Of a stretch of 64,000 nt of DNA, positions 1 through 64,000 are shown piece after piece. The position numbers were made by a program, and so were the translations under genes. The DNA is taken from NCBI GenBank assembly GCA_001515945.1, contig LOER01000046.1:62001-126000 (forward strand). The letters are read 5' to 3'. The notes beneath the pieces were generated by a model. It was given only the letters and a program-made list of their open reading frames with translations, searched no databases and was not told where the DNA came from. Position 1 is the stretch's first letter; each line of letters starts with the position of its first letter. Source of the DNA: Desulfitibacter sp. BRH_c19 (GTDB lineage Bacteria; Bacillota; DSM-16504; Desulfitibacterales; Desulfitibacteraceae).

Positions 1-1198
1 TCTTAATAACTACTGAAGTTCCTAGGAATTGCTTTGGTTCATCAAGTGCTTCTCCACCCATAAGAAAAATACGGAAGGTTCCATCTTCACTACGACCTAA
101 GCGCATCACAGTTACTCTTCCAGGTCGTAATCCAAATTCCATTGTAGGACCTATCTTTCTATTTGGATGTACTCCAGCTCTAGCCCCAGTATCTGTTCTA
201 GCTAAAGAACATGCCCCTGCACCACAGTGCCAAAAGGTTATGGTATTCTTTGTTTCATCTATGGATACTGGATCCCCAAAATAGGAAGAAATGGATGTAA
301 GCTCCTTTAATATATACATGGAAACTGCACCATATACATCACCTTCACAGGAAGATACAACACCTTTATCTGTTAAACTTGACAAAACACCACAAACTGG
401 TGCCTCGTATTCAACAAAGAAATCTGGCCAACACCTTGAAGCCAAGACATTTATTCCGTTATCTTCAACAAACCGAGTATAGGCCACCGATAGCCTTGCA
501 TATCTTTCTATATTTTCATTGGGTATCACTTCAATATTTTTTAATGTATTTTTTAATTCATCAATGTGACCTTGAAATTCTTCTTCTTTTAGAGCCTTAG
601 CTTTGTTTATTATTTCTCTAGCTTCTATGTTCTCTAATCTAGCACCTATTACTCTTAATATATCTGTGTCAAGAGCATTAGCGAAATAAAAGCCCCCTGG
701 AGCTGTTCCAACCACTCCAACTGTTATCTCACGTAAGCTATTCTTTAATTTAATAGCACTTACTACTACCTTAATCTTTTTTGCCACCTTTTCCTCACCT
801 GGTGCACCAAGAATATAATCAAACTTTCTGCCCTGGCCCAAAAAAAGATTTCCTGCAGAAAAAGCACCCGTTAATGAGTTAAGGCGCAACCTGCCACCAT
901 CTATTACTGGTTCCATTACAGTCCATAATAATATGTGACAATCAAGCCTTCTCACCACTTCTGCTGCAAAGGCTGAATCTGCAAAAGTAGTGTTTTGAAA
1001 GATTACTAAGTCTGGCTTATGAGTGCTTTCAATATATTGACTTAGCACTTCAGGTGACGTAAGCACGTCTTTTGGCATCTGTATATCTGCAAAGATTTCC
1101 TTTAACATATTGCATGATTTTTGAAAAACATCTGAGGCACTTTCCATATGAAAACTAACCCTTCCTATGGGCAAATACGCTACTTTTATTTTAGTCAT
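1..1198 (-). CDS. L-fucose/L-arabinose isomerase-like protein (3' end cut by window edge)
   Basis: Reading down from ATG at 1198, about 399 codons stay open to the window edge, so the last few dozen codons are missing. The product begins MTKIKVAYLPIGRVSFHMES and is clearly a paralogue of the protein at 3521-4846: both share the RLRLNSLTG block, a G-x-x-PGGFYF-type segment and the C-terminal GEALDEPKQF/GTSVV region. The family (FucI/AraA-fold sugar isomerases) interconverts aldoses and ketoses, but the substrate cannot be read from sequence. It is the last visible gene of the sugar operon, 89 bases after the oxidoreductase gene. The missing 3' end is a window artefact, not a truncation. Family call is good; activity on any particular sugar is unknown. 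Confidence 0.75.
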   Translation of the reverse strand, partial: MTKIKVAYLPIGRVSFHMESASDVFQKSCNMLKEIFADIQMPKDVLTSPEVLSQYIESTHKPDLVIFQNTTFADSAFAAEVVRRLDCHILLWTVMEPVIDGGRLRLNSLTGAFSAGNLFLGQGRKFDYILGAPGEEKVAKKIKVVVSAIKLKNSLREITVGVVGTAPGGFYFANALDTDILRVIGARLENIEAREIINKAKALKEEEFQGHIDELKNTLKNIEVIPNENIERYARLSVAYTRFVEDNGINVLASRCWPDFFVEYEAPVCGVLSSLTDKGVVSSCEGDVYGAVSMYILKELTSISSYFGDPVSIDETKNTITFWHCGAGACSLARTDTGARAGVHPNRKIGPTMEFGLRPGRVTVMRLGRSEDGTFRIFLMGGEALDEPKQFLGTSVVIK

Positions 1199-1287
1199 TT
1201 AAAAACACACTCCGCTTTTTAAATTTGATAAGAGGCAACTTCCTATCACCTTTTAGTCTCATGTTTAAGGTCAAATTTACTTAATTC

Positions 1288-2292
1288 TTACAGTATTTCC
1301 CCACATTCATCTTTCATATAATCATCAATACTGACTACTTTTCCAGTTGCAGCAGAGTGGTTACATGCCAGTACGGCTATTGTAGTTTTAACTGCATCTC
1401 GAATATTTGATTTAATTAAGCTTCTATCATTACTTCTAATGGCTGCGATAAAATCCTCATTTATTTCCCCTGATTTATCTTCAATAGTTTTTACTTCGCC
1501 ACTAGAATATAGCTGAATATGACTTGGAGTAAAACGGCCTAAAAAGTCCTTAGCAATAATATCTAAAGCACAATTTTCAAGTAAACTTTGTTCCTTAATA
1601 CTGTCATATAAAGCTAAAGTACCAGATATATTTCCAACAGTACCGTTCTTAAATGTTAAATTTATTGCATAACCATCCCAGTTATTAAAGTCTTCATCAA
1701 CCCGGCAGTTACATGTATAGCTAGCTTTTACAGTATTAATCTCTCCTGCAAATAATCGTGCTAAATCTATTAAATGAATAAGCTGATCAACTACTGGACC
1801 ACCACCCATATCTTTGTTAGCTATATGACTAATAGGGGGAATAGTCCAATACCAATGCCCATTAATTAAAGCTATAGGTTTATTTGTAAAAATATCTTTC
1901 AGTTTTTTTACTGTATTTTTATATCGAAACATATGTCCAGATGTACATATTATTCCCGAGTCTTCTATGGTCTTTAATACCTCATAGGCCTCTTTAACAG
2001 TTAATGCAATAGGTTTTTCTAAGAATAGATTAATCTTTTTTTCTGCCACAGCCTTAGCCATGCCAGCATGGGTACTGGTTGGGGTTGTGATATATACAGC
2101 ATCAAAATCGTCTTCATTTAGCATTTGCTTATAATCATAATAAGCTTTAGCTCCAGTTTTTCGTGCCAGCAGTTCAACACTTTCTGACCGACCGCATATG
2201 CCAGAAATAATTACATCTTGCATATTTAATAGTTTTTCAACATAAATATTGGCCATTCTACCTGAACCTATAATCCCAATCTTATACTTCAT
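1288..2292 (-). CDS. Gfo/Idh/MocA-family NAD(P)-dependent sugar oxidoreductase
   Basis: A 334-residue protein of the usual length for this family. The N-terminus carries a Rossmann nucleotide-binding motif (GIIGSGRMA, residues 6-14), followed by the family signature EKP at 92-94, whose lysine is normally catalytic. The C-terminal half contains GGGPVVDQLIHLIDLARL, matching the conserved D-x3-H segment of the substrate domain. Members oxidise or reduce cyclic sugars, inositols or sugar acids using NAD(P). It sits between an isomerase-like and a URO-D-like gene in the sugar operon, so it probably modifies the imported carbohydrate. The start at 2292 has GGAGTG upstream. The exact substrate is unknown. 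Confidence 0.85.
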   Translation of the reverse strand: MKYKIGIIGSGRMANIYVEKLLNMQDVIISGICGRSESVELLARKTGAKAYYDYKQMLNEDDFDAVYITTPTSTHAGMAKAVAEKKINLFLEKPIALTVKEAYEVLKTIEDSGIICTSGHMFRYKNTVKKLKDIFTNKPIALINGHWYWTIPPISHIANKDMGGGPVVDQLIHLIDLARLFAGEINTVKASYTCNCRVDEDFNNWDGYAINLTFKNGTVGNISGTLALYDSIKEQSLLENCALDIIAKDFLGRFTPSHIQLYSSGEVKTIEDKSGEINEDFIAAIRSNDRSLIKSNIRDAVKTTIAVLACNHSAATGKVVSIDDYMKDECGEIL

Positions 2293-2353
2293 TTACTACA
2301 ACACTCCAATCCATTCAATTTCATTGCTACTAGCTTTTTTATATTAATCTGCA

Positions 2354-3499
2354 CTATTCCCATTTTGTCTTCATATTATACTGACCATATTTAATAGCAG
2401 TTTGATACAATGTAATAATGTTTTCAGGGGGAGTTTCACCTTGAATAACATTGGCTGGTGCTATGATATAGCCACCGTCTTTGCCTAGGTCCTTCATCCT
2501 AGCTTGTACTTCCACTTTTACATCATCCACTGTTCCACATAGTGCCCTTTGCATATCTATTCCTCCATGAAAAACAAGTTCTGACCCATACTCCTTTTTA
2601 ATTTTTATAGGATTCATATCTTTAGCTAAGTTTTGAATTGGATTCAATACATCTACACCTGCTTCAATGAAATATGGAATAAATGGATATACAGCACCAC
2701 AGGTATGAAGCATAACCTTGGCATTTGGAGCTTTTTGTTTTATGAAGGAGAATAATTCCTTATGCAAAGGAAAAAATATCTCTTTATACATCGAAGGCGA
2801 AATAAATGGTGCTGATTGCATACCAAAGTCTTCAGAATAGGCAACCATCTGCACATAGCCTCCTACTTTATCAAGATATATGTCATATAATCCCAAATAT
2901 ATATTTAATAGTTTATCTAAGAGCTTATAGATGAACTTTTTATTACTTACAAGATCCATCATAAACCTTTCAAAACCCCTTAATATCCATCCATTATCAA
3001 AAAAACCAAAATAATGAGCGGCATGAGCTGATACTGCATAGTTAGTGTTTCTGGCCAAATATTCTGCACGCTCAGCAATACCATCAACTCTACCAGCATT
3101 GTATGGGTCAGGCCATGGGTATTTATCTAAATCAGTTTCGTCTAAACCATCTAAAGGGTTTAAAACTATAGCTTTCTCATTTCCTAAGAATTGGTACTTA
3201 ATACCCCATTCATCAACTATTGTTCCATCATGATTAAACCTTCCATTACTGGTATTGGGCGGTTTAAGCCACACATGTCTAAAATCAATTTCCAAAGCTT
3301 CAAGCAGCTTTTCATCATAATAATTAGCTGTAAATCCATTTCGAAATGGTGATATCTCTTCTTTTAAATTCAGGTGATTTTTTAAAGCAAAGTATGCAGG
3401 ATCATTTATAAAAGATGCCGAATTACATAAATCTAAAGGAACTCTATCAGGCAGTTTATGACTCAAGACTGTCAAAACCCTTTGACGAGAATTTAACAT
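2354..3499 (-). CDS. URO-D superfamily protein, MtaA/CmuA-like (paralogue 1)
   Basis: About 381 residues when started at the ATG preceded by AAAGGCGATGG; a start six codons upstream (3517) is also open. It belongs to the uroporphyrinogen-decarboxylase fold, but the setting (sugar ABC operon, no heme genes) argues against heme synthesis. The related MtaA/MtbA methyltransferases bind zinc through His-x-Cys and a distal Cys. Here the first motif is kept (LHTCGAVYPF), while the distal position reads PANVIQGETPPENI with Asn where the third ligand is expected. A second family member lies at 7535-8557. Members of this subfamily are common in clostridial sugar operons with no proven role. Methyl transfer or demethylation of a methoxylated sugar is only a hypothesis. 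Confidence 0.75.
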   Translation of the reverse strand: MLNSRQRVLTVLSHKLPDRVPLDLCNSASFINDPAYFALKNHLNLKEEISPFRNGFTANYYDEKLLEALEIDFRHVWLKPPNTSNGRFNHDGTIVDEWGIKYQFLGNEKAIVLNPLDGLDETDLDKYPWPDPYNAGRVDGIAERAEYLARNTNYAVSAHAAHYFGFFDNGWILRGFERFMMDLVSNKKFIYKLLDKLLNIYLGLYDIYLDKVGGYVQMVAYSEDFGMQSAPFISPSMYKEIFFPLHKELFSFIKQKAPNAKVMLHTCGAVYPFIPYFIEAGVDVLNPIQNLAKDMNPIKIKKEYGSELVFHGGIDMQRALCGTVDDVKVEVQARMKDLGKDGGYIIAPANVIQGETPPENIITLYQTAIKYGQYNMKTKWE

Positions 3500-3520
3500 A
3501 TTACCATCGCCTTTCATACT

Positions 3521-4846
3521 TTAATACTCTACAACCTCAATGTTCAGTAATGATGCTAACATCTTTAATTCTTCTTTAATATCTCCGTAAACAACCGAAA
3601 AATGAGGTTCCCATCCCTGTTTTATTGAGCCTTCAATAATGTGAGAAACATCATTATCTGTCTTAACCACTACCGAAGTTCCATAAAATTTCTTAGGCTC
3701 ATCTAAAGCATCTCCAGTCATGACAAATAATCTGTACCCATTTCGACTCTTTCCTAAACGGCAAACCGTAACTCTACCAGATTTTAAACCGAATTCAAAG
3801 GTCAGTCCCACTTTGCGGTTTGTATGTTTTCCAGCTTCAATTTTTGTATCTTTTCTAGCTAAGGAACATGCACCTACACCACAATGCCAATATATTATGT
3901 AGTTATTATCCTTATCGTAATAAACAGGATCAGCTAGAAAAGGTGCAGTATTTGTCAAAAAGTGCTGAATATACATTGTTAAAGCGCCACCAATATCTGC
4001 TTCACACGCAGAAACTATACCTTCCTCAGTTAACATAGAAAGTGACGCACATACCGCTGCGTTATACTCGTCAAAAACTGTAGGCCAGCAGCGACTCGCT
4101 ACAGCCCCAATATTATAGTCTTTAATATATTTTTTCAAAGCGGTCTTAAATCGTGCTGATTTTTCAACCTCAAGGTTATTTTCTTCAGTAATTCCTTCTA
4201 TAGTTCTTTTTAGAAAGAGAAGAGTCTCTTTATATTCTGAGTAGTTTAGCTCATTTGCTTCTTTTATAACTCTATTAATATCTATTCGTTCTAATCTAAC
4301 ACCAATAGCTGATCTAAGCTGTAGGTCTAGCTCTTCACTAAAATAGAAGCCTGGAGGAAAGGAGCCAATTACTCCAATAGTAAGTTTTTGCAAGTGAGAT
4401 TTAACATCAATTGTTTTAATATACTGAATAATTTTTTTTTGGAACGTAGAATCCTCTGGATTACCAAAAATGTAGTCAAATTTTTTGTCGAAGTTCATTA
4501 GTGCATTCCCAAAAGAATAACAACCTGTTAAAGAGTTTAGCCTCAATCTTGTACCATTTACGCTAGGTTCTTTTATACACCATAAAAGAATAGGGCAAGA
4601 TAAGCTTTCGGCAATATCTATAGCCATTGTAGCGTCTACAAAGGTAGTGATTTGAATTAAAGCAAAGTCTATCATAGATTGCTCACCTAGATAGTTTTTA
4701 ATCATATCTACATCAGTTAATATATTTGTTGGCACTATAAAACTGGGATGCAAAACCTTTAATATATTACAGGATCTTTGAAAATAATCTCCCGCTACTT
4801 CCATATCCCATTTATCCCTACCAAGTGGAAAAAACACAGGTTTCAT
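3521..4846 (-). CDS. L-fucose/L-arabinose isomerase-like protein
   Basis: A 441-residue protein, complete, paralogous to the partial gene at the window start. It begins MKPVFFPLGRDKWDMEVAG and contains GSFPPGFYFSEELDL and the C-terminal block HCGVGACSLARKDTKIEAGK, typical of the FucI/AraA C-terminal domain group. Family enzymes use Mn2+ to isomerise aldoses and ketoses; several diverged members have no assigned substrate. The ATG at 4846 is preceded by AAGGAG at good spacing, and the stop at 3521 almost touches the next gene, so the pair is translationally close. Two such paralogues in one operon suggest a two-subunit enzyme or two substrates. Which of these is right cannot be told from sequence. 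Confidence 0.8.
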   Translation of the reverse strand: MKPVFFPLGRDKWDMEVAGDYFQRSCNILKVLHPSFIVPTNILTDVDMIKNYLGEQSMIDFALIQITTFVDATMAIDIAESLSCPILLWCIKEPSVNGTRLRLNSLTGCYSFGNALMNFDKKFDYIFGNPEDSTFQKKIIQYIKTIDVKSHLQKLTIGVIGSFPPGFYFSEELDLQLRSAIGVRLERIDINRVIKEANELNYSEYKETLLFLKRTIEGITEENNLEVEKSARFKTALKKYIKDYNIGAVASRCWPTVFDEYNAAVCASLSMLTEEGIVSACEADIGGALTMYIQHFLTNTAPFLADPVYYDKDNNYIIYWHCGVGACSLARKDTKIEAGKHTNRKVGLTFEFGLKSGRVTVCRLGKSRNGYRLFVMTGDALDEPKKFYGTSVVVKTDNDVSHIIEGSIKQGWEPHFSVVYGDIKEELKMLASLLNIEVVEY

Positions 4847-4862
4847 GACTTTATTCTCCTTT

Positions 4863-5720
4863 TTACCTTAGATCAAACTCTTTTGCTTTAGTTTTTAAAA
4901 AAGATAAACCATCTTTAGCTAGGCTATCACTATCATTAGCAATATCTCGCCAAATAAAGGTATTTGCAGGGTTATCAACGTCCGACTTGAGAAAGGATTC
5001 GATACCTATTGCACCATTATAATCAATTTGCTTTAAAGACCTAAATACAGAGTCCCACTCCACATTGCCAGAACCTGGAGCACCCCGGTTACTATCGCTA
5101 GCATGAAAATGTATAAGTTCATGACCAACTAAATTAATTGTCTCTGCAAAGTTTTTTTCCTCAATATTCATATGATAAGTATCTAAGTGAACTCCAATAT
5201 TCTCTTCCCCAACTAAATGAATAAAATCTAAGGCTTGTCGTGCTGTATTTAACAAATAGGTTTCATATCGATTAATTGGTTCAATTCCAAGAACCACAGA
5301 ATAATCCTGGGCAAATTGTGCTACTTCTCTAATTGCTTCTACAGACCAGTTTATTTCATCACAAGTTGGACCACGCTTAACTGACTTATTCCATGGACAG
5401 TAGAGGACTCCTGTTAATAGTTGAGCACCAATTGCAGATACATTTTTTACAGTCTCTTTTAACAATTGGACTCCACTCTTTCGCATGTCTGGATCAGAGC
5501 TAGTAATATCTGCGCTTTGAGGTAATCCTAATCCGCATATTGCCTGCATTTGATTAGCTTCCAGCTCTCTCTTAATCTTTTTCGAGTTAATAACCTCTAG
5601 GTTTCTCATAGTTATTTCAAAAACATCAAAACCCATCTTCTTTGCTTTTTCAATAAGGTACATTTGATCATCTGACCAGCTGTACGTCCAAACAGCACAA
5701 TGTATACCAAATTTAACCAT
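4863..5720 (-). CDS. Sugar phosphate isomerase/epimerase (AP-endonuclease-2-type TIM barrel)
   Basis: A 285-residue TIM-barrel protein resembling D-tagatose/D-psicose 3-epimerases. The four expected metal ligands can be recognised in order: Glu in LGIEPINRYETY, Asp in GVHLDTYHMNIEE, His in IHFHASDSNRGAPGSG and Glu in AIGIESF. Such enzymes epimerise ketoses at C3 through an enediolate held by a divalent metal. The gene lies 16 bases before the isomerase-like gene and 10 bases after a permease gene, so it is co-transcribed with the importer. An AGGTGAT ribosome site precedes ATG 5720. Substrate unassigned; an inosose or keto-inositol isomerase role is an alternative within the same fold. Confidence 0.85.
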   Translation of the reverse strand: MVKFGIHCAVWTYSWSDDQMYLIEKAKKMGFDVFEITMRNLEVINSKKIKRELEANQMQAICGLGLPQSADITSSDPDMRKSGVQLLKETVKNVSAIGAQLLTGVLYCPWNKSVKRGPTCDEINWSVEAIREVAQFAQDYSVVLGIEPINRYETYLLNTARQALDFIHLVGEENIGVHLDTYHMNIEEKNFAETINLVGHELIHFHASDSNRGAPGSGNVEWDSVFRSLKQIDYNGAIGIESFLKSDVDNPANTFIWRDIANDSDSLAKDGLSFLKTKAKEFDLR

Positions 5721-5730
5721 CTTTTATCAC

Positions 5731-6582
5731 CTAACCTTTTACAGAGCCACTTGTCATACCTGCAACTAAATAACGTTGGAGTAAAACAAATACTATAATA
5801 ACTGGAACAGCTACTATTGTTGAAGCAGCCATCATTCCTCCCCAGTCATGCTTGAATTCTCCACCAAAGGCTATAATCATACCCGGAGGTAATGTCTTCA
5901 TGCCTATATCATTTACTAACACTAATGGAAATAAGAGATTATTCCATGCATCTAAAAATGCAAAAACTGATGTTGCAACTATGCCTGGAACAATTAGAGG
6001 TAAGCATACTCTAATCATTGCCTGCATACGGCTGCATCCATCTACCATTGCAGCCTGTTCAATTTCAACAGGTACGCTATCTACAAAGCCCTTTATCATC
6101 CAAATACTAAAAGGTAGCGTAAAGGAGGTAAATGCCAAAATCAAGCCAGTATAGGTGTTTAGTAGATTAGCTTTTAAAAATACTAAATATAATGGTATTA
6201 ATAAAACTACTAATGGAAACATTTGTGTAACCAATACGCCCATTAAAATAGGCTTTCTTAAAACAAACTTCATTCTAGATAATGCATACCCGGCAAATGT
6301 TGCTAATACTACGGCCAATACTAATGTTCCTAGAGAGGTAATAACACTATTTGTAAAGAAAGTCCAAATAGGAGTTATGCCACCACCAAGATTTTCATAA
6401 TTTCCATAAGTTATCTGAGATGGCCATAGACTAGGAGGTACTTTAAATATATCAATATTGCTCTTTAAACTAGTGCTAAACATCCAAAAAATAGGAAATA
6501 AAGTCCAAACTAAGCTAAAGATTATTGTCAAACCAATAATTCCACTCCACACCCACGAAAAACGTCTTTTAATCACGATCAC
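5731..6582 (-). CDS. Carbohydrate ABC transporter permease, MalG-type
   Basis: A 283-residue inner-membrane permease with an N-terminal membrane anchor and about six hydrophobic segments. The cytoplasmic EAA loop that docks on the ATPase is seen as EQAAMVDGCSRMQAM followed by LPLIVPG. This is the second permease of a CUT1-type sugar importer whose other parts are the MalF-like permease (6597-7523), binding protein (8643-9965) and ATPase (10072-11175). The likely start is GTG at 6582 with AAGGGGG four bases upstream; the in-frame GTG at 6576 has better spacing and is an equally plausible start. Gene order follows the classical MalF-MalG arrangement. Confidence 0.92.
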   Translation of the reverse strand: MIVIKRRFSWVWSGIIGLTIIFSLVWTLFPIFWMFSTSLKSNIDIFKVPPSLWPSQITYGNYENLGGGITPIWTFFTNSVITSLGTLVLAVVLATFAGYALSRMKFVLRKPILMGVLVTQMFPLVVLLIPLYLVFLKANLLNTYTGLILAFTSFTLPFSIWMIKGFVDSVPVEIEQAAMVDGCSRMQAMIRVCLPLIVPGIVATSVFAFLDAWNNLLFPLVLVNDIGMKTLPPGMIIAFGGEFKHDWGGMMAASTIVAVPVIIVFVLLQRYLVAGMTSGSVKG

Positions 6583-6596
6583 AAAACCCCCTTCTG

Positions 6597-7523
6597 TTAA
6601 AAGTCCTTTTGTAAAGATCTAACGTAGATTACAGATATAAGAAGTAAAATTACAACCCACACTATACCAATTGCTGATGCATAGCCCAAATCAAATTGTT
6701 CAAAAGCCTTTCTGTAAATATAAATAACTGAAGTGGTAGTTGAGTAAACTGGTCCCCCACCTGTCATTGTAAAGATGATTGGAAAATTATTGAAATTCCT
6801 TATTACCATAAGCAAACTTGCAATAACAAACGTGCCTTTTAAATATGGAAAGGTAACATGAAAAAATTCCTGCCATCTACTTGCCCCTTCAACATAAGCC
6901 GCCTCTTTTACATCCTCAGGAATAGCTTTTAAGCTAACTGCAAACATTAACATATAAAATGGAGCCTGATTCCATACGTGTGCAACAATTATAGCTATCA
7001 TAGCTAATTGATCCCTCATAAGCCAAGGTAAGTAATCCTGAATAATGCCTAATTGCTGAAGTGTATAGTTTAAAATACCTACCTCAACATCAAAGATATA
7101 CATAAATAAGTATCCTACTACTATGCCAGGTATCACCCATGGGACCAAAACAAGCCCCCGGAGTCCCTCAAGTCTCTGAGAAAGCTGATCTAATGCAATA
7201 GCCATTATTAGTCCTAATAGCAAGCCAATAGCTACGGTGAAAAAAGTAAAAACTATGGTATTTTTAAAGGCGATCCAAAATACCTGGTCATTTATTATTC
7301 TTGCATAATTATCTGTTAAGGAAAATGAAAATTGATCAGGTCTAGTAAGTTTATAATTAAAAAATGATAGATAAAATGCTCTCAGTAACGGGTAAATTAT
7401 TACAAATCCCATTACCAACATGGATGGAATTATTAATGTCATTGCAAGCTTATTTGCAGATTCATAATTATATCTCTTCTTTTTATTATTCCTTGCAGAA
7501 AAAAATTTACCTATTGGTAACAT
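6597..7523 (-). CDS. Carbohydrate ABC transporter permease, MalF-type
   Basis: A 308-residue membrane protein of the MalF/UgpA class. It has an N-terminal hydrophobic anchor (about residues 27-50), further membrane segments, and the EAA loop EAAYVEGASRWQEFF followed by FPYLKG. Together with the MalG-type partner 14 bases downstream it forms the transmembrane channel of the sugar importer. ATG 7523 is preceded by AGGGTGTG. A short gap of 11 bases separates it from the URO-D-like gene upstream, an unusual insertion between the binding-protein and permease genes. Confidence 0.92.
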   Translation of the reverse strand: MLPIGKFFSARNNKKKRYNYESANKLAMTLIIPSMLVMGFVIIYPLLRAFYLSFFNYKLTRPDQFSFSLTDNYARIINDQVFWIAFKNTIVFTFFTVAIGLLLGLIMAIALDQLSQRLEGLRGLVLVPWVIPGIVVGYLFMYIFDVEVGILNYTLQQLGIIQDYLPWLMRDQLAMIAIIVAHVWNQAPFYMLMFAVSLKAIPEDVKEAAYVEGASRWQEFFHVTFPYLKGTFVIASLLMVIRNFNNFPIIFTMTGGGPVYSTTTSVIYIYRKAFEQFDLGYASAIGIVWVVILLLISVIYVRSLQKDF

Positions 7524-7534
7524 ATAAACACACC

Positions 7535-8557
7535 CTATTCTATATCTTGATGTATTATTCCATGATTAGAATATGCCTTGAAAATTGCCTCAATGGTTGT
7601 AAGTGACACTTCATCACCACATCCAACTTCCCCAATGTAGCCTCCTTGGGCCTTTCCAAGGTTACTAATTAAAAACTTAACTTCGTTGGAAGCTTCTTCT
7701 GGACTAATTCTATGGAGCTTTTGAAAATCTAACCTACCCCAGAAACATACTTTCTCAGCATAATTATCTCTTAACTGGTTAAAGTCAAATAAGTGAATCT
7801 GAAGATTAACAACATCAAAACCTATTTCTACAATATCGTCCATTATACTACTAATCATTCCATCACTATGCAGACAAGTAAGCTTGCCATGGTCATGAAC
7901 TATACTAACCATTTCGTCATAGCAGGGCTTAAAAATATTTCTCCATGAACCGGGTGATATCATAAGACTGGTTTGTGTTCCCCAGTCATCTGAAAAGCAT
8001 ACTAAATCAATATCATACTTCAGATACTCTTTTAGTAGACTTAAGTTGTACTCCATTACCATATCTCTCAATTTAATCACTCTATCATCTTGATAACCTA
8101 AGTCCAATAATAGATTTTCAAAGCCCCTTAAAAAGTGCATTCTTTCAAAAAGCCTAATCCATCCGCCTTTAATGAATTTAGATCTTGTATTTTTTATATT
8201 TTCTGACATATTCCTAAATGAATCCTTTATCTCTTTAAATGGAACCCTATAACTACCTAGTTTGCTCCATTCGTCAATTGGATGCCCCTGGGGTATACCC
8301 TTGTATCCATATCCATTAGGATTATACCAGGTAACTCCCCAACTGTCTTTTACATAACCATCATGATAAGTTATATCTAAATCATGCTTTTCTTGGGATG
8401 AAAGTATTGTTGAAACATCATTAGGATATATTTTTATAATATCATGAATTTTTTCTTTATAAGATAGATAGGCACTCAGAAGTAGGTTATTATCCATAGG
8501 TACTCTATCTGGCTTTTCCAGTTTTATGGCCCTATATGTTCTTTCCTGCCCATTCAT
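7535..8557 (-). CDS. URO-D superfamily protein (paralogue 2)
   Basis: A 340-residue protein of the uroporphyrinogen-decarboxylase fold, shorter than its paralogue at 2354-3499. The region matching the first zinc motif of MtaA-type methyltransferases reads TCLHSDGMI: His is kept but the usual Cys is Asp. The distal motif reads GEVGCGDEVS and does contain a Cys. So each paralogue retains a different part of the ligand set. The gene sits between the binding protein and the MalF-type permease, pointing to a role tied to the imported sugar. AAAGGAG precedes ATG 8557. Real function unknown; heme biosynthesis is unlikely in this setting. Confidence 0.72.
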   Translation of the reverse strand: MNGQERTYRAIKLEKPDRVPMDNNLLLSAYLSYKEKIHDIIKIYPNDVSTILSSQEKHDLDITYHDGYVKDSWGVTWYNPNGYGYKGIPQGHPIDEWSKLGSYRVPFKEIKDSFRNMSENIKNTRSKFIKGGWIRLFERMHFLRGFENLLLDLGYQDDRVIKLRDMVMEYNLSLLKEYLKYDIDLVCFSDDWGTQTSLMISPGSWRNIFKPCYDEMVSIVHDHGKLTCLHSDGMISSIMDDIVEIGFDVVNLQIHLFDFNQLRDNYAEKVCFWGRLDFQKLHRISPEEASNEVKFLISNLGKAQGGYIGEVGCGDEVSLTTIEAIFKAYSNHGIIHQDIE

Positions 8558-8592
8558 TAGGTAATTCTCCTTTGTTGTCTATTCTGCTTTGG

Positions 8593-8632
8593 AAATAAGA
8601 GGAAGTAGATAATTATCTACTTCCTCTTATTT
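8593..8632 (-). other. 18-bp perfect hairpin after the binding-protein gene
   Basis: Two 18-base arms pair perfectly around an AATT loop, 11 bases past the stop codon of the binding-protein gene. No T run follows on the minus strand (the next bases are CCAAAGCAG), so this looks more like an mRNA-stabilising or partial-attenuation hairpin than a full terminator. Such structures often keep binding-protein transcript levels above those of the permease genes. Confidence 0.7.
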
Positions 8633-8642
8633 AGTTATTATA

Positions 8643-9965
8643 CTATTGTAAAAGCTCTTGTAATCTGCTTTCTGCATTGGCCCAAATTGCTTCGATTGAC
8701 TTATCAGTACTAATTATTTCTTGAACGGAAGTCATGATTATTTCTGAAATCTCATTATAATCAGGTCCATATGGCAAGGCGACTACTGATGGTAATACCT
8801 CTTCCATAAAAGCTGTAGTAATAGGACTATCAGCTATTTGTGGGAATCTTTCAATTGCATCACTAGTTACTGGTGCATAGCCTACAGGTAAGATGTAATC
8901 TCTTATTCCACTTTCACTATTAACGAGGTATTCTATTAGCTTCATCGCAGAGTCCTTGTTAGCTGACTGTTTAAACACTACTAGACTGTGGTTTGTATCA
9001 GCCACATAACTTACACCATTACTGCCTGTAGGGGTTGTAGTAACACCCCAGGTGTTCCACACATCTTGCTCTGTCATATCAGTATTTAACGCTTGAATAA
9101 CGCCTGACAGATAGGATCCATCAAAGCCAAAGAGTAATTTATTATCTGCAGCCGCTGGACGGAATTCACCATATTTTTTCCCTGGTTGACTATTACCTTC
9201 TTCCATGTGCTTTCTAACCCATTCACCATATTCTACCATGCCTGGTGTATTAATGTTTATATTTCCATTCATATCAACTGGTGGTGCTCCATCATTAAAT
9301 GCCATCATAAAAGGCCACTGATGGAATAGACCAATTGTTCTAACGGTAGTATCAAGCTGAATCATTGTTACGTCACTTGGTAATACCCCTCTAGCCTGTT
9401 CTATTGCTTGATCTAATTCTACAATTGTTTTAGGTGGGTTATTAGGATCAAGACCAGCCTCTTCCATTAAGGTTTTATTGTACCAGAACCCATTTACTAC
9501 GGGAGCCCATGGAACCGCATAGAGTTTTCCTTCCCATACTGCACCATCTAAAATGCTTTGGGGAATCTTATCCAAAAGTTCTTTTGGAATTATGTCATCA
9601 AGAGGCTCAAGAAAACCACCTGCAGCCAAAGTGATTACAGCATCCCCTTGCACTTGGGACACATCTGGAGAATTTCCACCTGCAGCCATAATAGTTATCT
9701 GCTGCATAGTATCTGATACAGGTATACCTATAACTTCAGCCTTAATGTTTGGGTTGTCAGAGTGGAAGTTCTCCATGACAGTTTGCATATTGTCTCTGGT
9801 ACCTTCTTCAAGTGATACCCAATTAGTAAATTGTATGTTTACTATCTCATCAGTTGGATCCTGCGGCTCTGGTGTTGTATCATTTTGTCCGCATCCTCCT
9901 AGTACAACAAAAAGTAAAGCAAAAACAATCAATAGTGGCAAGAATCTAAATTTTCCTTTTTTCAC
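8643..9965 (-). CDS. Extracellular solute-binding lipoprotein of sugar ABC importer
   Basis: A 440-residue family 1 (MalE-like) binding protein. The N-terminus is a lipoprotein signal: MKKGK, a hydrophobic stretch, then the lipobox LGGC, with the Cys as the acylated residue, followed by a Thr/Pro/Glu/Asp-rich linker. The mature part has features typical of CUT1 receptors, such as the VPWAPVVNGFWYNKTLM segment and a C-terminal NAESRLQELLQ helix. It captures the carbohydrate outside the membrane and delivers it to the MalF/MalG permeases. The start is GTG at 9965 behind AAAAGGAGGG. It is the second gene after the promoter at 11283-11312; the ligand is not known. Confidence 0.92.
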   Translation of the reverse strand: MKKGKFRFLPLLIVFALLFVVLGGCGQNDTTPEPQDPTDEIVNIQFTNWVSLEEGTRDNMQTVMENFHSDNPNIKAEVIGIPVSDTMQQITIMAAGGNSPDVSQVQGDAVITLAAGGFLEPLDDIIPKELLDKIPQSILDGAVWEGKLYAVPWAPVVNGFWYNKTLMEEAGLDPNNPPKTIVELDQAIEQARGVLPSDVTMIQLDTTVRTIGLFHQWPFMMAFNDGAPPVDMNGNININTPGMVEYGEWVRKHMEEGNSQPGKKYGEFRPAAADNKLLFGFDGSYLSGVIQALNTDMTEQDVWNTWGVTTTPTGSNGVSYVADTNHSLVVFKQSANKDSAMKLIEYLVNSESGIRDYILPVGYAPVTSDAIERFPQIADSPITTAFMEEVLPSVVALPYGPDYNEISEIIMTSVQEIISTDKSIEAIWANAESRLQELLQ

Positions 9966-10071
9966 TTATAACCCTCCTTTTAATTTGTAAGTAATTCCTT
10001 GAAACTCAGATTTACGAAATGAATAATTTTGCTTATCTAAAGGATCCCTCCTTTCAAATAAAACCTATTAA

Positions 10072-11175
10072 TTATAAATTCATTGCGTTTGTACCACTAT
10101 CAGCATCAAAGATGTGTATGAATTCTTTGCTAGCCCTTACTTTTATGTTTTCTCCAGAACATGGAATTCGTCCATATCCGCTAACCTTCATCACAATTTT
10201 GTCTTGTCCAGATGTAATCACATGGACAATTACTTCAGCCCCAATATATTCAACAATTTCCACAACCCCAGTTATTATTCCGTCTTGTTCATCGGGACTA
10301 ACTGTATCTGTTAAGTTAATACACTCGGGACGAATCCCTAGAGTAACTTCTTCTTGTGCAAAATTATTAGCCACTTTATTTGTAACTTCAATAGAAACTT
10401 CTTTACCCTTAAATACCATTTTCTCTGACTCTTTTACCAGTTTTCCATTGATGAAATTCATGGGAGGAGTTCCTATAAATCCTGCAACGAAAGTGTTAAC
10501 CGGCTTCATGTATATTTCATCAGGAGTTCCTAATTGCTGCAATAATCCATCCTTTAATACAGCTATTCTACTACCCATAGTCATTGCTTCTATTTGATCA
10601 TGTGTAACATATATTGTGGTTGTTTTTAATTGCTGATGCAACTTAATTAGATCTGCTCTCATCTGAACCCTTAATTTGGCATCTAAGTTGCTAAGGGGTT
10701 CATCCATTAAGAAGACCTGAGGATGACGAACTATTGCTCTACCTAAAGCAACACGCTGACGCTGACCCCCTGATAACTGTTTAGGAAACCGATGCAAGTA
10801 CTCAGTTATACCTAACATTTCAGCAGCTTCTTTTACTTGGTCTTCAATCAAGTTCTTTTTTATCTTTCTTAGACTGAGACTAAAAGCTATATTATCATAG
10901 ATATTCTTATGCGGATATAATGCATAGTTTTGAAAAACCATGGCAATATCTCTGTTTTTTGGTTCTAGACTAGTTACCTCTTTGTTCCCAATATAAATTT
11001 CGCCGGAAGTTGGAGCTTCAAGTCCAGCAATCATCCTTAAGGTTGTACTCTTACCACAGCCTGATGGACCTACTAATACCAAAAACTCACCATCTTCAAT
11101 TGTAAAGGTAATTTCTGATACTACAGGGGGACCACCAAAACTTTTAGTCAATTGTTCTAACCGCACCTCGGCCAT
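10072..11175 (-). CDS. Sugar ABC transporter ATP-binding protein, MsmX/UgpC-like
   Basis: A 367-residue ATPase with Walker A GPSGCGKSTT, signature LSGGQRQRVALGRA, Walker B VFLMDEPLSNLDA and switch His in YVTHDQIEA. The C-terminal third is the TOBE/MalK-type regulatory domain. The start was placed at ATG 11175 because GGAGG lies eight bases upstream; an in-frame TTG 15 bases earlier would overlap that ribosome site. It energises the importer encoded downstream and is the first gene of the operon. Proteins of this type often serve several sugar importers in Firmicutes, but its linkage here suggests a dedicated role. Confidence 0.94.
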   Translation of the reverse strand: MAEVRLEQLTKSFGGPPVVSEITFTIEDGEFLVLVGPSGCGKSTTLRMIAGLEAPTSGEIYIGNKEVTSLEPKNRDIAMVFQNYALYPHKNIYDNIAFSLSLRKIKKNLIEDQVKEAAEMLGITEYLHRFPKQLSGGQRQRVALGRAIVRHPQVFLMDEPLSNLDAKLRVQMRADLIKLHQQLKTTTIYVTHDQIEAMTMGSRIAVLKDGLLQQLGTPDEIYMKPVNTFVAGFIGTPPMNFINGKLVKESEKMVFKGKEVSIEVTNKVANNFAQEEVTLGIRPECINLTDTVSPDEQDGIITGVVEIVEYIGAEVIVHVITSGQDKIVMKVSGYGRIPCSGENIKVRASKEFIHIFDADSGTNAMNL

Positions 11176-11264
11176 ATAATAAACCTCCAATCTGTTAGCT
11201 GAAAACTATTCTCTAGATAAAAAGCTAAAAGTTAGTGCATTATTCATAATGTATAATATTACAA

Positions 11265-11282
11265 TATTGCTTATTTGCAATA
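11265..11282. promoter_or_regulatory. Palindromic operator candidate at the sugar-operon start site
   Basis: TATTGC and GCAATA form a perfect inverted repeat with a six-base spacer. It begins directly downstream of the -10 box of the minus-strand promoter and covers the expected transcription start. This position suits a repressor. The regulator is not encoded in the window. Confidence 0.5.
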
Positions 11283-11312
11283 ATTATAAATCTCAGAACA
11301 ATATCTTGTCAA
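11283..11312 (-). promoter_or_regulatory. Sigma-A promoter of the sugar operon
   Basis: On the minus strand, TTGACA (11312-11307) and TATAAT (11288-11283) are both perfect consensus boxes, separated by 18 bases. Transcription would start near 11276, about 100 bases before the ATPase gene. Confidence 0.75.
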
Positions 11313-11467
11313 CACAAATATTAATTTTATAAACTGTAATTACCGATAAAAGCGTGAGCTCAAATTAATATATTAGAATATTCCATATCTATGTACAAGC
11401 TTCCTTCATAAAAAATATTGCTTTTTAAAAAAACTCAGCAACCTTTACAATTCCAATATATCAATGG

Positions 11468-11493
11468 GTTTTCATTACAAAATGAATGAAAAC
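11468..11493. repeat. 9-bp inverted repeat in the divergent promoter region
   Basis: GTTTTCATT and AATGAAAAC are separated by eight bases. The site lies about 35 bases upstream of the aldolase -35 box and could be a regulator-binding site for the divergent pair. No T run makes a terminator unlikely. Confidence 0.4.
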
Positions 11494-11527
11494 TGACTAT
11501 TGAGACAGTTTTATTTTTAAAGTGTTA

Positions 11528-11557
11528 TTGACAAATTAACAATGATATATCTATAAT
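11528..11557 (+). promoter_or_regulatory. Sigma-A promoter of the aldolase gene
   Basis: TTGACA (11528-11533) and TATAAT (11552-11557), both perfect, lie 18 bases apart. The start site would fall near 11564, giving a leader of about 47 bases before the ATG at 11611. Confidence 0.78.
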
Positions 11558-11564
11558 TACATAT

Positions 11565-11580
11565 GTTGTATATATACAAC
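11565..11580. promoter_or_regulatory. 16-bp perfect palindrome, GntR-type operator candidate
   Basis: The palindrome GTTGTATATATACAAC sits exactly at the expected transcription start of the aldolase promoter. The TTGTAT...ATACAA shape is typical of operators bound by GntR-family repressors. That assignment is an inference, and no such repressor gene is in the window. Confidence 0.6.
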
Positions 11581-11610
11581 TTTGCAATATTTAATTAGGG
11601 GGAATATATT

Positions 11611-12453
11611 ATGCCTTTAGTATCTTTAAAAGAAGTATTACAAACTCACAACGGCGCAGTAGGTGCTTTTAGTACCTATGATTTATTTACGGCACAGGCT
11701 ATTATGCAGGCAGGAAATAAGTTGAACCTTCCTGTAATAGCAATGATAGGTGCCCCGGTTTTAAACAAGCCTGGTAATGAAGTAATCGGACAGATAATGG
11801 TTGATCTAGCAAAGAGAGCTTCCTCTCCAGTATGTGTTTTTCTAGATCATTCACAAGACTTTGATACATGTTTAAAAGCAATTAACCTGGGTTTTAGTGC
11901 TGTGATGATTGATGGATCTCATTTAAGTTTAGAAGAAAATATAGAAATTACTAATAAGGTCTCTTTAGAAGCTAAAAAAGCTGGTGTATCAGTAGAAGCA
12001 GAACTTGGGGCTTTAGCTGGAATTGAAGATGGAGAAGAAGTAAAAGCCACAAAGATGACAAATCCAGACCATGTTAAAACTTTTTTGGAAGCAACAGACA
12101 TAGATGCATTAGCCGTTTCTATTGGTAATGCCCATGGTCTTTATAAAGGTGAGCCACACCTTAACTTTGAGCTCCTTCAAACGATAGCTGAGATTTCAAA
12201 AGTACCACTAGTTTTACATGGAGGCACAGGATTAACTACACAGCAATTTGCAAAGGGTGTAGAATTGGGAATTAAGAAAATTAACATAGGTACAGAAGTG
12301 AAAAAAACATTTATTGAAGCTTTTATAAAAACACATGAAGAAAATATTGTAGGGTATGACCTGGTTGGTATACCTCAAGCTTGTAAAGATGCTGTTAAAG
12401 AAATGGTTAAAGCTAATCTTGAATTCTTTGCTAACGGTTGGAAAAATATATAG
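11611..12453 (+). CDS. Class II fructose-bisphosphate/tagatose-bisphosphate-type aldolase
   Basis: A 280-residue Zn-dependent aldolase of the FbaA/KbaY/GatY family. Visible landmarks are FLDHSQD (catalytic Asp and a zinc His), GNAHGLYKG (zinc His), LHGGTGL (zinc His) and KINIGTE (phosphate binding). The family cleaves ketose-1-phosphates or 1,6-bisphosphates into dihydroxyacetone phosphate and an aldehyde. The gene diverges from the sugar operon and has its own promoter and operator, so it plausibly performs the last step of the same pathway. GGGGG lies before ATG 11611. Which sugar phosphate it prefers cannot be told from sequence. Confidence 0.9.
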   Translation: MPLVSLKEVLQTHNGAVGAFSTYDLFTAQAIMQAGNKLNLPVIAMIGAPVLNKPGNEVIGQIMVDLAKRASSPVCVFLDHSQDFDTCLKAINLGFSAVMIDGSHLSLEENIEITNKVSLEAKKAGVSVEAELGALAGIEDGEEVKATKMTNPDHVKTFLEATDIDALAVSIGNAHGLYKGEPHLNFELLQTIAEISKVPLVLHGGTGLTTQQFAKGVELGIKKINIGTEVKKTFIEAFIKTHEENIVGYDLVGIPQACKDAVKEMVKANLEFFANGWKNI

Positions 12454-12460
12454 TTTTGAA

Positions 12461-12505
12461 AAAAGACGCCTAACCCTTTTTAAATTTTGGTTTAAGCGTC
12501 TTTTT
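12461..12505. terminator. Bidirectional terminator between aldolase and tryptophanase genes
   Basis: GACGC...GCGTC arms flanked by an A run on the left and a T run on the right form an imperfect stem between two converging genes. It can serve the plus-strand aldolase and, on the other strand, the tryptophanase transcript. Confidence 0.7.
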
Positions 12506-12518
12506 GAAAATTAGTTTG

Positions 12519-13904
12519 TTAAAGTAAGGGTTCAAACCTGGCAGTAAAGTGCCTTAGAACTTCTGCCTGATAGACAAGCTTTAGTCCTTTAATATCCTGC
12601 TTTTTATCTGCAACATTTGCAAATGCATTTGCAACTACATCCATATGTCTATCTGTGTAGACCCTCCGCGGTATGGCCATCCTCAATAGTTCCATTTCAG
12701 GGTATACCTCTTCTCCTGTGACAGGATCTACGTATCCAAAAGCACAAGTTCCTATCTCCACACTTCTTATACCAGCCTCTAAGTATAACTGGCAAACAAG
12801 CGCTTGTGCTGGAAAAGACCTTTGGGGCAGGTGTTGAAGAAAACGTTTAACATCTACATAAACTCCATGACCCCCTGGTGGCTCAATAACAGGAACTCCT
12901 ATAGCCAGGAGTTTATCAGCTAGGTATTTCACTTGGCCAATTCTATCTTGTAAGTATTCCTCTGAAAGAACTTCATTTAGTCCTCTAGACATGGCTTCTA
13001 AATCTCTACCGGCTAAACCCCCATAAGTAGCATAGCCCTCAAATGGAATTTGAATTCCCACGGCTTTCTTGTAATAATCGGCATTATCTTTAAAAGCAAG
13101 AAAACCACCAATATTTACAAGGGCATCTTTTTTAGCACTCATTGAACACCCATGGGCATAAGAAAACATCTTTTTTACAATATCTCGAATGCTCACATCC
13201 TTGTAATCTGGATCTCTATCTTTTATGAAAAAAGCATTTTCTGCAAATCTAGCAACATCTAGAAATAAAGGCACTCCAAATTTGTCAGCTAGCTTTCTGG
13301 CTTCCTTAAGGTTGTTTATAGAAACAGGCTGACCCCCATTGTTATTACAGGTAACTGTTATTAAGACAAAGGGTATTTTATCATGATGCTCCTTAAGTTC
13401 TTCCTCAAGCTTACTTAAGTCAATGTCTCCTTTAAAGGGTGCTTTGCAACTGCTATCATAGCCTTCTGTCTTTAAAAGATTAACAGGGATAGCCTTTCTA
13501 AGCCTAATATGACCCTCTGTTGTGTCAAAATGGAGATTTCCTGGCACTCTATCCCCTTCCTTAACAAACATCTGCATCAGTATATTTTCTGCTCCTCTGC
13601 CTTGATGGGTTGGCACAACAAAATCATATCCCATAACATCCTTAATGGTATGTTTTAGATTGAAATAGTTTTTCCCACCAGCATAGGACTCATCTCCACT
13701 CATAATACCAGCCCATTGATTATCACTCATGGCCGTAGTACCACTATCAGTAAGTAAGTCTATATAAACATCCTTACTTGCCAGATTAAAAACATTGTAC
13801 CCTGCCTCAGCTAGTCTCATCTCTCTGTACTCTCTAGTAGTAACCTTAATAGGCTCTACCATCTTAATCTTGTATGGCTCAGCATATAGTGACCTGTCTT
13901 TCAT
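12519..13904 (-). CDS. tnaA: Tryptophanase (PLP-dependent tryptophan indole-lyase)
   Basis: A 461-residue beta-eliminating lyase that splits L-tryptophan into indole, pyruvate and ammonia. It aligns end to end with TnaA and tyrosine phenol-lyase, from LLTDSGT and PTHQGRGAE to LRHFTARF; the PLP lysine lies in SMSAKKDA. Three positions that separate the two enzymes favour tryptophanase: Asp in HFDTTEGH (Thr in phenol-lyase), Ile in RSVEIGTC (Arg in phenol-lyase) and His in LRHFTARF (Phe in phenol-lyase). AAAGGAGG precedes ATG 13904. It diverges from a sigma-54 activator gene, with a -24/-12 element between them, so induction by that activator is likely. No tryptophan permease is adjacent. Confidence 0.93.
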   Translation of the reverse strand: MKDRSLYAEPYKIKMVEPIKVTTREYREMRLAEAGYNVFNLASKDVYIDLLTDSGTTAMSDNQWAGIMSGDESYAGGKNYFNLKHTIKDVMGYDFVVPTHQGRGAENILMQMFVKEGDRVPGNLHFDTTEGHIRLRKAIPVNLLKTEGYDSSCKAPFKGDIDLSKLEEELKEHHDKIPFVLITVTCNNNGGQPVSINNLKEARKLADKFGVPLFLDVARFAENAFFIKDRDPDYKDVSIRDIVKKMFSYAHGCSMSAKKDALVNIGGFLAFKDNADYYKKAVGIQIPFEGYATYGGLAGRDLEAMSRGLNEVLSEEYLQDRIGQVKYLADKLLAIGVPVIEPPGGHGVYVDVKRFLQHLPQRSFPAQALVCQLYLEAGIRSVEIGTCAFGYVDPVTGEEVYPEMELLRMAIPRRVYTDRHMDVVANAFANVADKKQDIKGLKLVYQAEVLRHFTARFEPLL

Positions 13905-14010
13905 GATAGACCTCCTTTGGCAAAGTGTAGTATTACTAGTAATTCTAAATTAAAAGCTTTTCTTCCTTCTAGTACGTACAAATATCTACAAAAAAGTTTT
14001 CAAACAGAAA

Positions 14011-14029
14011 TTGCAAGGCTGTTTCCTTG
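14011..14029 (-). promoter_or_regulatory. Candidate sigma-54 (-24/-12) promoter of tnaA
   Basis: On the minus strand GG (14026-14025) and GC (14014-14013) are exactly ten bases apart within AAGGAAACAGCCTTGCAA, keeping the invariant GG-N10-GC and the TTGC box. The rest of the -24 box departs from TGGCAC. Transcription would begin near 14001, about 97 bases before tnaA. The divergent gene encodes a sigma-54 activator, which supports the call. Confidence 0.55.
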
Positions 14030-14082
14030 TGGTATTATAATAGTATATCCAGTAAGCTTTTATGCCAGGGGGATCCTAAAAT

Positions 14083-15516
14083 ATGGAACAATCCATAATT
14101 AAAGAACTTCAAGAAAGGCTATATTGTATTGAAAATGCCCTAGACAATGTTAAAGAAGGTATACTCATTAGTGATAGGAACAGTAAAATTATATTTTATA
14201 ATAAAGAAATGGCAAAACTAGATGGACTTAGGCAAAGTGAAGTTATAGGTAAAAAGATCACTGAGGTATATAAAGTTGATGATGACCATAGTGAACATCT
14301 AAATGTACTTAATACCGGAAACCCTATAAAAGAAGGTAATAGAATTTATTATACAACCCAAGGTAATCAGGTTGATATGGTGTACAAGACTTTGCCTGTC
14401 TTTAAAGAAAATGAAACCATAGGCGTCTACTCTCTCTGTCGAAATGTTGCAAAACTTAAGGAACTTCTGGAAAGAACCATGCAACTACAAAACTCCCATT
14501 CTGAAGTTAGTTCAATTGACGAAGTCGACTTAAATAACAGCACAATATATACATTTGATGATATTATTGGCAATAGCCAAATAATGAACCAACTAAAAAC
14601 TGAAGCTAAACAGATTGCAGCCAGCAATACTCCAATCTTAATTACAGGAGAAACGGGAACCGGTAAAGAACTTTTTGCACAAAGCATTCACAATTATAGT
14701 CAGAAAAATTCAGAGCAGTTTTTGGCAATTAATTGTGCAGCAATACCAGAAAATCTGTTAGAGAGTCTGCTTTTTGGAACAGTTAGAGGAGCTTTTACAG
14801 GTGCAGCAGATATGTCAGGCTTTTTTGAGCAAGCTGAAGAAGGAACCATATTTTTAGACGAAATCAATTCTATGCCACTATCTTTACAGGCAAAGCTTTT
14901 AAGAGTTTTACAGGAAAGAAAGGCAAGGCGAATAGGTAGTCCAAAGGAATATTTAGTAAAGTGTAAAATCATCAGTTCTACTAATAGAGATCCACTTATT
15001 AGTTTAGAGAGACAGGAGATTCGTTCCGATTTATATTACCGGTTAGCTGGCCTAGTATTGACTATACCTCCTTTAACAGAGCATAAAGAAGATATAGCTG
15101 AATTAATTGATTATTTTATGAAAAGATACTGTTTGATTTATAAAAAAAGCACTTCAAAATTGAGTAAGGAACTGCTTGAAGTCTTGGAATCTTATGATTG
15201 GCCAGGTAACATACGTCAATTGCAGCATATTGTTGAAAATCTACTCATTAGAGCAGACAAAAGACAAATAGGAATCGAATATTTACCAGCTCATTTCAAG
15301 AAGGAGATCTCATCTCGTATTAAAACACCCACCAACCCAAAGGTTAAAACAGACATTAACAAAAAACTCGCGGAATATGAAAAAAGTATGATAGTTGAAG
15401 TCTTAAAAAAGACCAAGTGGAATATTTCCAAATCTGCAAATCAATTGGGTCTAAATAGACAGAATCTACAGTACAAAATCAAAAAATATAATCTAAAATT
15501 AAATAGCCACCCTTGA
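14083..15516 (+). CDS. Sigma-54-dependent transcriptional activator with PAS domain
   Basis: A 477-residue enhancer-binding protein. Residues about 12-125 form a PAS sensor domain. About 160-390 form the AAA+ domain with Walker A GETGTGKE, the sigma-54 contact loop GAFTGA and Walker B FLDEI. The C-terminus is a Fis-type helix-turn-helix (NISKSANQLGLNRQNLQYKI). The layout resembles RocR-type activators of amino-acid catabolism. There is no phosphoreceiver domain, so it probably senses a small ligand through PAS. It diverges from tnaA and lies next to the hut operon, each with a -24/-12 element, so it may control both; that is inference. GGGGG precedes ATG 14083. Confidence 0.9.
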   Translation: MEQSIIKELQERLYCIENALDNVKEGILISDRNSKIIFYNKEMAKLDGLRQSEVIGKKITEVYKVDDDHSEHLNVLNTGNPIKEGNRIYYTTQGNQVDMVYKTLPVFKENETIGVYSLCRNVAKLKELLERTMQLQNSHSEVSSIDEVDLNNSTIYTFDDIIGNSQIMNQLKTEAKQIAASNTPILITGETGTGKELFAQSIHNYSQKNSEQFLAINCAAIPENLLESLLFGTVRGAFTGAADMSGFFEQAEEGTIFLDEINSMPLSLQAKLLRVLQERKARRIGSPKEYLVKCKIISSTNRDPLISLERQEIRSDLYYRLAGLVLTIPPLTEHKEDIAELIDYFMKRYCLIYKKSTSKLSKELLEVLESYDWPGNIRQLQHIVENLLIRADKRQIGIEYLPAHFKKEISSRIKTPTNPKVKTDINKKLAEYEKSMIVEVLKKTKWNISKSANQLGLNRQNLQYKIKKYNLKLNSHP

Positions 15517-15532
15517 GATGGCTATTTTTTTT
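15502..15532 (+). terminator. Intrinsic terminator of the sigma-54 activator gene
   Basis: AATAGCCA and TGGCTATT pair around a nine-base loop that contains the stop codon, followed by a run of eight T. The gene and the terminator therefore overlap. Confidence 0.88.
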
Positions 15533-15537
15533 CAAAT

Positions 15538-17565
15538 TTATCCTTTTAGAGTTTCATCTACAACCTTATTTACAAGCTCTTCATCTGCGACAAAGGGTAT
15601 TGTAACATGACCTTTTCCTTCATACATTTTGTTAAACTCTATTATTGTTTCAATGGAATTTTCGTTTCTAGCCCAGTTGCGTCTAGCCACTCCACCTATT
15701 ACGTCCCATAGCATTGCAGATTTTATGGTATTATCTATTCTTTCACTACCGTTTAAAACAAGGCCAAATCCACCATTAATTGCTTTACCAATTCCAACAC
15801 CCCCGCCATTGTGGAGCGCACAAAGACTCATTCCCCTAGCGGCATTTCCGGCAAAACATTGGATTGCCATTTCGGCCATGACGTTACTTCCATCTTTGAT
15901 ATTGGCTGTTTCTCTAAAGGGTGAATCTGTACCACTTACATCATGGTGATCTCTACCTAGCATTACTGGGCCAATTTCCCCGTTTCTCACCATTTCATTA
16001 AACTTAAGAGCAATGGTCTTTCTTCCTTCAGCATCTTGATAGAGAATTCTAGCTTGGGTTCCTACTACGAGCTGATTGTCTTCAGCATCTCTTATCCAAA
16101 TATAGTTATCCCTGTCTTGACCTCTACGGTTTGGATTAATACACTCCATAGCTGCCTTATCTGTTTTAATTAAGTCTTCATGTTTACCGCTCAAGCAAAC
16201 CCACCTAAAGGGTCCGTAACCATAATCAAAGAGCATTGGTCCCATGATATCTTCTACATAAGAAGGCCAGATGAAACCATCCTTGTCGTCTATCCCATTT
16301 TTGGAAATGTCTTTTACACCCGCATCATAAACTGCTTTCATAAATGCATTTCCATAGTCAAAGAAATATGTTCCTCTTTCTGTTAACACTTTAATTAGTG
16401 CATAGTGATGTTTTAATGATTTATCTACAAGTTCTATAAATCTAGCTCTGTCTGATCCAATTAGTTCTGTTCTTTCTTCAAAGGATACTCCCTGTGGACA
16501 ATAACCTCCATCATATACAGCATGACACGAAGTCTGATCTGATAATAGTTCAACATGAATATTTTTTTCTACTACGTATTCTAAGAGTTCAACAATATTT
16601 CCATGATAGGCAATGGAAATTGGCTCTTTTTTCTTTAAATATTCTTCAGCAGTAGCAAAGATATCATCAAGATTATCAGATACCTTGCCTACCCAACCCT
16701 GATTATATCTTGTCATGATTCTTGAGTAGTCAACTTCAGCTATTACACCAACACCATTTGCTATTTCTACTGCTTTAGGCTGAGCACCGCTCATACCACC
16801 AAGACCAGATGAAATGAACATGTGTCCCCTTAAGTCACCGTCTTCAGGAATTCCAAGTTTATTTCTACCTGCATTAAGAAGGGTATTAAAGGTTCCATGG
16901 ACTATTCCTTGAGGTCCAATATACATCCAGCCGCCAGCTGTCATTTGCCCATAATTTGCTACACCCATCTGTTCTGCTATATCCCAATCGTGGGGATTAT
17001 CAAACATTCCTATCATAAGTGAGTTTGTTATTATTACCCTAGGAGCTTCTGGTTTAGATGGAAATAAACCTAATGGATGACCCGATTGCACCACTAATGT
17101 CTGATCCTCTGTCAGGACTTCCAGGTATTTCTTTATTAATCTATACTGGAGCCAGTTCTGACATACCCTACCCGTTTCGCCATAAGTGACTAATTCATAG
17201 GGATATAGTGCTACTTCAAAGTCTAGGTTATTATCTATCATTACTTGAAAGGCTTTTCCTTCAATGCAGTTACCCTGATACTCGTCTATTGATTTTCCAT
17301 ATAATCTTCCTTCGGGGCGAAAGCGGTAAGCATAGATTCTTCCCCTTGTTTTTAATTCTTTAAGAAATTCAGGTGCTAAACTTTTGTGAAATTCTTCAGG
17401 TACATATCTAAGAGCATTTTTTAGTGCTACTTTAGTTTGGTCCGGTGTAAGTTTATACCCTCTATTTGGAGCTCTTCTGATACCTTCTTGAAAAACAGGC
17501 ATCTCTGGAAGCTTAGCATCAAGCTTGATTATCATAGCCTTGGAAATATCCTTATTACTAATCAT
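15538..17565 (-). CDS. hutU: Urocanate hydratase
   Basis: A 675-residue urocanase, longer than the roughly 555-residue Bacillus/Pseudomonas type and typical of the long form seen in clostridia. It hydrates urocanate to imidazolonepropionate using tightly bound NAD+. Conserved glycine-rich blocks include SSGLGGMSGAQPKA, the Cys/Gly region CALHNGGGVGIGKAING and YCPQGVSFEE. It is the last gene of the hut operon, after the cyclodeaminase. ATG 17565 has GGGGG eight bases upstream. Second step of histidine breakdown; it acts in the cytoplasm. The convergent activator gene's terminator lies just past its stop codon. Confidence 0.95.
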   Translation of the reverse strand: MISNKDISKAMIIKLDAKLPEMPVFQEGIRRAPNRGYKLTPDQTKVALKNALRYVPEEFHKSLAPEFLKELKTRGRIYAYRFRPEGRLYGKSIDEYQGNCIEGKAFQVMIDNNLDFEVALYPYELVTYGETGRVCQNWLQYRLIKKYLEVLTEDQTLVVQSGHPLGLFPSKPEAPRVIITNSLMIGMFDNPHDWDIAEQMGVANYGQMTAGGWMYIGPQGIVHGTFNTLLNAGRNKLGIPEDGDLRGHMFISSGLGGMSGAQPKAVEIANGVGVIAEVDYSRIMTRYNQGWVGKVSDNLDDIFATAEEYLKKKEPISIAYHGNIVELLEYVVEKNIHVELLSDQTSCHAVYDGGYCPQGVSFEERTELIGSDRARFIELVDKSLKHHYALIKVLTERGTYFFDYGNAFMKAVYDAGVKDISKNGIDDKDGFIWPSYVEDIMGPMLFDYGYGPFRWVCLSGKHEDLIKTDKAAMECINPNRRGQDRDNYIWIRDAEDNQLVVGTQARILYQDAEGRKTIALKFNEMVRNGEIGPVMLGRDHHDVSGTDSPFRETANIKDGSNVMAEMAIQCFAGNAARGMSLCALHNGGGVGIGKAINGGFGLVLNGSERIDNTIKSAMLWDVIGGVARRNWARNENSIETIIEFNKMYEGKGHVTIPFVADEELVNKVVDETLKG

Positions 17566-17601
17566 TGTTCATGCCCCCTTTTTCAAAAAACTTCCCTGGT
17601 G

Positions 17602-18225
17602 TTAAAACTGACTTTTTACTTTAGCTATGACTCTTTTGCTTAATTCTTCTGCTTCTTGCTCAATTTGGACAATTTCTGTAGTTAATCGTTTTTTATATTC
17701 CTCATCCTTAATACTTCCCAGGTTTATCTGTACGTTAAATACTGCCCCTTGTAGTCCAGCATGAGCCATGAGGCAGCCAACTCCTCCATCACTAAGGCAA
17801 TTTGGATTTCCTTTAGTAATTACTGTTTCACTAAATCTGATAACCTCTAAACAGGATTTTGCTACCTCCAAGGGCAGTTCTGCTGCTTTTTTCATTGCAT
17901 CCTGAATAGCTGCTGATCTTTTAGATTTATCTTGGTCTGTTTCCTTTGGTAGTTTGTACGCTTCCATCACTAAACTAAATGTTTGTGTATCTTCGTCAAC
18001 ATATCGTGTTAGTCTTTCCTGTAATTCATTACCCTTATCTCTGATTGTTATTAATTCTTTTTCATGTTCTTGATATTTCTCTCTTCCTACTGTTAGATTA
18101 ACAACCATGTTTACAAGGGCTGCTGATAAGGCACCTGCAAATGCTGCTACGCTTCCCCCACCAGGGGCCGGGGAATCAGAAGCTACTGATTTAATAAAGT
18201 CTTTTCCAGTTAAATCTACTAACAT
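17602..18225 (-). CDS. fchA: Formimidoyl-THF cyclodeaminase (FTCD C-terminal-type)
   Basis: About 207 residues, matching the stand-alone cyclodeaminase domain. It converts 5-formimino-THF to 5,10-methenyl-THF and ammonia. The N-terminal SDSPAPGGGSVAAFAGALSA-like segment is the family hallmark (here ASDSPAPGGGSVAAFAGA). The start was moved to ATG 18225, behind GGGAGG; a start seven codons upstream would consume the ribosome site. With glutamate formiminotransferase upstream it feeds histidine carbon into the folate C1 pool rather than to free formamide. A 119-base gap precedes it, the largest within the operon. Confidence 0.92.
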   Translation of the reverse strand: MLVDLTGKDFIKSVASDSPAPGGGSVAAFAGALSAALVNMVVNLTVGREKYQEHEKELITIRDKGNELQERLTRYVDEDTQTFSLVMEAYKLPKETDQDKSKRSAAIQDAMKKAAELPLEVAKSCLEVIRFSETVITKGNPNCLSDGGVGCLMAHAGLQGAVFNVQINLGSIKDEEYKKRLTTEIVQIEQEAEELSKRVIAKVKSQF

Positions 18226-18344
18226 AACATTACCTCCCATTCTCAATTCAAAATTCGGAATTCAGGATTAAGAAGTCAGCATACAGAATATGACTAAATA
18301 CTATACTTTTTTTCTGGCTTCTTTTGGTTTCTGGTTTATGATTT

Positions 18345-19235
18345 CTAAAGCTTTGTCTCTAGTATCTGATCTATTTTAAAGTTTTCTAGTCTTAAATAAT
18401 GGTCTGCTACATCTACTAATGCCTCCATTGGCGTTAAGCCAACTATTTCACTACCTATTATATTTACTCCATAGCGTTCAGCTTCGTTCTTTACTATCTC
18501 AAATATTCTAAAAAGGGATACTTCTTTAAAGTTGCACATATTAATTGTCACCTGTGCCATATCTCTTTCCTCTATTTTTATGCCTAAGCCCTTAACTGCA
18601 GGAAATCCTCCACTACTTCCTCGAATTACTTTGGCAATCTTTTTGGCAATCTCTACATTGTTTGTGTCAAGATTTATGTTGTATGCAATAAGGGGTGGTC
18701 TTGCTCCTATGGCGGTTATTCCTGCAGTAGGATGAAGCTTTGCTTCACCAAAATCTGGTTGTCTGCCTGGATCTGCTACTGCACTTTTTAGGCCCTCATA
18801 CTGCCCTTTTCTAATGACTGAAAGATTTTGCCTGTCAGGGGTACAGGCAGCCTTTTCGTATAAGTAGACTGGTATTTGAAGCTTTTCCCAAACCTCTTTT
18901 CCTAGTTCCTTAGCAAGCTCTACGCATTCATCCATGGTTATTCCTCTTATTGGGATAAATGGAACTACGTCTGTAGCTCCCATTCTGGGGTGCTCACCCT
19001 TATGTTCTTCCATGTTTATTAATTCCTTTGCCTTTTCTATAGCTTTAAAAGCTGCTCGCTTTGCCGCCTGCGGCTCACCTAGAAATGTCACTACTGACCG
19101 ATTGTGGCTTGCATCTGAAGAGTAGTCTACTAACTTTACTCCTTCTACACTTGTTATTACTTCAAGAATTTTTGATATGATTTCTTGGTTTGTTCCTTCA
19201 CTAAAATTTGGTACGCATTGTACTATCTGAGACAT
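18345..19235 (-). CDS. ftcD: Glutamate formimidoyltransferase
   Basis: A 296-residue protein matching the N-terminal half of vertebrate FTCD, here as a separate gene. It moves the formimino group of N-formimino-L-glutamate to THF. Landmarks: QCVPNFSEG at the N-terminus, DASHNRSVVTFLG, and the EHPRMGATDVVPFIPI block with the catalytic His region. AGGAGG lies before ATG 19235, overlapping the end of hutI. Its presence means the pathway yields glutamate plus a C1-folate, not formamide. That choice suits an acetogen-like or amino-acid-fermenting metabolism. Confidence 0.95.
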   Translation of the reverse strand: MSQIVQCVPNFSEGTNQEIISKILEVITSVEGVKLVDYSSDASHNRSVVTFLGEPQAAKRAAFKAIEKAKELINMEEHKGEHPRMGATDVVPFIPIRGITMDECVELAKELGKEVWEKLQIPVYLYEKAACTPDRQNLSVIRKGQYEGLKSAVADPGRQPDFGEAKLHPTAGITAIGARPPLIAYNINLDTNNVEIAKKIAKVIRGSSGGFPAVKGLGIKIEERDMAQVTINMCNFKEVSLFRIFEIVKNEAERYGVNIIGSEIVGLTPMEALVDVADHYLRLENFKIDQILETKL

Positions 19236-19237
19236 CT

Positions 19238-20509
19238 CTATGCTCCTCCTATTACTATTTTGCCTTTTTTAACTACCTTTTCTACTAAATTGCTTCCAAA
19301 TCTATAGCATAGATATTGATGATTTGGTGCATCAAAAATTACTAAGTCTGCCTGTTTTCCTTCTTCTATACTTCCTACTGACTGTGCCCTGTCTATTGCA
19401 TGGGCTGCATTGATTGTTATTGCATTTATTACTTCTGCTGGTATTAATCTAAGATACAGGCATCCTATTGTCATAATGATATCCATTGAGTTTGTTGGAC
19501 AGCTTCCTGGATTAAAATCCGTAGCTAGTGCTATTGCTACTCCTTTGTCTATCATCCTTCTTGCTGGTGCATAATGGTCTTCTCTAAGGTTAAATGTTGT
19601 CCCCGGTAGCAGTACACCTACCACCCCAGCCTCAGACATTTTTTCTATACCTTCATCAGTTACTACTAATAAGTGATCTGCTGATGTGGCATTTAATTCA
19701 GATGCCATTTCAGTACCACCTAAAGCATATATTTCGTCGGAATGAATTTTAAGTTTAAAACCAAGTTCCTTTGCTTTTTCTAGTACTCTTCTTGACTGTT
19801 CAACGGTAAATACTCCATTTTCACAAAATACATCACAAAATTCTGCAAGACCCTTTTCTTTAACTGCTGGCATCATTTCTTCTACTACTATATCAATAAA
19901 CCTATCTTCCTTGCCCCCTTTAAATTCTGTGGGGATCGCATGGGCTCCTAAAAATGTTGGCACCAAATCTACTGGATGCTCTTCATTTAATTCCTTAATT
20001 ACTTCAAGCTGCTTGATTTCATATTCTGTTTTCAAACCATAACCGCTTTTTGCTTCTGCTGTGGTGGTCCCTTGGGATAGCATCTGATTTAAGTATTTCG
20101 TGCTGGTAGCTTTTAGTTCTTCTTTAGTGGCTTCTCTAGTAGCTCGGACTGTACTTAGTATTCCACCACCTGCAGCTAAGATATCTAAGTATGCTGCCCC
20201 CTCTAGCTTTAACTCAAGTTCGTTTTCTCTTGAACCACCAAAAGCTAGGTGGGTATGTGAATCAACAAGCCCCGGAAGGACTGTCTTACCAGCAGCATCG
20301 ATTATCTGGGTATCTTCAGTAATCTCTACCTTAGACTTGATTTCCTTTTCTGTTCCTACTGCTACTATCTTGTCTTCCTTTATTGCCACCCATCCGTCAT
20401 TAATTATGTATAAGTTTTTAAGATCTTCTCCTGTTTTAGGTTTACTTGTTCCACCTGCGCAGGTAACTAGTTCCTTTGCATTTTTGATAATTAAATCTAC
20501 TTTTTGCAT
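19238..20509 (-). CDS. hutI: Imidazolonepropionase
   Basis: A 423-residue amidohydrolase that opens 4-imidazolone-5-propionate to N-formimino-L-glutamate. Metal-site landmarks of the family are present: VDSHTHLAFGGSRENE with the HxH motif, LGAHAIP, the IHSDEIY segment with His, and ALATDFNPGSCPT with the Asp ligand. Length is normal. GGAGGTG precedes ATG 20509, and the stop codon is two bases from ftcD, so the pair is tightly coupled. Third step of the hut pathway. Confidence 0.95.
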   Translation of the reverse strand: MQKVDLIIKNAKELVTCAGGTSKPKTGEDLKNLYIINDGWVAIKEDKIVAVGTEKEIKSKVEITEDTQIIDAAGKTVLPGLVDSHTHLAFGGSRENELELKLEGAAYLDILAAGGGILSTVRATREATKEELKATSTKYLNQMLSQGTTTAEAKSGYGLKTEYEIKQLEVIKELNEEHPVDLVPTFLGAHAIPTEFKGGKEDRFIDIVVEEMMPAVKEKGLAEFCDVFCENGVFTVEQSRRVLEKAKELGFKLKIHSDEIYALGGTEMASELNATSADHLLVVTDEGIEKMSEAGVVGVLLPGTTFNLREDHYAPARRMIDKGVAIALATDFNPGSCPTNSMDIIMTIGCLYLRLIPAEVINAITINAAHAIDRAQSVGSIEEGKQADLVIFDAPNHQYLCYRFGSNLVEKVVKKGKIVIGGA

Positions 20510-20550
20510 CTTTTCACCTCCGAATCATTTGAGAGATAATATTCCTAAAT

Positions 20551-21546
20551 TTAGATATTTATCATTGATATAGATTTACTTGGACAGGTGTTTGCACACA
20601 ATCCACAGCCCTGGCAAATTGTCGAATCAAAAGTGATTTGCTTTTTTAGTTTACCTTTTATCCTAATTTGTCCATCTCCATAACTAAATGCATTAAATGG
20701 ACAACGTTTTATACACAAGCCACAGCTGATACATTGTTCACTATTATAGTTAGCCACATTTCGCTTTAGTGGATAATAGGATTGACTACCCATTATTTCA
20801 GCTGCCCTATATGGATAACACCATTTTGGATTACAGTTACATATAAAACCAGGCCCCGCAGTCTTGAAATTTATATTAATACACTGCATAAAACCTTCTT
20901 TGTTTGCGTTTTTGACTACTTCTTTACATTCCTCTTTTGTAAGGGCTTTACCTAAACCTCTTTTCAGAAAATCATCTGCATAATTGTTAAAATGTATGCA
21001 GTATAGAACCGGCTTCTTAGCTGTCCTATGTTTAGATAGCTGATTGCAGTCACATGGTATGGCTACAATTCTATCAGCTTCTTCAATTACTTCATATACC
21101 TGTTCTAACAAAGATGGAGTATGTGCAAAGAGAAAAGAAGCCTCATGTAGATCCAACTTGCCTTCCCTTAATTTATTAAAGTTGTCTGAATGTTTTTCAA
21201 TAAAAGCATTAAGATACCAACTATCAATCTTATTCCTTGCCTCGAGTGGAATATTTTCATAATCATCAAATACTGCTGCATATTTTAGCCTAGTATACAA
21301 ATCGGTACAAATATAGGTTGCTTGCTTGTCATTAACTTTATTAAGAATTCCCCGTTTATATGCTCTCTCAATTAATTGCTCTGCTAGTGGCCTTGATAAA
21401 TTCATCTTATTCATTACATCTATTAGAGTAAATTCAGCCATATCCATGGCAACTACTAATTCTATTTCTTCTTGTTCCACCATGTGATTAATATATTCTT
21501 TACAGACATCTGGTACTGCAAAGGTTTCATTAAATTTTCGCAACAT
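20551..21546 (-). CDS. Fe-S protein with winged-helix-like N-terminus and two C-terminal 4Fe-4S clusters
   Basis: A 331-residue protein. Residues about 25-75 look like a winged-helix segment (FTLIDVMNKMNLSRPLAEQL). The middle carries clustered Cys: IPCDCNQLS, VLYCIHF, CNCNPKWCYP. The C-terminus has two ferredoxin motifs, CISCGLCIKRCPF and CQGCGLCANTCPS. It lies between mttB2 and hutI in the hut operon. Its function is not established; redox sensing, electron delivery, or reductive activation of a corrinoid protein for the neighbouring MttB homologues are all possible. It is not a RamA protein by size. AAGGGAG precedes ATG 21546. Confidence 0.7.
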   Translation of the reverse strand: MLRKFNETFAVPDVCKEYINHMVEQEEIELVVAMDMAEFTLIDVMNKMNLSRPLAEQLIERAYKRGILNKVNDKQATYICTDLYTRLKYAAVFDDYENIPLEARNKIDSWYLNAFIEKHSDNFNKLREGKLDLHEASFLFAHTPSLLEQVYEVIEEADRIVAIPCDCNQLSKHRTAKKPVLYCIHFNNYADDFLKRGLGKALTKEECKEVVKNANKEGFMQCININFKTAGPGFICNCNPKWCYPYRAAEIMGSQSYYPLKRNVANYNSEQCISCGLCIKRCPFNAFSYGDGQIRIKGKLKKQITFDSTICQGCGLCANTCPSKSISMINI

Positions 21547-21636
21547 ATAGCTACTCCCTTTGGAGACTTGATTATGATCAAGTAGCTAGGCATATTTTGC
21601 CCAGCTACTATTCCCAAATTATAAGCCTTTTTTGAA

Positions 21637-23085
21637 TTACTTTTCTATTATTGCTATAATCTTATCCATTTCTGTTATTGTATTATTATCAACCAGATTA
21701 GGATTATCGGCTTCTAAAACCCTTCTCACCTCATCCTTATGAGCATCTAGGTATGATTTTTTACCCCTTTGCTCCCAATCTTCCCAGATATACCTATTAA
21801 AAAGTCTTGGCTGCCATATTTCTTCTCTAAAATGATCAAATGTATGCTGATGATTTAAGAAGTTATTTCCAACACCAACTTCATCGATCACATCAATTGC
21901 CAATGTTTCCTCATCTATTCTAGTTCCTCTACCCATATGACGAGCACCAGCAATATAATCATCACACATTACTAGAAAAGGTAAATAACCCGTCTTTCCC
22001 CCTTCTAGATAGCCAACATCGTGTACTAGGTTTGCCCCTGCTAATTGGCAGGTTAACAGTCCAATTCCAGCTTCAAAACCTGCTTGTGCGTCTGGAAGGG
22101 GAGCATTTACACAACCTGCTTCAGTAAAGTTTGGTATCTGATAATACTGTGACAGTTGTGTCATAATTGCATAATTCATTTGAGCATCAGGTGAACCATA
22201 TAAAGTAGCTGTGGTTCTCATATCCATAGGTGTTGCTCCACCACCAATGATGATTGGTGCTCCTTTTACATGTAACTGGGAGATTACTACACCTGCTAAA
22301 GCTTCAGCATTCATAAGGGCAATTGTCCCTGCCTTTGTAACAGGCATTGTTGCCCCAGCTACAACTCCAGGGGTATACACTACAGGTATTCCATATTCAT
22401 GGCATTTAAACATTTTGCCAATACCAACTTCAGTATGGATTAGTGGTGAAATTGGCTCTGAATATAAAACCATTAATGGACTATTTCTTAAATTGTCATA
22501 TCCCCCAACTGCTAAAGCAGCCATATCAATAATCGCTTGTGTATGCTCTGCACTATGTGCAGTAAATATTATGGGCTTAATAGTATTTGCTACCATCACC
22601 TTGAATTGATGAAGGTCATTTGTCATTTTGGGTGCATCATTTGCTATACAGTAACTCATTACAAAATCATAGTTTTCAAGTGAGTCCATTAACTTAATAG
22701 CATTTTCTACATCCTTTTGGGTTGAATATCTTCTTTTATCTGTATCCATATCAATCATATATGGCATGTCAGACCCAGTACCAAAATAACAGTTATTCTT
22801 TTCCAGATGAACCCTTCTTTGTCCTCTTCTATTGCCTAAGGTAACTTTACTTGGGGCGGTTCTAATACATTCCTCTACAAGCCAAGGGGGAATTTTAGCT
22901 ATATTATCTTTCACCAGACAACCAGCTTCTTTAAGAAGTTTTAACGCTAATGGATGATCTACCCTTGTACCTGTTCTTTGAAGAATTTCTAATGATGCTG
23001 AATGAATCCTTTCTAACTGGAATTCACTAACCCAACTCATAAATGGAGTTGTTTGTTCTGAATAATTGGAACGCATAAATGCCAT
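21637..23085 (-). CDS. MttB-family (trimethylamine methyltransferase-like) protein, non-pyrrolysine, paralogue 2
   Basis: A 482-residue TIM-barrel methyltransferase of the MttB superfamily. The reading frame has no in-frame TAG, so it lacks pyrrolysine. Known pyrrolysine-free members act on quaternary amines such as glycine betaine, proline betaine or carnitine, passing a methyl group to a corrinoid protein. Family segments include FGTGSDMPYMIDMDT, IIGGGATPMDMRTT and GCVNAPLPDAQAG. It directly follows hutH (16 bases) and shares its operon. No corrinoid protein gene is in the window. The substrate is unknown; a methylated histidine is suggested only by position. AAGGAGG precedes ATG 23085. Confidence 0.85.
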   Translation of the reverse strand: MAFMRSNYSEQTTPFMSWVSEFQLERIHSASLEILQRTGTRVDHPLALKLLKEAGCLVKDNIAKIPPWLVEECIRTAPSKVTLGNRRGQRRVHLEKNNCYFGTGSDMPYMIDMDTDKRRYSTQKDVENAIKLMDSLENYDFVMSYCIANDAPKMTNDLHQFKVMVANTIKPIIFTAHSAEHTQAIIDMAALAVGGYDNLRNSPLMVLYSEPISPLIHTEVGIGKMFKCHEYGIPVVYTPGVVAGATMPVTKAGTIALMNAEALAGVVISQLHVKGAPIIIGGGATPMDMRTTATLYGSPDAQMNYAIMTQLSQYYQIPNFTEAGCVNAPLPDAQAGFEAGIGLLTCQLAGANLVHDVGYLEGGKTGYLPFLVMCDDYIAGARHMGRGTRIDEETLAIDVIDEVGVGNNFLNHQHTFDHFREEIWQPRLFNRYIWEDWEQRGKKSYLDAHKDEVRRVLEADNPNLVDNNTITEMDKIIAIIEK

Positions 23086-23101
23086 ATGATTTTCCTCCTT
23101 A

Positions 23102-24607
23102 TTAATCTTCTAATACTTTAATTATTTTTCCTTCTTTTATTAGTTTAACAGCTTCATTAATATCAGGATAGAGCTCCCTGTCATCTCCTAGCTTAGATAC
23201 TTTCTCTCTCAGCATTTTATAGGCAGCATATGTCCTTGGAGCAGGCTTTGCTTGTCTAAAATCAATCCCTTGACAGGCACATAATAGTTCTATAGCTAAA
23301 ACATTTTGAACATTCTCTAATATGCTGCGTGCCTTTCTTGCTGCTATTGTTCCCATACTTACATGGTCTTCTTGAGAAGCAGATGTAGGTATTGAGTCAA
23401 CACTAGCAGGATGGGCTAAAACCTTGTTTTCACTTACAAGAGCGGCTGCCGTATATTGTGCAATCATGAAGCCACAATTTATACCTCCCCTTTCTGTAAG
23501 AAAAGCGGGAAGCCCTCCGCTTAACGCCGGATTAGTCAGTCTTTCCGTCCTTCTTTCGGAAATATTTGCTAGTTCAGATAAAGCTATTCCCAAAAAGTCC
23601 ATGGCAAGGGCTAGTGGTTGTCCATGAAAATTTCCACCAGATAATACATCTTCCTCCTCAGGAAATACTAGTGGATTATCTGTTACTGAATTGATTTCTG
23701 TTTCTATAACACCCTTAACATAATTTATGGCATCCTTTGACGCTCCATGAACCTGTGGCATACACCTTAGAGTATATGCATCTTGTACTCTACAATGGTC
23801 CGAGGCATGCAGGATTTTACTGCCTTCCAAAAGCTTTCTTAGGTTTTGGGCAGTTTCAATCTGGCCTAAATGGGGTCTGATTTCATGTATTCTTGGATCA
23901 AATGCAGAAACAATAGCCTCTAAAGCCTCTGCACTTAACGCTCCTGTTATGTCAGCAATTTTAGCCAGATTTAGTGCATCATATACTGCCAGAGTTCCCA
24001 AAGATGCCATTGCCTGGGTACCGTTACATAACGACAAGCCTTCTTTTGCCTTCAGTCTTACAGGTTCTATACCTGCTTTTTCCATGGCTGTCATACCTGG
24101 CATCAACTGGCCACTGTAGTATGCCTCACCTTTTCCCAATAAAACAAGAGCCATGTGGGAAAGTGGAGCCAAATCTCCACTTGCTCCGACTGAGCCTTTT
24201 TCTGGAACAACAGGATGAACTTTTTTATTTAACATTTCTAGTAATGTTTCTACTACTATAGGCCGTATTCCTGAATTACCCCTTATGAGAGAATTTGCTC
24301 TTAATAACATCATTCCCCTAACAACTTCTTCTGCTAATGGATCTCCTACACCAGCAGTATTGCAAAGTATTAAGTTTTCCTGTAACTGATCTAATTGCCC
24401 ATTGCTAATGGACATAGTGGCAAATTTACCAAAACCAGTTGTTATCCCATAGACAACTTCATTGTTAGAAACCATTTTTTCTACAAGTTGCCTTGACTTT
24501 TCCATGGGTTCATAAGCTTCAGGAGCTATAGATACTTCTTCAAAATTCCTTGCCACCTGAACAACCTTTTCTATCGTTAGGTTAGCTCCATTTATTAGAA
24601 TTGCCAT
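23102..24607 (-). CDS. hutH: Histidine ammonia-lyase-like enzyme with variant active site
   Basis: A 501-residue MIO-type lyase. The MIO triad Ala142-Ser143-Gly144 is intact, Tyr53 is present (VVYGITTGFG) and the distal Glu motif SQEDHVSMG is kept. Numbering matches the Pseudomonas putida enzyme. The notable change is at residue 83: bacterial histidine lyases have SHAAGVG or SHACGVG, here it is CNTAGVG, so His83 is Asn. His83 is a known active-site residue implicated in substrate binding. The surrounding pathway genes support release of urocanate. A relative, ergothionase, eliminates trimethylamine from ergothioneine. So histidine or an N-methylated histidine could be the substrate. Flanked on both sides by MttB-family genes. 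Confidence 0.85.
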   Translation of the reverse strand: MAILINGANLTIEKVVQVARNFEEVSIAPEAYEPMEKSRQLVEKMVSNNEVVYGITTGFGKFATMSISNGQLDQLQENLILCNTAGVGDPLAEEVVRGMMLLRANSLIRGNSGIRPIVVETLLEMLNKKVHPVVPEKGSVGASGDLAPLSHMALVLLGKGEAYYSGQLMPGMTAMEKAGIEPVRLKAKEGLSLCNGTQAMASLGTLAVYDALNLAKIADITGALSAEALEAIVSAFDPRIHEIRPHLGQIETAQNLRKLLEGSKILHASDHCRVQDAYTLRCMPQVHGASKDAINYVKGVIETEINSVTDNPLVFPEEEDVLSGGNFHGQPLALAMDFLGIALSELANISERRTERLTNPALSGGLPAFLTERGGINCGFMIAQYTAAALVSENKVLAHPASVDSIPTSASQEDHVSMGTIAARKARSILENVQNVLAIELLCACQGIDFRQAKPAPRTYAAYKMLREKVSKLGDDRELYPDINEAVKLIKEGKIIKVLED

Positions 24608-24639
24608 ACCTTTACACCCCCTAAATACTATCTTATTTT

Positions 24640-26064
24640 CTATAACTTTCGTTCTGCATCTTCTAATATTTTTATTACCTTTGTGATTATAGATTCACAT
24701 ACAGGCTCCGGTTGATGAGATTCTATAATCTCTTTAACCTTTTGATTAGCTCGCTCAAATAGTGTCAATTTCCCACTTCTTTCCCATCCTTCAAAACCTT
24801 GAAGATCACACAGTTCTGTTGACCAGCCTTTTCTAAAATTCTCTACAGTATGCTGGGTTCCCATGAAGTTTCCACCAGGACCAACCATTTTTATGGTATC
24901 TGTTCCTAAAGCCTCTCTACTTGTGTCAACTCCTTTAATCATATGCTTTACCCTATTGATAGTGTCATCACTAATCACAATCATTTCCAGAGCCCCTGTT
25001 AAACCAAACTCTAAATAAAATATATCATGCATAAGGTTGCAGCCCTGTAGAGCTCCCATAAGAGTAAACATAGTCGCTTCCATTACAGCTTGTTCATCGA
25101 CAGTCTTGGAGCTACTACACCCAGCATAGCCCCATGATGGGAAATTAAAATACCTAGCTATATCACATAGCATGCCCTGTGCAACCATAGATTCTGCAGA
25201 AGTATAAACTGATTGTAAGGTTTTCATATCAAGAGGTGTAATACCATAGCCATATACAAAAGGTGCACCTGGGTTTTTTAACTGATGAATTACTAGTCCA
25301 CTTAAGGCTTCTGTATGGGCCTGCAAGACGCTTCCGCTTACTGTCATGGGTACTGTCCCACCACTTAAACCTCCACATGCAAAATTGGTTGGTATATTTG
25401 TTTCTGCCGCTAAAAGAACCTTGGCAACTGATTCATAAGGCAACTGAAGTGGTGATGTTGGCTCGCAATACACCATGAAAAGCGGCTTGCGTTTTAAGAC
25501 CTCTCTTCCACCAACTGCTGCAGCAGCCATTTCTATTATATCTTCTAGAGTCTTATCATCCTCAGCTATTACAACCTGAGGTTTAGTACTATTTAAAAGC
25601 ATAAGAGCATATTGTTCCCGATTTATCATGTGTTTATTTACATCAACAAGGTTTCCCATTGACATTATAAAATCAATATGTGGCAAATAATCGCATACCT
25701 TTACAGCATCTTCCACATCTTTTTTAAGCCATTTTCTTCTCTCTTTTGTATATGGATCTAAATAGTTTATTGTGTCTGAACCAGTACCAAAGCTTATTTC
25801 CCATTCTTGCATAAAGATTTTAGGGTTACCATTTCTATCATACAATGTAACTCTTGAAGGAACTGTGCTAATGGACTTTTCCACCAACCCAGTAGGAATA
25901 TATACTCGGTTGCTGTTTTCAACAACACAACCCGCACTTTTTAATAATTCTAGTGCTTCATCGTGATGGACTACAACTCCAGCATCTTCTAAAATCTCAC
26001 ATGCTGAATTGTGAATTTGTTTTATTTGTTCTTGTGTTATAGCATTGACCCTACTTTTTATCAT
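24640..26064 (-). CDS. MttB-family (trimethylamine methyltransferase-like) protein, non-pyrrolysine, paralogue 1
   Basis: A 474-residue paralogue of the protein at 21637-23085 and the first gene of the hut operon. Shared blocks include FGTGSDTINYLDPYT, GYGITPLDMKT and GCSSSKTVDEQAVMEA. No in-frame TAG is present, so no pyrrolysine. The family demethylates amines onto a corrinoid protein. Being first behind a sigma-54 promoter and followed by hutH in 32 bases, it is probably needed early in use of the inducing substrate. Two diverged MttB paralogues may handle successive methyl groups or form a hetero-oligomer; this is inference. AGGAGG precedes ATG 26064. Confidence 0.85.
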   Translation of the reverse strand: MIKSRVNAITQEQIKQIHNSACEILEDAGVVVHHDEALELLKSAGCVVENSNRVYIPTGLVEKSISTVPSRVTLYDRNGNPKIFMQEWEISFGTGSDTINYLDPYTKERRKWLKKDVEDAVKVCDYLPHIDFIMSMGNLVDVNKHMINREQYALMLLNSTKPQVVIAEDDKTLEDIIEMAAAAVGGREVLKRKPLFMVYCEPTSPLQLPYESVAKVLLAAETNIPTNFACGGLSGGTVPMTVSGSVLQAHTEALSGLVIHQLKNPGAPFVYGYGITPLDMKTLQSVYTSAESMVAQGMLCDIARYFNFPSWGYAGCSSSKTVDEQAVMEATMFTLMGALQGCNLMHDIFYLEFGLTGALEMIVISDDTINRVKHMIKGVDTSREALGTDTIKMVGPGGNFMGTQHTVENFRKGWSTELCDLQGFEGWERSGKLTLFERANQKVKEIIESHQPEPVCESIITKVIKILEDAERKL

Positions 26065-26132
26065 ATTTATTCTTATCCTCCTAATATTTAGTTGAAAGTA
26101 ATGTTTTGGTCAAAAATATCTATTATTATACG

Positions 26133-26150
26133 TAGCAAAAATTGTGCCAA
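26133..26150 (-). promoter_or_regulatory. Sigma-54 (-24/-12) promoter of the mttB-hut operon
   Basis: The minus strand reads TGGCAC, five bases, then TTGCT: a full match to the -24/-12 consensus with GG (26148-26147) and GC (26136-26135) ten bases apart. Transcription should start near 26124, giving a leader of about 60 bases before the first gene. This makes the whole operon dependent on an enhancer-binding protein. Confidence 0.85.
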
Positions 26151-26290
26151 GATACTAAAGTGATACTTACCAAGGTATTTTATGTAGTTTTATATAATAT
26201 ATATTTGCTAGCTGCATAAGTTTTTGCATTTATAATCATGTTTTATTTAGTATTATCAAGTACTTCATCATTAATATATACCTATTATCA

Positions 26291-26351
26291 TTAATGCATG
26301 TTTTTATGCACTAACGGAAATAGTGCATGTTATCTATAACATGCACTATTT
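26291..26351. promoter_or_regulatory. Two adjacent inverted repeats, candidate upstream activator sites
   Basis: Site 1 (26291-26314) has TTAATGCAT/ATGCACTAA arms with one mismatch. Site 2 (26318-26351) is a 15-bp perfect stem with TAGTGCATGTTA in its left arm. Centres are about 32 bases apart and 155-187 bases upstream of the -24 box, a normal distance for enhancer sites. Site 2 follows a minus-strand gene but has no T run in that direction, so a plain terminator is less likely. Confidence 0.55.
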
Positions 26352-26387
26352 TCATTTTTCACTATTCACTATTCAACTTAATAATAT

Positions 26388-27107
26388 CTAGCTAATAATT
26401 TTTCCCTGGATAGATAGAGTTTTAGTCTCTACTGGTACTTCTTTTCCTGATTGAGAAATTGCTTCACTAACAATACTGTTTAGTCCTCCACAACAAGGCA
26501 CTTCCATACGGACAATGGTAATTTTACGGATATTATTTGATTTCAAAATTTGTGTAAGCTTATCTACATAATGATTTCCATCATCTAGTTTAGGACACCC
26601 TATTGCAATTGCCTTACCCTTTTGAAGTTGATGAAAGTTACCATAAGCAACAGGTGCACAATCAGCTGCTACCAACAATTCAGCATCTTCAAAGTATGGG
26701 GCATTAACAGGCACTAAACTTAATTGTACTGGCCATTGTCTTAAGGTAGATCTAAGTTCTACGTCCTCGTCACCATCCTCATCAGCCTCTTCTTCAAACA
26801 TTCTACTCATTGTTCCTGGGCAGCCACAGGGAATTTTGTGTTTATCCTTTGGCTCATTCTTTTCCTCTAATTTACGTAAGTGTTCTTTTACGGCTTCCTC
26901 ATCATACTCATCTGCATGTCTTTCTACAATTTCAATGGCATCTAATGGACATTCTCCCAGACAATCACCAATTCCGTCACATAGCTTATCTTCTAATAGT
27001 TTCGCCTTGCCATTAATTATTTGGATTGCTCCTTCATGGCAAGCAGGGATGCAAGCTCCACACCCATTACATTTATCTTCGTTAATAGTAACTATTCTTC
27101 TAATCAT
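26388..27107 (-). CDS. Ferredoxin-type 4Fe-4S protein with C-terminal Cys domain
   Basis: A 239-residue iron-sulfur protein. The first motif CNGCGACIPACHEGA is a complete 4Fe-4S site; the second, CDGIGDCLGECPLDA, lacks one usual Cys spacing (CxxxxxCxxxC), so the second cluster may be altered. An acidic linker (about residues 75-115) precedes a C-terminal domain with ADCAPVAYG, GCPKLDD and PCCGG. Proteins of this build are widespread in anaerobes as ATP-independent electron carriers of unknown partner. It is monocistronic, transcribed toward the hut operon, and preceded by AAGGGGAG. Specific role unknown. Confidence 0.8.
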   Translation of the reverse strand: MIRRIVTINEDKCNGCGACIPACHEGAIQIINGKAKLLEDKLCDGIGDCLGECPLDAIEIVERHADEYDEEAVKEHLRKLEEKNEPKDKHKIPCGCPGTMSRMFEEEADEDGDEDVELRSTLRQWPVQLSLVPVNAPYFEDAELLVAADCAPVAYGNFHQLQKGKAIAIGCPKLDDGNHYVDKLTQILKSNNIRKITIVRMEVPCCGGLNSIVSEAISQSGKEVPVETKTLSIQGKIIS

Positions 27108-27320
27108 TTTATATCTCCCCTTCTTTTATCGTTGAATTTATCTTTATCTTTGAGTTTATTATACTCAAAAGATACTAGCAACTCTGTGATATTAGTCACA
27201 GTATAGCAACTTTTCTTAATTTTTTAATTTCATTCTGACACATCGCAGTTTTAACTGTTACTTTAGATTAACACAAAATACTCACAAATCACAAAATTAA
27301 AATTCTAGAAAAATTAATTC

Positions 27321-27350
27321 TTGACAATTAACTATATCCGAATATATAAT
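27321..27350 (+). promoter_or_regulatory. Sigma-A promoter of amt-glnK
   Basis: TTGACA (27321-27326) and TATAAT (27345-27350), both perfect, are 18 bases apart. The start site near 27357 leaves room for a leader RNA of about 146 bases. Confidence 0.82.
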
Positions 27351-27362
27351 CTAAAAAACAAG

Positions 27363-27401
27363 AGCACAATGTTGTGCTACATATCAAGGACAAAGACGTC
27401 C
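27363..27401 (+). promoter_or_regulatory. ANTAR-type dual-hexaloop RNA antiterminator
   Basis: Hairpin 1 is AGCAC-[AATGTT]-GTGCT (27363-27378). Hairpin 2 is GGAC-[AAAGAC]-GTCC (27388-27401). Both loops have six bases with A at position 1 and G at position 4, the signature recognised by ANTAR-domain proteins. The 3' arm of hairpin 2 is also the 5' arm of the terminator at 27396-27446, so the two folds are mutually exclusive. Binding would allow read-through into amt. ANTAR leaders are known before nitrogen genes of clostridia; the ANTAR protein is not in the window. Confidence 0.82.
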
Positions 27402-27446
27402 ACAAATTCGGGTGAAGATGCCTGTAGATTTGTGGGCGTTTTTTTG
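27396..27446 (+). terminator. Leader terminator upstream of amt
   Basis: A 12-base-pair stem (27396-27407 with 27428-27439, one G-U pair) is followed by seven T and a further T-rich tract. It sits between promoter and gene and overlaps hairpin 2 of the ANTAR element, as expected for conditional termination. Confidence 0.88.
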
Positions 27447-27502
27447 TTTTTTAAGAGGATCCTCAACAAAAAACTTTTAAACTTTAAATGGAGGGATTAT
27501 TT

Positions 27503-28876
27503 ATGTTAAGAAATATTAGAATCATATTCATGGCTTTGCTGCTAGTTCTTTTACTATCTAGTTTTGGTGTTGCAGAAACGGGAGAAATTGATGAAACGAA
27601 AGTTGCGTTAGATACCATGTTTGTACTATTTGCCGCTTTCCTGGTGTTTTTCATGCATGCAGGCTTTACGATGCTTGAATGCGGATTTACTCAAGCAAAA
27701 AATACTGTAAATATTCTTATGAAAAATGTTTCTACTATTTCAATAGGTACTTTATGTTACTTTCTTGTAGGTTTTGGATTAATGTTTGGCTCAAGCAAAT
27801 ATGGCTTTTTTGGAAGTGACGGTTATGCTCTTGTTTTTAAAGGAGATGTTGATTTCGGAATACCTACCTTGGCTTTCTGGTTTTTTCAGGCAGTTTTTGC
27901 AGCTACAGCTGCAACTATAGTATCTGGTGCAGTAGCTGAAAGAGCTAAGTTTAGTACTTACATTCTTTTTACAATCATAATTACATCTATTATATACCCT
28001 GTGGTGGGTCACTGGACCTGGGGTGGAGGTTGGTTAGATTCATTAGGATTTGTTGATTTTGCAGGATCTACTATTGTCCACAGCGTTGGTGGTTGGGCAG
28101 CCCTTGTTGGAGCATTTCTTTTAGGACCTCGTATTGGCAAATACACAGCTTCTGGGAAGGTAAATCCTATTCCTGGTCACAATATTCCCCTTGGAACATT
28201 GGGAGTTTTATTCTTATGGTTTGGCTGGTTTGGATTTAACCCTGGAAGCACTTTAAGTCCTTTTGATCCAGATCTTGCCTTGGTTGCTGCAAACACTCTC
28301 ATTGCAGGGGCTACTGGAACAGTAAGTGCACTTTTATTTACCTGGATAAGATACAAAAAACCAGACATTACTTTAACACTAAACGGCACTCTAGCTGGTT
28401 TAGTTGGCATTACAGCAGGTGCTCAGGCTCTTTCATTCGTAGGTGCTTTATTTACTGGTATCATTGCAGGTGTTATACTTGTAGTAGCAGTTGAACTATT
28501 TGATCAAATATTAAAGATAGATGATCCGGTTGGTGCTATATCAGTTCACGGAGTATGTGGTGCTTTTGGAACAATTGCAGTAGGTTTGTTTGCTGTAGAT
28601 GGCGGCCTATTATATTCAGGTTCCTTCTCTCTTCTTGGAGTTCAAATAGTGGGTGTTCTTGCAGTTATGGCTTGGAGTATAACAGTTGCATTTATTGCAT
28701 TTAAAATTCTTGGAGCATTTATTGGATTAAGAGTATCTGAAGCAGAAGAAGTCGAGGGTCTGGATGTTAACGAGCACGGCGTTGAGGCATATAACAATCT
28801 TGTGAGTAAATCAGCATATGCAGCCGGTATTGTGCCGGATATTAGTAATCAACCAATAGTAGTTAAATCTAACTAA
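27503..28876 (+). CDS. amt: Ammonium transporter (Amt/MEP/Rh family)
   Basis: About 457 residues with an N-terminal hydrophobic signal-like segment and around eleven further membrane helices. Conserved Amt blocks include AGFTMLECGFTQAKN, FFQAVFAATAATIVSGAVAER, VHSVGGWAALVGA and the late pore-histidine block ISVHGVCGAFG. It conducts ammonium into the cell. The start is ATG 27503, with GGAGGG seven bases upstream; the earlier in-frame ATG at 27488 contains the ribosome site. It forms an operon with a PII protein 14 bases downstream, and its expression is probably set by the ANTAR leader. Confidence 0.95.
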   Translation: MLRNIRIIFMALLLVLLLSSFGVAETGEIDETKVALDTMFVLFAAFLVFFMHAGFTMLECGFTQAKNTVNILMKNVSTISIGTLCYFLVGFGLMFGSSKYGFFGSDGYALVFKGDVDFGIPTLAFWFFQAVFAATAATIVSGAVAERAKFSTYILFTIIITSIIYPVVGHWTWGGGWLDSLGFVDFAGSTIVHSVGGWAALVGAFLLGPRIGKYTASGKVNPIPGHNIPLGTLGVLFLWFGWFGFNPGSTLSPFDPDLALVAANTLIAGATGTVSALLFTWIRYKKPDITLTLNGTLAGLVGITAGAQALSFVGALFTGIIAGVILVVAVELFDQILKIDDPVGAISVHGVCGAFGTIAVGLFAVDGGLLYSGSFSLLGVQIVGVLAVMAWSITVAFIAFKILGAFIGLRVSEAEEVEGLDVNEHGVEAYNNLVSKSAYAAGIVPDISNQPIVVKSN

Positions 28877-28890
28877 GGGGTGAGATAAAA

Positions 28891-29229
28891 ATGAAAAGAA
28901 TAGATTGTATTATTCGACCTACAAAAATAGAAGATGTTAAAGAAAGTCTAAATAAGATTGGTGTTAATGGAATGACAGTTAGCCAAGTACTTGGTTATGG
29001 TATGCAAAAGGGACATAAGCATTCATATAGAGGAAATGAATATAATGTTAATCTCCTACCTAAAATAATGGTGTCTATCGTAATTGATGACGAAATGTTA
29101 GATAGTGCTATAGATAGTATAATAGAAGGCTCTAGAACAGGTGAAATTGGCGATGGAAAGATATTTATCTATAATGTTGAGGAAGCTATAAGAATTAGAA
29201 CTGGAGAAAAAGGCAAAGAAGCATTATAA
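28891..29229 (+). CDS. glnK: PII-family nitrogen regulatory protein (GlnK-like)
   Basis: A 112-residue PII protein. It begins MKRIDCIIRPTKIEDVKESL and has the T-loop with GYGMQKGHKHSYRGNEYNVN, including the Tyr that can be uridylylated in other bacteria, then GRTGEIGDGKIFI-type B-loop (here SRTGEIGDGKIFIYNVEEA). The trimer senses ATP/ADP and 2-oxoglutarate and blocks the Amt pore by inserting its T-loops. Linkage to amt is the usual arrangement. A strong terminator follows at 29235-29262. Confidence 0.95.
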   Translation: MKRIDCIIRPTKIEDVKESLNKIGVNGMTVSQVLGYGMQKGHKHSYRGNEYNVNLLPKIMVSIVIDDEMLDSAIDSIIEGSRTGEIGDGKIFIYNVEEAIRIRTGEKGKEAL

Positions 29230-29234
29230 TAGGC

Positions 29235-29266
29235 GACAGGGGGAATAACCCCTGTCACTTTTTATT
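29235..29266 (+). terminator. Terminator of amt-glnK
   Basis: GACAGGGG and CCCCTGTC pair around a short loop, followed by ACTTTTTATTT. Confidence 0.9.
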
Positions 29267-29298
29267 TAAGATTTCAATAAAGGAGTTGGTTAAAGAAA

Positions 29299-29934
29299 AT
29301 GACATATAAAGGTGTTATTTTTGACCTTGATGGAACTATATTGAATTCTACTAAATTAAACATTGATTCGTTTCATCATGCCTGTGAAATTCATCTTGGG
29401 AGGAGACTTGATGAAAAAGAACTTTTAAAATTGTATGGCAAACCTCTCATAGAACAAATGAATCATTTTTGCCCCGAAAAAGCAAATGATATGCTTATAG
29501 CTTATAGAGAATTCTCTCAAAAACATCATGATAAAGGAAATGCACTTTTCCCTGATGTAGTAGGTCTCCTTGAACAGCTTAAAAATAATGGTTTTAAGAT
29601 TGGTCTTGTTACTTCAAAAACCACTACTTCGGGAAAAAGAAATCTTGAGTTTTTTAACATAAAAAAGTTTTTTGATTTCTTAATATATTTTGAAGATGTC
29701 GATAAGCATAAACCAAATCCTGACCCTTATGAAAAAATGATAAACATGATGGGTTTGGATACCTCAGAAATAATTTCTATAGGTGATAGCCCTTATGACA
29801 TATTAGGTAGCAAAAGGGCTGGATTGACAACTGTATTAGTTGGCTGGACCACATTTTCTAATGAATCGTTTATAAATTGCCAACCAGATTATATAATTAA
29901 TGACTTTGAAACATTCTTAAAAATGCTAAGATAA
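29299..29934 (+). CDS. HAD-superfamily phosphatase (phosphoglycolate phosphatase/PpaX-like)
   Basis: A 211-residue HAD hydrolase. Motif I is DLDGTI (FDLDGTILNST, Asp nucleophile), motif II is VTSKTT, motif III lysine is in DKHKPNPDPY, and motif IV is GDSPYDILGSK. The alpha-helical cap lies between motifs I and II. Related enzymes hydrolyse phosphoglycolate, pyrophosphate or small sugar phosphates. The gene stands alone between two terminators. The substrate cannot be predicted from sequence. Confidence 0.88.
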   Translation: MTYKGVIFDLDGTILNSTKLNIDSFHHACEIHLGRRLDEKELLKLYGKPLIEQMNHFCPEKANDMLIAYREFSQKHHDKGNALFPDVVGLLEQLKNNGFKIGLVTSKTTTSGKRNLEFFNIKKFFDFLIYFEDVDKHKPNPDPYEKMINMMGLDTSEIISIGDSPYDILGSKRAGLTTVLVGWTTFSNESFINCQPDYIINDFETFLKMLR

Positions 29935-29940
29935 AAGTAA

Positions 29941-29966
29941 AAGCAACCAGTTGGTTGCTTTTTTGC
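29941..29966. terminator. Bidirectional terminator between HAD and aminotransferase genes
   Basis: AAGCAACC and GGTTGCTT pair with a four-base loop, with A-rich and T-rich flanks, between convergent genes. Confidence 0.85.
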
Positions 29967-29968
29967 TT

Positions 29969-31360
29969 TTATCTTTTAAATAAAGAACCTATGATATTTT
30001 TTGAACTATTTAGAGCCAATTTTATTACACTCTTATTGGCAGCAAATGTTTTATCCAAAGAATTTACCACATAGTCTAATTCCTCATAGGTTACAGTTAA
30101 TGGTGGTTCAAGCCTTATAACATTAGGGTTATTAATTGTATAGGCTGTAATAATATTATGTGCATTAAGGAGTTCCCCAGCAACAAGAGCGCCTGTGTAT
30201 TCTTGACTAAGTTCACTTACCTTACCACCAATCATTTTATCCAAAACCGATTTTCCCTGCTGAAATTCTATTCCTACTAGTAGCCCTTTTCCTCTAATAT
30301 CTTGTATAAGTGGGTATTTATTTTTTAATTCTAGAAGTCTTTTTAATAGATATTCGCCCTTTTCTTCTGCTTCATTAATTAAGTTTTCATCATATATTAC
30401 ACCTATAGTTGCTATTGCTGCTGCTACTGCCCAGCTATTGCCACCAAATGTAGATGTATGTAAAGTAGCCCTATCAGTTTCCCCATATGATTTCTCCCAT
30501 ATTGCCTTTGAAGTGATAAAAACGCCAATTGGCATTATTCCACCGCCCAATGACTTTGCAAGACACATAATATCTGGTATAACATCATCCCATTCTGATG
30601 CAAACATTTTTCCAGTTCTCCCAAAACCTGTTTGAACCTCATCTACTATTAATAAAGTCTCATATTTTGTACATATTTTTCTAACTTCTTTTAAATAACC
30701 TTCTGGGGGTACTATAATTCCACCCTCGCCTTGAATTGGCTCAACAATAAAACAGGCTACATCTTTATTAATTAGCGCCTTTTCTAAGCCCTCCAGATCC
30801 CCAAATGGAACTGCTTCACATTGAGGAATTAGTGGATAAAAGGGTTTTTGATACTTAACTCTTCCAGTAACAGACAATGCCCCTGCTGTCTTTCCATGAA
30901 AAGATCCTTCACAATAGACAATTTTGCCCTTTCCAGTATATATTTTTGCCGTCTTAAGGGCACCCTCTACGGCTTCAGCTCCACTATTACCAAAAAAGAC
31001 ATTAGAAAGATTTCCAGGAGTAATTTCTGCTAGATTATATGCCAATACTGATGCAAGGGGATTGATACTCGCCTGTAGAATATTTGGCATTGCTTTAATT
31101 TTGTCAATTGCAGCTATTACTGCTGGATGATTATGTCCAATGTTTAATGAACCATATCCACCTAGAAAATCTAAATAGGAATTTTCTTCCTCATCCCAAA
31201 CTTGTACACCAAAGGCACGTACATACTTTTTATCAAAGTTTAATAATCCAAGTAGATTACCTAAGGCTGGGTTAACATTGGTTTTATAGATTTTCTTTAT
31301 GCTATCTCTATTTAATTGTAAAGCATCATCAATAGTCATTAAGCTATCTCTCTTCACCAT
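29969..31360 (-). CDS. Class III PLP aminotransferase (putrescine/ornithine aminotransferase-like)
   Basis: A 463-residue omega-aminotransferase. Landmarks: FGNSGAEAVEGALK (PLP phosphate binding), EGSFHGKTAGALS, EPIQGEGGIIVPPEGYL, VDEVQTGFGRTG (Asp that contacts PLP) and the Schiff-base Lys in CLAKSLGGGIMPIG. Overall similarity is closest to putrescine-2-oxoglutarate aminotransferases with their long N-terminal extension, but acetylornithine or ornithine cannot be excluded. GAGGTGA lies seven bases before ATG 31360. It is monocistronic. Cytoplasmic; role likely polyamine or amino-acid catabolism. Confidence 0.88.
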   Translation of the reverse strand: MVKRDSLMTIDDALQLNRDSIKKIYKTNVNPALGNLLGLLNFDKKYVRAFGVQVWDEEENSYLDFLGGYGSLNIGHNHPAVIAAIDKIKAMPNILQASINPLASVLAYNLAEITPGNLSNVFFGNSGAEAVEGALKTAKIYTGKGKIVYCEGSFHGKTAGALSVTGRVKYQKPFYPLIPQCEAVPFGDLEGLEKALINKDVACFIVEPIQGEGGIIVPPEGYLKEVRKICTKYETLLIVDEVQTGFGRTGKMFASEWDDVIPDIMCLAKSLGGGIMPIGVFITSKAIWEKSYGETDRATLHTSTFGGNSWAVAAAIATIGVIYDENLINEAEEKGEYLLKRLLELKNKYPLIQDIRGKGLLVGIEFQQGKSVLDKMIGGKVSELSQEYTGALVAGELLNAHNIITAYTINNPNVIRLEPPLTVTYEELDYVVNSLDKTFAANKSVIKLALNSSKNIIGSLFKR

Positions 31361-31490
31361 TAGTTCACCTCATTGTTATTTTTTAACTTTATATGTAGTA
31401 TCTGCCATGCGGAAATAATTACAACGGTTAAACAATTTAATTTTAGTCAAACTATTAATGTACTAAAAAAAATTCTAGGAGGATGATTAA

Positions 31491-31745
31491 ATGACTGTTG
31501 GGCAAAAACTTCATCAAGCACTAAATAGTATTGACTCTGCAAAGATTGAGTTAAAAACATTTTCTATGGATACCCAAGATCAAAACGCAAAACAGCAATT
31601 CATTAATTATGCTAATCAGCTCGAAAGTATAAGCCAAGGACTAAAAGGTCGAGTTAATTATGCTGAGCAACAAGAACCTCAATATAAACAATATCAGTCT
31701 CCGCAACAGCAACAGCAGCAACAACAGACAAAACAGAAATTTTAA
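31491..31745 (+). CDS. DUF1657 family protein with Gln-rich tail
   Basis: An 84-residue protein starting MTVGQKLHQALNSIDSAKIE, a match to the DUF1657 family, small helical proteins found in endospore-formers, often near spoVA genes. Residues 1-60 form the family domain. The C-terminus is a low-complexity tail with a run of eight Gln, absent from the standard 65-70 residue form. AGGAGG precedes the ATG. No spoVA genes are nearby. It supports the view that the host makes spores; a molecular role is not known. Confidence 0.8.
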   Translation: MTVGQKLHQALNSIDSAKIELKTFSMDTQDQNAKQQFINYANQLESISQGLKGRVNYAEQQEPQYKQYQSPQQQQQQQQTKQKF

Positions 31746-31753
31746 AGATTCTC

Positions 31754-31793
31754 AATAGTAGAAGGTTTTCCTTATCTTCTACTATTTTATTTA
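31754..31793 (+). terminator. Terminator of the DUF1657 gene
   Basis: AATAGTAGAAG and CTTCTACTATT pair perfectly, followed by TTATTT. Confidence 0.85.
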
Positions 31794-32115
31794 CCTCTAT
31801 ATCTCTGATTACATAGGACCAGCGCCCATTAGTAAGTTCCTTCCTTGAAACTGGTAAATTTGAATATAAAAAAACCAGATAGGGTTGTAATTGTTATTAC
31901 TAAAATAAAGTTAGTGACTTCTGTTTTTTCACCATAAGCAATCTCAAAGCCTAATGAATTTTCAGGAAATATTCACATCATATTTTAACACATTTATCAC
32001 TAATTGAGAAACATACACCTTACATCTTGAAAATTATGCACAACTTTTACTATTAATTAACAGTATGATATCATTATAAAAATAAGTAGAAATTATATGT
32101 GGGGTGGTTTACATA
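31794..32115. other. Non-coding gap before hflX
   Basis: About 320 AT-rich bases with no open frame of note. The only recognisable signals are the GGGGTGG ribosome site of hflX near its end and a weak TATGAT/TATAAA-like -10 region around 32065-32085. I see no RNA motif here. Confidence 0.5.
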
Positions 32116-33393
32116 GTGGAGGGAAAAAATGAAAGGGCACTTCTCGTAAGTATTGAAATGCCCGGACATCATCTTATAGGTACTGAAGCATCACTTGAAG
32201 AACTTACTGAGCTTGCTAGAACTGCTGGAGCTGAGGTCTTAGGCAAATTCATCCAAAAAAGAAACAAGCCTGATACTACTTACTATATGGGCAAGGGTTT
32301 TGCTGAAGAGTTAGGTTTAAAAGCAGAAGAGCTAGCCGCAAACCTCATTATAGTAGATGAAGAACTATCAGGTACCCAGATTAGAAACTTAGAAGAAATA
32401 ACAGATGTTACCGTTATTGATAGAACTAATCTTATTCTTGATATCTTTGCACAAAGAGCTAAGAGTCGGGAAGGAAAATTGCAGGTTGAGCTTGCACAGA
32501 TTAATTATCGACTGCCTCGATTAACCGGTATGGGTATTCAGCTATCAAGATTAGCTGGCGGAATAGGAACTAAAGGCCCCGGTGAAACAAAACTAGAGAC
32601 GGATAGGAGGCATTTAAAAAATAGAATCAATGATATAAAAAAACAAATTGCTCGAATATCAAGACAAAGAAAAATTAAACGTAAGGGTAGAAATCCAAAC
32701 ACTCCTTTAATAGTGTTAGTTGGTTATACAAACGCGGGAAAATCCTCTGTCAGGTATAGACTTTTAAAGGAAGTTCCATCCATTGTAACGGATACTTCTA
32801 ATGAAGACCAGGGAACAGATAAGCTATTTGCAACCTTAGATTCAACTATTAGAGGTATCACACTTAAAAGTGGCAGAGAAGCTTTAATTGGAGATACTGT
32901 AGGATTTATTCAAAAGATACCACACCAGCTTATTACTTCTTTTAAAACAACTTTAGATGAAGTTTTGGAAGCAGATCTATTGCTACATGTGGTTGATATA
33001 AATAACTCATTTGCAAAGGAACAGCAGGAAGCAGTTTATAATGTCCTAGAAGAGATAGGAGCAAGCAATATAAAAAGAATAACTATCTATAACAAAATTG
33101 ATCTAGTAGATCTTTCAGTTTTACCTAAGCCTCTCGATCAATCCTCATACTTATCTTTTTCAGCGAAAACAGGCAGGGGTGTGGCAGAGCTTTTAGACTT
33201 AATTGAACAAGAGCTTCCCGAAAAAAAGTTTATTTTAAATGTTCTGATACCATTTTCTCAAGGAAAAATAATATCAGATCTACATAACAATTGCAAAGTA
33301 TTTGAAATGAAGTATACTACTGCTGGCACCCACTTTACAGTAGAGGTTCCTGCATACTTTTACCCCAAATTAGAATATTTTATTTTAAAATAA
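32116..33393 (+). CDS. hflX: Ribosome-associated GTPase HflX
   Basis: About 425 residues. The N-terminal HflX domain (about 1-185) ends with the basic coiled coil rich in Arg/Lys. Next comes the GTPase domain with G1 GYTNAGKSS, G3 DTVGFI and G4 NKID, then a C-terminal domain. The glycine-rich GGIGTKGPGETKLE linker is an HflX hallmark. HflX binds the 50S subunit and splits stalled ribosomes, notably under stress. The likely start is GTG 32116, with GGGGTGG about nine bases upstream; a GTG four codons earlier would overlap that site. Monocistronic. Confidence 0.93.
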   Translation: MEGKNERALLVSIEMPGHHLIGTEASLEELTELARTAGAEVLGKFIQKRNKPDTTYYMGKGFAEELGLKAEELAANLIIVDEELSGTQIRNLEEITDVTVIDRTNLILDIFAQRAKSREGKLQVELAQINYRLPRLTGMGIQLSRLAGGIGTKGPGETKLETDRRHLKNRINDIKKQIARISRQRKIKRKGRNPNTPLIVLVGYTNAGKSSVRYRLLKEVPSIVTDTSNEDQGTDKLFATLDSTIRGITLKSGREALIGDTVGFIQKIPHQLITSFKTTLDEVLEADLLLHVVDINNSFAKEQQEAVYNVLEEIGASNIKRITIYNKIDLVDLSVLPKPLDQSSYLSFSAKTGRGVAELLDLIEQELPEKKFILNVLIPFSQGKIISDLHNNCKVFEMKYTTAGTHFTVEVPAYFYPKLEYFILK

Positions 33394-33458
33394 GGATGAA
33401 ATGTAGATAAACATAATTTACCAGTATAAATATACATGAAATGTTGAAACTATTTAAT

Positions 33459-33563
33459 GAAAGGGTTCCTGATGGCCAGCAATGACTACTAAAGTAAGAT
33501 GTTTTACCTTTTTTATAAGAAATTTGTTAGTAGTCATTTGGGGGACATTTAGTGAACCCTTTC
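33459..33563 (+). ncRNA. Long two-stem RNA structure with conserved-looking internal loop (unidentified)
   Basis: An outer 10-bp perfect stem (GAAAGGGTTC with GAACCCTTTC) encloses a 14/17-base internal loop and an inner 10-bp perfect stem (TGACTACTAA with TTAGTAGTCA). It follows hflX by 65 bases and precedes the ferritin-like gene by 43. The short tract TTTTC after it makes it possible as the hflX terminator. The large asymmetric internal loop is more like an aptamer fold. It does not match riboswitch consensus patterns I can recall. Confidence 0.55.
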
Positions 33564-33606
33564 TTTTCGCTATTTACAGAGTCAAAGTAGAAAAGGGGTG
33601 TAAGAA

Positions 33607-34059
33607 GTTATCGTTTATCCTAACCTTTTACAGATACTAAACTGGTTTTATACCCTAGAGCTTAACCAGGTCGACTTTTACACTTCGCAGAGTAAATCAG
33701 CTAAAGATGCATATCTTAAGAAATCTTTCCTGCATTTTGCAGATGTAGAACAACAGCATGTAGACAATATTGCAGATCAAATAAAAAAAATAGGCGGCAA
33801 GCCTATTTTTATAGCTGATTACTTAGCTCCTTTAGCTGGAAAAGCAGCTGGAAAGATAGTACCCTTATTGGGCTTGAATACACAATTGAAAGTAAATATA
33901 ATGATAGAAAAAAAAGCTATCCATGACTACCAGCTAATGATAAATAAACTTGATAATTGCCAGTTAAAAGATATCTTCTGGGGAAATCTACTAGATGAAC
34001 AGTCCCATGTACTATCTTTTGAGCAAGAATTGAGCAGTTCACGATTAAGTCCACAATAA
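33607..34059 (+). CDS. Ferritin-like di-iron domain protein without a standard start codon
   Basis: An open frame of about 150 codons runs from after the in-frame TAA at 33601 to the TAA ending at 34059. It encodes four helices typical of ferritin-like/COQ7-type proteins, with Glu in FYTLELNQVDFY, E-x2-H in VEQQHV, Glu in IEKKAIHDY and E-x2-H in DEQSHVLSF as likely iron ligands. A ribosome site AAGGGGTG ends at 33600, yet the next in-frame codons are GAA GTT ATC GTT TAT: no ATG, GTG or TTG until 33868, which would cut the protein in half. The start is either non-canonical (GTT or ATC) or lost by mutation or sequence error. Function probably iron or redox related. Confidence 0.65.
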   Translation, partial: VIVYPNLLQILNWFYTLELNQVDFYTSQSKSAKDAYLKKSFLHFADVEQQHVDNIADQIKKIGGKPIFIADYLAPLAGKAAGKIVPLLGLNTQLKVNIMIEKKAIHDYQLMINKLDNCQLKDIFWGNLLDEQSHVLSFEQELSSSRLSPQ

Positions 34060-35046
34060 TTAATAACAGATAGTATGATTTTTTAGTGGGATTTTATCAT
34101 TATAGACAATAATTGAATTTCTACCATTATTCTTCCCTTCATAGAGGGACATGTCAGCCCTTTGAACTATATCTTTATATGAAACTATATTGTTTAAATC
34201 CAGTTCACTAATTCCCATTGTAATTGTAACCTTATCAATTACTGGACTTTTCTCATGTATAATATTTTTTGCATTAAGTAGTTCCATGATTCTTTTTCCC
34301 AAGATTACTGCCTGTTCAGAATTAGTCTCAGGCAAAATAACAACTATTTCTTCTCCCCCATATCTTGCTATAAAATCTGTGGCTCTGCATGCACTTCTAA
34401 AAATCTTGCCAACTTCTTTTAATACTTCATCTCCAGCTTGGTGACCATAGTAATCGTTATAAGGTTTAAAATAGTCTATATCTGCCAGAATTAAAGAATA
34501 GACCCTTCCATATCGTATGGATAAGTTATGTATTTTTTCCAGTTCAATATCAAAAGCACCACGATTCCAAATTGCCATTAAAGCATCTTTTCTTGATAAA
34601 TGTTTAAGCAAATGATTCAATTTTTTCAGTTCTTCATTTTTCTGAAGTAATTGATCAGCATAAAACTTTAAACTAAGATGTGCTCGAACTCTTGCTATTA
34701 ACTCTGGCATGAATACTGGCTTTGTAACGAAATCTACGGCTCCTGCCTGGAATCCTTTAACAATATCTGCTTTATCTACTCTAGCTGTTACAAAAATAAC
34801 TGGAATATCTTTAGTAATTGGTTCCCTTTTAAGGGCTTTACAAACATTTATTCCATCGGTTTTGGGCATCATTATATCCAGCAACATTAAGTCTGGCTTT
34901 AAGTCGTAAGCTGATTTAAAGCCCTCATATCCATCATGCGCCTGAATAACTTTGAACCCCTCTTTTTCTAATAATTTTGTTAAAAATACCCTATTTAGTT
35001 TGTCATCATCAACTACCAATATAGTAGCCTCAGCATTGTACTCCAT
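34060..35046 (-). CDS. Response regulator-diguanylate cyclase (PleD-like)
   Basis: About 328 residues. Residues 5-125 form a receiver domain with the phospho-Asp in LMLLDIMMP and Lys in FVTKPV. A short coiled linker leads to a GGDEF domain with the variant signature ARYGGEEIVV, which is active in many cyclases. RATD, five residues before it, is an RxxD product-inhibition site. It likely makes cyclic di-GMP from two GTP on phosphorylation. No cognate kinase is nearby. It converges with the ferritin-like gene with no spacer at all. Start chosen at ATG 35046 behind AGGGTGG; GTG three codons upstream is possible. Confidence 0.92.
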   Translation of the reverse strand: MEYNAEATILVVDDDKLNRVFLTKLLEKEGFKVIQAHDGYEGFKSAYDLKPDLMLLDIMMPKTDGINVCKALKREPITKDIPVIFVTARVDKADIVKGFQAGAVDFVTKPVFMPELIARVRAHLSLKFYADQLLQKNEELKKLNHLLKHLSRKDALMAIWNRGAFDIELEKIHNLSIRYGRVYSLILADIDYFKPYNDYYGHQAGDEVLKEVGKIFRSACRATDFIARYGGEEIVVILPETNSEQAVILGKRIMELLNAKNIIHEKSPVIDKVTITMGISELDLNNIVSYKDIVQRADMSLYEGKNNGRNSIIVYNDKIPLKNHTICY

Positions 35047-35144
35047 GGCACCCACCCTAAAAGTAACCTTAGCAGATATATTCTATATATATATATATAT
35101 TCCTTTCTGTAAAATGGAATTAAATCTATAATCATTAAACTTTT

Positions 35145-35612
35145 TCAAAATACAAATATTGTACTTATAATTATGGCCACAATAACACCCGTAATACCAC
35201 CTAATATAACTTCCAAAGGTCTATGACCTAGTAATTCTTTCAGTTCCTTACGATTTTTTAAAGGTGGTTCATTTGTTGATATAGCCTGTACCAGTTTAGT
35301 TAAATCTTCTCTGATTTTATTTATTTCCGAAGCGTGTTTGCCGGCCTGCCAGCGCACACCAGCTGCATCATGTGCAACAATGAGAGTTAGTACTATTGAT
35401 ATGGAAAAAAATGGGCTTGCAAAACCATAATTAATACCTATTGCCGTTGATAAAGCAGCAGTTAAAGCAGTATGTGAGCTTGGCATCCCACCTGTGCTCA
35501 TCAGTAAGCCAAGATTTATTTTACCGTCTAGAAAATAGTCTAAAATCAATTTTATTACTTGAGCTAGGATCATTGCGGCAAGGGCACTTAAAAGTTCATA
35601 ATTAATTATCAT
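35145..35612 (-). CDS. Divergent PAP2 family membrane protein (DUF212, YuiD-like)
   Basis: A 155-residue membrane protein of the divergent acid-phosphatase/vanadium-haloperoxidase family. The STGGMPSSHTALTAAL segment corresponds to the PSGH-type phosphatase motif, and AHDAAGVRWQAGKHA to a second conserved block. Around four membrane helices are present. Relatives occur in most Firmicutes and in plant chloroplasts; the substrate is not known. AGGTG precedes ATG 35612 at slightly long spacing. Confidence 0.85.
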   Translation of the reverse strand: MIINYELLSALAAMILAQVIKLILDYFLDGKINLGLLMSTGGMPSSHTALTAALSTAIGINYGFASPFFSISIVLTLIVAHDAAGVRWQAGKHASEINKIREDLTKLVQAISTNEPPLKNRKELKELLGHRPLEVILGGITGVIVAIIISTIFVF

Positions 35613-35695
35613 GTATTTTAATGCACCTACTTTTTAAATTAGTAGTTAACTTTCTCAATATGAAAAATATGTAAAATGTAAGTAATAGATTATAA

Positions 35696-35735
35696 AAAAG
35701 TTGTTTGTCCACTTTTGTATGTAACAAACAACTTT
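35696..35735 (-). terminator. Terminator of the opuC-type operon
   Basis: AAAGTTGTTTGT and ACAAACAACTTT form a 12-bp perfect stem; on the minus strand TTTTTT follows. It lies about 30 bases past the last permease gene. Confidence 0.88.
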
Positions 35736-35762
35736 AGCTTACACTTAACCCAATGTTATTAT

Positions 35763-36419
35763 TTATTCAATTTCCACTACTGTACCCGGAGGTCCAAATT
35801 TATGTTCGATAACATTCATCACTCTATCTATTAATATGGCCATTAACGCTCCTAATCCCGCGCCTACAATAGTAAACTCTCCCCAGTTCATTGTTAAACC
35901 CACCATTATTAAACGGCCAAGTCCCCCTGCACCAATAAGACCTGCCAAAGTGGCTGTACTTACTGTAATAACTGTTGAGGTTCTTATCCCAGCAAGTATT
36001 ACAGGAAGTGCTAAAGGTAATTCAACTTGAAAAAAGACCTTGGTTGCAGGCATGCCCATTCCTCTAGCAGCTTCTTTTATATCCTCGCTTACCCCAGCTA
36101 AACCAGCTATTGTATTACGTGCTATTGGCAAAAGACCATAAATAACTAGAGCGTATAATGCTGACTTAAAACCTAATCCTAATATGGGGAAAAACATAAC
36201 TACCACAGCAAGAGGAGGTATTGTCTGGCCTGCGTTTAAGACTGTCATAATAGGATCTGAATATCTTCTATATCTTGATCTTGTCAGAAAAATACCAATA
36301 GGCAGAGCAATAGAAGTTGCTACTACAAGAACTATACCAACTAAAATAAGATGCTCCACTATATGTTGAGGCGCCCTATCAAACAAAGCCAACATAAAGC
36401 GTTCTGTCGTCATTGCCAT
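35763..36419 (-). CDS. Glycine betaine/carnitine/choline ABC permease (OpuCD/OpuBD-like)
   Basis: A 218-residue permease with about five to six membrane helices and the EAA loop KEAARGMGMPATKVFFQVELPLALP split across about residues 118-140. It forms half of the transmembrane channel of an osmoprotectant importer, with the permease at 37412-38059. AGGAGG precedes ATG 36419. Last gene of a three-gene operon that lacks a substrate-binding protein gene. Confidence 0.92.
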   Translation of the reverse strand: MAMTTERFMLALFDRAPQHIVEHLILVGIVLVVATSIALPIGIFLTRSRYRRYSDPIMTVLNAGQTIPPLAVVVMFFPILGLGFKSALYALVIYGLLPIARNTIAGLAGVSEDIKEAARGMGMPATKVFFQVELPLALPVILAGIRTSTVITVSTATLAGLIGAGGLGRLIMVGLTMNWGEFTIVGAGLGALMAILIDRVMNVIEHKFGPPGTVVEIE

Positions 36420-36423
36420 TAGC

Positions 36424-37389
36424 TCAACCTCCTATCTTGCTGACATGTTTTTTTAACTCTTTCCAGGTTAGTATTCCTACCAGTTTTTCACCTTCTAAAA
36501 TTCCAACTACATCTGTATCTTTTTCTAGCATGGCAGCTAAAGCATTATTTAGGGGCTCATATACTTGAACAAATGAGGAACTTTTAGTTAATTTTTCTAT
36601 AGTATGGCTTTCAACAGGTTCCATTAAGTGACCACACTTGCCAAGTCCTAGCATTTTAACCCCTCGATCAGCACCAACAAATTCTGACACAAAATCATTT
36701 GCTGGAGATGATAGTATTTCTTCAGGAGTACCAAATTGAACAATTTCTCCTTCATTCATAATTGCAATCTTATCGCCCATTTTTATAGCTTCATTAATAC
36801 TATGCGTAACAAAGCATATTGTTTTTTTAATATTTAGTTGAATTTTTAAAAACTCATCCTGCAAATATGACCTTACTAGTGGATCAACTGCACCAAAGGG
36901 TTCATCCATTAACATTATTGGCGGGTTCACAGCCATAGCCCTAGCAACACCAACCCTTTGCATCATACCCCCACTAAGCTGATATGGGTAATTATCCCGA
37001 ACTACTTCTGGATCAAGACCCACTAATGAAAGCAGTTCATCTACTCGCTTGGAGATCTTATCTTTAGGCCATTTTAATAGTCTTGGAACAATTGCAACAT
37101 TTTCTTTAATAGTCTTATGAGGTAAAAGACCGATTTGTTGAATAACATATCCGATAGTTTGCCTTAACTGATCTGGATTCTTTTCCATAGCATTTTCGCC
37201 ATCTATAAATACTTTTCCAGAAGTAGGCTCTATTAATCTGTTGATTAACCGTAAGGTGGTACTTTTACCACACCCTGAGGGTCCCACAAACACACATATT
37301 TCACCACTATTAACTTTCAAATCAATACTGTTTACAGCTGGTATTTTTTGACCTGGAAATCTCTTAGTTAACTGTTCTAACCTAATCAA
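36424..37389 (-). CDS. Quaternary-amine ABC transporter ATPase with CBS domain (OpuCA-like)
   Basis: A 321-residue ATPase: Walker A GPSGCGKSTT, Q-loop QQIGLLPH, signature LSGGMMQRVGVARA, Walker B MLMDEPFGAVDP. The C-terminus (about 265-320) holds a single CBS-type segment with VVGILEGEKLVGILTW. OpuCA proteins usually carry two CBS repeats and sense ionic strength; this one is shorter. The start is TTG 37389 behind GGGGGAAGG. It lies four bases before the downstream permease gene. Confidence 0.93.
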   Translation of the reverse strand: MIRLEQLTKRFPGQKIPAVNSIDLKVNSGEICVFVGPSGCGKSTTLRLINRLIEPTSGKVFIDGENAMEKNPDQLRQTIGYVIQQIGLLPHKTIKENVAIVPRLLKWPKDKISKRVDELLSLVGLDPEVVRDNYPYQLSGGMMQRVGVARAMAVNPPIMLMDEPFGAVDPLVRSYLQDEFLKIQLNIKKTICFVTHSINEAIKMGDKIAIMNEGEIVQFGTPEEILSSPANDFVSEFVGADRGVKMLGLGKCGHLMEPVESHTIEKLTKSSSFVQVYEPLNNALAAMLEKDTDVVGILEGEKLVGILTWKELKKHVSKIGG

Positions 37390-37411
37390 ATTGCCTTCCC
37401 CCTTTGTAGCA

Positions 37412-38059
37412 CTAACTATTTACTCTCAAGCCAGGAGATATGAGCTTTCTCTCTATCCTACCTAGAATAAAATCAATGGCTAATGAAATAACCGCTACTA
37501 TTAGCGCACCAACAATAATCATATCCATATTTGATCTTGAAATCCCTAATTGAATGAGTCTCCCCAAAGTTTGTACACCAATAAATGTAGCAACTGTAGT
37601 TATTCCAGTTGTTAAAACGACTGAAATCCTAATGCCTGCAAATATTACAGGTAAAGCTAAGGGTAGTTCAATTTCCCAAAATAATCTCCAACTTGGCATC
37701 CCCATTCCCCTACCAGCTTCTATTATTGACTTGTCTACTGACTTAACACCTTTGTAAACATTTCTAAGTAAAGGTAACATTGCATACATTACCAATGCTG
37801 TAGCCGCTGAGCGCATACCTAAACCAAAAAAAGGAATGGTAACGAAAATAGCAAATAGAGCTATACTTGGAATACACATTAACAAGTTTGCTATATTCAA
37901 AGCTACTTGCGCCAAACGTTCATTTCTAGTAATTAAAACACCTACGGGAATCCATAGCAATAATGAGATAACAGTAACTATAAGTACAACCTTGAAATGA
38001 ATTTGGGCATAAGTAGCTATTCGTTCAGTATTATTCAAAAAATAACCTAATGGATCCAT
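37412..38059 (-). CDS. Glycine betaine/carnitine/choline ABC permease (OpuCB/OpuBB-like)
   Basis: About 215 residues with five to six membrane helices and the EAA loop EAGRGMGMPSWRLFWEIELP. First gene of the operon. ATG 38059 was chosen as start because GGGAGGGGGTGG lies just upstream; an earlier in-frame codon at 38080 would translate the ribosome site itself into Met-Gly-Gly-Gly-Gly. Pairs with the permease at 35763-36419. Confidence 0.92.
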   Translation of the reverse strand: MDPLGYFLNNTERIATYAQIHFKVVLIVTVISLLLWIPVGVLITRNERLAQVALNIANLLMCIPSIALFAIFVTIPFFGLGMRSAATALVMYAMLPLLRNVYKGVKSVDKSIIEAGRGMGMPSWRLFWEIELPLALPVIFAGIRISVVLTTGITTVATFIGVQTLGRLIQLGISRSNMDMIIVGALIVAVISLAIDFILGRIERKLISPGLRVNS

Positions 38060-38418
38060 ACATCCACCCCCTCCCATCACTATTGAGTGAATAGTCAGCT
38101 ATTTAGTTAAGCATTTTATTTAATATTATATCATTAATTATTGTTCAAGAATATCATATCAGTATCAAACTTTACAACCAATATAAAATAATATACATAA
38201 AATACACTCGCAATACTTTTTATGCAATTCTCATTCCACTATTGCTGGATTAATATAAACTGGTATTCTCCTTGTTTTATTTTAAAGTGTTTAGCTTGCA
38301 AAAAAGAAAAAGCGCATATTATTATGCACCTCAACACCTAAAAGCCTTATCTAACAACACACTTATGCTTATTGTTTAAATTTTGCACTGCATAATTATA
38401 TTATCTTTACACTCCTAT
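38060..38418. other. Intergenic region between DUF2179 gene and opu operon
   Basis: About 360 bases. A hairpin at 38312-38329 (GCGCATA with TATGCAC, one G-U pair) is followed on the minus strand by a T-rich tract (38311-38300) and can terminate the DUF2179 transcript. The rest is AT-rich with TATAAT-like boxes around 38125-38145 but no convincing -35 match. Confidence 0.6.
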
Positions 38419-39012
38419 TCAGTTATCGTTATTGTGACCTTGCTGATTTGTCTCAATCTGTTCTTTTTGATTTGAAAATAATTTATCAGTAGCTTCACCA
38501 CATACCTGGATAACCTTTTGCGCTAAAAAGCCACCTTTAAACCTCGTGGGTTCAAAAGCAATAAGAAATGCTTCTGGGTCAAGCTCTTTAATAGTCCTCT
38601 CAAGGCTATCACCACATTTTCTTTTTGCTAAAATATTTAGAACTAATCTCGGACCATCCCTACCCTCTGCTACCCAACTGGTAACCCCAAATCCTTGGTC
38701 TCTTATTAGATGGGGCAACCCATCAGATAGATCTTTAGTAATAACCTGCACTTGGGTATATCCTAGTGCCATCTTATTTTCAATGAAACTTCCTAATAAT
38801 ATACCAAGTCCATAACTCAAGCTATAGACTATTATGCTAAGAACATTATCTAGATTAGCTAAAACAATAGATAAGCCTGAGATATAAATAAATACTTCTA
38901 TTATACTAATAATAGCTGCTAAATGAGTTTTACCCCTAACAACAAAAATTGTCCTTAACGTAAATAGGGTTACATAGGTAATCTGAATTAGAAAAATCAC
39001 TAATAATATCAT
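38419..39012 (-). CDS. DUF2179/DUF5698 membrane protein (YebE-like)
   Basis: A 197-residue protein. The first 75 residues contain about three membrane helices; the rest is a soluble DUF2179-type domain with GVTSWVAEGRDGPRLVLNIL, then a polar tail ending in Asn/Asp-rich residues. Close relatives (UPF0316) are found across Firmicutes and lack a proven role. GGGAGGG precedes ATG 39012. Its leader contains a terminator-like hairpin (39048-39080), so it may be attenuated. Confidence 0.82.
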   Translation of the reverse strand: MILLVIFLIQITYVTLFTLRTIFVVRGKTHLAAIISIIEVFIYISGLSIVLANLDNVLSIIVYSLSYGLGILLGSFIENKMALGYTQVQVITKDLSDGLPHLIRDQGFGVTSWVAEGRDGPRLVLNILAKRKCGDSLERTIKELDPEAFLIAFEPTRFKGGFLAQKVIQVCGEATDKLFSNQKEQIETNQQGHNNDN

Positions 39013-39047
39013 CTTAACCCTCCCTCTAATCTGGCTAACTTAAACAG

Positions 39048-39080
39048 AAAAAAGACCTTTGCCAAGTGAACGGTAAAGGT
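39048..39080 (-). terminator. Terminator-like hairpin in the leader of the DUF2179 gene
   Basis: ACCTTTGCC and GGTAAAGGT form a nine-base-pair stem (one G-U pair), followed on the minus strand by six T. It lies between the promoter at 39098-39126 and the gene, about ten bases past the expected start site. Confidence 0.65.
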
Positions 39081-39097
39081 TCTATCTATCTTAAACA

Positions 39098-39126
39098 AGT
39101 ATACTCCTGATACACTACATTGTCTA
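39098..39126 (-). promoter_or_regulatory. Promoter of the DUF2179 gene
   Basis: Minus strand: TAGACA (39126-39121), 17-base spacer, TATACT (39103-39098). Start near 39091. Confidence 0.6.
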
Positions 39127-39255
39127 GTATAGAGATTGTAAGTGTAATTCACAGTTTATATAATTTCTTTAAATATTATAAGATTTAGGAAAAAAAGTAC
39201 CTATTTAGTTCACGTAAACATACAATATAATAGCAAATATTAGGAGGTATTGTAT

Positions 39256-39597
39256 ATGTTTCAATATGTTGTTCAGCCAGGCGATACATTGACAGCTATT
39301 GCTAGACGGTTTGGAACAACCGTTTCAGCAATCTTAGCAGTTAATCCAAGAATAACTAATCCAGACATAATTTTTATTGGCCAGATTATTAATATACCTA
39401 CTCGGGTCACACCAACTCCAACTCCTACACCAACTCCAACACCCCCTGCACCTGGAAGATATATTGTTCAACCAGGAGATACATTATTCTTGATAGCAAG
39501 AAGATTTGGTACTACAGTAGCTGCTATCGTAGCAGCAAATCCACAAATAACAGACCCGAACGTGATTTTTATTGGTCAAATTATCAACATACCGTAA
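39256..39597 (+). CDS. Two-LysM-domain protein with Thr-Pro linker
   Basis: A 113-residue protein made of two almost identical LysM modules (about 2-46 and 68-113), each with the YVVQPGDTL-type start and NPDIIFIGQIINIP-type end, joined by a Thr-Pro repeat (TPTPTPTPTP). LysM modules bind peptidoglycan or chitin sugars. No signal peptide or membrane segment is visible, so it may be a spore-coat or cytoplasmic-face protein as in other spore-formers. The start is ATG 39256 with AGGAGG eight bases upstream; an earlier TTG is less likely. Confidence 0.9.
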   Translation: MFQYVVQPGDTLTAIARRFGTTVSAILAVNPRITNPDIIFIGQIINIPTRVTPTPTPTPTPTPPAPGRYIVQPGDTLFLIARRFGTTVAAIVAANPQITDPNVIFIGQIINIP

Positions 39598-39608
39598 ATA
39601 GAAACTTT

Positions 39609-39647
39609 GCTAAAACCCTCAGTCCTTTTTAACTGCAGGGTTTTAGC
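39609..39647. terminator. Hairpin between convergent LysM and larA genes
   Basis: GCTAAAACCCT and AGGGTTTTAGC pair perfectly around a loop of about 17 bases. T runs are weak on both sides. It overlaps the frameshifted tail of larA. Confidence 0.6.
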
Positions 39648-39669
39648 ATAATCCCAACTCCATCAGGTA

Positions 39670-40905
39670 TCACAGCAATTTCTGCGTCCATACCTTTTGA
39701 ATGAGAGCCATATTAAAAGCAGCCTCTAATGTAGGTGCATATTTCATATGCATTTTTTCTACTTGCTCAGCAAGTTTAGGTTCAGTAACTAAAATCACTT
39801 TATGCTTTAATAAGACCCTTGCTAATATCTGTGATTGCCATTGATCAGCCTCTGTTTCAATATTTAATGTTGCCATTATTTTTTCCATGGTTTCTTTTGG
39901 AGTAGATGCGTCCGCCATCTGATGATAAAAGTTATTTCCTCCTATTCCTTCTCTACACCCTGCTATCATAATAATAACAGCCCCATCTTTAGCAGTAGCT
40001 TCAGCTGCTGTCATTCCCTTAACTGCTTGATATACATTTTGGTCTAATGGATAGCCACCATTTGTACTAATTATTATGTCTGCAGGTTTCAGCGTAACGG
40101 CAGTCATTTTCTCAACAAACTCACAGCCACGTTTATGAGCTTCAACCGGATGGCCTGCTACACAATGAATAATCTCTTTCTTAGAGTTTATAATTACATT
40201 TACTATGTAGGCTAGCTTTGCCTGCCCTGCAGCCCAGATCATATCTTTATGTATTGGGTTATTCTCTAAAATACCTGTCCGTGCATAGGGACTATTTATA
40301 AAATCGGAATTATGATTAAAAAGAACAGTTTTATGGGAAGCTATTCCCGGTAAAACACTTTTTCTGCCACCTGAATACCCAGCAAAAAAGTGCGGTTCAA
40401 TAAACCCTTCTGCAATTAATAAATCTGCCTCTACGGCTAATTTGTTTATCCACAACTCACCACCAGATGGCAATATTCCAAGGTAAATCATATCTTCATC
40501 TTTTTCTGCTAAATGATTTACAATTGTTACTTGACTTAGCACATCTTTTCCAAACCTAGCCTGAATTTCTTCCTCACTCATTGGCCTGTGCATTCCAGTT
40601 GAAATCAGTAAAGTAACTTTCGCACTTTTATTTTTCTTTCTAATTTCAGATAAAATGATGGGCATTGTTATCTGACTTGGCACCGGTCTGGTATGGTCAC
40701 TAGTTATAATAACAATATTGCTTTTATTTTCCACTAATTGTGCTAAATTTTCAGAAGCAATCGGCTTAGATAAAGCATTTTCTACAATCCCTTCCTGTGA
40801 CTCCGATCTTTTAAAACCACTAGAAGGAGGGCTTAAAAGATGCATTCCTTGATTTGCATCAAAAGGAAACTCTAAATAATTTTTGTCATAAGGAAGGTAT
40901 AACAT
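39670..40905 (-). CDS. larA: LarA-family nickel-dependent lactate racemase-like protein, frameshifted near the C-terminus
   Basis: A 411-residue LarA homologue. Active-site landmarks of LarA are present: SDHTRP, STGMHRPMSEEE (His), EPHFFAGYSGGRKSVLPG (His and the Lys that carries the nickel-pincer cofactor). LarA racemises lactate; many relatives act on other 2-hydroxy acids. The annotated frame ends IQKVWTQKLL. One base off, the DNA reads MDAEIAVIPDGVGIML and goes on to a TAA at 39629-39631, which resembles a natural LarA C-terminus. Inserting one base after IQK restores it, so a one-base loss is likely. No larB, larC or larE genes are near. Last gene of the kynU operon. Confidence 0.82.
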   Translation of the reverse strand: MLYLPYDKNYLEFPFDANQGMHLLSPPSSGFKRSESQEGIVENALSKPIASENLAQLVENKSNIVIITSDHTRPVPSQITMPIILSEIRKKNKSAKVTLLISTGMHRPMSEEEIQARFGKDVLSQVTIVNHLAEKDEDMIYLGILPSGGELWINKLAVEADLLIAEGFIEPHFFAGYSGGRKSVLPGIASHKTVLFNHNSDFINSPYARTGILENNPIHKDMIWAAGQAKLAYIVNVIINSKKEIIHCVAGHPVEAHKRGCEFVEKMTAVTLKPADIIISTNGGYPLDQNVYQAVKGMTAAEATAKDGAVIIMIAGCREGIGGNNFYHQMADASTPKETMEKIMATLNIETEADQWQSQILARVLLKHKVILVTEPKLAEQVEKMHMKYAPTLEAAFNMALIQKVWTQKLL

Positions 40906-40923
40906 ATTATCGCCCTTTCTTTA

Positions 40924-41502
40924 TCAGTTTAATTCATCAATTGTTAAAGAAAAACTTTTAACATAACAATCTATAAAATATTTTACTTCAGGCAGATCCA
41001 TATCATCTAGATTTTTCATAATGCTTTTTTCCGCTTTAGAAAACTCCTGATTTCCAGCTTTTAATTCCTCTAAACACTTTATATAAGCACAAATTTTATC
41101 AGCTGCTTTGACAAGTCGCCAATGTTCCTCGTCAACTTCTTCAACAAATAATAAAGATTTGTAATCATCTTGCATTTCCTGTGGTAACATATTTAGTAAC
41201 TTATGCTTTGCCACGTCTTCTATCTCGGTGTAAGCCTTTTTGATTTCAGGATTAAAATACTTTATTGGGGTGGCCAAATCGCCTGTAATCACTTCACTAA
41301 CCTCATGAAATGTAGCAAGAGCTAGAACCCTTTCTGGGTTAAGATTACCGTTAAATTTCTTATTTTTAATTACTGCGAGGCCGTGAGCTATGATAGCCAC
41401 CTGCAAGCTGTGCTCCTGAATATTTTCAGAATATGTATTACGCATCAGACCCCACCGATTAATTAATTTCATTCTTGAAAGGTAAGCGAAAAAATGACTC
41501 AT
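40924..41502 (-). CDS. yfbR: HD-domain 5'-nucleotidase (YfbR-like)
   Basis: About 192 residues of the YfbR family, which dephosphorylates deoxyribonucleoside 5'-monophosphates using a divalent metal. The HD ligands are His in NIQEHSLQVA, the His-Glu pair (in place of His-Asp) in ATFHEVSEVITGD, and a distal Asp in VKAADKICAY. ATG 41502 is chosen because GGAGG sits eight bases upstream; an ATG five codons earlier overlaps that site. It lies between the exonuclease and larA genes in one operon. Confidence 0.88.
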   Translation of the reverse strand: MSHFFAYLSRMKLINRWGLMRNTYSENIQEHSLQVAIIAHGLAVIKNKKFNGNLNPERVLALATFHEVSEVITGDLATPIKYFNPEIKKAYTEIEDVAKHKLLNMLPQEMQDDYKSLLFVEEVDEEHWRLVKAADKICAYIKCLEELKAGNQEFSKAEKSIMKNLDDMDLPEVKYFIDCYVKSFSLTIDELN

Positions 41503-41544
41503 ATGCTTTTCCTCCATTTCTCCAAATAAGGCAGTAATATTTTA

Positions 41545-42102
41545 TTAACTAAGTAGTTTAAGACATTTTATGTATATTTCTGCAGCAGCAGCTGAATCAG
41601 ACATTGATCTATGATGGTTTTCAAGTGTCACCTGAAGGTAAGTAGAAACAGTATTTAGTTTATGGTTATCTAAGTTGGGAAACATTATTCTACTCATTTG
41701 TAGTGTATCTATCACAGGGTTATTAATATAAACACCGAATTTTTCTGCAGCATGTTTTATGAAACCCATATCAAAGCTTGAATTATGTGCAACTATGGGA
41801 CTATCCTTTAAAAAGGTGATAAATTGTGGAAAAACAACGTCAATTGTAGGTTCATCTCTAATCATTTCATTCGTAATTCCAGTTATATCAGTAATTTTCT
41901 TTGGTATTGAAGTCCTAGGGTTGATTAGTGCACTAAAGGTCTCAACAACTTTTTCATCAACAATCCTAATTGCCCCAATCTCAATGATTCTGGCATATTT
42001 AGGATTAAAGCCTGTGGTTTCCAGATCAAGAGAAACAAACTCCCTATAATGTTTATCTGCCAGCTTTCTTCTATGTTTGTTTTTTAAAGCTTGTAAATTC
42101 AT
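41545..42102 (-). CDS. DnaQ-type 3'-5' exonuclease
   Basis: A 185-residue DEDDh exonuclease. Exo I is FVSLDLETTGF (Asp, Glu), Exo II is VAHNSSFDMGF (Asp) and Exo III is HRSMSDSAAAAEI (His, Asp). It resembles the epsilon proofreading subunit and the stand-alone PolC-type exonucleases of Firmicutes. A partner polymerase is not adjacent. GGGGTGA precedes ATG 42102. Role in DNA or RNA end trimming is likely. Confidence 0.9.
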   Translation of the reverse strand: MNLQALKNKHRRKLADKHYREFVSLDLETTGFNPKYARIIEIGAIRIVDEKVVETFSALINPRTSIPKKITDITGITNEMIRDEPTIDVVFPQFITFLKDSPIVAHNSSFDMGFIKHAAEKFGVYINNPVIDTLQMSRIMFPNLDNHKLNTVSTYLQVTLENHHRSMSDSAAAAEIYIKCLKLLS

Positions 42103-42130
42103 TTTTTCACCCCATCTTGTTAATTAAACT

Positions 42131-43330
42131 CTATTTGGCAGTTTGCTTAAACTGCCTTTTTGTTAATGGTATAAGAATCGCTGAAATTAACAAAATGCTA
42201 ATCCCTGTCACAATAAACGAAAATTTCATACCAATAATTGCACTTGAGATTCCAAATAATAATGAACCTATCGCCATTGACGAGTCAATTATACTTTCTT
42301 GAACAGACAAAGCAGTAGCTCTGATCTTATCCTCGGCTGTATCAATAAGCCATGCTATTAAGGCTGCAATACCCCCTGACCACCCAAATCCAGTTAGTAA
42401 GCCACTAATAACTATGACTGCTGTATATGAAGATGCGAAAGCCAAAATTATAAGACCTATTCCAAGTATCATTGTTGCCGGCCACACCACTACATCTCTT
42501 CCATATTTATCAGAAAGAAATCCTGCACTAACATTGGCCACTACACCTGATATGCCAAAATATATAAAATATATCCCTGGATTAGCAATTTCACTAATTT
42601 GACCAATATATAATGATGCAAATGTTACAATTACACCATAACAAATGGAAGTTAGACCTAACACAGCAAATATTGGCCAAAGGTATTTGTTTTTAAAGAC
42701 TAAGTATATGTTATTCATAAATCTTAAATCTGAATTACGAGATATAGTTGGTGCTTTAATAAACAGAATTAAGACAAAGGCAAAGGAACCAAAAATAAAG
42801 TTTAAAGTAAACCAGTTACTATAACCAAAATTATTAATAAATTCCATAGCAACAGCGGGGCCAGTTAAAACGCCTAGGGTAATTATCAATCTATAAAAAC
42901 CAATATAAGTACCCCTTGACTTTATTGGTGCCATATCGGCAACTAGTGAGCTACCACTAGAAAGAAAAGTAGCTAAAGCAAGTGCTTGGTATACACGAGC
43001 TAGTGTGAGATGCCAGACCTCAGTACTTAACATAAAGAAGATTACTGATGTTGCAAAAACAAAAGCACCTATTAATAATGGAATTTTTCTTCCTTTACTA
43101 TCAGCCATTGGGCCAAAATATAGCCGTAAAATAACAGCCGATACAAAAAATAGTGTGCTCTGAAATCCTGAATCAAATTCAGTTCCACCTAATTCGATTA
43201 CATATATAGGTAGTACAGTTAAAGATGTAAAAAAGATTACAAATATAATATAAGCAGCTACAAAAAAAGTAATCAAAGATCTGTTAGTACTGTTATTACT
43301 GTTAGTGGTGCTTAACTTGTGTTTTTCCAT
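42131..43330 (-). CDS. Major facilitator superfamily transporter
   Basis: A 399-residue permease with about twelve membrane helices. The loop between helices 2 and 3 reads GPMADSKGRKIPLL and its counterpart in the second half reads GFLSDKYGRDVVVW, both standard MFS A-motifs. It follows kynU by 41 bases and shares its operon, so an aromatic compound such as kynurenine or anthranilate is a possible cargo; a drug efflux role is equally possible. AAGGGG precedes ATG 43330. Confidence 0.9.
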   Translation of the reverse strand: MEKHKLSTTNSNNSTNRSLITFFVAAYIIFVIFFTSLTVLPIYVIELGGTEFDSGFQSTLFFVSAVILRLYFGPMADSKGRKIPLLIGAFVFATSVIFFMLSTEVWHLTLARVYQALALATFLSSGSSLVADMAPIKSRGTYIGFYRLIITLGVLTGPAVAMEFINNFGYSNWFTLNFIFGSFAFVLILFIKAPTISRNSDLRFMNNIYLVFKNKYLWPIFAVLGLTSICYGVIVTFASLYIGQISEIANPGIYFIYFGISGVVANVSAGFLSDKYGRDVVVWPATMILGIGLIILAFASSYTAVIVISGLLTGFGWSGGIAALIAWLIDTAEDKIRATALSVQESIIDSSMAIGSLLFGISSAIIGMKFSFIVTGISILLISAILIPLTKRQFKQTAK

Positions 43331-43371
43331 GTAATCTACCCCTTATGAAAATCTATTTTGACTATAAAGTT

Positions 43372-44664
43372 TTAAGAAACTGTTGCTCTTTTATTGCTAA
43401 ATCGCCTATATTCTTGTGTATCAATAATATTTTTTACGTGTTGAATTACTGTCCAAATCTCCATATATGTTGAATAGAGAGCCACAGGTGCAAGACGAAT
43501 TATATTTGGATATCGAAAATCAGGTATTACACCTCTTGCCTTTAATGCTTCATTTATCCTAATGGCTTCAGTTAAGTGGGATAGAGCTACATGGCCTCCC
43601 CTTCTACTAGAGTCTAATGGAGTAACAATGCCAACATTATATGGTTCACCACTAAGTAATTCTTGGACTAAATATATCAGGTATTCTGTCTGGCATATGG
43701 ATTTTTTTCTAATATTTTCAATTCCTGCTTCTAAAAAGATTTTAAGAGATCCATCCAGCGGAGCAGTACTAAAAAGATTTACCGTACTTATCTGCCATCT
43801 GCCAGCATTATCTGCAGGTTCAAAATCTAACTTCATGTCAAATTGTTTCTCCTTATTGTAGCCCCACCAACCCCATAGTCCAGGCATTTTCTCAAAATGC
43901 TTTTTGTTAACATAGAGACTCGCTGTACCACCAGGACCATTATTAAGGTATTTATAATTGCACCATACTGCAAAATCTACTCCCCATCTGGAAAAGTGAT
44001 GGGGAATAGCGCCAACTGAGTGGCAGCAATCAAATCCTATTATTATTTGCCTTTTGTGAGCTTCTTTGGTCAATAATTCCATATCTAAGAGCTGACCACT
44101 TCTATAAAGTACTGAAGGTAAAACCACCAATGCCACATCTTCAGACATTTCATTCACAATATCTGCTTCATCTATGGTTATTCCATCTCTGCTTTTTATA
44201 ACTTTAAGATGGTTAGAAGGTTCTAAGCCATGCAGTCTAAGTTGACTTTCTACGGCATATCTATCAGATGGAAAATTAAGTTCATCTACTAATATTTTAT
44301 TTTTAATTTTAGTTGGCTTAAAGAAAGACACAATAAGGTTATGGAGATTCATTGTTGTAGAAGCATGTACAATTACTTCTCCTTTATCAGCTCCAACAAG
44401 AACTGCTTGTTTATTCCCAAGTTCCTCTGCAAAGGTAAACCAGGGTGGACTTCCACTCATCCACCCGTCAATTCCAAGCTCTTTGTATTCATTTAGAACT
44501 CTCATTAAAGATTCTTCTGCGTCTATTGATAATAACCCTAAAGAGTTCCCATCCATATATAATTTATCTTTTGGTATATAAAATCTTTTCCTGAAAGGTG
44601 CCAATTGATCTTTACTATCCAAATTTCTTGCAAACTCTTTGGTTAATTTAAATTTGCATTGCAC
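43372..44664 (-). CDS. kynU: Kynureninase
   Basis: A 430-residue PLP enzyme that splits kynurenine into anthranilate and alanine. Landmarks: LYMDGNSLGLL near the N-terminus, FDCCHSVGAI (Asp), the Schiff-base Lys in WCNYKYLNNGPGG, SRRGGHVALSH and the C-terminal PDFRYPNIIRLAPVALY. No tryptophan dioxygenase or formamidase is in the window, so it may use imported kynurenine. The start is GTG 44664 with AAGGAG upstream. First gene of an operon that continues with an MFS permease. Possible promoter: TTGTGA, 16 bases, TATAAT at about 44703-44730. Confidence 0.93.
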   Translation of the reverse strand: MQCKFKLTKEFARNLDSKDQLAPFRKRFYIPKDKLYMDGNSLGLLSIDAEESLMRVLNEYKELGIDGWMSGSPPWFTFAEELGNKQAVLVGADKGEVIVHASTTMNLHNLIVSFFKPTKIKNKILVDELNFPSDRYAVESQLRLHGLEPSNHLKVIKSRDGITIDEADIVNEMSEDVALVVLPSVLYRSGQLLDMELLTKEAHKRQIIIGFDCCHSVGAIPHHFSRWGVDFAVWCNYKYLNNGPGGTASLYVNKKHFEKMPGLWGWWGYNKEKQFDMKLDFEPADNAGRWQISTVNLFSTAPLDGSLKIFLEAGIENIRKKSICQTEYLIYLVQELLSGEPYNVGIVTPLDSSRRGGHVALSHLTEAIRINEALKARGVIPDFRYPNIIRLAPVALYSTYMEIWTVIQHVKNIIDTQEYRRFSNKRATVS

Positions 44665-44935
44665 GAATATTCACTCCTTAAGGCAGTCATGCTATGCTAC
44701 TATTATACATATTATAAAATTCGTCACAATTTATCAATTACCTTTTAGTATTTAGTATTATTGAAAACATACTTTATCTCTTAAGCTATGCTTAATGAGG
44801 TACATACTATCAGTTTTCTAAATAGTAAAATTCTTTTGTACTCTTCATTGTAGTTGCTATGTAATTTTTTATAAATAAATGGTAATATATATTAGTAGCT
44901 AGTTTTATATACTAAATATAAAGGTGGTTTTGATT

Positions 44936-45352
44936 ATGTTAAATAATAATGTTCCAATATATACAATCGGTATTATTGCTCAATTACTAGGAGTTCATCA
45001 AGAAACTTTACGGATTTGGGAGAGAAATAACTTAGTGTGTCCGAGCAGGAAAAACAATCAACGCCTCTATTCTAATGAAGACTTAAAGAAGCTTACATTT
45101 ATAAAAACAATGCTTGATGATAAAGGGTTGAATCTCGCAGGAGTTCGTCAGCTTATTGAGTTTTATCCTTGTTGGTGGAAAGTAAACTGCAAAGGTGGCA
45201 AGAAAAAGGAAAGCAATGAGTATGTTAATCCTGCAAAGCCTTGTTGGAAAGAAGAAGGAACATTTTGTTTTACCCCCTTAGACCAAGCGGACTATTGTCA
45301 AGACTGTAATTTCTGTGCTACATGCCCAGAACACTGTGAGTATAAAAAGTAA
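44936..45352 (+). CDS. MerR-family regulator with Cys-rich C-terminus
   Basis: About 138 residues. The N-terminal MerR/HspR-type helix-turn-helix (IYTIGIIAQLLGVHQETLRIWE) is followed by a wing and dimerisation helix. The last 60 residues carry eight or more Cys, including CQDCNFCATCPEHC, which could hold a metal or Fe-S cluster. It precedes two NifX/NifB-like genes and may regulate them. The start is ATG 44936 with AAGGTGG eight bases upstream. Redox or metal sensing is an inference from the Cys pattern. Confidence 0.85.
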   Translation: MLNNNVPIYTIGIIAQLLGVHQETLRIWERNNLVCPSRKNNQRLYSNEDLKKLTFIKTMLDDKGLNLAGVRQLIEFYPCWWKVNCKGGKKKESNEYVNPAKPCWKEEGTFCFTPLDQADYCQDCNFCATCPEHCEYKK

Positions 45353-45399
45353 ACAGCTAATCATTTGATTGTTTCGTGAACAAATGAAAGCTGTTTTTA
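45351..45399 (+). terminator. Terminator of the MerR gene
   Basis: AAACAGCT and AGCTGTTT, with an inner CATTTG/CAAATG pair, followed by TTTTATATT. The stem begins at the stop codon. Confidence 0.8.
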
Positions 45400-45435
45400 T
45401 ATTACACTAACCTACTAATATAACTAGTATATATA

Positions 45436-45464
45436 TTGCAATTATCCCTTATATATTCTATAAT
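45436..45464 (+). promoter_or_regulatory. Promoter of the NifX-like gene pair
   Basis: TTGCAA, 17 bases, TATAAT. Start near 45471, about 40 bases before the first gene. Confidence 0.65.
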
Positions 45465-45509
45465 AGGTGTAAATATAACATTCGACATATAGGAGGTGAT
45501 AAATCAATA

Positions 45510-45869
45510 ATGAAAATTGCTATCTCATCCTTAGATTGCGGACTTGATTCCAAAATAGATCCTCGATTTGGTAGAGCAAAATTTATTGTTTGCTATGACT
45601 CAAATACTACTGATATTGAGTGTATTGATAATAGTAAAAATTATAATGCCGTTCAGGGGGCAGGAATTAAAACAGCTGAATTAGTTGTTCAAAAAAATTG
45701 TGATATAGTAATTAGTGGCTACCTTGGTCCAAAAGCTTTTAATGCTCTAAATAACGCTAATGTCAAGTGCTATCAAAAGGATAGTGGTACTATTGCTGAA
45801 GCCATTTCAGAATACGAAGCCGGTGCTTTAAGTGAAAGTACTCAAGCAAATGCAAAAGGACATTGGTAA
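45510..45869 (+). CDS. NifX/NifB-type iron-molybdenum cofactor family protein 1
   Basis: A 119-residue protein of the dinitrogenase iron-molybdenum cofactor family. It opens with MKIAISSLDCGLDSKIDPRFGRAKFI-type residues (motif DPRFGRA), then the VISGYLGPKAFNAL region that forms the ribonuclease-H-like core. Members bind or carry Fe-S/Mo clusters, but most clostridial copies are unlinked to nitrogenase. AGGAGGTGAT precedes the ATG. Paired with a paralogue 37 bases downstream. Confidence 0.88.
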   Translation: MKIAISSLDCGLDSKIDPRFGRAKFIVCYDSNTTDIECIDNSKNYNAVQGAGIKTAELVVQKNCDIVISGYLGPKAFNALNNANVKCYQKDSGTIAEAISEYEAGALSESTQANAKGHW

Positions 45870-45906
45870 ATAATAAAATATGTATTAATCAGAAGGGATG
45901 ATAATA

Positions 45907-46278
45907 ATGTCTAAGAATAGAATTGCAATTCCATCAGAAAATCCAGGAGGGTTAAAGGCTCAAAGATCAGGACACTTTGGCAGATGTGATGTATTTACTA
46001 TAATTGATATTGAACAAGGAGTAATAAAAGACGTTCACGCAATATCAAATGTTGATCATACTGAAGGTGGATGTTTAGTACCTGTAAACCTATTAGCAGA
46101 ACAAGGAGTTAATGGTATTATAGTTAGTGGCATGGGTCTACGTCCTTTAATGGGCTTTAAAAATGCTGGAATTAAGGTTTATTTAGGTGAAGGTGTAACA
46201 GTAGAAGACTCTATAAATGGATTACTGCAAGATAAATTAAGTATGATGACTGAAGAATATGTTTGTGGTGGTCATTAA
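45907..46278 (+). CDS. NifX/NifB-type iron-molybdenum cofactor family protein 2
   Basis: About 123 residues and related to its upstream neighbour. Landmarks: RSGHFGRCDVFTIID and GIIVSGMGLRPLMGF; it ends EEYVCGGH, a His/Cys tail suited to metal binding. ATG 45907 is taken as start because AAGGG is nine bases upstream; an ATG three codons earlier touches that site. No nitrogenase genes are visible. Role probably in metal-cluster handling. Confidence 0.87.
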   Translation: MSKNRIAIPSENPGGLKAQRSGHFGRCDVFTIIDIEQGVIKDVHAISNVDHTEGGCLVPVNLLAEQGVNGIIVSGMGLRPLMGFKNAGIKVYLGEGVTVEDSINGLLQDKLSMMTEEYVCGGH

Positions 46279-46381
46279 TTTTGAGACGCCCAAGATTTTT
46301 TGCCAGAAAACATTAAAAGCAGCTTGATTAACCTACACAATAACTTAATCGTCCACCTGCAATAGATTATATATATTTAAA

Positions 46382-46411
46382 GGGAGGTTTTCCAGAAACC
46401 TCCCTTCTTTT
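46382..46411 (+). terminator. Terminator of the NifX-like pair
   Basis: GGGAGGTTT and AAACCTCCC form a perfect stem with a five-base loop, followed by TTCTTTTT. Confidence 0.92.
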
Positions 46412-46457
46412 TATATAGTTAACTATTGCAATTTACCCTTGAATTAACAATCGAATA

Positions 46458-46592
46458 TCTAATAAACAGGATTCTTTATTCAGGTGGAGTTTTGACTCCA
46501 TTCTGAATATTAGAAACCGTTATCCAGGGGCTTAGTACCACTTATCTCCCACCTAAAGAGGTGGACCTTAGTGATAGTTAGCCATTGGATAA
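46458..46592. ncRNA. Structured-RNA or mobile-end candidate, element A
   Basis: Several stems pack into 135 non-coding bases. Stem 1 (46477-46509) pairs TATTCAG with CTGAATA and TGGAGT with ACTCCA. Stem 2 (46549-46564) is CCACCT-aaag-AGGTGG. An outer stem pairs TTATCCA (46520-46526) with TGGATAA (46586-46592). No T run follows, so these are not terminators. The stem-1 arms recur at 58705-58734 on the opposite strand. It could be a free RNA or the decayed end of an IS200/IS605-type element; strand is undecided. Confidence 0.5.
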
Positions 46593-46797
46593 AGTCTAAC
46601 GTCATGATCTCTAATCTTTCCTTATTGATAAGAGTAATTACTATCATTTAGCTAGCAAATATGATAAGATTAAGGTAATTTTATTATTCTAAAGTAGATC
46701 TTTTTGATGGGTTTTTTATTTTTACAAAATGTGTTAAACTACCTTATATATTCAATTAACACAAAAAAAGAGAAATAAGTTTGGAGAGATTAAAAAT

Positions 46798-46971
46798 ATG
46801 CTAGTGATATTATATCTTACAATTGGATTCTTTTCTGGAATACTTACCTTAAAATACTATTTGGAAACTAATTACCCCCTTTCAATACTTTTTGTTTTTG
46901 TCAGTATTGTAGCTTATGTACTAGCAGTTAAGAAAATTAACAAATCCATGAGCAAAAAAAAACAACCTTAG
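46798..46971 (+). CDS. 57-residue membrane protein, unknown
   Basis: A short frame with GGAGAG nine bases before its ATG. The product has two hydrophobic segments (about residues 2-18 and 27-44) separated by KYYLETNYP and ends in a basic tail (KKINKSMSKKKQP). I do not recognise the family. It lies downstream of structured element A and upstream of a hairpin at 46999-47031. Coding is supported by the ribosome site, the membrane-helix pattern and the positive-inside tail, not by homology. Confidence 0.55.
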   Translation: MLVILYLTIGFFSGILTLKYYLETNYPLSILFVFVSIVAYVLAVKKINKSMSKKKQP

Positions 46972-46998
46972 TAACTATACCACCAAAGAATTATTTGA

Positions 46999-47031
46999 CT
47001 TCAACCTGCCAGCGGTGCTACCAGGTTGAAG
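46999..47031. terminator. Hairpin between small membrane protein and dapA-like gene
   Basis: CTTCAACCTG and CAGGTTGAAG pair perfectly around a 13-base loop between convergent genes. T runs are weak on either side. Confidence 0.65.
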
Positions 47032-47073
47032 CAATATTTCCTGGGTTAAATTTTGTGCAGGATTAAATGCTAA

Positions 47074-47961
47074 CTATTCTGATAGTGCTCCATATTTTAT
47101 AAGTATTTCTTTAACAGCTATTTTTTCTGTATCACCTAGGGGCCTCAAAGGTCTCCTTGGATACCCACCCTTGTAACCCAATAGATCAAGGGCAACCTTT
47201 AATGCAGGGACTCCAAACCTTCCTGTAACTGTATAATTAACGTCTAGCATTTTAAGTTGCAAGTTTTTAGCTTCATCTAAATTCCCTTGTTTAAATAAAG
47301 AAACAAGTCTGCAACAATCATCAGGCAGTATATTTGCAAGTGCTAAAGTAGCTCCCCTTGCCCCAACAGAAAGTGCAGGTAAAAGGTATCCTGCATTTCC
47401 AGCAAAGACGGTAAAGCTTTTTTCACAATCTCTGTTAAGCTCTGCCAATTGCACAATATTCCCTGATGTGTCTTTGATACCTATAATATTTGGGTGATGT
47501 GACAAGCTACTTACTAGCTTGGCTGATAAATTGATTCCGGTATTTGCTGGCATATTGTAAATCATTACGGGAATAGCGCATTTATCTGCAATATCAACAT
47601 AATGCTGATACAGTATATCCTCTTTCATCCCATTTCTATAATAATGTGGGGGAAGCACTAACGCAGCATCTACCCCTAGATCTGCTACTCTATTGCTTAG
47701 TTCCAATGTCTCTTTTGTAGACTCACAACCAGTACCAGCTATTACTTTTTTATCACGGTTAAAATGTTTTAAAGTAAACTCTACTATTTCTAGTTTTTCA
47801 TGATAGGTTAAGTGTACATTTTCACCATTTGATCCTAGAACCACTATCCCATCAAGCTCTGTTTTCCCCCACTTATCTAGATTATGCTCGATTCCATGAA
47901 AGTCAATTTTTTCATCAGCATTAAAAGGTGTAACTATTGGTGTATATATTCCTTTAAGCAT
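47074..47961 (-). CDS. DapA/N-acetylneuraminate lyase-family aldolase
   Basis: A 295-residue class I aldolase. The Schiff-base Lys is in IIGIKDTSGN and the catalytic Tyr in MIYNMPANTG. The substrate loop reads VLGSNGENVHL, where true dihydrodipicolinate synthases have GTTGE; GSNGE is typical of 4-hydroxy-2-oxoglutarate aldolase-like members. So a role in hydroxy-oxo-acid cleavage is as likely as lysine synthesis. No lysine pathway genes are adjacent. AGGAGGAG precedes ATG 47961. Diverges from an amidohydrolase gene. Confidence 0.85.
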   Translation of the reverse strand: MLKGIYTPIVTPFNADEKIDFHGIEHNLDKWGKTELDGIVVLGSNGENVHLTYHEKLEIVEFTLKHFNRDKKVIAGTGCESTKETLELSNRVADLGVDAALVLPPHYYRNGMKEDILYQHYVDIADKCAIPVMIYNMPANTGINLSAKLVSSLSHHPNIIGIKDTSGNIVQLAELNRDCEKSFTVFAGNAGYLLPALSVGARGATLALANILPDDCCRLVSLFKQGNLDEAKNLQLKMLDVNYTVTGRFGVPALKVALDLLGYKGGYPRRPLRPLGDTEKIAVKEILIKYGALSE

Positions 47962-48071
47962 AAATCTCTCCTCCTCACTTCTCTAATTTATAATTAAACT
48001 ACCACTTATACTATGCTCATAATCAGGTTAACCTAATTATAATCTGTTTACTAAAAAAGAGGTATAAATTT

Positions 48072-48926
48072 ATGGAGATTATCGATTGTCATATTCATTT
48101 TTCTGCCATACAACTGTTTGCAAAAACAGCTCAGGAAGTTTCTAATGTCAAGTACTCACGAGTTGGTTTAGAGGATGAATTAGAACAATGTAACATAATT
48201 AGATGCATTGGAATGGGTGTAACAGAAACCACTCCTGGAAAATTTCCCGATGCAGATTCTCCTAATCCAATGAATTTGGACTTAGAAACACCACCAAGCC
48301 AATTACATAGCTGCCTTGGCATTAATCCAGTAAAAATCAAATATGATAATGATGAAAAGGAACTAAAAAATATTGACCTAAGTATTAAAGATAAAAACAG
48401 TAAAGTGATAGGTTTAAAAGTATATCCTGGGTATTATCCATATGATCTTACTGACTCGAATTATCAACAAATATACCAATTGGCAAAAAAACATAAGCTA
48501 CCAGTAGTCATTCATTGTGGTGACACTTTCTGTGAAAAGGGTCACCTAGGCTATTCCCATCCCATTGAAGTCAATAAGATTGCAATGCAGCATCGGGATG
48601 TAAAATTCGTTATAGCTCATTTTGGTAACCCGTGGGTAGTGGATGCTGCAATGGTTATCTCAAATAATCCTAACGTTTACGCAGATTTATCTGGTTTAAC
48701 AATAGGTAGTAAAAAAGAAATATCTAAAGCCAGAGCAAGCCTGCTCCTAACTAACCATATCAAAACTGGCCTAGCTTATGTAGGAGATTACTCCAAGTTT
48801 ATGTTTGGTTCTGATTGGCCTTTGGTACAGCTTAAACCTTATATCTCTTATGTAAAAAAATTAATGCCAGCAAAATTTCATAGAAAAGTATTTTACGAAA
48901 ATGCAATCAGGGTTTTTGGTTTGTAA
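48072..48926 (+). CDS. Amidohydrolase-family (amidohydro_2) metal-dependent hydrolase
   Basis: A 284-residue TIM-barrel hydrolase. It starts MEIIDCHIHF with the HxH metal motif, has PVVIHCGDTF with the next His, KFVIAHFGNPW, and FGSDWPLVQLK with the Asp of the last strand. Family members include decarboxylases and lactonases such as ACMSD-like enzymes. It is divergent from the DapA-family gene and may act in the same small-molecule route. Substrate unknown. GAGGT lies before the ATG. Confidence 0.85.
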   Translation: MEIIDCHIHFSAIQLFAKTAQEVSNVKYSRVGLEDELEQCNIIRCIGMGVTETTPGKFPDADSPNPMNLDLETPPSQLHSCLGINPVKIKYDNDEKELKNIDLSIKDKNSKVIGLKVYPGYYPYDLTDSNYQQIYQLAKKHKLPVVIHCGDTFCEKGHLGYSHPIEVNKIAMQHRDVKFVIAHFGNPWVVDAAMVISNNPNVYADLSGLTIGSKKEISKARASLLLTNHIKTGLAYVGDYSKFMFGSDWPLVQLKPYISYVKKLMPAKFHRKVFYENAIRVFGL

Positions 48927-48946
48927 ACTGGCCCAGGTAGTGTTCA

Positions 48947-49423
48947 TTAGTTCTCACCCCAGCCTTTGCATACATCAACCCAGTTTTTAGTCATTGAAAA
49001 CTTTTCAAGTTCTGAGCAGGTAAGTTCAATAGCCGAATTGCTACTACCACAAGCAGGAAAAACAGTTTCAAACCTTTTTAGCGATATATCAAGAAAAACA
49101 GGCATAATATTCTTTAACCCAAAGGGGCAAACCCCGCCAACTGCATGTCCTGTATACTCAAAAACTTCTTCAGGATTTAGCATCTTTGCTTTACAAGCGA
49201 ATTCAACCTTGAATTTACTATTATCTATTTTTGTATCGCCTGCAGCAACAATTAAGATAGCTCCATCACCATCCTTAAAGGTAAGCGTCTTGGCAATTCT
49301 GGCTGGCTCAACAGCTAATGCTTTAGCTGCTAGTTCAACTGTAGCACTAGATACTTCAAATTCTAAAACATCTTTATCTCTACCCCACTTCTTAAAGTAT
49401 TCGCGCACCCTTTCAATGGCCAT
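48947..49423 (-). CDS. YbaK/EbsC-family aminoacyl-tRNA deacylase
   Basis: A 158-residue protein of the YbaK/ProX fold, which hydrolyses mischarged tRNAs such as Cys-tRNA(Pro). The catalytic Lys is expected in RIAKTLTFKDGD, and GGVCPFGLKN is the other conserved block (family pattern GGxxPxG). It converges with the amidohydrolase gene with about 20 bases between. AAAGGA precedes ATG 49423. Editing specificity cannot be called from sequence. Confidence 0.9.
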   Translation of the reverse strand: MAIERVREYFKKWGRDKDVLEFEVSSATVELAAKALAVEPARIAKTLTFKDGDGAILIVAAGDTKIDNSKFKVEFACKAKMLNPEEVFEYTGHAVGGVCPFGLKNIMPVFLDISLKRFETVFPACGSSNSAIELTCSELEKFSMTKNWVDVCKGWGEN

Positions 49424-49551
49424 TGTATACTAGTCCTTTCATTGAAACTTTTTTCCAAATGATTATATCATTTATAGCGAAACTCTCCAACTAAGCTGTT
49501 TCTATGGGGGTTACTTCTAAACTTTATTATTCACTCACTATAAAAAAGTGA

Positions 49552-49830
49552 TTATAATCTATAAAAAATAATTCCAATAACAAATAGATTTATAATTATT
49601 AAAAATGGTATACCATATTTAAAAGTTAAGTGCAATGTCTTATGCCGAAAAGCTTTCATGCCTAAATAGACGCCTAATGCACCGCCTATAACCGCTAAAA
49701 TAAATAATCTTTTTTCCGGGATTCTCCAACGTCCTTTGATGGATTTTCTTTTGTCATACCAAATGGTTATGTAACTACTTATGTTTAATAACAATAGAAA
49801 TCCCAAAAAATACAATTTCCAATTTTCCAA
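49552..49830 (-). CDS. DUF1294 membrane protein
   Basis: About 92 residues. It has three hydrophobic segments and the family core YDKRKSIKGRWRIPEKRLF followed by GGALGVYLGMKAFRHKT. The start is probably TTG 49830 behind GGAGGGGTGAT; an ORF call from 49848 would read through the ribosome site. DUF1294 proteins are widespread, sometimes fused to a cold-shock domain; no such domain is present here. Function unknown. Confidence 0.85.
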   Translation of the reverse strand: MENWKLYFLGFLLLLNISSYITIWYDKRKSIKGRWRIPEKRLFILAVIGGALGVYLGMKAFRHKTLHLTFKYGIPFLIIINLFVIGIIFYRL

Positions 49831-49904
49831 AATATCACCCCTCCCCACTAATACATTGTGACCAACAGTAACACTACTGTCAAACCATTTTTGCTATAAT
49901 AAAG

Positions 49905-49944
49905 AATCCCCTATGATTACTTAGGTAAACTATCATAGGGGATT
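49905..49944 (-). terminator. Terminator overlapping the end of the nitrilase gene
   Basis: AATCCCCTATGAT and ATCATAGGGGATT form a 13-bp perfect stem; TTCTTTATT follows on the minus strand. The stop codon of the nitrilase gene lies inside the first arm. Confidence 0.82.
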
Positions 49945-51006
49945 ATAAAGTGATAAATATTTGTCATAAAGCTCTTGATTTGAATCTGACAATAATGGGT
50001 CCTCTTCTCTATAAGTTCTCAGAGTAGCCAGGTCGACCTCGCCAACAACAATCTCTTCCTTGTCATAAGTTTGCGCTTCCTGAATTACCCCATCTTTTTG
50101 TGGTGTCAAATCAATGGGTGCAAAAATTCCTGACTTACCAGTAAAAACTAAATCCCCCATTTTTCCTACCAAAGCGGATTTTATTCCGAATACCCTTGCT
50201 TCCTGTACCCGGTGCCATGTTCCTCTAAATGCCTTATAAAAATCATATTCTTCATTGTTTGCAATTGGAATCACTACAATATCAGCCCCTTGCTCTCTGG
50301 CCAAATAAAAGGTTTCAAAATATGTGGCATCCATACATACAGGAAAAGCAATCTTTCCAAAGGGCAAAGAAATCACATTCAACTCATTTCCTACATCTAA
50401 ACCAAATCCTTCTTCAAGAGGAGTTGCATGGAGCTTTCTTTGAGTTCCCAGGCACTTACCTGAAGGATCATATAAATAAGCAATATTAGATATTTGGTTT
50501 CCTACAGGAACCGTAATACTTCCAGCCATAATGTATACCTGATACTTTCTAGCTAGTGTACTAAATGTCAAATCAAATATTTTTTCTATATACGGACCTA
50601 ACAGGAAAAATTGTTCTCTCATTTCATTAGAGGAGCCTTGTTTAATAAAACTCTTCTCCTTATTTAATTGCTTTTCAAACATAGGAATTATTCCAAGCAG
50701 CAGAAAATGAATATTTTCCGGGAATGTAATTAATTGTGCTCCTTTGTTTACTGCTTTTTCAGTCAAAAGCTTCATGTGTTCATAGTATTCTATTGTGGAT
50801 TTATGTAACTGCAGATTTACTTGAATCGCGGCAGCTATTATTTTATCCTTATCAAAGGTCAACTCTTTATCAATAAATGCTTCAACCTTTTGCTTTTTAC
50901 TCTTCATATCCTTTTGAATATGTTGTTCAAGGGGCCTAGGGCTATAGAGTCGCTTAAGTATAGTTTGTATTCCTATCTTTTTCACTTTTTTTATAATACT
51001 CATCAT
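49933..51006 (-). CDS. Carbon-nitrogen hydrolase (nitrilase superfamily), intact triad
   Basis: A 357-residue protein with about 60 extra N-terminal residues rich in Lys. The Glu-Lys-Cys triad is visible: Glu in LITFPENIHF, Lys in TQRKLHATPLEEG and Cys in FPVCMDATYFE. Such enzymes hydrolyse amides or nitriles. Its ATG overlaps the stop codon of the upstream nitrilase-like gene (ATGA), which signals coupled translation. The natural substrate is unknown; linkage to a glycosidase-like gene suggests an amidated or N-linked glycan product. Confidence 0.87.
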   Translation of the reverse strand: MMSIIKKVKKIGIQTILKRLYSPRPLEQHIQKDMKSKKQKVEAFIDKELTFDKDKIIAAAIQVNLQLHKSTIEYYEHMKLLTEKAVNKGAQLITFPENIHFLLLGIIPMFEKQLNKEKSFIKQGSSNEMREQFFLLGPYIEKIFDLTFSTLARKYQVYIMAGSITVPVGNQISNIAYLYDPSGKCLGTQRKLHATPLEEGFGLDVGNELNVISLPFGKIAFPVCMDATYFETFYLAREQGADIVVIPIANNEEYDFYKAFRGTWHRVQEARVFGIKSALVGKMGDLVFTGKSGIFAPIDLTPQKDGVIQEAQTYDKEEIVVGEVDLATLRTYREEDPLLSDSNQELYDKYLSLYNPL

Positions 51007-51767
51007 TTACCCCACACTCTTTGATATAAAGTACGGTTCAGGTATTTATAAATAGGAAATTTTTGTTTTATACTTTCAAGGGTATTTTGGTCCAAAATGC
51101 ACTTTATGAATCCGTTCTGGTTTGTTTTTAATTTTTGAGAACATCCGTCTCCATTTTCTCCTAATGGTTGGTGTATTATGCTTTCGGCCGCAAAATGCTC
51201 CTGACCCAAAGTACCATTAAAGCCAGCCTCTACAGCGAAAAATTGATTATGTTGGACCTGCTGCCACACACCTGACATCTGCAGCCATGAATTATATGGA
51301 GCAGGCTGTTGATAAAAAGCTATAGCTATATCTATCCCCTGCAAACCAAGAATTCTCCCTATTTGCGGGTAAAAGCAGTCGGTACCTATTATAAAGCCAA
51401 TCCTACCTATAGGAGTATCTATAGTTTCTAGAGTAGTACCTCTTTTTAAACCTTGCCTTAATTCCCAGCGAGAAAGATGGGCTTGCTGCTGTTGATGAAT
51501 TATATCTCCATTTGGTGATATAAGTAAAGCTGTATGATGTTGGTCTTTATAAAAAAATCCTGGTGCAATCATACAGAAATGTCTTTTGGCCAGGGATTTA
51601 TGATATGAAAGGTAATCTTCAAAACTATTAAAGTATCTATCACAGTTTGGGGGGCAGACTAGTAAATCAATCTTGTAGAATGAGCAATTCTCTTGGATAA
51701 AAGTATCGTACTCTTCCTGAGTATTATGCGGATGATAGGTTAGTTGAAAAGTAGCTACATTTGCCAT
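51003..51767 (-). CDS. Nitrilase-like protein lacking the catalytic triad
   Basis: A 254-residue member of the nitrilase fold. The positions of the triad are changed: the Glu segment reads DLLVCPPNCDRY without Glu, the Lys segment reads QQAHLSRWELRQG with no Lys before HLS, and the Cys segment reads GFIIGTDCFYPQ, where Gly stands at the place of the usual Cys before x-Asp. A nearby Cys follows the Asp but is out of register. So it is probably inactive and may be a partner of the intact nitrilase it overlaps. AGGGG precedes ATG 51767. Confidence 0.8.
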   Translation of the reverse strand: MANVATFQLTYHPHNTQEEYDTFIQENCSFYKIDLLVCPPNCDRYFNSFEDYLSYHKSLAKRHFCMIAPGFFYKDQHHTALLISPNGDIIHQQQQAHLSRWELRQGLKRGTTLETIDTPIGRIGFIIGTDCFYPQIGRILGLQGIDIAIAFYQQPAPYNSWLQMSGVWQQVQHNQFFAVEAGFNGTLGQEHFAAESIIHQPLGENGDGCSQKLKTNQNGFIKCILDQNTLESIKQKFPIYKYLNRTLYQRVWGK

Positions 51768-51790
51768 TATTTCATCCCCTACACTTTTTT

Positions 51791-53593
51791 CTATTTAATA
51801 AAACTCTCATATAAGGCTAGTGCTAGGTATCCAGCTCCTGTACCAAAACCGACTCCTGTTTTAGCTTCTCCTGTATTTTTATCAAAGCTTTCACACAGCA
51901 GTCCATGGTCAAGGTTAGCTTCTAATGCCATTTCCAATGCTTCTTCTTTGTATAATGGATTGAGCAGACTACCGCATAATCCCAGGCCAGAAGGGGTATT
52001 CGGGTGGTGATCACATGCCAATTCTTTAAACCGTGCAGTAGAATCATAATACTTGTAATTATTGCTGTAGTAGTAAGCTATTGTATTTGCAAAAACCTCA
52101 TCATTGGGTATTCCATAGAAAACTAGCGATCCTAGATTTCCTGGAGGATCATTGTATAGTACATAGCGATTCTCTGTATCAATAGCCCAGACATAAATAG
52201 ATTTTCCATCAATAACCTTAATGAATTTAGAAAAATTTTCCTCTAGAACTGAAATCCTTGTCTCTAAAAGTAATGTGCCCTTTTGTAGTTTTCTGTATAA
52301 CTGTACTAAGTTTTTATATCCTCTCCATAATAACACATTATCAAAAAGTACAAATGGATGCTCAGTTGGGTCATCGGAAGGCAATAGGAAGGTTTTATAC
52401 AAACCCATTCCTTCATCAAATTCTTTTTCTATCCTTTCAATAATACGGCTAAAAGCACTTAGTATCTCAGCGTCAAAAAAAGATAAAGGGAAATCCAAAT
52501 CATTAAAGTAACTACAAGCTTCATCAAGCTCAAAGCCTGGGTATAGTACTGTTCCATCTATATAATGGGCATGGTCACCAGGGTTAATACAATGAAGCAA
52601 TATCATTTCCCTCATCAGTTTCAGATGAAATGCAGGGTCAATACATTTAATAGCAGGAAATGACCAATAGAAACTGTCCCTTTCCCAAAAAGCTCCTGAT
52701 ACATAATATCTGGGACTTCTTGATGTCATGGCCACCAATTCATCTGTATAGAAATCCTTGCTAACGCTAAAAAAGTAATTAAAAAGACTATTCTCATAAA
52801 AAAGCCTTTCAATTCTTTTATTGGCAATCTGTTTAATTCTATATCCCATCCAATGTTCCCATTCAGAGAAAATATGTTTAAATCCTTTTCGTTTTAAATG
52901 AATAAGGGTGGTGCTAGCCCCATCAGTATCCGCATTAAGAGCAATATAGTAGGCATTAGGTTTTTGAGTTTCAAGTCTTAAATCAAGCGTAAATCTTAGC
53001 GGTTTGTGGGCATCAATGGCTTGATCTAAACTATCCTGAGAAAAGTCAGCATTAAAGCCTTTTTCCCCTCCAAAAGCCATTCCCATGTAAACATTATAAC
53101 CTTCAATCGCCAGGCACGGGTTGTGAAGCCATTTATCAACAGACAATCTTTTTTCACCACGGAGTATCTGACGATTAAACCGTAAGATATTTAGTTGGTC
53201 AACTTGAACTTTTAGGCGGACATCAATATTTGTGGTGCTTGTAAACTCATATACAAACCCTTTTTCCTGCAAATCCGTATAAATTTTGGTTTGTACTGAA
53301 AAATTGTCAAATTCAAAGGTGATGTGAGGTAGATAGTAATGGAGTCTTTCCGCGTTAACCTTCTGGGGGAAGACTTTTTTCCCTTTAAGATGAAATTCAG
53401 GCTTAAGAAAATTATTTACTCCAGATATCTCTAACAAACCTTTGTTTCTTTTAGAGGTTACATTAAAACTTTTAATCCCACCTGTTGCAATATCTATTTC
53501 CGGCAAGGCAATATAATGATTTCCTGTGCTTAGAACAGTCTCATTTTCTGTAATTTCCTGTGGTATTGTCATAATAAGCTCTGTCATAGACAT
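51791..53593 (-). CDS. Six-hairpin glycosidase-like protein (glycogen-debranching/GH-type)
   Basis: A 600-residue cytoplasmic protein. The first 230 residues are beta-rich; the rest looks like an (alpha/alpha)6 barrel with VSGAFWERDSFYWSFPA, FELDEACSYFNDLDFPLS and the C-terminal CESFDKNTGEAKTGVGFG. This resembles amylo-1,6-glucosidase and GH63/GH125-type glycosidases, with acidic residues in WERDS and ELDE as candidate catalysts. No signal peptide. First gene of an operon with two nitrilase-like genes. Several ATG codons (53593, 53587, 53572) are possible starts. Substrate unknown. Confidence 0.75.
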   Translation of the reverse strand: MSMTELIMTIPQEITENETVLSTGNHYIALPEIDIATGGIKSFNVTSKRNKGLLEISGVNNFLKPEFHLKGKKVFPQKVNAERLHYYLPHITFEFDNFSVQTKIYTDLQEKGFVYEFTSTTNIDVRLKVQVDQLNILRFNRQILRGEKRLSVDKWLHNPCLAIEGYNVYMGMAFGGEKGFNADFSQDSLDQAIDAHKPLRFTLDLRLETQKPNAYYIALNADTDGASTTLIHLKRKGFKHIFSEWEHWMGYRIKQIANKRIERLFYENSLFNYFFSVSKDFYTDELVAMTSRSPRYYVSGAFWERDSFYWSFPAIKCIDPAFHLKLMREMILLHCINPGDHAHYIDGTVLYPGFELDEACSYFNDLDFPLSFFDAEILSAFSRIIERIEKEFDEGMGLYKTFLLPSDDPTEHPFVLFDNVLLWRGYKNLVQLYRKLQKGTLLLETRISVLEENFSKFIKVIDGKSIYVWAIDTENRYVLYNDPPGNLGSLVFYGIPNDEVFANTIAYYYSNNYKYYDSTARFKELACDHHPNTPSGLGLCGSLLNPLYKEEALEMALEANLDHGLLCESFDKNTGEAKTGVGFGTGAGYLALALYESFIK

Positions 53594-53727
53594 CCAACCC
53601 CATTTTAATTATTATCCTCAGCATTCAGCATCTAGATAAATAGAAAATCTACTCTTCACAGTTAGCATAATTAGGTTTTCTATCTATTATCATATAATAC
53701 ATAAAAAATTTTAATGTACAAATAAAA

Positions 53728-53760
53728 ATAAGTGACAAGTATTGAATACCTGTCACTTAT
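53728..53760 (-). terminator. Terminator of the doxX-like gene
   Basis: ATAAGTGACA and TGTCACTTAT pair, with an inner GTATT/AATAC stem, 14 bases past the gene; T-rich DNA (TTTTTATTTG) follows on the minus strand. Confidence 0.85.
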
Positions 53761-53774
53761 CTATAAAATATATC

Positions 53775-54290
53775 TTAAAGTTTGGAGCCGGAAACTTGTG
53801 GTCTTTTATCCTCATTCACCTTTAAATTAGGCATAAATTTCTGGACATATGGTAGCAAGTAATTGTCAATTCCAAATCTACCCGCATTACTACCTGCAGC
53901 TATAACAAATACAGTTAGTAATACCATTTGTGGATTGACTCCAGTACTCCCGCTGAACATAAAAGCAAAATTCATAGTAATACCCATAAGAGCTGAAAAA
54001 GTTGTAAATGTTCCAAGAATTAAACCTAAGCCAACAAAAAACTCTCCCCAGGGTACCATCACATTGAATAGTCCCACATTAGGTATGGCAAAACCGTTTA
54101 AAAAGCTCAACCACCAGCCTTGTACCGATGGATTTTCAACAGCCCTTCCTAATAAACCCATTGCACTAAAACTTTCTTCAGAAGTAATTTTTCCCCAACC
54201 AGATGTAATCCAAGTATATCCTAAATAAAGTCTAACTAATAAAAGAACACCACTTGAATAAACACTAGTACGCAACCATTGTACGATCAT
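53775..54290 (-). CDS. DoxX/DoxD-family membrane protein
   Basis: A 171-residue membrane protein with four helices and the DoxX-type opening segment LRLYLGYTWITSGWGK-like (here VRLYLGYTWITSGWG). DoxD is a subunit of a thiosulfate:quinone oxidoreductase in archaea, but bacterial relatives are mostly of unknown role, some linked to redox homeostasis. AAGGGGG precedes ATG 54290. Transcribed alone, between two terminators. Confidence 0.85.
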   Translation of the reverse strand: MIVQWLRTSVYSSGVLLLVRLYLGYTWITSGWGKITSEESFSAMGLLGRAVENPSVQGWWLSFLNGFAIPNVGLFNVMVPWGEFFVGLGLILGTFTTFSALMGITMNFAFMFSGSTGVNPQMVLLTVFVIAAGSNAGRFGIDNYLLPYVQKFMPNLKVNEDKRPQVSGSKL

Positions 54291-54368
54291 GGTAAAACCC
54301 CCTTAATTTATGTTTAATTCATTATGGCACTCATTTAAATAAGATATAATTGTTTTATGTCCAAATAA

Positions 54369-54404
54369 AATTGGGACATTTATAATATTGCAAATGTCCC
54401 AATT
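54369..54404 (-). terminator. Terminator of the NarL-type regulator gene
   Basis: AATTGGGACATTT and AAATGTCCCAATT form a 13-bp perfect stem; TTTTATTT follows on the minus strand. Confidence 0.88.
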
Positions 54405-54414
54405 GCTATAATTA

Positions 54415-55047
54415 TTATACTAGTTTATTTCTAATAGCATATGATGTGGCTTCTGTACGATTTTTTAAACCCAATTTATTTAACATGATACTTACATAGT
54501 TTCTGATAGTTTTTTCCGTTAAATTAATGGTCTTAGCTATTTCCCTATTTGTCATTCCTTTTGCAACTAGAGCTAAAATCTGAAACTCCTGAGGAGTTAA
54601 TATTTCTTCGTCTAGGTTTGATTCTATTTTTCTAACATGTTCTATTACCTTCCTAGTAATTTCATGATCAAGCACATACCTTCCAGAATAGACTTCAAAT
54701 ATAGTGTTAACTAAATTATTGCTACCAGTCTCCTTCATAAGATATGCGTCTGCTCCAACCAAGATAGCTTTTCTAATCTCTTCATCAGTACTATACGAAG
54801 TCAATATAATGACCTTAGTATTTGGATAGTTTCTCTTAATTTCTTTGCAAGCCTCAATTCCGTTCATTTTAGGCATTCTTATATCCATCAATACCATATC
54901 TGGTTTCATTTCTGAAACCATCTCAATTGTCTCCATGCCATCCTTAGCCTCTCCAACTACTTCTAGTTGCTCAATTTCTTGCAACAAAGACTTCAAGCCC
55001 AATCTAACGACCTCGTGATCATCGGAAATAACAATCTTTATGGTCAT
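54415..55047 (-). CDS. NarL/LuxR-type response regulator (orphan)
   Basis: A 210-residue response regulator. The receiver has the acidic pair in SDDHEVV, phospho-Asp in MVLMDIRMP, Thr in ILTSYS and Lys in LMKETGS. The C-terminal LuxR-type helix-turn-helix reads LTPQEFQILALVAKGMTN and TINLTEKTIRNYVSIM. Close in form to LiaR/DegU/VraR. No histidine kinase gene lies in the window, so it is an orphan here. AAGAAGG precedes ATG 55047. Confidence 0.93.
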   Translation of the reverse strand: MTIKIVISDDHEVVRLGLKSLLQEIEQLEVVGEAKDGMETIEMVSEMKPDMVLMDIRMPKMNGIEACKEIKRNYPNTKVIILTSYSTDEEIRKAILVGADAYLMKETGSNNLVNTIFEVYSGRYVLDHEITRKVIEHVRKIESNLDEEILTPQEFQILALVAKGMTNREIAKTINLTEKTIRNYVSIMLNKLGLKNRTEATSYAIRNKLV

Positions 55048-55239
55048 AACATACTACCTTCTTTCTTTAGATAGTTCATCTTTTTCAACTTCACAGTTAA
55101 TAAGTATTTCCTCTGGGTTGTCATGCTGACTTTCTGTTATGTGTTAGCTAGATTATACTATAGATAGTTTTCTAAAGAAAGTAGTGGTCAATTTGCTTAA
55201 CTTTACATCTCAAAAAAATGCATATGATTTAATTGAATT

Positions 55240-56292
55240 TCAGGGTAATACCACTATGTTAGTCGTTACTGGCCGGGGAAAACCATCAGAGGGTTTATTT
55301 AGCAGCTCTCCATTATAAACAAAGGTACTAGAACCTCCCCCATCTAGATTATATGCATCAACAGCACCTAACTGCATCAACTTAATTTGTAATTGCTCCA
55401 AACTAATTCCACTACTCCAACCTCTTTGACGCCCATCAATAACCATAAACAATAAATCACCGTTGGCATACTGACCTAATACAGTTCTCGGGTGCCTCTG
55501 GTTTTTCCATTTGCCAGGGATATTTAGTGGGAGTCTATCCCGTATTAGCATTGGAACAAAGCTTAAACCACTTTTAGGATCCATGCCCCACAGATCTTCC
55601 TCATCTAAGACTATATCCCCTACAAGGTTGCCTTCCCAATCAAAGCCTGCAAAAAACAGATCTTCATGGCTTGGTGTAAAACTATTAACTAGTTTTCCGT
55701 CTATTACTGTATTTCCAAGTGATATGGCTTCTTGGCTAGTCCAAAAGAAACCACCTCCATTAACTGCTAAAATAGCGTCTGTTCTTTTAGCAGCTTCTAC
55801 AGTTGTCTCTGCACTTCCATAAATATCATTGGCTAGAATAACATCTATAGCTTTCGTATCAAAGACTTTTACCTTTGCCGCATATCCTCTAAATCCTTCA
55901 CCTTCAATTTCAAAAATGATAACTTCTGCCTTTTCACTATTAGTCTTATCAATAGGATTGCCTAGCCTCTTTAAGATTTGATTCTCGTAGACCTCTTCAC
56001 TAACATTTGTTTGTTCCTGGCTTTTTAAGATTAATTCCTGTAGAATTCTTTGCTGCTGTTCGTACTGACGTGCTTGTTCTTCTAAAGTAGTCTGGATAAA
56101 TCCTAAACCACCTTTAAGATTAACTACCTCCTCTTGCACAATATCTACTTGGGCTTCTAGATTCTTTGTATCTATTAGCATGCTATGAGTATCAAATTCT
56201 ACTTCAATTACATCAGATAATGCAAAACCCATAACTGTACCGATAAATGGAGCCACAACTATTATTAGTAATAACAAAAGCCTTTTCATCAT
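55240..56292 (-). CDS. Phosphodiester glycosidase-domain (NAGPA) exported protein
   Basis: A 350-residue protein. An N-terminal hydrophobic segment (about residues 4-25) serves as anchor or signal, then a coiled coil (about 40-100), then the NAGPA/DUF2233 domain with RTDAILAVNGGGFFW, RHPRTVLGQYANGDLLFMVIDGRQ and AYNLDGGGSSTFVYNG. The human relative removes GlcNAc from a phosphodiester; bacterial ones act on wall or polysaccharide phosphodiesters. Its ATG overlaps the stop of the upstream coiled-coil gene. The two products may associate through their coiled coils. Confidence 0.87.
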   Translation of the reverse strand: MMKRLLLLLIIVVAPFIGTVMGFALSDVIEVEFDTHSMLIDTKNLEAQVDIVQEEVVNLKGGLGFIQTTLEEQARQYEQQQRILQELILKSQEQTNVSEEVYENQILKRLGNPIDKTNSEKAEVIIFEIEGEGFRGYAAKVKVFDTKAIDVILANDIYGSAETTVEAAKRTDAILAVNGGGFFWTSQEAISLGNTVIDGKLVNSFTPSHEDLFFAGFDWEGNLVGDIVLDEEDLWGMDPKSGLSFVPMLIRDRLPLNIPGKWKNQRHPRTVLGQYANGDLLFMVIDGRQRGWSSGISLEQLQIKLMQLGAVDAYNLDGGGSSTFVYNGELLNKPSDGFPRPVTTNIVVLP

Positions 56293-56696
56293 TTTGACTC
56301 CTTTATCATCTCAAGACTTTCTTCAAGGTTTTGTAACTGAATATTCAATTCATCCATCTTCTCATTTATTGCTTCCCTAAAATAGTTTTGAAGAGCTATA
56401 TTCTCATCTGTTTCTTCAAGCAAAGATGATAACTCAACAAGCTCATCGGAAATTATTGTAACTTTGTCTTCTATTAGTTTTATATTTAAGGCATTTGTCT
56501 CCATCACTTCTGTAACAGACCTATCTAATTCAATCAAAACACTTTGTCGAGTTTCTTCAATTTTGCTGTCAATAAATATATACCCAGCAAATATTAAGCC
56601 TATCCAAATAGATAATATTGCTCCAATCAAAATGATTTTTGAAACCTTAGACTTTTTTATAGGTCTCTGGGGTACTTGAGTATTTGTCTCCTGCAT
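56289..56696 (-). CDS. Single-pass coiled-coil membrane protein, unknown
   Basis: About 135 residues from ATG 56696, which has GGATGGTGAT upstream; an ORF from 56768 lacks such a site. The product has a short polar N-terminus, one membrane helix (IILIGAILSIWIGLIFAGYI, about 20-40) and a long acidic helix predicted to form a coiled coil. I recognise no family. It overlaps the NAGPA gene by four bases, which suggests a joint function at the cell surface, perhaps as a membrane scaffold. Confidence 0.75.
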   Translation of the reverse strand: MQETNTQVPQRPIKKSKVSKIILIGAILSIWIGLIFAGYIFIDSKIEETRQSVLIELDRSVTEVMETNALNIKLIEDKVTIISDELVELSSLLEETDENIALQNYFREAINEKMDELNIQLQNLEESLEMIKESK

Positions 56697-56893
56697 TCTA
56701 TCACCATCCATTTCTATATAGTTCACAATTATACAGTAACCAGTAGAACATTTCGACCTTTTTAACAAAAGAACTAAATCTCGGGTACGATTAAAAGGAT
56801 TTTATTTTCTTTAATAGAAACTTATAGGAAATGCTATTTATTATGTGGAAAGCTAAACTAGTTTTTATTTCATATAACTAATATTGCTAAGTT

Positions 56894-56921
56894 TATGAAT
56901 TATATATATATATAATTCATA
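56894..56921. promoter_or_regulatory. 28-bp perfect AT palindrome upstream of the aminopeptidase gene
   Basis: TATGAATTATATAT and its reverse complement meet with no spacer, 62 bases before ATG 56983. It may be an operator or a cruciform-prone site. AT-rich background raises the chance of coincidence in the middle, but the ATGAATT/AATTCAT arms are specific. Confidence 0.4.
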
Positions 56922-56982
56922 GAATAAAAACCTATAAGAGCTTACATAATAACTAATCTTTTTTATATGGGAGGAAAAATTC

Positions 56983-58095
56983 ATGAGCAAAACAGCAGAT
57001 CTTGCGAGTAACCTAATTAATTACTCTTGCGAAATAAAACCAACAGAGAACATACTCATCACATTTAACGGAGAAAGTGCTCTACCACTTGTCAAAGAGT
57101 TAATCAGACAAGCATATGAAGTAGGGGCAAATCCCTTTGTCCAGCAAGGAAACCCAATAATTACCAGAGAAATTTTTAAAAATGCCAACTTAGAGCAACT
57201 TAAACAAATGGCAGAATTTGAACTACCTCGAATGCAAAAAATGGATGCCTTTGTGGGTATTGGGGCAGGGTTAAACCCTTATGAATTAAGCGGTTTACCA
57301 GAAGAAATAATGCAAAACTATAACAGAATTTTTTCAGAAACTGTGTTAAAAGAAAGAGTTAATAATACCAAATGGGTTGTTCTAAGATATCCTACTAGTT
57401 CTATGGCTCTGCAAGCTAAAATGAGCCTGGAAGATTTTGAGACTTTTTACTATGATGTTTGCACTATGGATTATGCCAAAATGAGCAAGTCTATGGATAC
57501 TCTTCTTGATTTAATGACAAGGACCGATAAGGTAAGAATAGTTGGTAAAGATACAGATATATCCTTTTCAATTAAGGAAATTCCAGTTATTAAGTGCGAT
57601 GGTAAAAGAAATATTCCTGATGGAGAAGTTTATACTGCCCCAGTCAAAGATAGTGTAAACGGTTATATTAAGTTTAACTGCCCCTCCAACCATCAAGGTT
57701 TTACATATGAAAATATCTCCTTTAAAGTAAAAGATGGGAAAATCATTGAAGCATCTGCAAATGATACTCCAAAGATAAATGAGCTATTAAACACAGATGG
57801 AGGTGCTAGATATTTTGGAGAATTTGCAATAGGAGTAAATCCGTATATATTATCACCTATGAATGATACTTTGTTTGATGAAAAAATTGCAGGAAGCTTT
57901 CATCTTACGCCAGGCAAATGTTATAAAGAAGCCAGCAATGGAAACAGTTCTGCAATTCACTGGGATTTAGTAAACATTCAAACACCCAAGTTCGGCGGAG
58001 GAGAAATATATTTTGATAATACCTTAATTAGAAAAGATGGTTTATTTGTAATAGAAGATCTTAAACGCTTAAATCCTGCCAATCTAAAATCTTAA
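56983..58095 (+). CDS. M29-family aminopeptidase (AmpS/PepS-like)
   Basis: A 370-residue metallo-aminopeptidase of the thermophilic M29 group. Metal-binding residues of the family can be placed: Glu in PDGEVYTAP, Glu in FGEFAIGVNP, His in GSFHLTPG, His in SAIHWDLV and the following Asp. Two metal ions assist cleavage of N-terminal residues from peptides. No signal peptide, so it is cytoplasmic. GGGAGG precedes the ATG. It suits a peptide- and amino-acid-consuming life style. Confidence 0.92.
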   Translation: MSKTADLASNLINYSCEIKPTENILITFNGESALPLVKELIRQAYEVGANPFVQQGNPIITREIFKNANLEQLKQMAEFELPRMQKMDAFVGIGAGLNPYELSGLPEEIMQNYNRIFSETVLKERVNNTKWVVLRYPTSSMALQAKMSLEDFETFYYDVCTMDYAKMSKSMDTLLDLMTRTDKVRIVGKDTDISFSIKEIPVIKCDGKRNIPDGEVYTAPVKDSVNGYIKFNCPSNHQGFTYENISFKVKDGKIIEASANDTPKINELLNTDGGARYFGEFAIGVNPYILSPMNDTLFDEKIAGSFHLTPGKCYKEASNGNSSAIHWDLVNIQTPKFGGGEIYFDNTLIRKDGLFVIEDLKRLNPANLKS

Positions 58096-58100
58096 ATAAA

Positions 58101-58129
58101 TTGGTCCAAGGATAAATTCCTTGGACCAA
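58101..58129 (+). terminator. Hairpin after the aminopeptidase gene
   Basis: TTGGTCCAAGG and CCTTGGACCAA form an 11-bp perfect stem with a seven-base loop, five bases past the stop codon. Only a weak T tract follows. Confidence 0.75.
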
Positions 58130-58219
58130 ATTGCTACACAACTTAAATGTCCTAGTAGATTACCCTTCCTCCAGATCTCTAGATATCATCAACTGAAAGA
58201 GTTGTCAAAAACTCTACTG

Positions 58220-58645
58220 CTAAATATGTATACTAGATTCATTATGGACAACAATCTCTGCTCCAATGTTCAGGTATTCTTCTATAGACTCCTCTATCTC
58301 AGCAAGATCACACTCCACATTTCTAGAACCCCCAATTTCAACTCTCCAACCACTACCAGCAATGGAGATATCAAGATATGATTCAGACACTCCAAATCTT
58401 ATATATTCCTTATCTTCTCCACCTCCAGCCCTATATTCTATCCCAAATTCACAATCTGCACCTTCAGTTACCATAGGTAGTTGTTCCAGAGCATATAGTG
58501 CATACCCTATACCAATAATCTGCTCCGGTGTGATGTCTGGAAGCTTTAATAAGCCACGGGCGACATTCATGGCTATTTCAATAGCATAATAATCTTCATC
58601 AGTCAAAGTAAATTTTTTTAACTCTAGCTTACCTTTCTCTATCAC
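58220..58645 (-). CDS. Hypothetical protein, about 141 residues
   Basis: I do not recognise the family. The frame runs to 58651, but GTG 58645 fits better with AAAGAGG at eight bases. The sequence alternates a helical first half (IEIAMNVARGLLKLPDI, QIIGIGYALYALEQLP) and a beta-rich second half (YIRFGVSESYLDISIAG, WRVEIGG), and is acidic, with no membrane segment. It lies downstream of repeat element B, which forms its untranslated leader or separates it from the exonuclease gene. Confidence 0.65.
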   Translation of the reverse strand: MIEKGKLELKKFTLTDEDYYAIEIAMNVARGLLKLPDITPEQIIGIGYALYALEQLPMVTEGADCEFGIEYRAGGGEDKEYIRFGVSESYLDISIAGSGWRVEIGGSRNVECDLAEIEESIEEYLNIGAEIVVHNESSIHI

Positions 58646-58679
58646 CTTCACACCTCTTTCCTTATCATTTAGCGAACTC

Positions 58680-58830
58680 GTTCAGCCAAAGCTGAACATC
58701 GGGGAATCAGATGGAGACTCTACTCCACCTGATTTAGACAAATTGGGGACATTCCTGGTTCTACTCACAGGTGTGTCACCTTTCCTTATGGTGAAGTGGG
58801 GGTCTTAACCCATATGGAGTATTTTGGATC
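58680..58830. repeat. Structured repeat, element B
   Basis: Three hairpins in non-coding DNA: GTTCAGC/GCTGAAC (58680-58697), AATCAG-a-TGGAG with CTCCA-c-CTGATT (58705-58734) and AGGTG/CACCT (58769-58781). The second matches stem 1 of element A at 46477-46509 when A is read on the minus strand, including the same unpaired bases. That suggests a dispersed element: a mobile end remnant or a small RNA family. No protein is encoded. Confidence 0.5.
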
Positions 58831-58866
58831 AAATGTAGTATTATTGTATTTATAATGTTATTGTCT

Positions 58867-59868
58867 TCAAGCTATTTTAATTGACTTAAATTCAAGCTTT
58901 TTAAAATACTCTAATGTCCTTTGTGTATTAATATTGATATTAAAGTCTTCAAGTTTTACATTTTCTAATTCTTTAATAAAACAATTAATTTTAGCTAGTT
59001 GCTTACTCATAAAAGCACTTTCTTTCCCATTTATAAGCTTTTTTACAGGAATACGTTTTATTCCTATATCTTTAAGATGGTCCATAAAGTCTTTTTCGCA
59101 TACTATTGATTCATAAAGATTTTCAATAGTTGTGTATTCTTGTAGAAGTGCCACAGCCCCTTTTTCGCCTATTCCCGCCACTCCTGGTATGTTATCTGAC
59201 TTGTCTCCTTCAAGAGCCTTCTTATCAGTAATCTGGTTAGGGGCTAAGCCATAAAAATACCTTACATAGTCAGGTGTAAACTCAAATACGTTATTTGGTA
59301 ATTGCTCTGTGAATTCAGTATCCATGTCGCATATTACTTCCTTATACATTTTACCTGCTTTTTCAGTAATTAACCATAGTCTAGTATTTTCATCTACCAG
59401 TTGAAGAGCATCGCAATCTTTAGTGAGGATACATGTAGGTATATTCTCCCCAAATTTAGTAGCTAAAGTACCGATAATATCATCTGCTTCATATTCTTTG
59501 AAGGCAAACTGAGCAATTCCCATAGCATCTAGCAATTCCTGCATAGTACCAAACTGCTGCTTTAATTCCTTGGGTGTTTCAGCCCTAGTCCCTTTATAAT
59601 CCTTATATATCTTTCTTCGGAATGTGTCTCTAGAAACATCCCAAGATACCGCAATATGGGTAGGTTTTTGGTTCTTGATCAAACTCAGAATTGATTTTGT
59701 CATTGTGAATATGGCATTAGTGTAGATACCATCTGTTGTTTGTAGTAATTTTTCTGCTCCCTTTTGCCTGTCTTCTTCAGTTTTGGCTGCTAGGTATTGA
59801 ATTGGGGCATTTCCATAGAAGCCTGTTGAGAGGATACTAGAGCCGTCTATTAAAATAAGTTTTTTCAT
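58867..59868 (-). CDS. Stand-alone 5'-3' exonuclease (PolI N-terminal domain type)
   Basis: A 333-residue FEN-like nuclease. Conserved acidic motifs are present: LILIDGSS, EYEADDIIGTLA, LTKDCDALQLV, and the helix-hairpin-helix with GDKSDNIPGVAGIGEKGA. It removes RNA primers or flaps in a metal-dependent way. It lacks polymerase and proofreading domains, so is not PolA itself. AGGAG precedes ATG 59868. Position next to hflKC is probably not functional. Confidence 0.92.
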   Translation of the reverse strand: MKKLILIDGSSILSTGFYGNAPIQYLAAKTEEDRQKGAEKLLQTTDGIYTNAIFTMTKSILSLIKNQKPTHIAVSWDVSRDTFRRKIYKDYKGTRAETPKELKQQFGTMQELLDAMGIAQFAFKEYEADDIIGTLATKFGENIPTCILTKDCDALQLVDENTRLWLITEKAGKMYKEVICDMDTEFTEQLPNNVFEFTPDYVRYFYGLAPNQITDKKALEGDKSDNIPGVAGIGEKGAVALLQEYTTIENLYESIVCEKDFMDHLKDIGIKRIPVKKLINGKESAFMSKQLAKINCFIKELENVKLEDFNININTQRTLEYFKKLEFKSIKIA

Positions 59869-60008
59869 ATTAACTCCTATATTTTTTTGTCATATTGAAT
59901 TATTCCTTTATAATACATTCGATGAAAGATAACCTTCCTCCTTTTTTGTTAACAAAAAGACCCTACACCACGGTTTCCCTAAATTTAGAGATGCCTTACG
60001 TAAAGCAA

Positions 60009-60062
60009 AAAAACACCTCCCGAATCATATCTCAGACATATGATTTCAGCAGAGGTGTTTTT
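60009..60062 (-). terminator. Terminator of hflKC
   Basis: AAAAACACCTC pairs with GAGGTGTTTTT, with an inner AATCATAT/ATATGATT stem. On the minus strand a run of seven T follows. It lies ten bases past the last gene. Confidence 0.92.
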
Positions 60063-60071
60063 GGTGTTGGT

Positions 60072-61058
60072 TTATTCACCCATTAAATATTTAGCATAAG
60101 GAGAATCGATTGGTATAATAATTACTGGCTCATTTTCTAACGTCGTACGATAAGACTCTAGGGTACGATACATAGAGAAAAATTCAGGATCTTGACCATA
60201 TGCCTCATTATATATGCGGGCAGCTTCTCCGTCACCATCAGCAATGATAATCTTTGCTTCAGCATTCGCTTTGGCTAGCATCTCTTGTGCTTCTCGATCT
60301 GTTTGGGCACGAATAATATTTGCTTCTGCATCCCCTTGGGATAAATATTCCTGAGCCGTACTTTCACGTTCGGATACCATCCTATTAAAAACAGCCTGCT
60401 CATTGCTTGCAGGTAAGTCAGTACGCTTCATGTGAAGGTCGACAACTTCTATGCCATTCAAATTTGTAGCCAGAATTTCATTAACTTCACTAAGAACTAA
60501 CTCATTAATATCCCCTCTAGAGGACTTCTCTTCGTTTATAATCTCATCATAATTTAAGCGGCCTAGTTCTGTTCTGATATTAGAGTATATTATATCTCCT
60601 AAACGTCCTTCAGCTGCAAGTACTGAGCGTAAACTCTCAATCATTTCCTGAGGATTAGTAATTTTCCAAATAGCATAATGGTCAACCATAATCCTCTTTT
60701 TATCAAATGTATTGATTTCTGCTGGAGTTACATCGTAAATCAGTAAATGTTTTGGTAATGTTGTTACACTTTGAATAACTGGCAGCTTGTAATTAAGTCC
60801 GGGCTCTTCTATGACCTTAACAACCTCTCCGAATTGGCGAACAACTTTGTATTCATTAGGCTTGACGATATATAAATTACTTATGACAACTACTGATAAA
60901 AAGATAACTGCAGTAATGGTAATAAGAGCTAAATTGTATTTTTTTATACTTGGTTGTTGATCGGGCGGTTGCTCACTATTACTATTTACCGTTTTGAACT
61001 TAGAGCTACCTTTGGTTAATGGAATTAACTGATCAATTATTTTTTTGAGTTCTGACAT
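60072..61058 (-). CDS. hflC: SPFH/Band 7 protein, HflC-like
   Basis: A 328-residue membrane protein. A polar N-terminus of about 45 residues precedes one membrane helix (about 45-65), then the SPFH/Band 7 domain (EYKVVRQFGEVVKVIEEPGL), and a helical region rich in Ala/Glu (AEANIIRAQTDREAQEML) that assembles the HflKC cage. The pair surrounds FtsH in other bacteria. ATG overlaps the stop codon of the upstream hflK (TAATG). An N-terminal extension of this length is unusual for HflC. Confidence 0.88.
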   Translation of the reverse strand: MSELKKIIDQLIPLTKGSSKFKTVNSNSEQPPDQQPSIKKYNLALITITAVIFLSVVVISNLYIVKPNEYKVVRQFGEVVKVIEEPGLNYKLPVIQSVTTLPKHLLIYDVTPAEINTFDKKRIMVDHYAIWKITNPQEMIESLRSVLAAEGRLGDIIYSNIRTELGRLNYDEIINEEKSSRGDINELVLSEVNEILATNLNGIEVVDLHMKRTDLPASNEQAVFNRMVSERESTAQEYLSQGDAEANIIRAQTDREAQEMLAKANAEAKIIIADGDGEAARIYNEAYGQDPEFFSMYRTLESYRTTLENEPVIIIPIDSPYAKYLMGE

Positions 61059-61987
61059 TATTGGTTACCCCCTCTAACGGTTTCGAGTGGAAGGTATTTG
61101 ACGGTATCTGATCCTTCATTCATAATGTATATTTTTGCATTTGGCATGATCTCATCCATTACCTCTAGGATCAAACGTTGGCGAGTAATCTGCTTATTGC
61201 TACCGTATTCTGCGTAAATGGCATTAAATTTTGCTACGTCTCCACGAGCACCTTCAATTCTAGCTATACGTTGACCTTCTGCACGACTAATCATTGCCTC
61301 GCTCTCACCTTTGGCTACATTTAAGTTTTCATTTCGGTACCTGTTGGCTTGGTTAATCTTAGTGTTACGTTGTTCTCTAGCGTCTGTTACTTTGCGAAAT
61401 GCTAGGCTAACCTCTTCATTAGGCAAATCAACGTCCTGTAAATTTACATTAACGATGGTTATACCAAGATTATAAAGTTCTACCTTAGTAGCAAGTAAGT
61501 CCCTTACATCATTCATAATTTCACTTCTTCCATCCGTTAGAGCATCATCCACACTAGAACTACCAATAGTTCCCCGTAAGGAAGCTGAAGTTGCATTGTA
61601 TAAGATGCTATATGGGTCTTCTGTATTATATAGAAAAGCTACAGGATCGGTAATTCTCCATTGCACCTCTAAATCAGCAAGAATGATATTTTCATCTCCT
61701 GTTACCATTTTTGCATCCTGCTCATTTACGGTAGATTCACCCTCCGACTCCTCGTAACCAAAGGTTAGACTAAACGTTTCTCTTGACAATTTTTTTACTT
61801 GTTGAATGGGGAACGGCGCTTTAAAATGCAATCCAGCTGGAACGATCGTTGGATCTGGTTTTCCTAAAGTAACTACAATTGCTTGTTCGGATTGATCGAC
61901 AGTAAACCAGGCAGTTGCTACACTCAAAGCAAGTATACCAATGAGCACAATTCCTAAAAAGCTTCCTATAATTTTCTTATTATTCAT
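61058..61987 (-). CDS. hflK: SPFH/Band 7 protein, HflK-like
   Basis: About 309 residues from ATG 61987, placed by GGGAGGGAG upstream; an ORF call from 62062 has no ribosome site. A membrane helix near the N-terminus (about 6-28) is followed by the Band 7 domain (QAIVVTLGKPDPTIVPAGLH) and a long helix with RNENLNVAKGESEAM. It forms the HflKC complex with its neighbour and modulates membrane proteolysis. First gene of a two-gene operon ending at a strong terminator. Confidence 0.9.
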   Translation of the reverse strand: MNNKKIIGSFLGIVLIGILALSVATAWFTVDQSEQAIVVTLGKPDPTIVPAGLHFKAPFPIQQVKKLSRETFSLTFGYEESEGESTVNEQDAKMVTGDENIILADLEVQWRITDPVAFLYNTEDPYSILYNATSASLRGTIGSSSVDDALTDGRSEIMNDVRDLLATKVELYNLGITIVNVNLQDVDLPNEEVSLAFRKVTDAREQRNTKINQANRYRNENLNVAKGESEAMISRAEGQRIARIEGARGDVAKFNAIYAEYGSNKQITRQRLILEVMDEIMPNAKIYIMNEGSDTVKYLPLETVRGGNQ

Positions 61988-62218
61988 GATAATCTCCCTC
62001 CCTTTCATAGATTTATAGCATACATATAACAATGACCTTGTATAGGAATGCATAAACTTCATTATACTTGAAAATTACACAAGTATATATAGATACCATG
62101 AGATACTTTGTTTTTAGCCCAAATATTCTAGAATTAGAAGGATTTTATGAAAATATTACTTGCGTATTTGTTTTTGTCCTTGAAATAATGAACAATATTT
62201 AAGCCAGGAGAGATAAAT

Positions 62219-62317
62219 GTGAAACAAATTACTCTGAATAACTATATAATAGAAATGAGGTCCATAGGGAAGGGGCTTTATGGAACTGTTTATCGTGATT
62301 ATGATAAAACTAAGTGA
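62219..62317 (+). pseudogene. Protein-kinase glycine-loop fragment
   Basis: A 32-codon frame with GTG start and AGGAGAG seven bases upstream. Its end, RSIGKGLYGTVYRDYDKTK, matches the ATP-binding glycine loop of protein kinases (G-x-G-x-x-G-x-V), then a TGA cuts it before the VAIK strand. One base later in another frame the DNA reads DFNTAVLIKDKELI, hinting at a frameshifted continuation. It is probably the remains of a kinase-like gene. Confidence 0.45.
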
Positions 62318-62459
62318 CTTTAATACAGCAGTATTAATTAAAGACAAAGAATTAATACAAAGAGGTATCTGTAATGTGGCTATGATAAATATATTCCTCA
62401 CTAATGCTATAATAGGCTATACAGCTACAACGTAGAAAAGAGTTTATCAAAAATGATTA

Positions 62460-62759
62460 ATGGGACACCAGTTGGAACAACCTAAGGTCACCTTTGGTGG
62501 TAAGTATTTACATGATACATTAATGAAGATGGCTGCTGCATATGGATATCACTTATGCAATAACCACCCATTTATAGATGGTAATAAAAGGATTGCACTT
62601 GTTGCTATGGATGTCTTTTTACAAAGAAACAGTTATGAAATTGTTGCTTCTGAAAAGGATACTTACAAAATGATGATGAAATTATCCTCTGGCAACTTAA
62701 CCAAGGAAGAGCTAGTAACTTGGCTTGAAAATAACACATCATCACTTCTAAGTAATTAG
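62460..62759 (+). pseudogene. doc: Truncated Doc-family (Fic/DOC) toxin
   Basis: A 99-residue frame carrying the Fic/Doc core HPFIDGNKRIAL in full and the preceding helix TLMKMAAAYGYHL. Full Doc toxins are about 125-130 residues; here the first 35-40 are missing and an in-frame TGA lies at 62454-62456, just upstream. No Phd-type antitoxin gene precedes it. Doc phosphorylates EF-Tu in other bacteria; the missing N-terminus makes activity doubtful. A terminator follows. The surrounding patch looks decayed. Confidence 0.7.
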
Positions 62760-62762
62760 TAT

Positions 62763-62793
62763 CTGGGGGGAACACCCAGGTTTCATTTTTTTA
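62763..62793 (+). terminator. Terminator after the doc remnant
   Basis: CTGGG and CCCAG pair around a seven-base loop, followed by GTTTCATTTTTTT. Confidence 0.75.
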
Positions 62794-62844
62794 CTATGAA
62801 TTATTCCACAAAAAACATCATAGAAAACCTAGTCACTCCAAATA

Positions 62845-63615
62845 CTACCAAGTAATATCCTCAGGATATTCCATACCCTGAATATGTATATCTCCCTCAC
62901 AACAGCCATACTCTTTTGCTGCCTTTACCACAACTTCCTTTATTTCATTATGATCACTATCATTACTAAACTCTGCAATTCTTTTGGCTATTTTGTTAAG
63001 ATTTTTTAGTCGTTTTTCCTTATCCATAGCAATATATTTGATATTTAACAAGTCAACATATTGCCCTGCAATTTCTTCTATATAAATATAGTCATTATTC
63101 ATAAGCTTTAACCATCGTGCAAATGAATTGTCAGTAAGTAATTCTTTGACACACTTCATAAATTCCCCTTGAAATGACCTGATTGTTGCTATAGTGTCGT
63201 CCCAGATAGTATTCTTATCAAATGCATCAGTAAAATAACTTTTTGATTTGGAAAGCTCTTTAATTCTTATTTTAACAAGTTCATTTAATGCAAGCATAAT
63301 AAAAAACATCTCTGGGTAAAGATAATTACACTTGTAATACACATTATTCTTAGGAGTAATCATTGAGTGGAACTTCATTTTGTCCTCATCCATTCCATTA
63401 TCTACTAGTTCAACCTCTCTATCACCCTGCAAAGCGTGTCTAACATCATAGCAAAGACCTAATACCCGAGTTGATATTCTAATATGTTTTGCATGTTTTT
63501 GTGTAAATTCATCAATGGTAATAGTATATAATGCGTTTACTAACTTATCTAAGTCATAATTGTCCCCACTTATACTAACTCCTGCAAGCTTATCGGTATT
63601 TTTAATTATAATCAC
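62845..63615 (-). CDS. Hypothetical protein, 256 residues
   Basis: I do not recognise the family with certainty. The start is GTG 63615 behind AGAGGTG. The product is soluble and mainly helical. It begins MIIIKNTDKLAGVSISGDNY; the segment RISTRVLGLCYDVRHALQGD and a C-terminal part with KLNIKYIAMDKEKRLKNL-like helices (here LLNIKYIAMDKEKR) are visible. It lies beside a decayed toxin patch and may be accessory. No partner genes are in the window. Confidence 0.7.
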   Translation of the reverse strand: MIIIKNTDKLAGVSISGDNYDLDKLVNALYTITIDEFTQKHAKHIRISTRVLGLCYDVRHALQGDREVELVDNGMDEDKMKFHSMITPKNNVYYKCNYLYPEMFFIMLALNELVKIRIKELSKSKSYFTDAFDKNTIWDDTIATIRSFQGEFMKCVKELLTDNSFARWLKLMNNDYIYIEEIAGQYVDLLNIKYIAMDKEKRLKNLNKIAKRIAEFSNDSDHNEIKEVVVKAAKEYGCCEGDIHIQGMEYPEDITW

Positions 63616-64000
63616 TGCCGCACCTCTTTTTTGTATTAGTCACCTTATTAATTACTTTATTCTCAATTTCATCTTTAGTCTCAACTATAGTTTTTACTCC
63701 TGGAATGCTTATAACTATATCATCTTATTCTACACGTAACATAAAAGTCCTATTTCTAAACCCTAGCTTTATTTACACATATATCTCGCTGGTTCCCCCA
63801 AAATTAAATAATAAAAGACCATCACTTTCTTTAAAAACTTCCTTATTGCACCAAATAAATTCAAATTCATTGACATTCACACCATATTTGCAACAAAAAA
63901 ATAGCTGCTTTTTAGCAACTATCCTAAATCTCTGAAAGTGTTGTGTAAGTGGTACCGGGGACCGGTATTGGTGTGAAATAATAAGGCTATCAAGTAAACT
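63616..64000. other. Non-coding right end of window
   Basis: About 385 bases without a convincing gene: short open frames have neither ribosome sites nor recognisable products. A small inverted repeat ACCGGGGACCGGT occurs at about 63952-63964. Anything beyond the edge cannot be judged. Confidence 0.5.

Follow-up and report, generated by a model that had tools for sequence, protein, structure and literature searches.

The window, by which we mean the whole 64,000-nt stretch of DNA analysed here, carried amt, encoding an ammonium transporter, followed by glnK, encoding a PII signalling protein, with a compact leader upstream of both genes. The original prediction had described this leader as a promoter, two hairpins (P1 and P2) whose hexaloops bear A at position 1 (A1) and G at position 4 (G4), and a terminator competing with P2, in that order, and all of these elements were found at 27321-27446. 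The features, as read from the sequence, were the following.

27321-27350, plus strand: sigma-70-type promoter, TTGACA (27321-27326) and TATAAT (27345-27350) with an 18-nt spacer, a 12/12 match to the consensus hexamers
27363-27378, plus strand: hairpin P1, AGCAC-AATGTT-GTGCT, with a 5-bp stem, identified by motif scan, folding and covariance models R1 and R2 (described below), and in the congener
27388-27401, plus strand: hairpin P2, GGAC-AAAGAC-GTCC, with a 4-bp stem, identified by motif scan, folding and models R1 and R2, and identical in the congener
27392-27443, plus strand: intrinsic terminator with a T run at 27437-27443, identified by folding and terminator scan
27490-27495, plus strand: GGAGGG, the ribosome binding site of amt, whose start codon lies at 27503
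27503-28876, plus strand: amt, ammonium transporter (PF00909, 5.6e-125; TIGR00836 above cut-off)
28891-29229, plus strand: glnK, PII signalling protein (PF00543, 1.2e-29)

The P1 loop placed A1 at 27368 and G4 at 27371, the P2 loop placed them at 27392 and 27395, and a linker of 9 nt separated the two hairpins. The terminator fold reached -26.7 kcal/mol (z -7.2), and its 5' arm started within the P2 loop, at 27392. P2 and the terminator were mutually exclusive, as the terminator takes up the loop and the 3' arm of P2; when the whole leader was folded alone, P1 and the terminator formed. The ribosome binding site of amt lay outside the terminator, which argued against direct translational control and fitted control of termination.

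The description of both hairpins as hexaloop hairpins stood for P2 and for the conserved reading of P1, though not for the lowest-energy form of this P1 itself. In isolation, P1 was most stable as a 6-bp stem capped by a tetraloop, with U6 pairing with loop A1, at -7.4 kcal/mol versus -6.5 kcal/mol for the hexaloop form, a difference of 0.9 kcal/mol. In a congener (genome G002, same genus), the P1 loop AATGTT was replaced by AATGAA, which kept A1 and G4 and lost the A1-U6 pair; since the congener loop cannot form that pair, the hexaloop reading of P1 was the conserved one.

The Amt and GlnK of the congener were 79% and 83% identical to those of the window. The transcribed leader was 92% identical, whereas identity fell to 52% ahead of the promoter and to 61% from the terminator to the start codon, and both promoter hexamers were retained while the spacer between them had diverged. 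The linker was kept, as were both hexaloops and the C-G pair that closes each of them. This retention weighs against the reading that the hexaloop hairpins are incidental and that a factor other than ANTAR, such as a different RNA-binding protein, operates an ordinary intrinsic terminator or attenuator. Such an explanation could draw on no other leader structure approaching the terminator in strength and on single A..G hexaloop hairpins being common by chance, but it was further opposed by the covariance models and the distribution of ANTAR proteins described below, and we regard it as improbable.

A shuffled 64-kb sequence contained about 1.8 pairs of A..G hexaloop hairpins at the P1-P2 spacing. 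The combination of such a pair with an overlapping terminator occurred once in the real window; the 150 shuffled windows yielded no case. A search of the window against Rfam returned no family at its gathering score. Covariance model R1 was trained on 13 dual hairpins, two of them from the own genome, and its three top-ranking sites in the 3.85-Mb genome were the leaders of amt-glnK, glnA and glutamate synthase; its scores on the amt leader were circular, as the window's own leader was in the training set. Model R2 was built from nine sequences from other genera only, with none from this genus, and ranked the same three leaders at 29.5 bits (glnA), 29.0 bits (amt) and, in third place, 21.0 bits (glutamate synthase). 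The covariance search proposed with the original prediction placed the amt leader second in the genome with a model from other genera only, and within the window that leader was the only R2 match (E 7e-05). By putting the amt and glnA leaders first, the other-genera model argued against a non-ANTAR factor. Across the 13 leaders, six of the nine base pairs changed on both sides and pairing was 100%; both figures were partly circular, because the sequences had been picked by a pairing scan.

In principle, a ligand-binding riboswitch or leader-peptide attenuator could control the same terminator without a protein; both are known to work through competing hairpins ahead of nitrogen genes. That general precedent was the point in its favor, but the lack of an Rfam family at its gathering score spoke against it, and so did the space available: about 35 nt separated the expected transcription start from the terminator, and P1, the linker and P2 nearly filled them. 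No reading frame with a ribosome site was seen within that interval, which counted against a leader peptide in particular. We consider control of this kind highly improbable.

The prediction that an ANTAR regulator would be encoded elsewhere in the genome was borne out, and a genome devoid of ANTAR proteins, which had been named as the finding that would count against the leader, was excluded. The genome encoded exactly two ANTAR domains (PF03861), both in receiver-ANTAR proteins. Their genes lay in the order ANTAR1, glutamine synthetase (GS) paralogue, ANTAR2, glnA, with the glutamate synthase genes farther on. At the aligned phospho-acceptor site of the receiver, ANTAR2 carried Asp and ANTAR1 carried Asn. 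The features of this region were the following.

C46:42458 and C46:44391, opposite strand to the leader: the two ANTAR genes, about 45 kb upstream of the leader
L003:10028-11428 (G000:C46), minus strand: GS paralogue lacking the flap glutamate ("flapless"), between the two ANTAR genes
L003:9372-9334, minus strand: candidate glnA leader, with a GATGGA loop in its P1
L003:5140-5400, minus strand: candidate leader of glutamate synthase, in which two P2-like hairpins lie in tandem, with two terminators

The distribution among relatives was broadly in keeping with such a pairing of leader and regulator. Leaders before amt were found by the models or the motif scan in G002, G003, G005 and G060; the matches in G014 and G006 were weaker. 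In G007 a leader, an ANTAR gene, amt and glnK formed one array. G042 had amt-glnK and lacked both an ANTAR protein and the motif, and this absence of the motif in an ANTAR-less relative, together with the ANTAR proteins in the genome studied, was a further point against a non-ANTAR factor. G052, which counted the other way, encoded one ANTAR protein yet had no motif before its amt. Every genome with a model match also had an ANTAR protein, but most genomes had been picked for an ANTAR protein, so that the association was biased by genome choice and no p-value is claimed. A search of the collection by Amt returned distant Amt genes from many phyla, where dual-motif scan matches were mostly chance matches inside genes; one match, in Desulfofundulus (L069), lay upstream of amt. 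In G005 (L118:2027-5830), tandem ANTAR leaders were observed, two before each of two amt genes, along with one ANTAR leader before a glutamine synthetase gene.

Taken with the leader itself, these observations make it very probable that the amt-glnK operon is under ANTAR-type transcription antitermination. RNA polymerase would start near 27357, where transcription is expected to begin. By default, with no active regulator, the nascent RNA would form the strong terminator and transcription would stop before amt. When active, an ANTAR dimer formed from one or both ANTAR proteins would bind P1 and P2 at their A1/G4 hexaloops, keep P2 folded and thereby block the terminator, allowing polymerase to enter amt and glnK. 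Default termination, a dimer on two loops, retention of P2 and read-through follow the published model, and the ANTAR mechanism has been established experimentally for EutV (PMC3369931).

The amt leader resembled EutV-type leaders, known from Enterococcus faecalis eutP and relatives (Ramesh et al. 2012, PMC3369931), in having two short A1/G4 hexaloop hairpins, a linker within 5-12 nt and a terminator overlapping P2, and in occurring in a genome that encodes a receiver-ANTAR protein. Among the E. faecalis eut leaders the linker spans 5-12 nt, and linkers of 3 and 14 nt fail (PMC3369931); the 9 nt found here lay inside that range, and both hairpins had stems of at least 3 bp and hexaloops with A1 and G4. 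The overlapping terminator, the presence of ANTAR proteins and the match to a model from other organisms likewise agreed with this class of RNA target. It differed from EutV-type systems in its operon and host, and in that the ANTAR1 receiver was without the phospho-acceptor Asp. Ramesh et al. had already reported ANTAR leader matches before ammonium-transporter and PII genes (PMC3369931). The amt leader is therefore a further case of a known class, as the original prediction had recognized. The added interest lay in a three-locus candidate regulon with named regulators and in the flapless GS beside them.

By sharing this kind of leader, amt-glnK, glnA and the glutamate synthase operon would come under the same ANTAR regulators, and their common leaders therefore predict joint induction. 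The three nitrogen-assimilation units most likely open together when nitrogen is limiting, in line with reports on NitR of Clostridium saccharobutylicum, which is held to induce GS/GOGAT genes on nitrogen limitation (review, PMC6316151). In such a regulon, RNA-level antitermination would link three processes within a single bacterium: the uptake of ammonium and the synthesis of glutamine and of glutamate. A GS-GOGAT-ANTAR cluster has also been described in C. thermocellum (Clo1313_2030, PMC4676874). As in these two systems, the receiver-ANTAR proteins were encoded with GS/GOGAT genes; unlike in them, a flapless GS paralogue separated two ANTAR genes, and amt-glnK had a leader of its own.

The other two candidate leaders made the regulon less uniform than the amt leader would suggest. 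In the glnA leader, P1 (ATAGGC-GATGGA-GCCTAT) had G1 in its loop instead of A1, and P2 (AGAGC-AAAGAC-GCTCT) was followed by an overlapping terminator. G1 loops were also present in leaders of G005; in this group of leaders, either purine may be acceptable at the first position of the loop. In the glutamate synthase leader, each P2-like hairpin ran into a terminator and there was no clear P1; the congener leader (L170:11270-11500) had the same arrangement. With no clear P1, this arrangement offered a dual-hairpin reader no evident route past the first terminator.

The GS paralogue abutted or overlapped both ANTAR reading frames, depending on the start codons chosen, and was 50% identical to the GlnA of its own genome. 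In this paralogue V replaced the flap glutamate E303 and E replaced R62, and it retained D53, E131, E133, E188, E195, H244, R297, R315, R320, E332 and R334; the roles of these active-site residues belong to the general knowledge of glutamine synthetases. A comparison of the best matches across 149 genomes gave flapless GS genes in 11 sampled genomes, all of them beside an ANTAR open reading frame, although flap-bearing GS genes were often beside one too. A fully supported branch parted flapless from flap-bearing GS across five families, in an unrooted tree with long branches. The receivers of ANTAR proteins beside flapless GS lacked the Asp in eight of the 11 genomes, which represent few independent lineages.

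The position of flapless GS beside ANTAR genes with Asp-less receivers suggested a sensor acting as a protein partner, as in AmiC-AmiR or NasS-NasT, where the gene adjoining that of the ANTAR protein encodes a sensor, itself descended from a protein of the pathway, and where AmiR has a non-phosphorylated pseudo-receiver (PMC3369936, PMC3795266). The difference is that the candidate partner here was a glutamine synthetase paralogue and not a periplasmic-binding-protein homologue. By analogy with AmiC-AmiR, we tentatively propose, with rather more doubt than confidence, that the flapless GS paralogue could be a new type of nitrogen sensor that binds an ANTAR protein and frees it in response to the glutamine or ammonium status. 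The main rival to this reading is that the paralogue ligates glutamate to other amines, as is possible by comparison with Streptomyces GlnA3, an amine ligase with Glu327 changed to Thr (PMC8998196). A literature search, with most subscription journals outside its coverage, found no paper on a flapless GS-ANTAR pair and no answer to what NitR-like ANTAR proteins sense. For that question, the flapless GS provides a concrete and testable candidate.

Two minor observations concerned the minus strand of the window. The P1 palindrome and an adjoining T-rich stretch (27378-27363) scored as terminator-like, which was probably incidental. At 21637-26064, the minus strand carried what may be a histidine ammonia-lyase-like gene, flanked by two genes resembling trimethylamine methyltransferase (MttB-like) genes.
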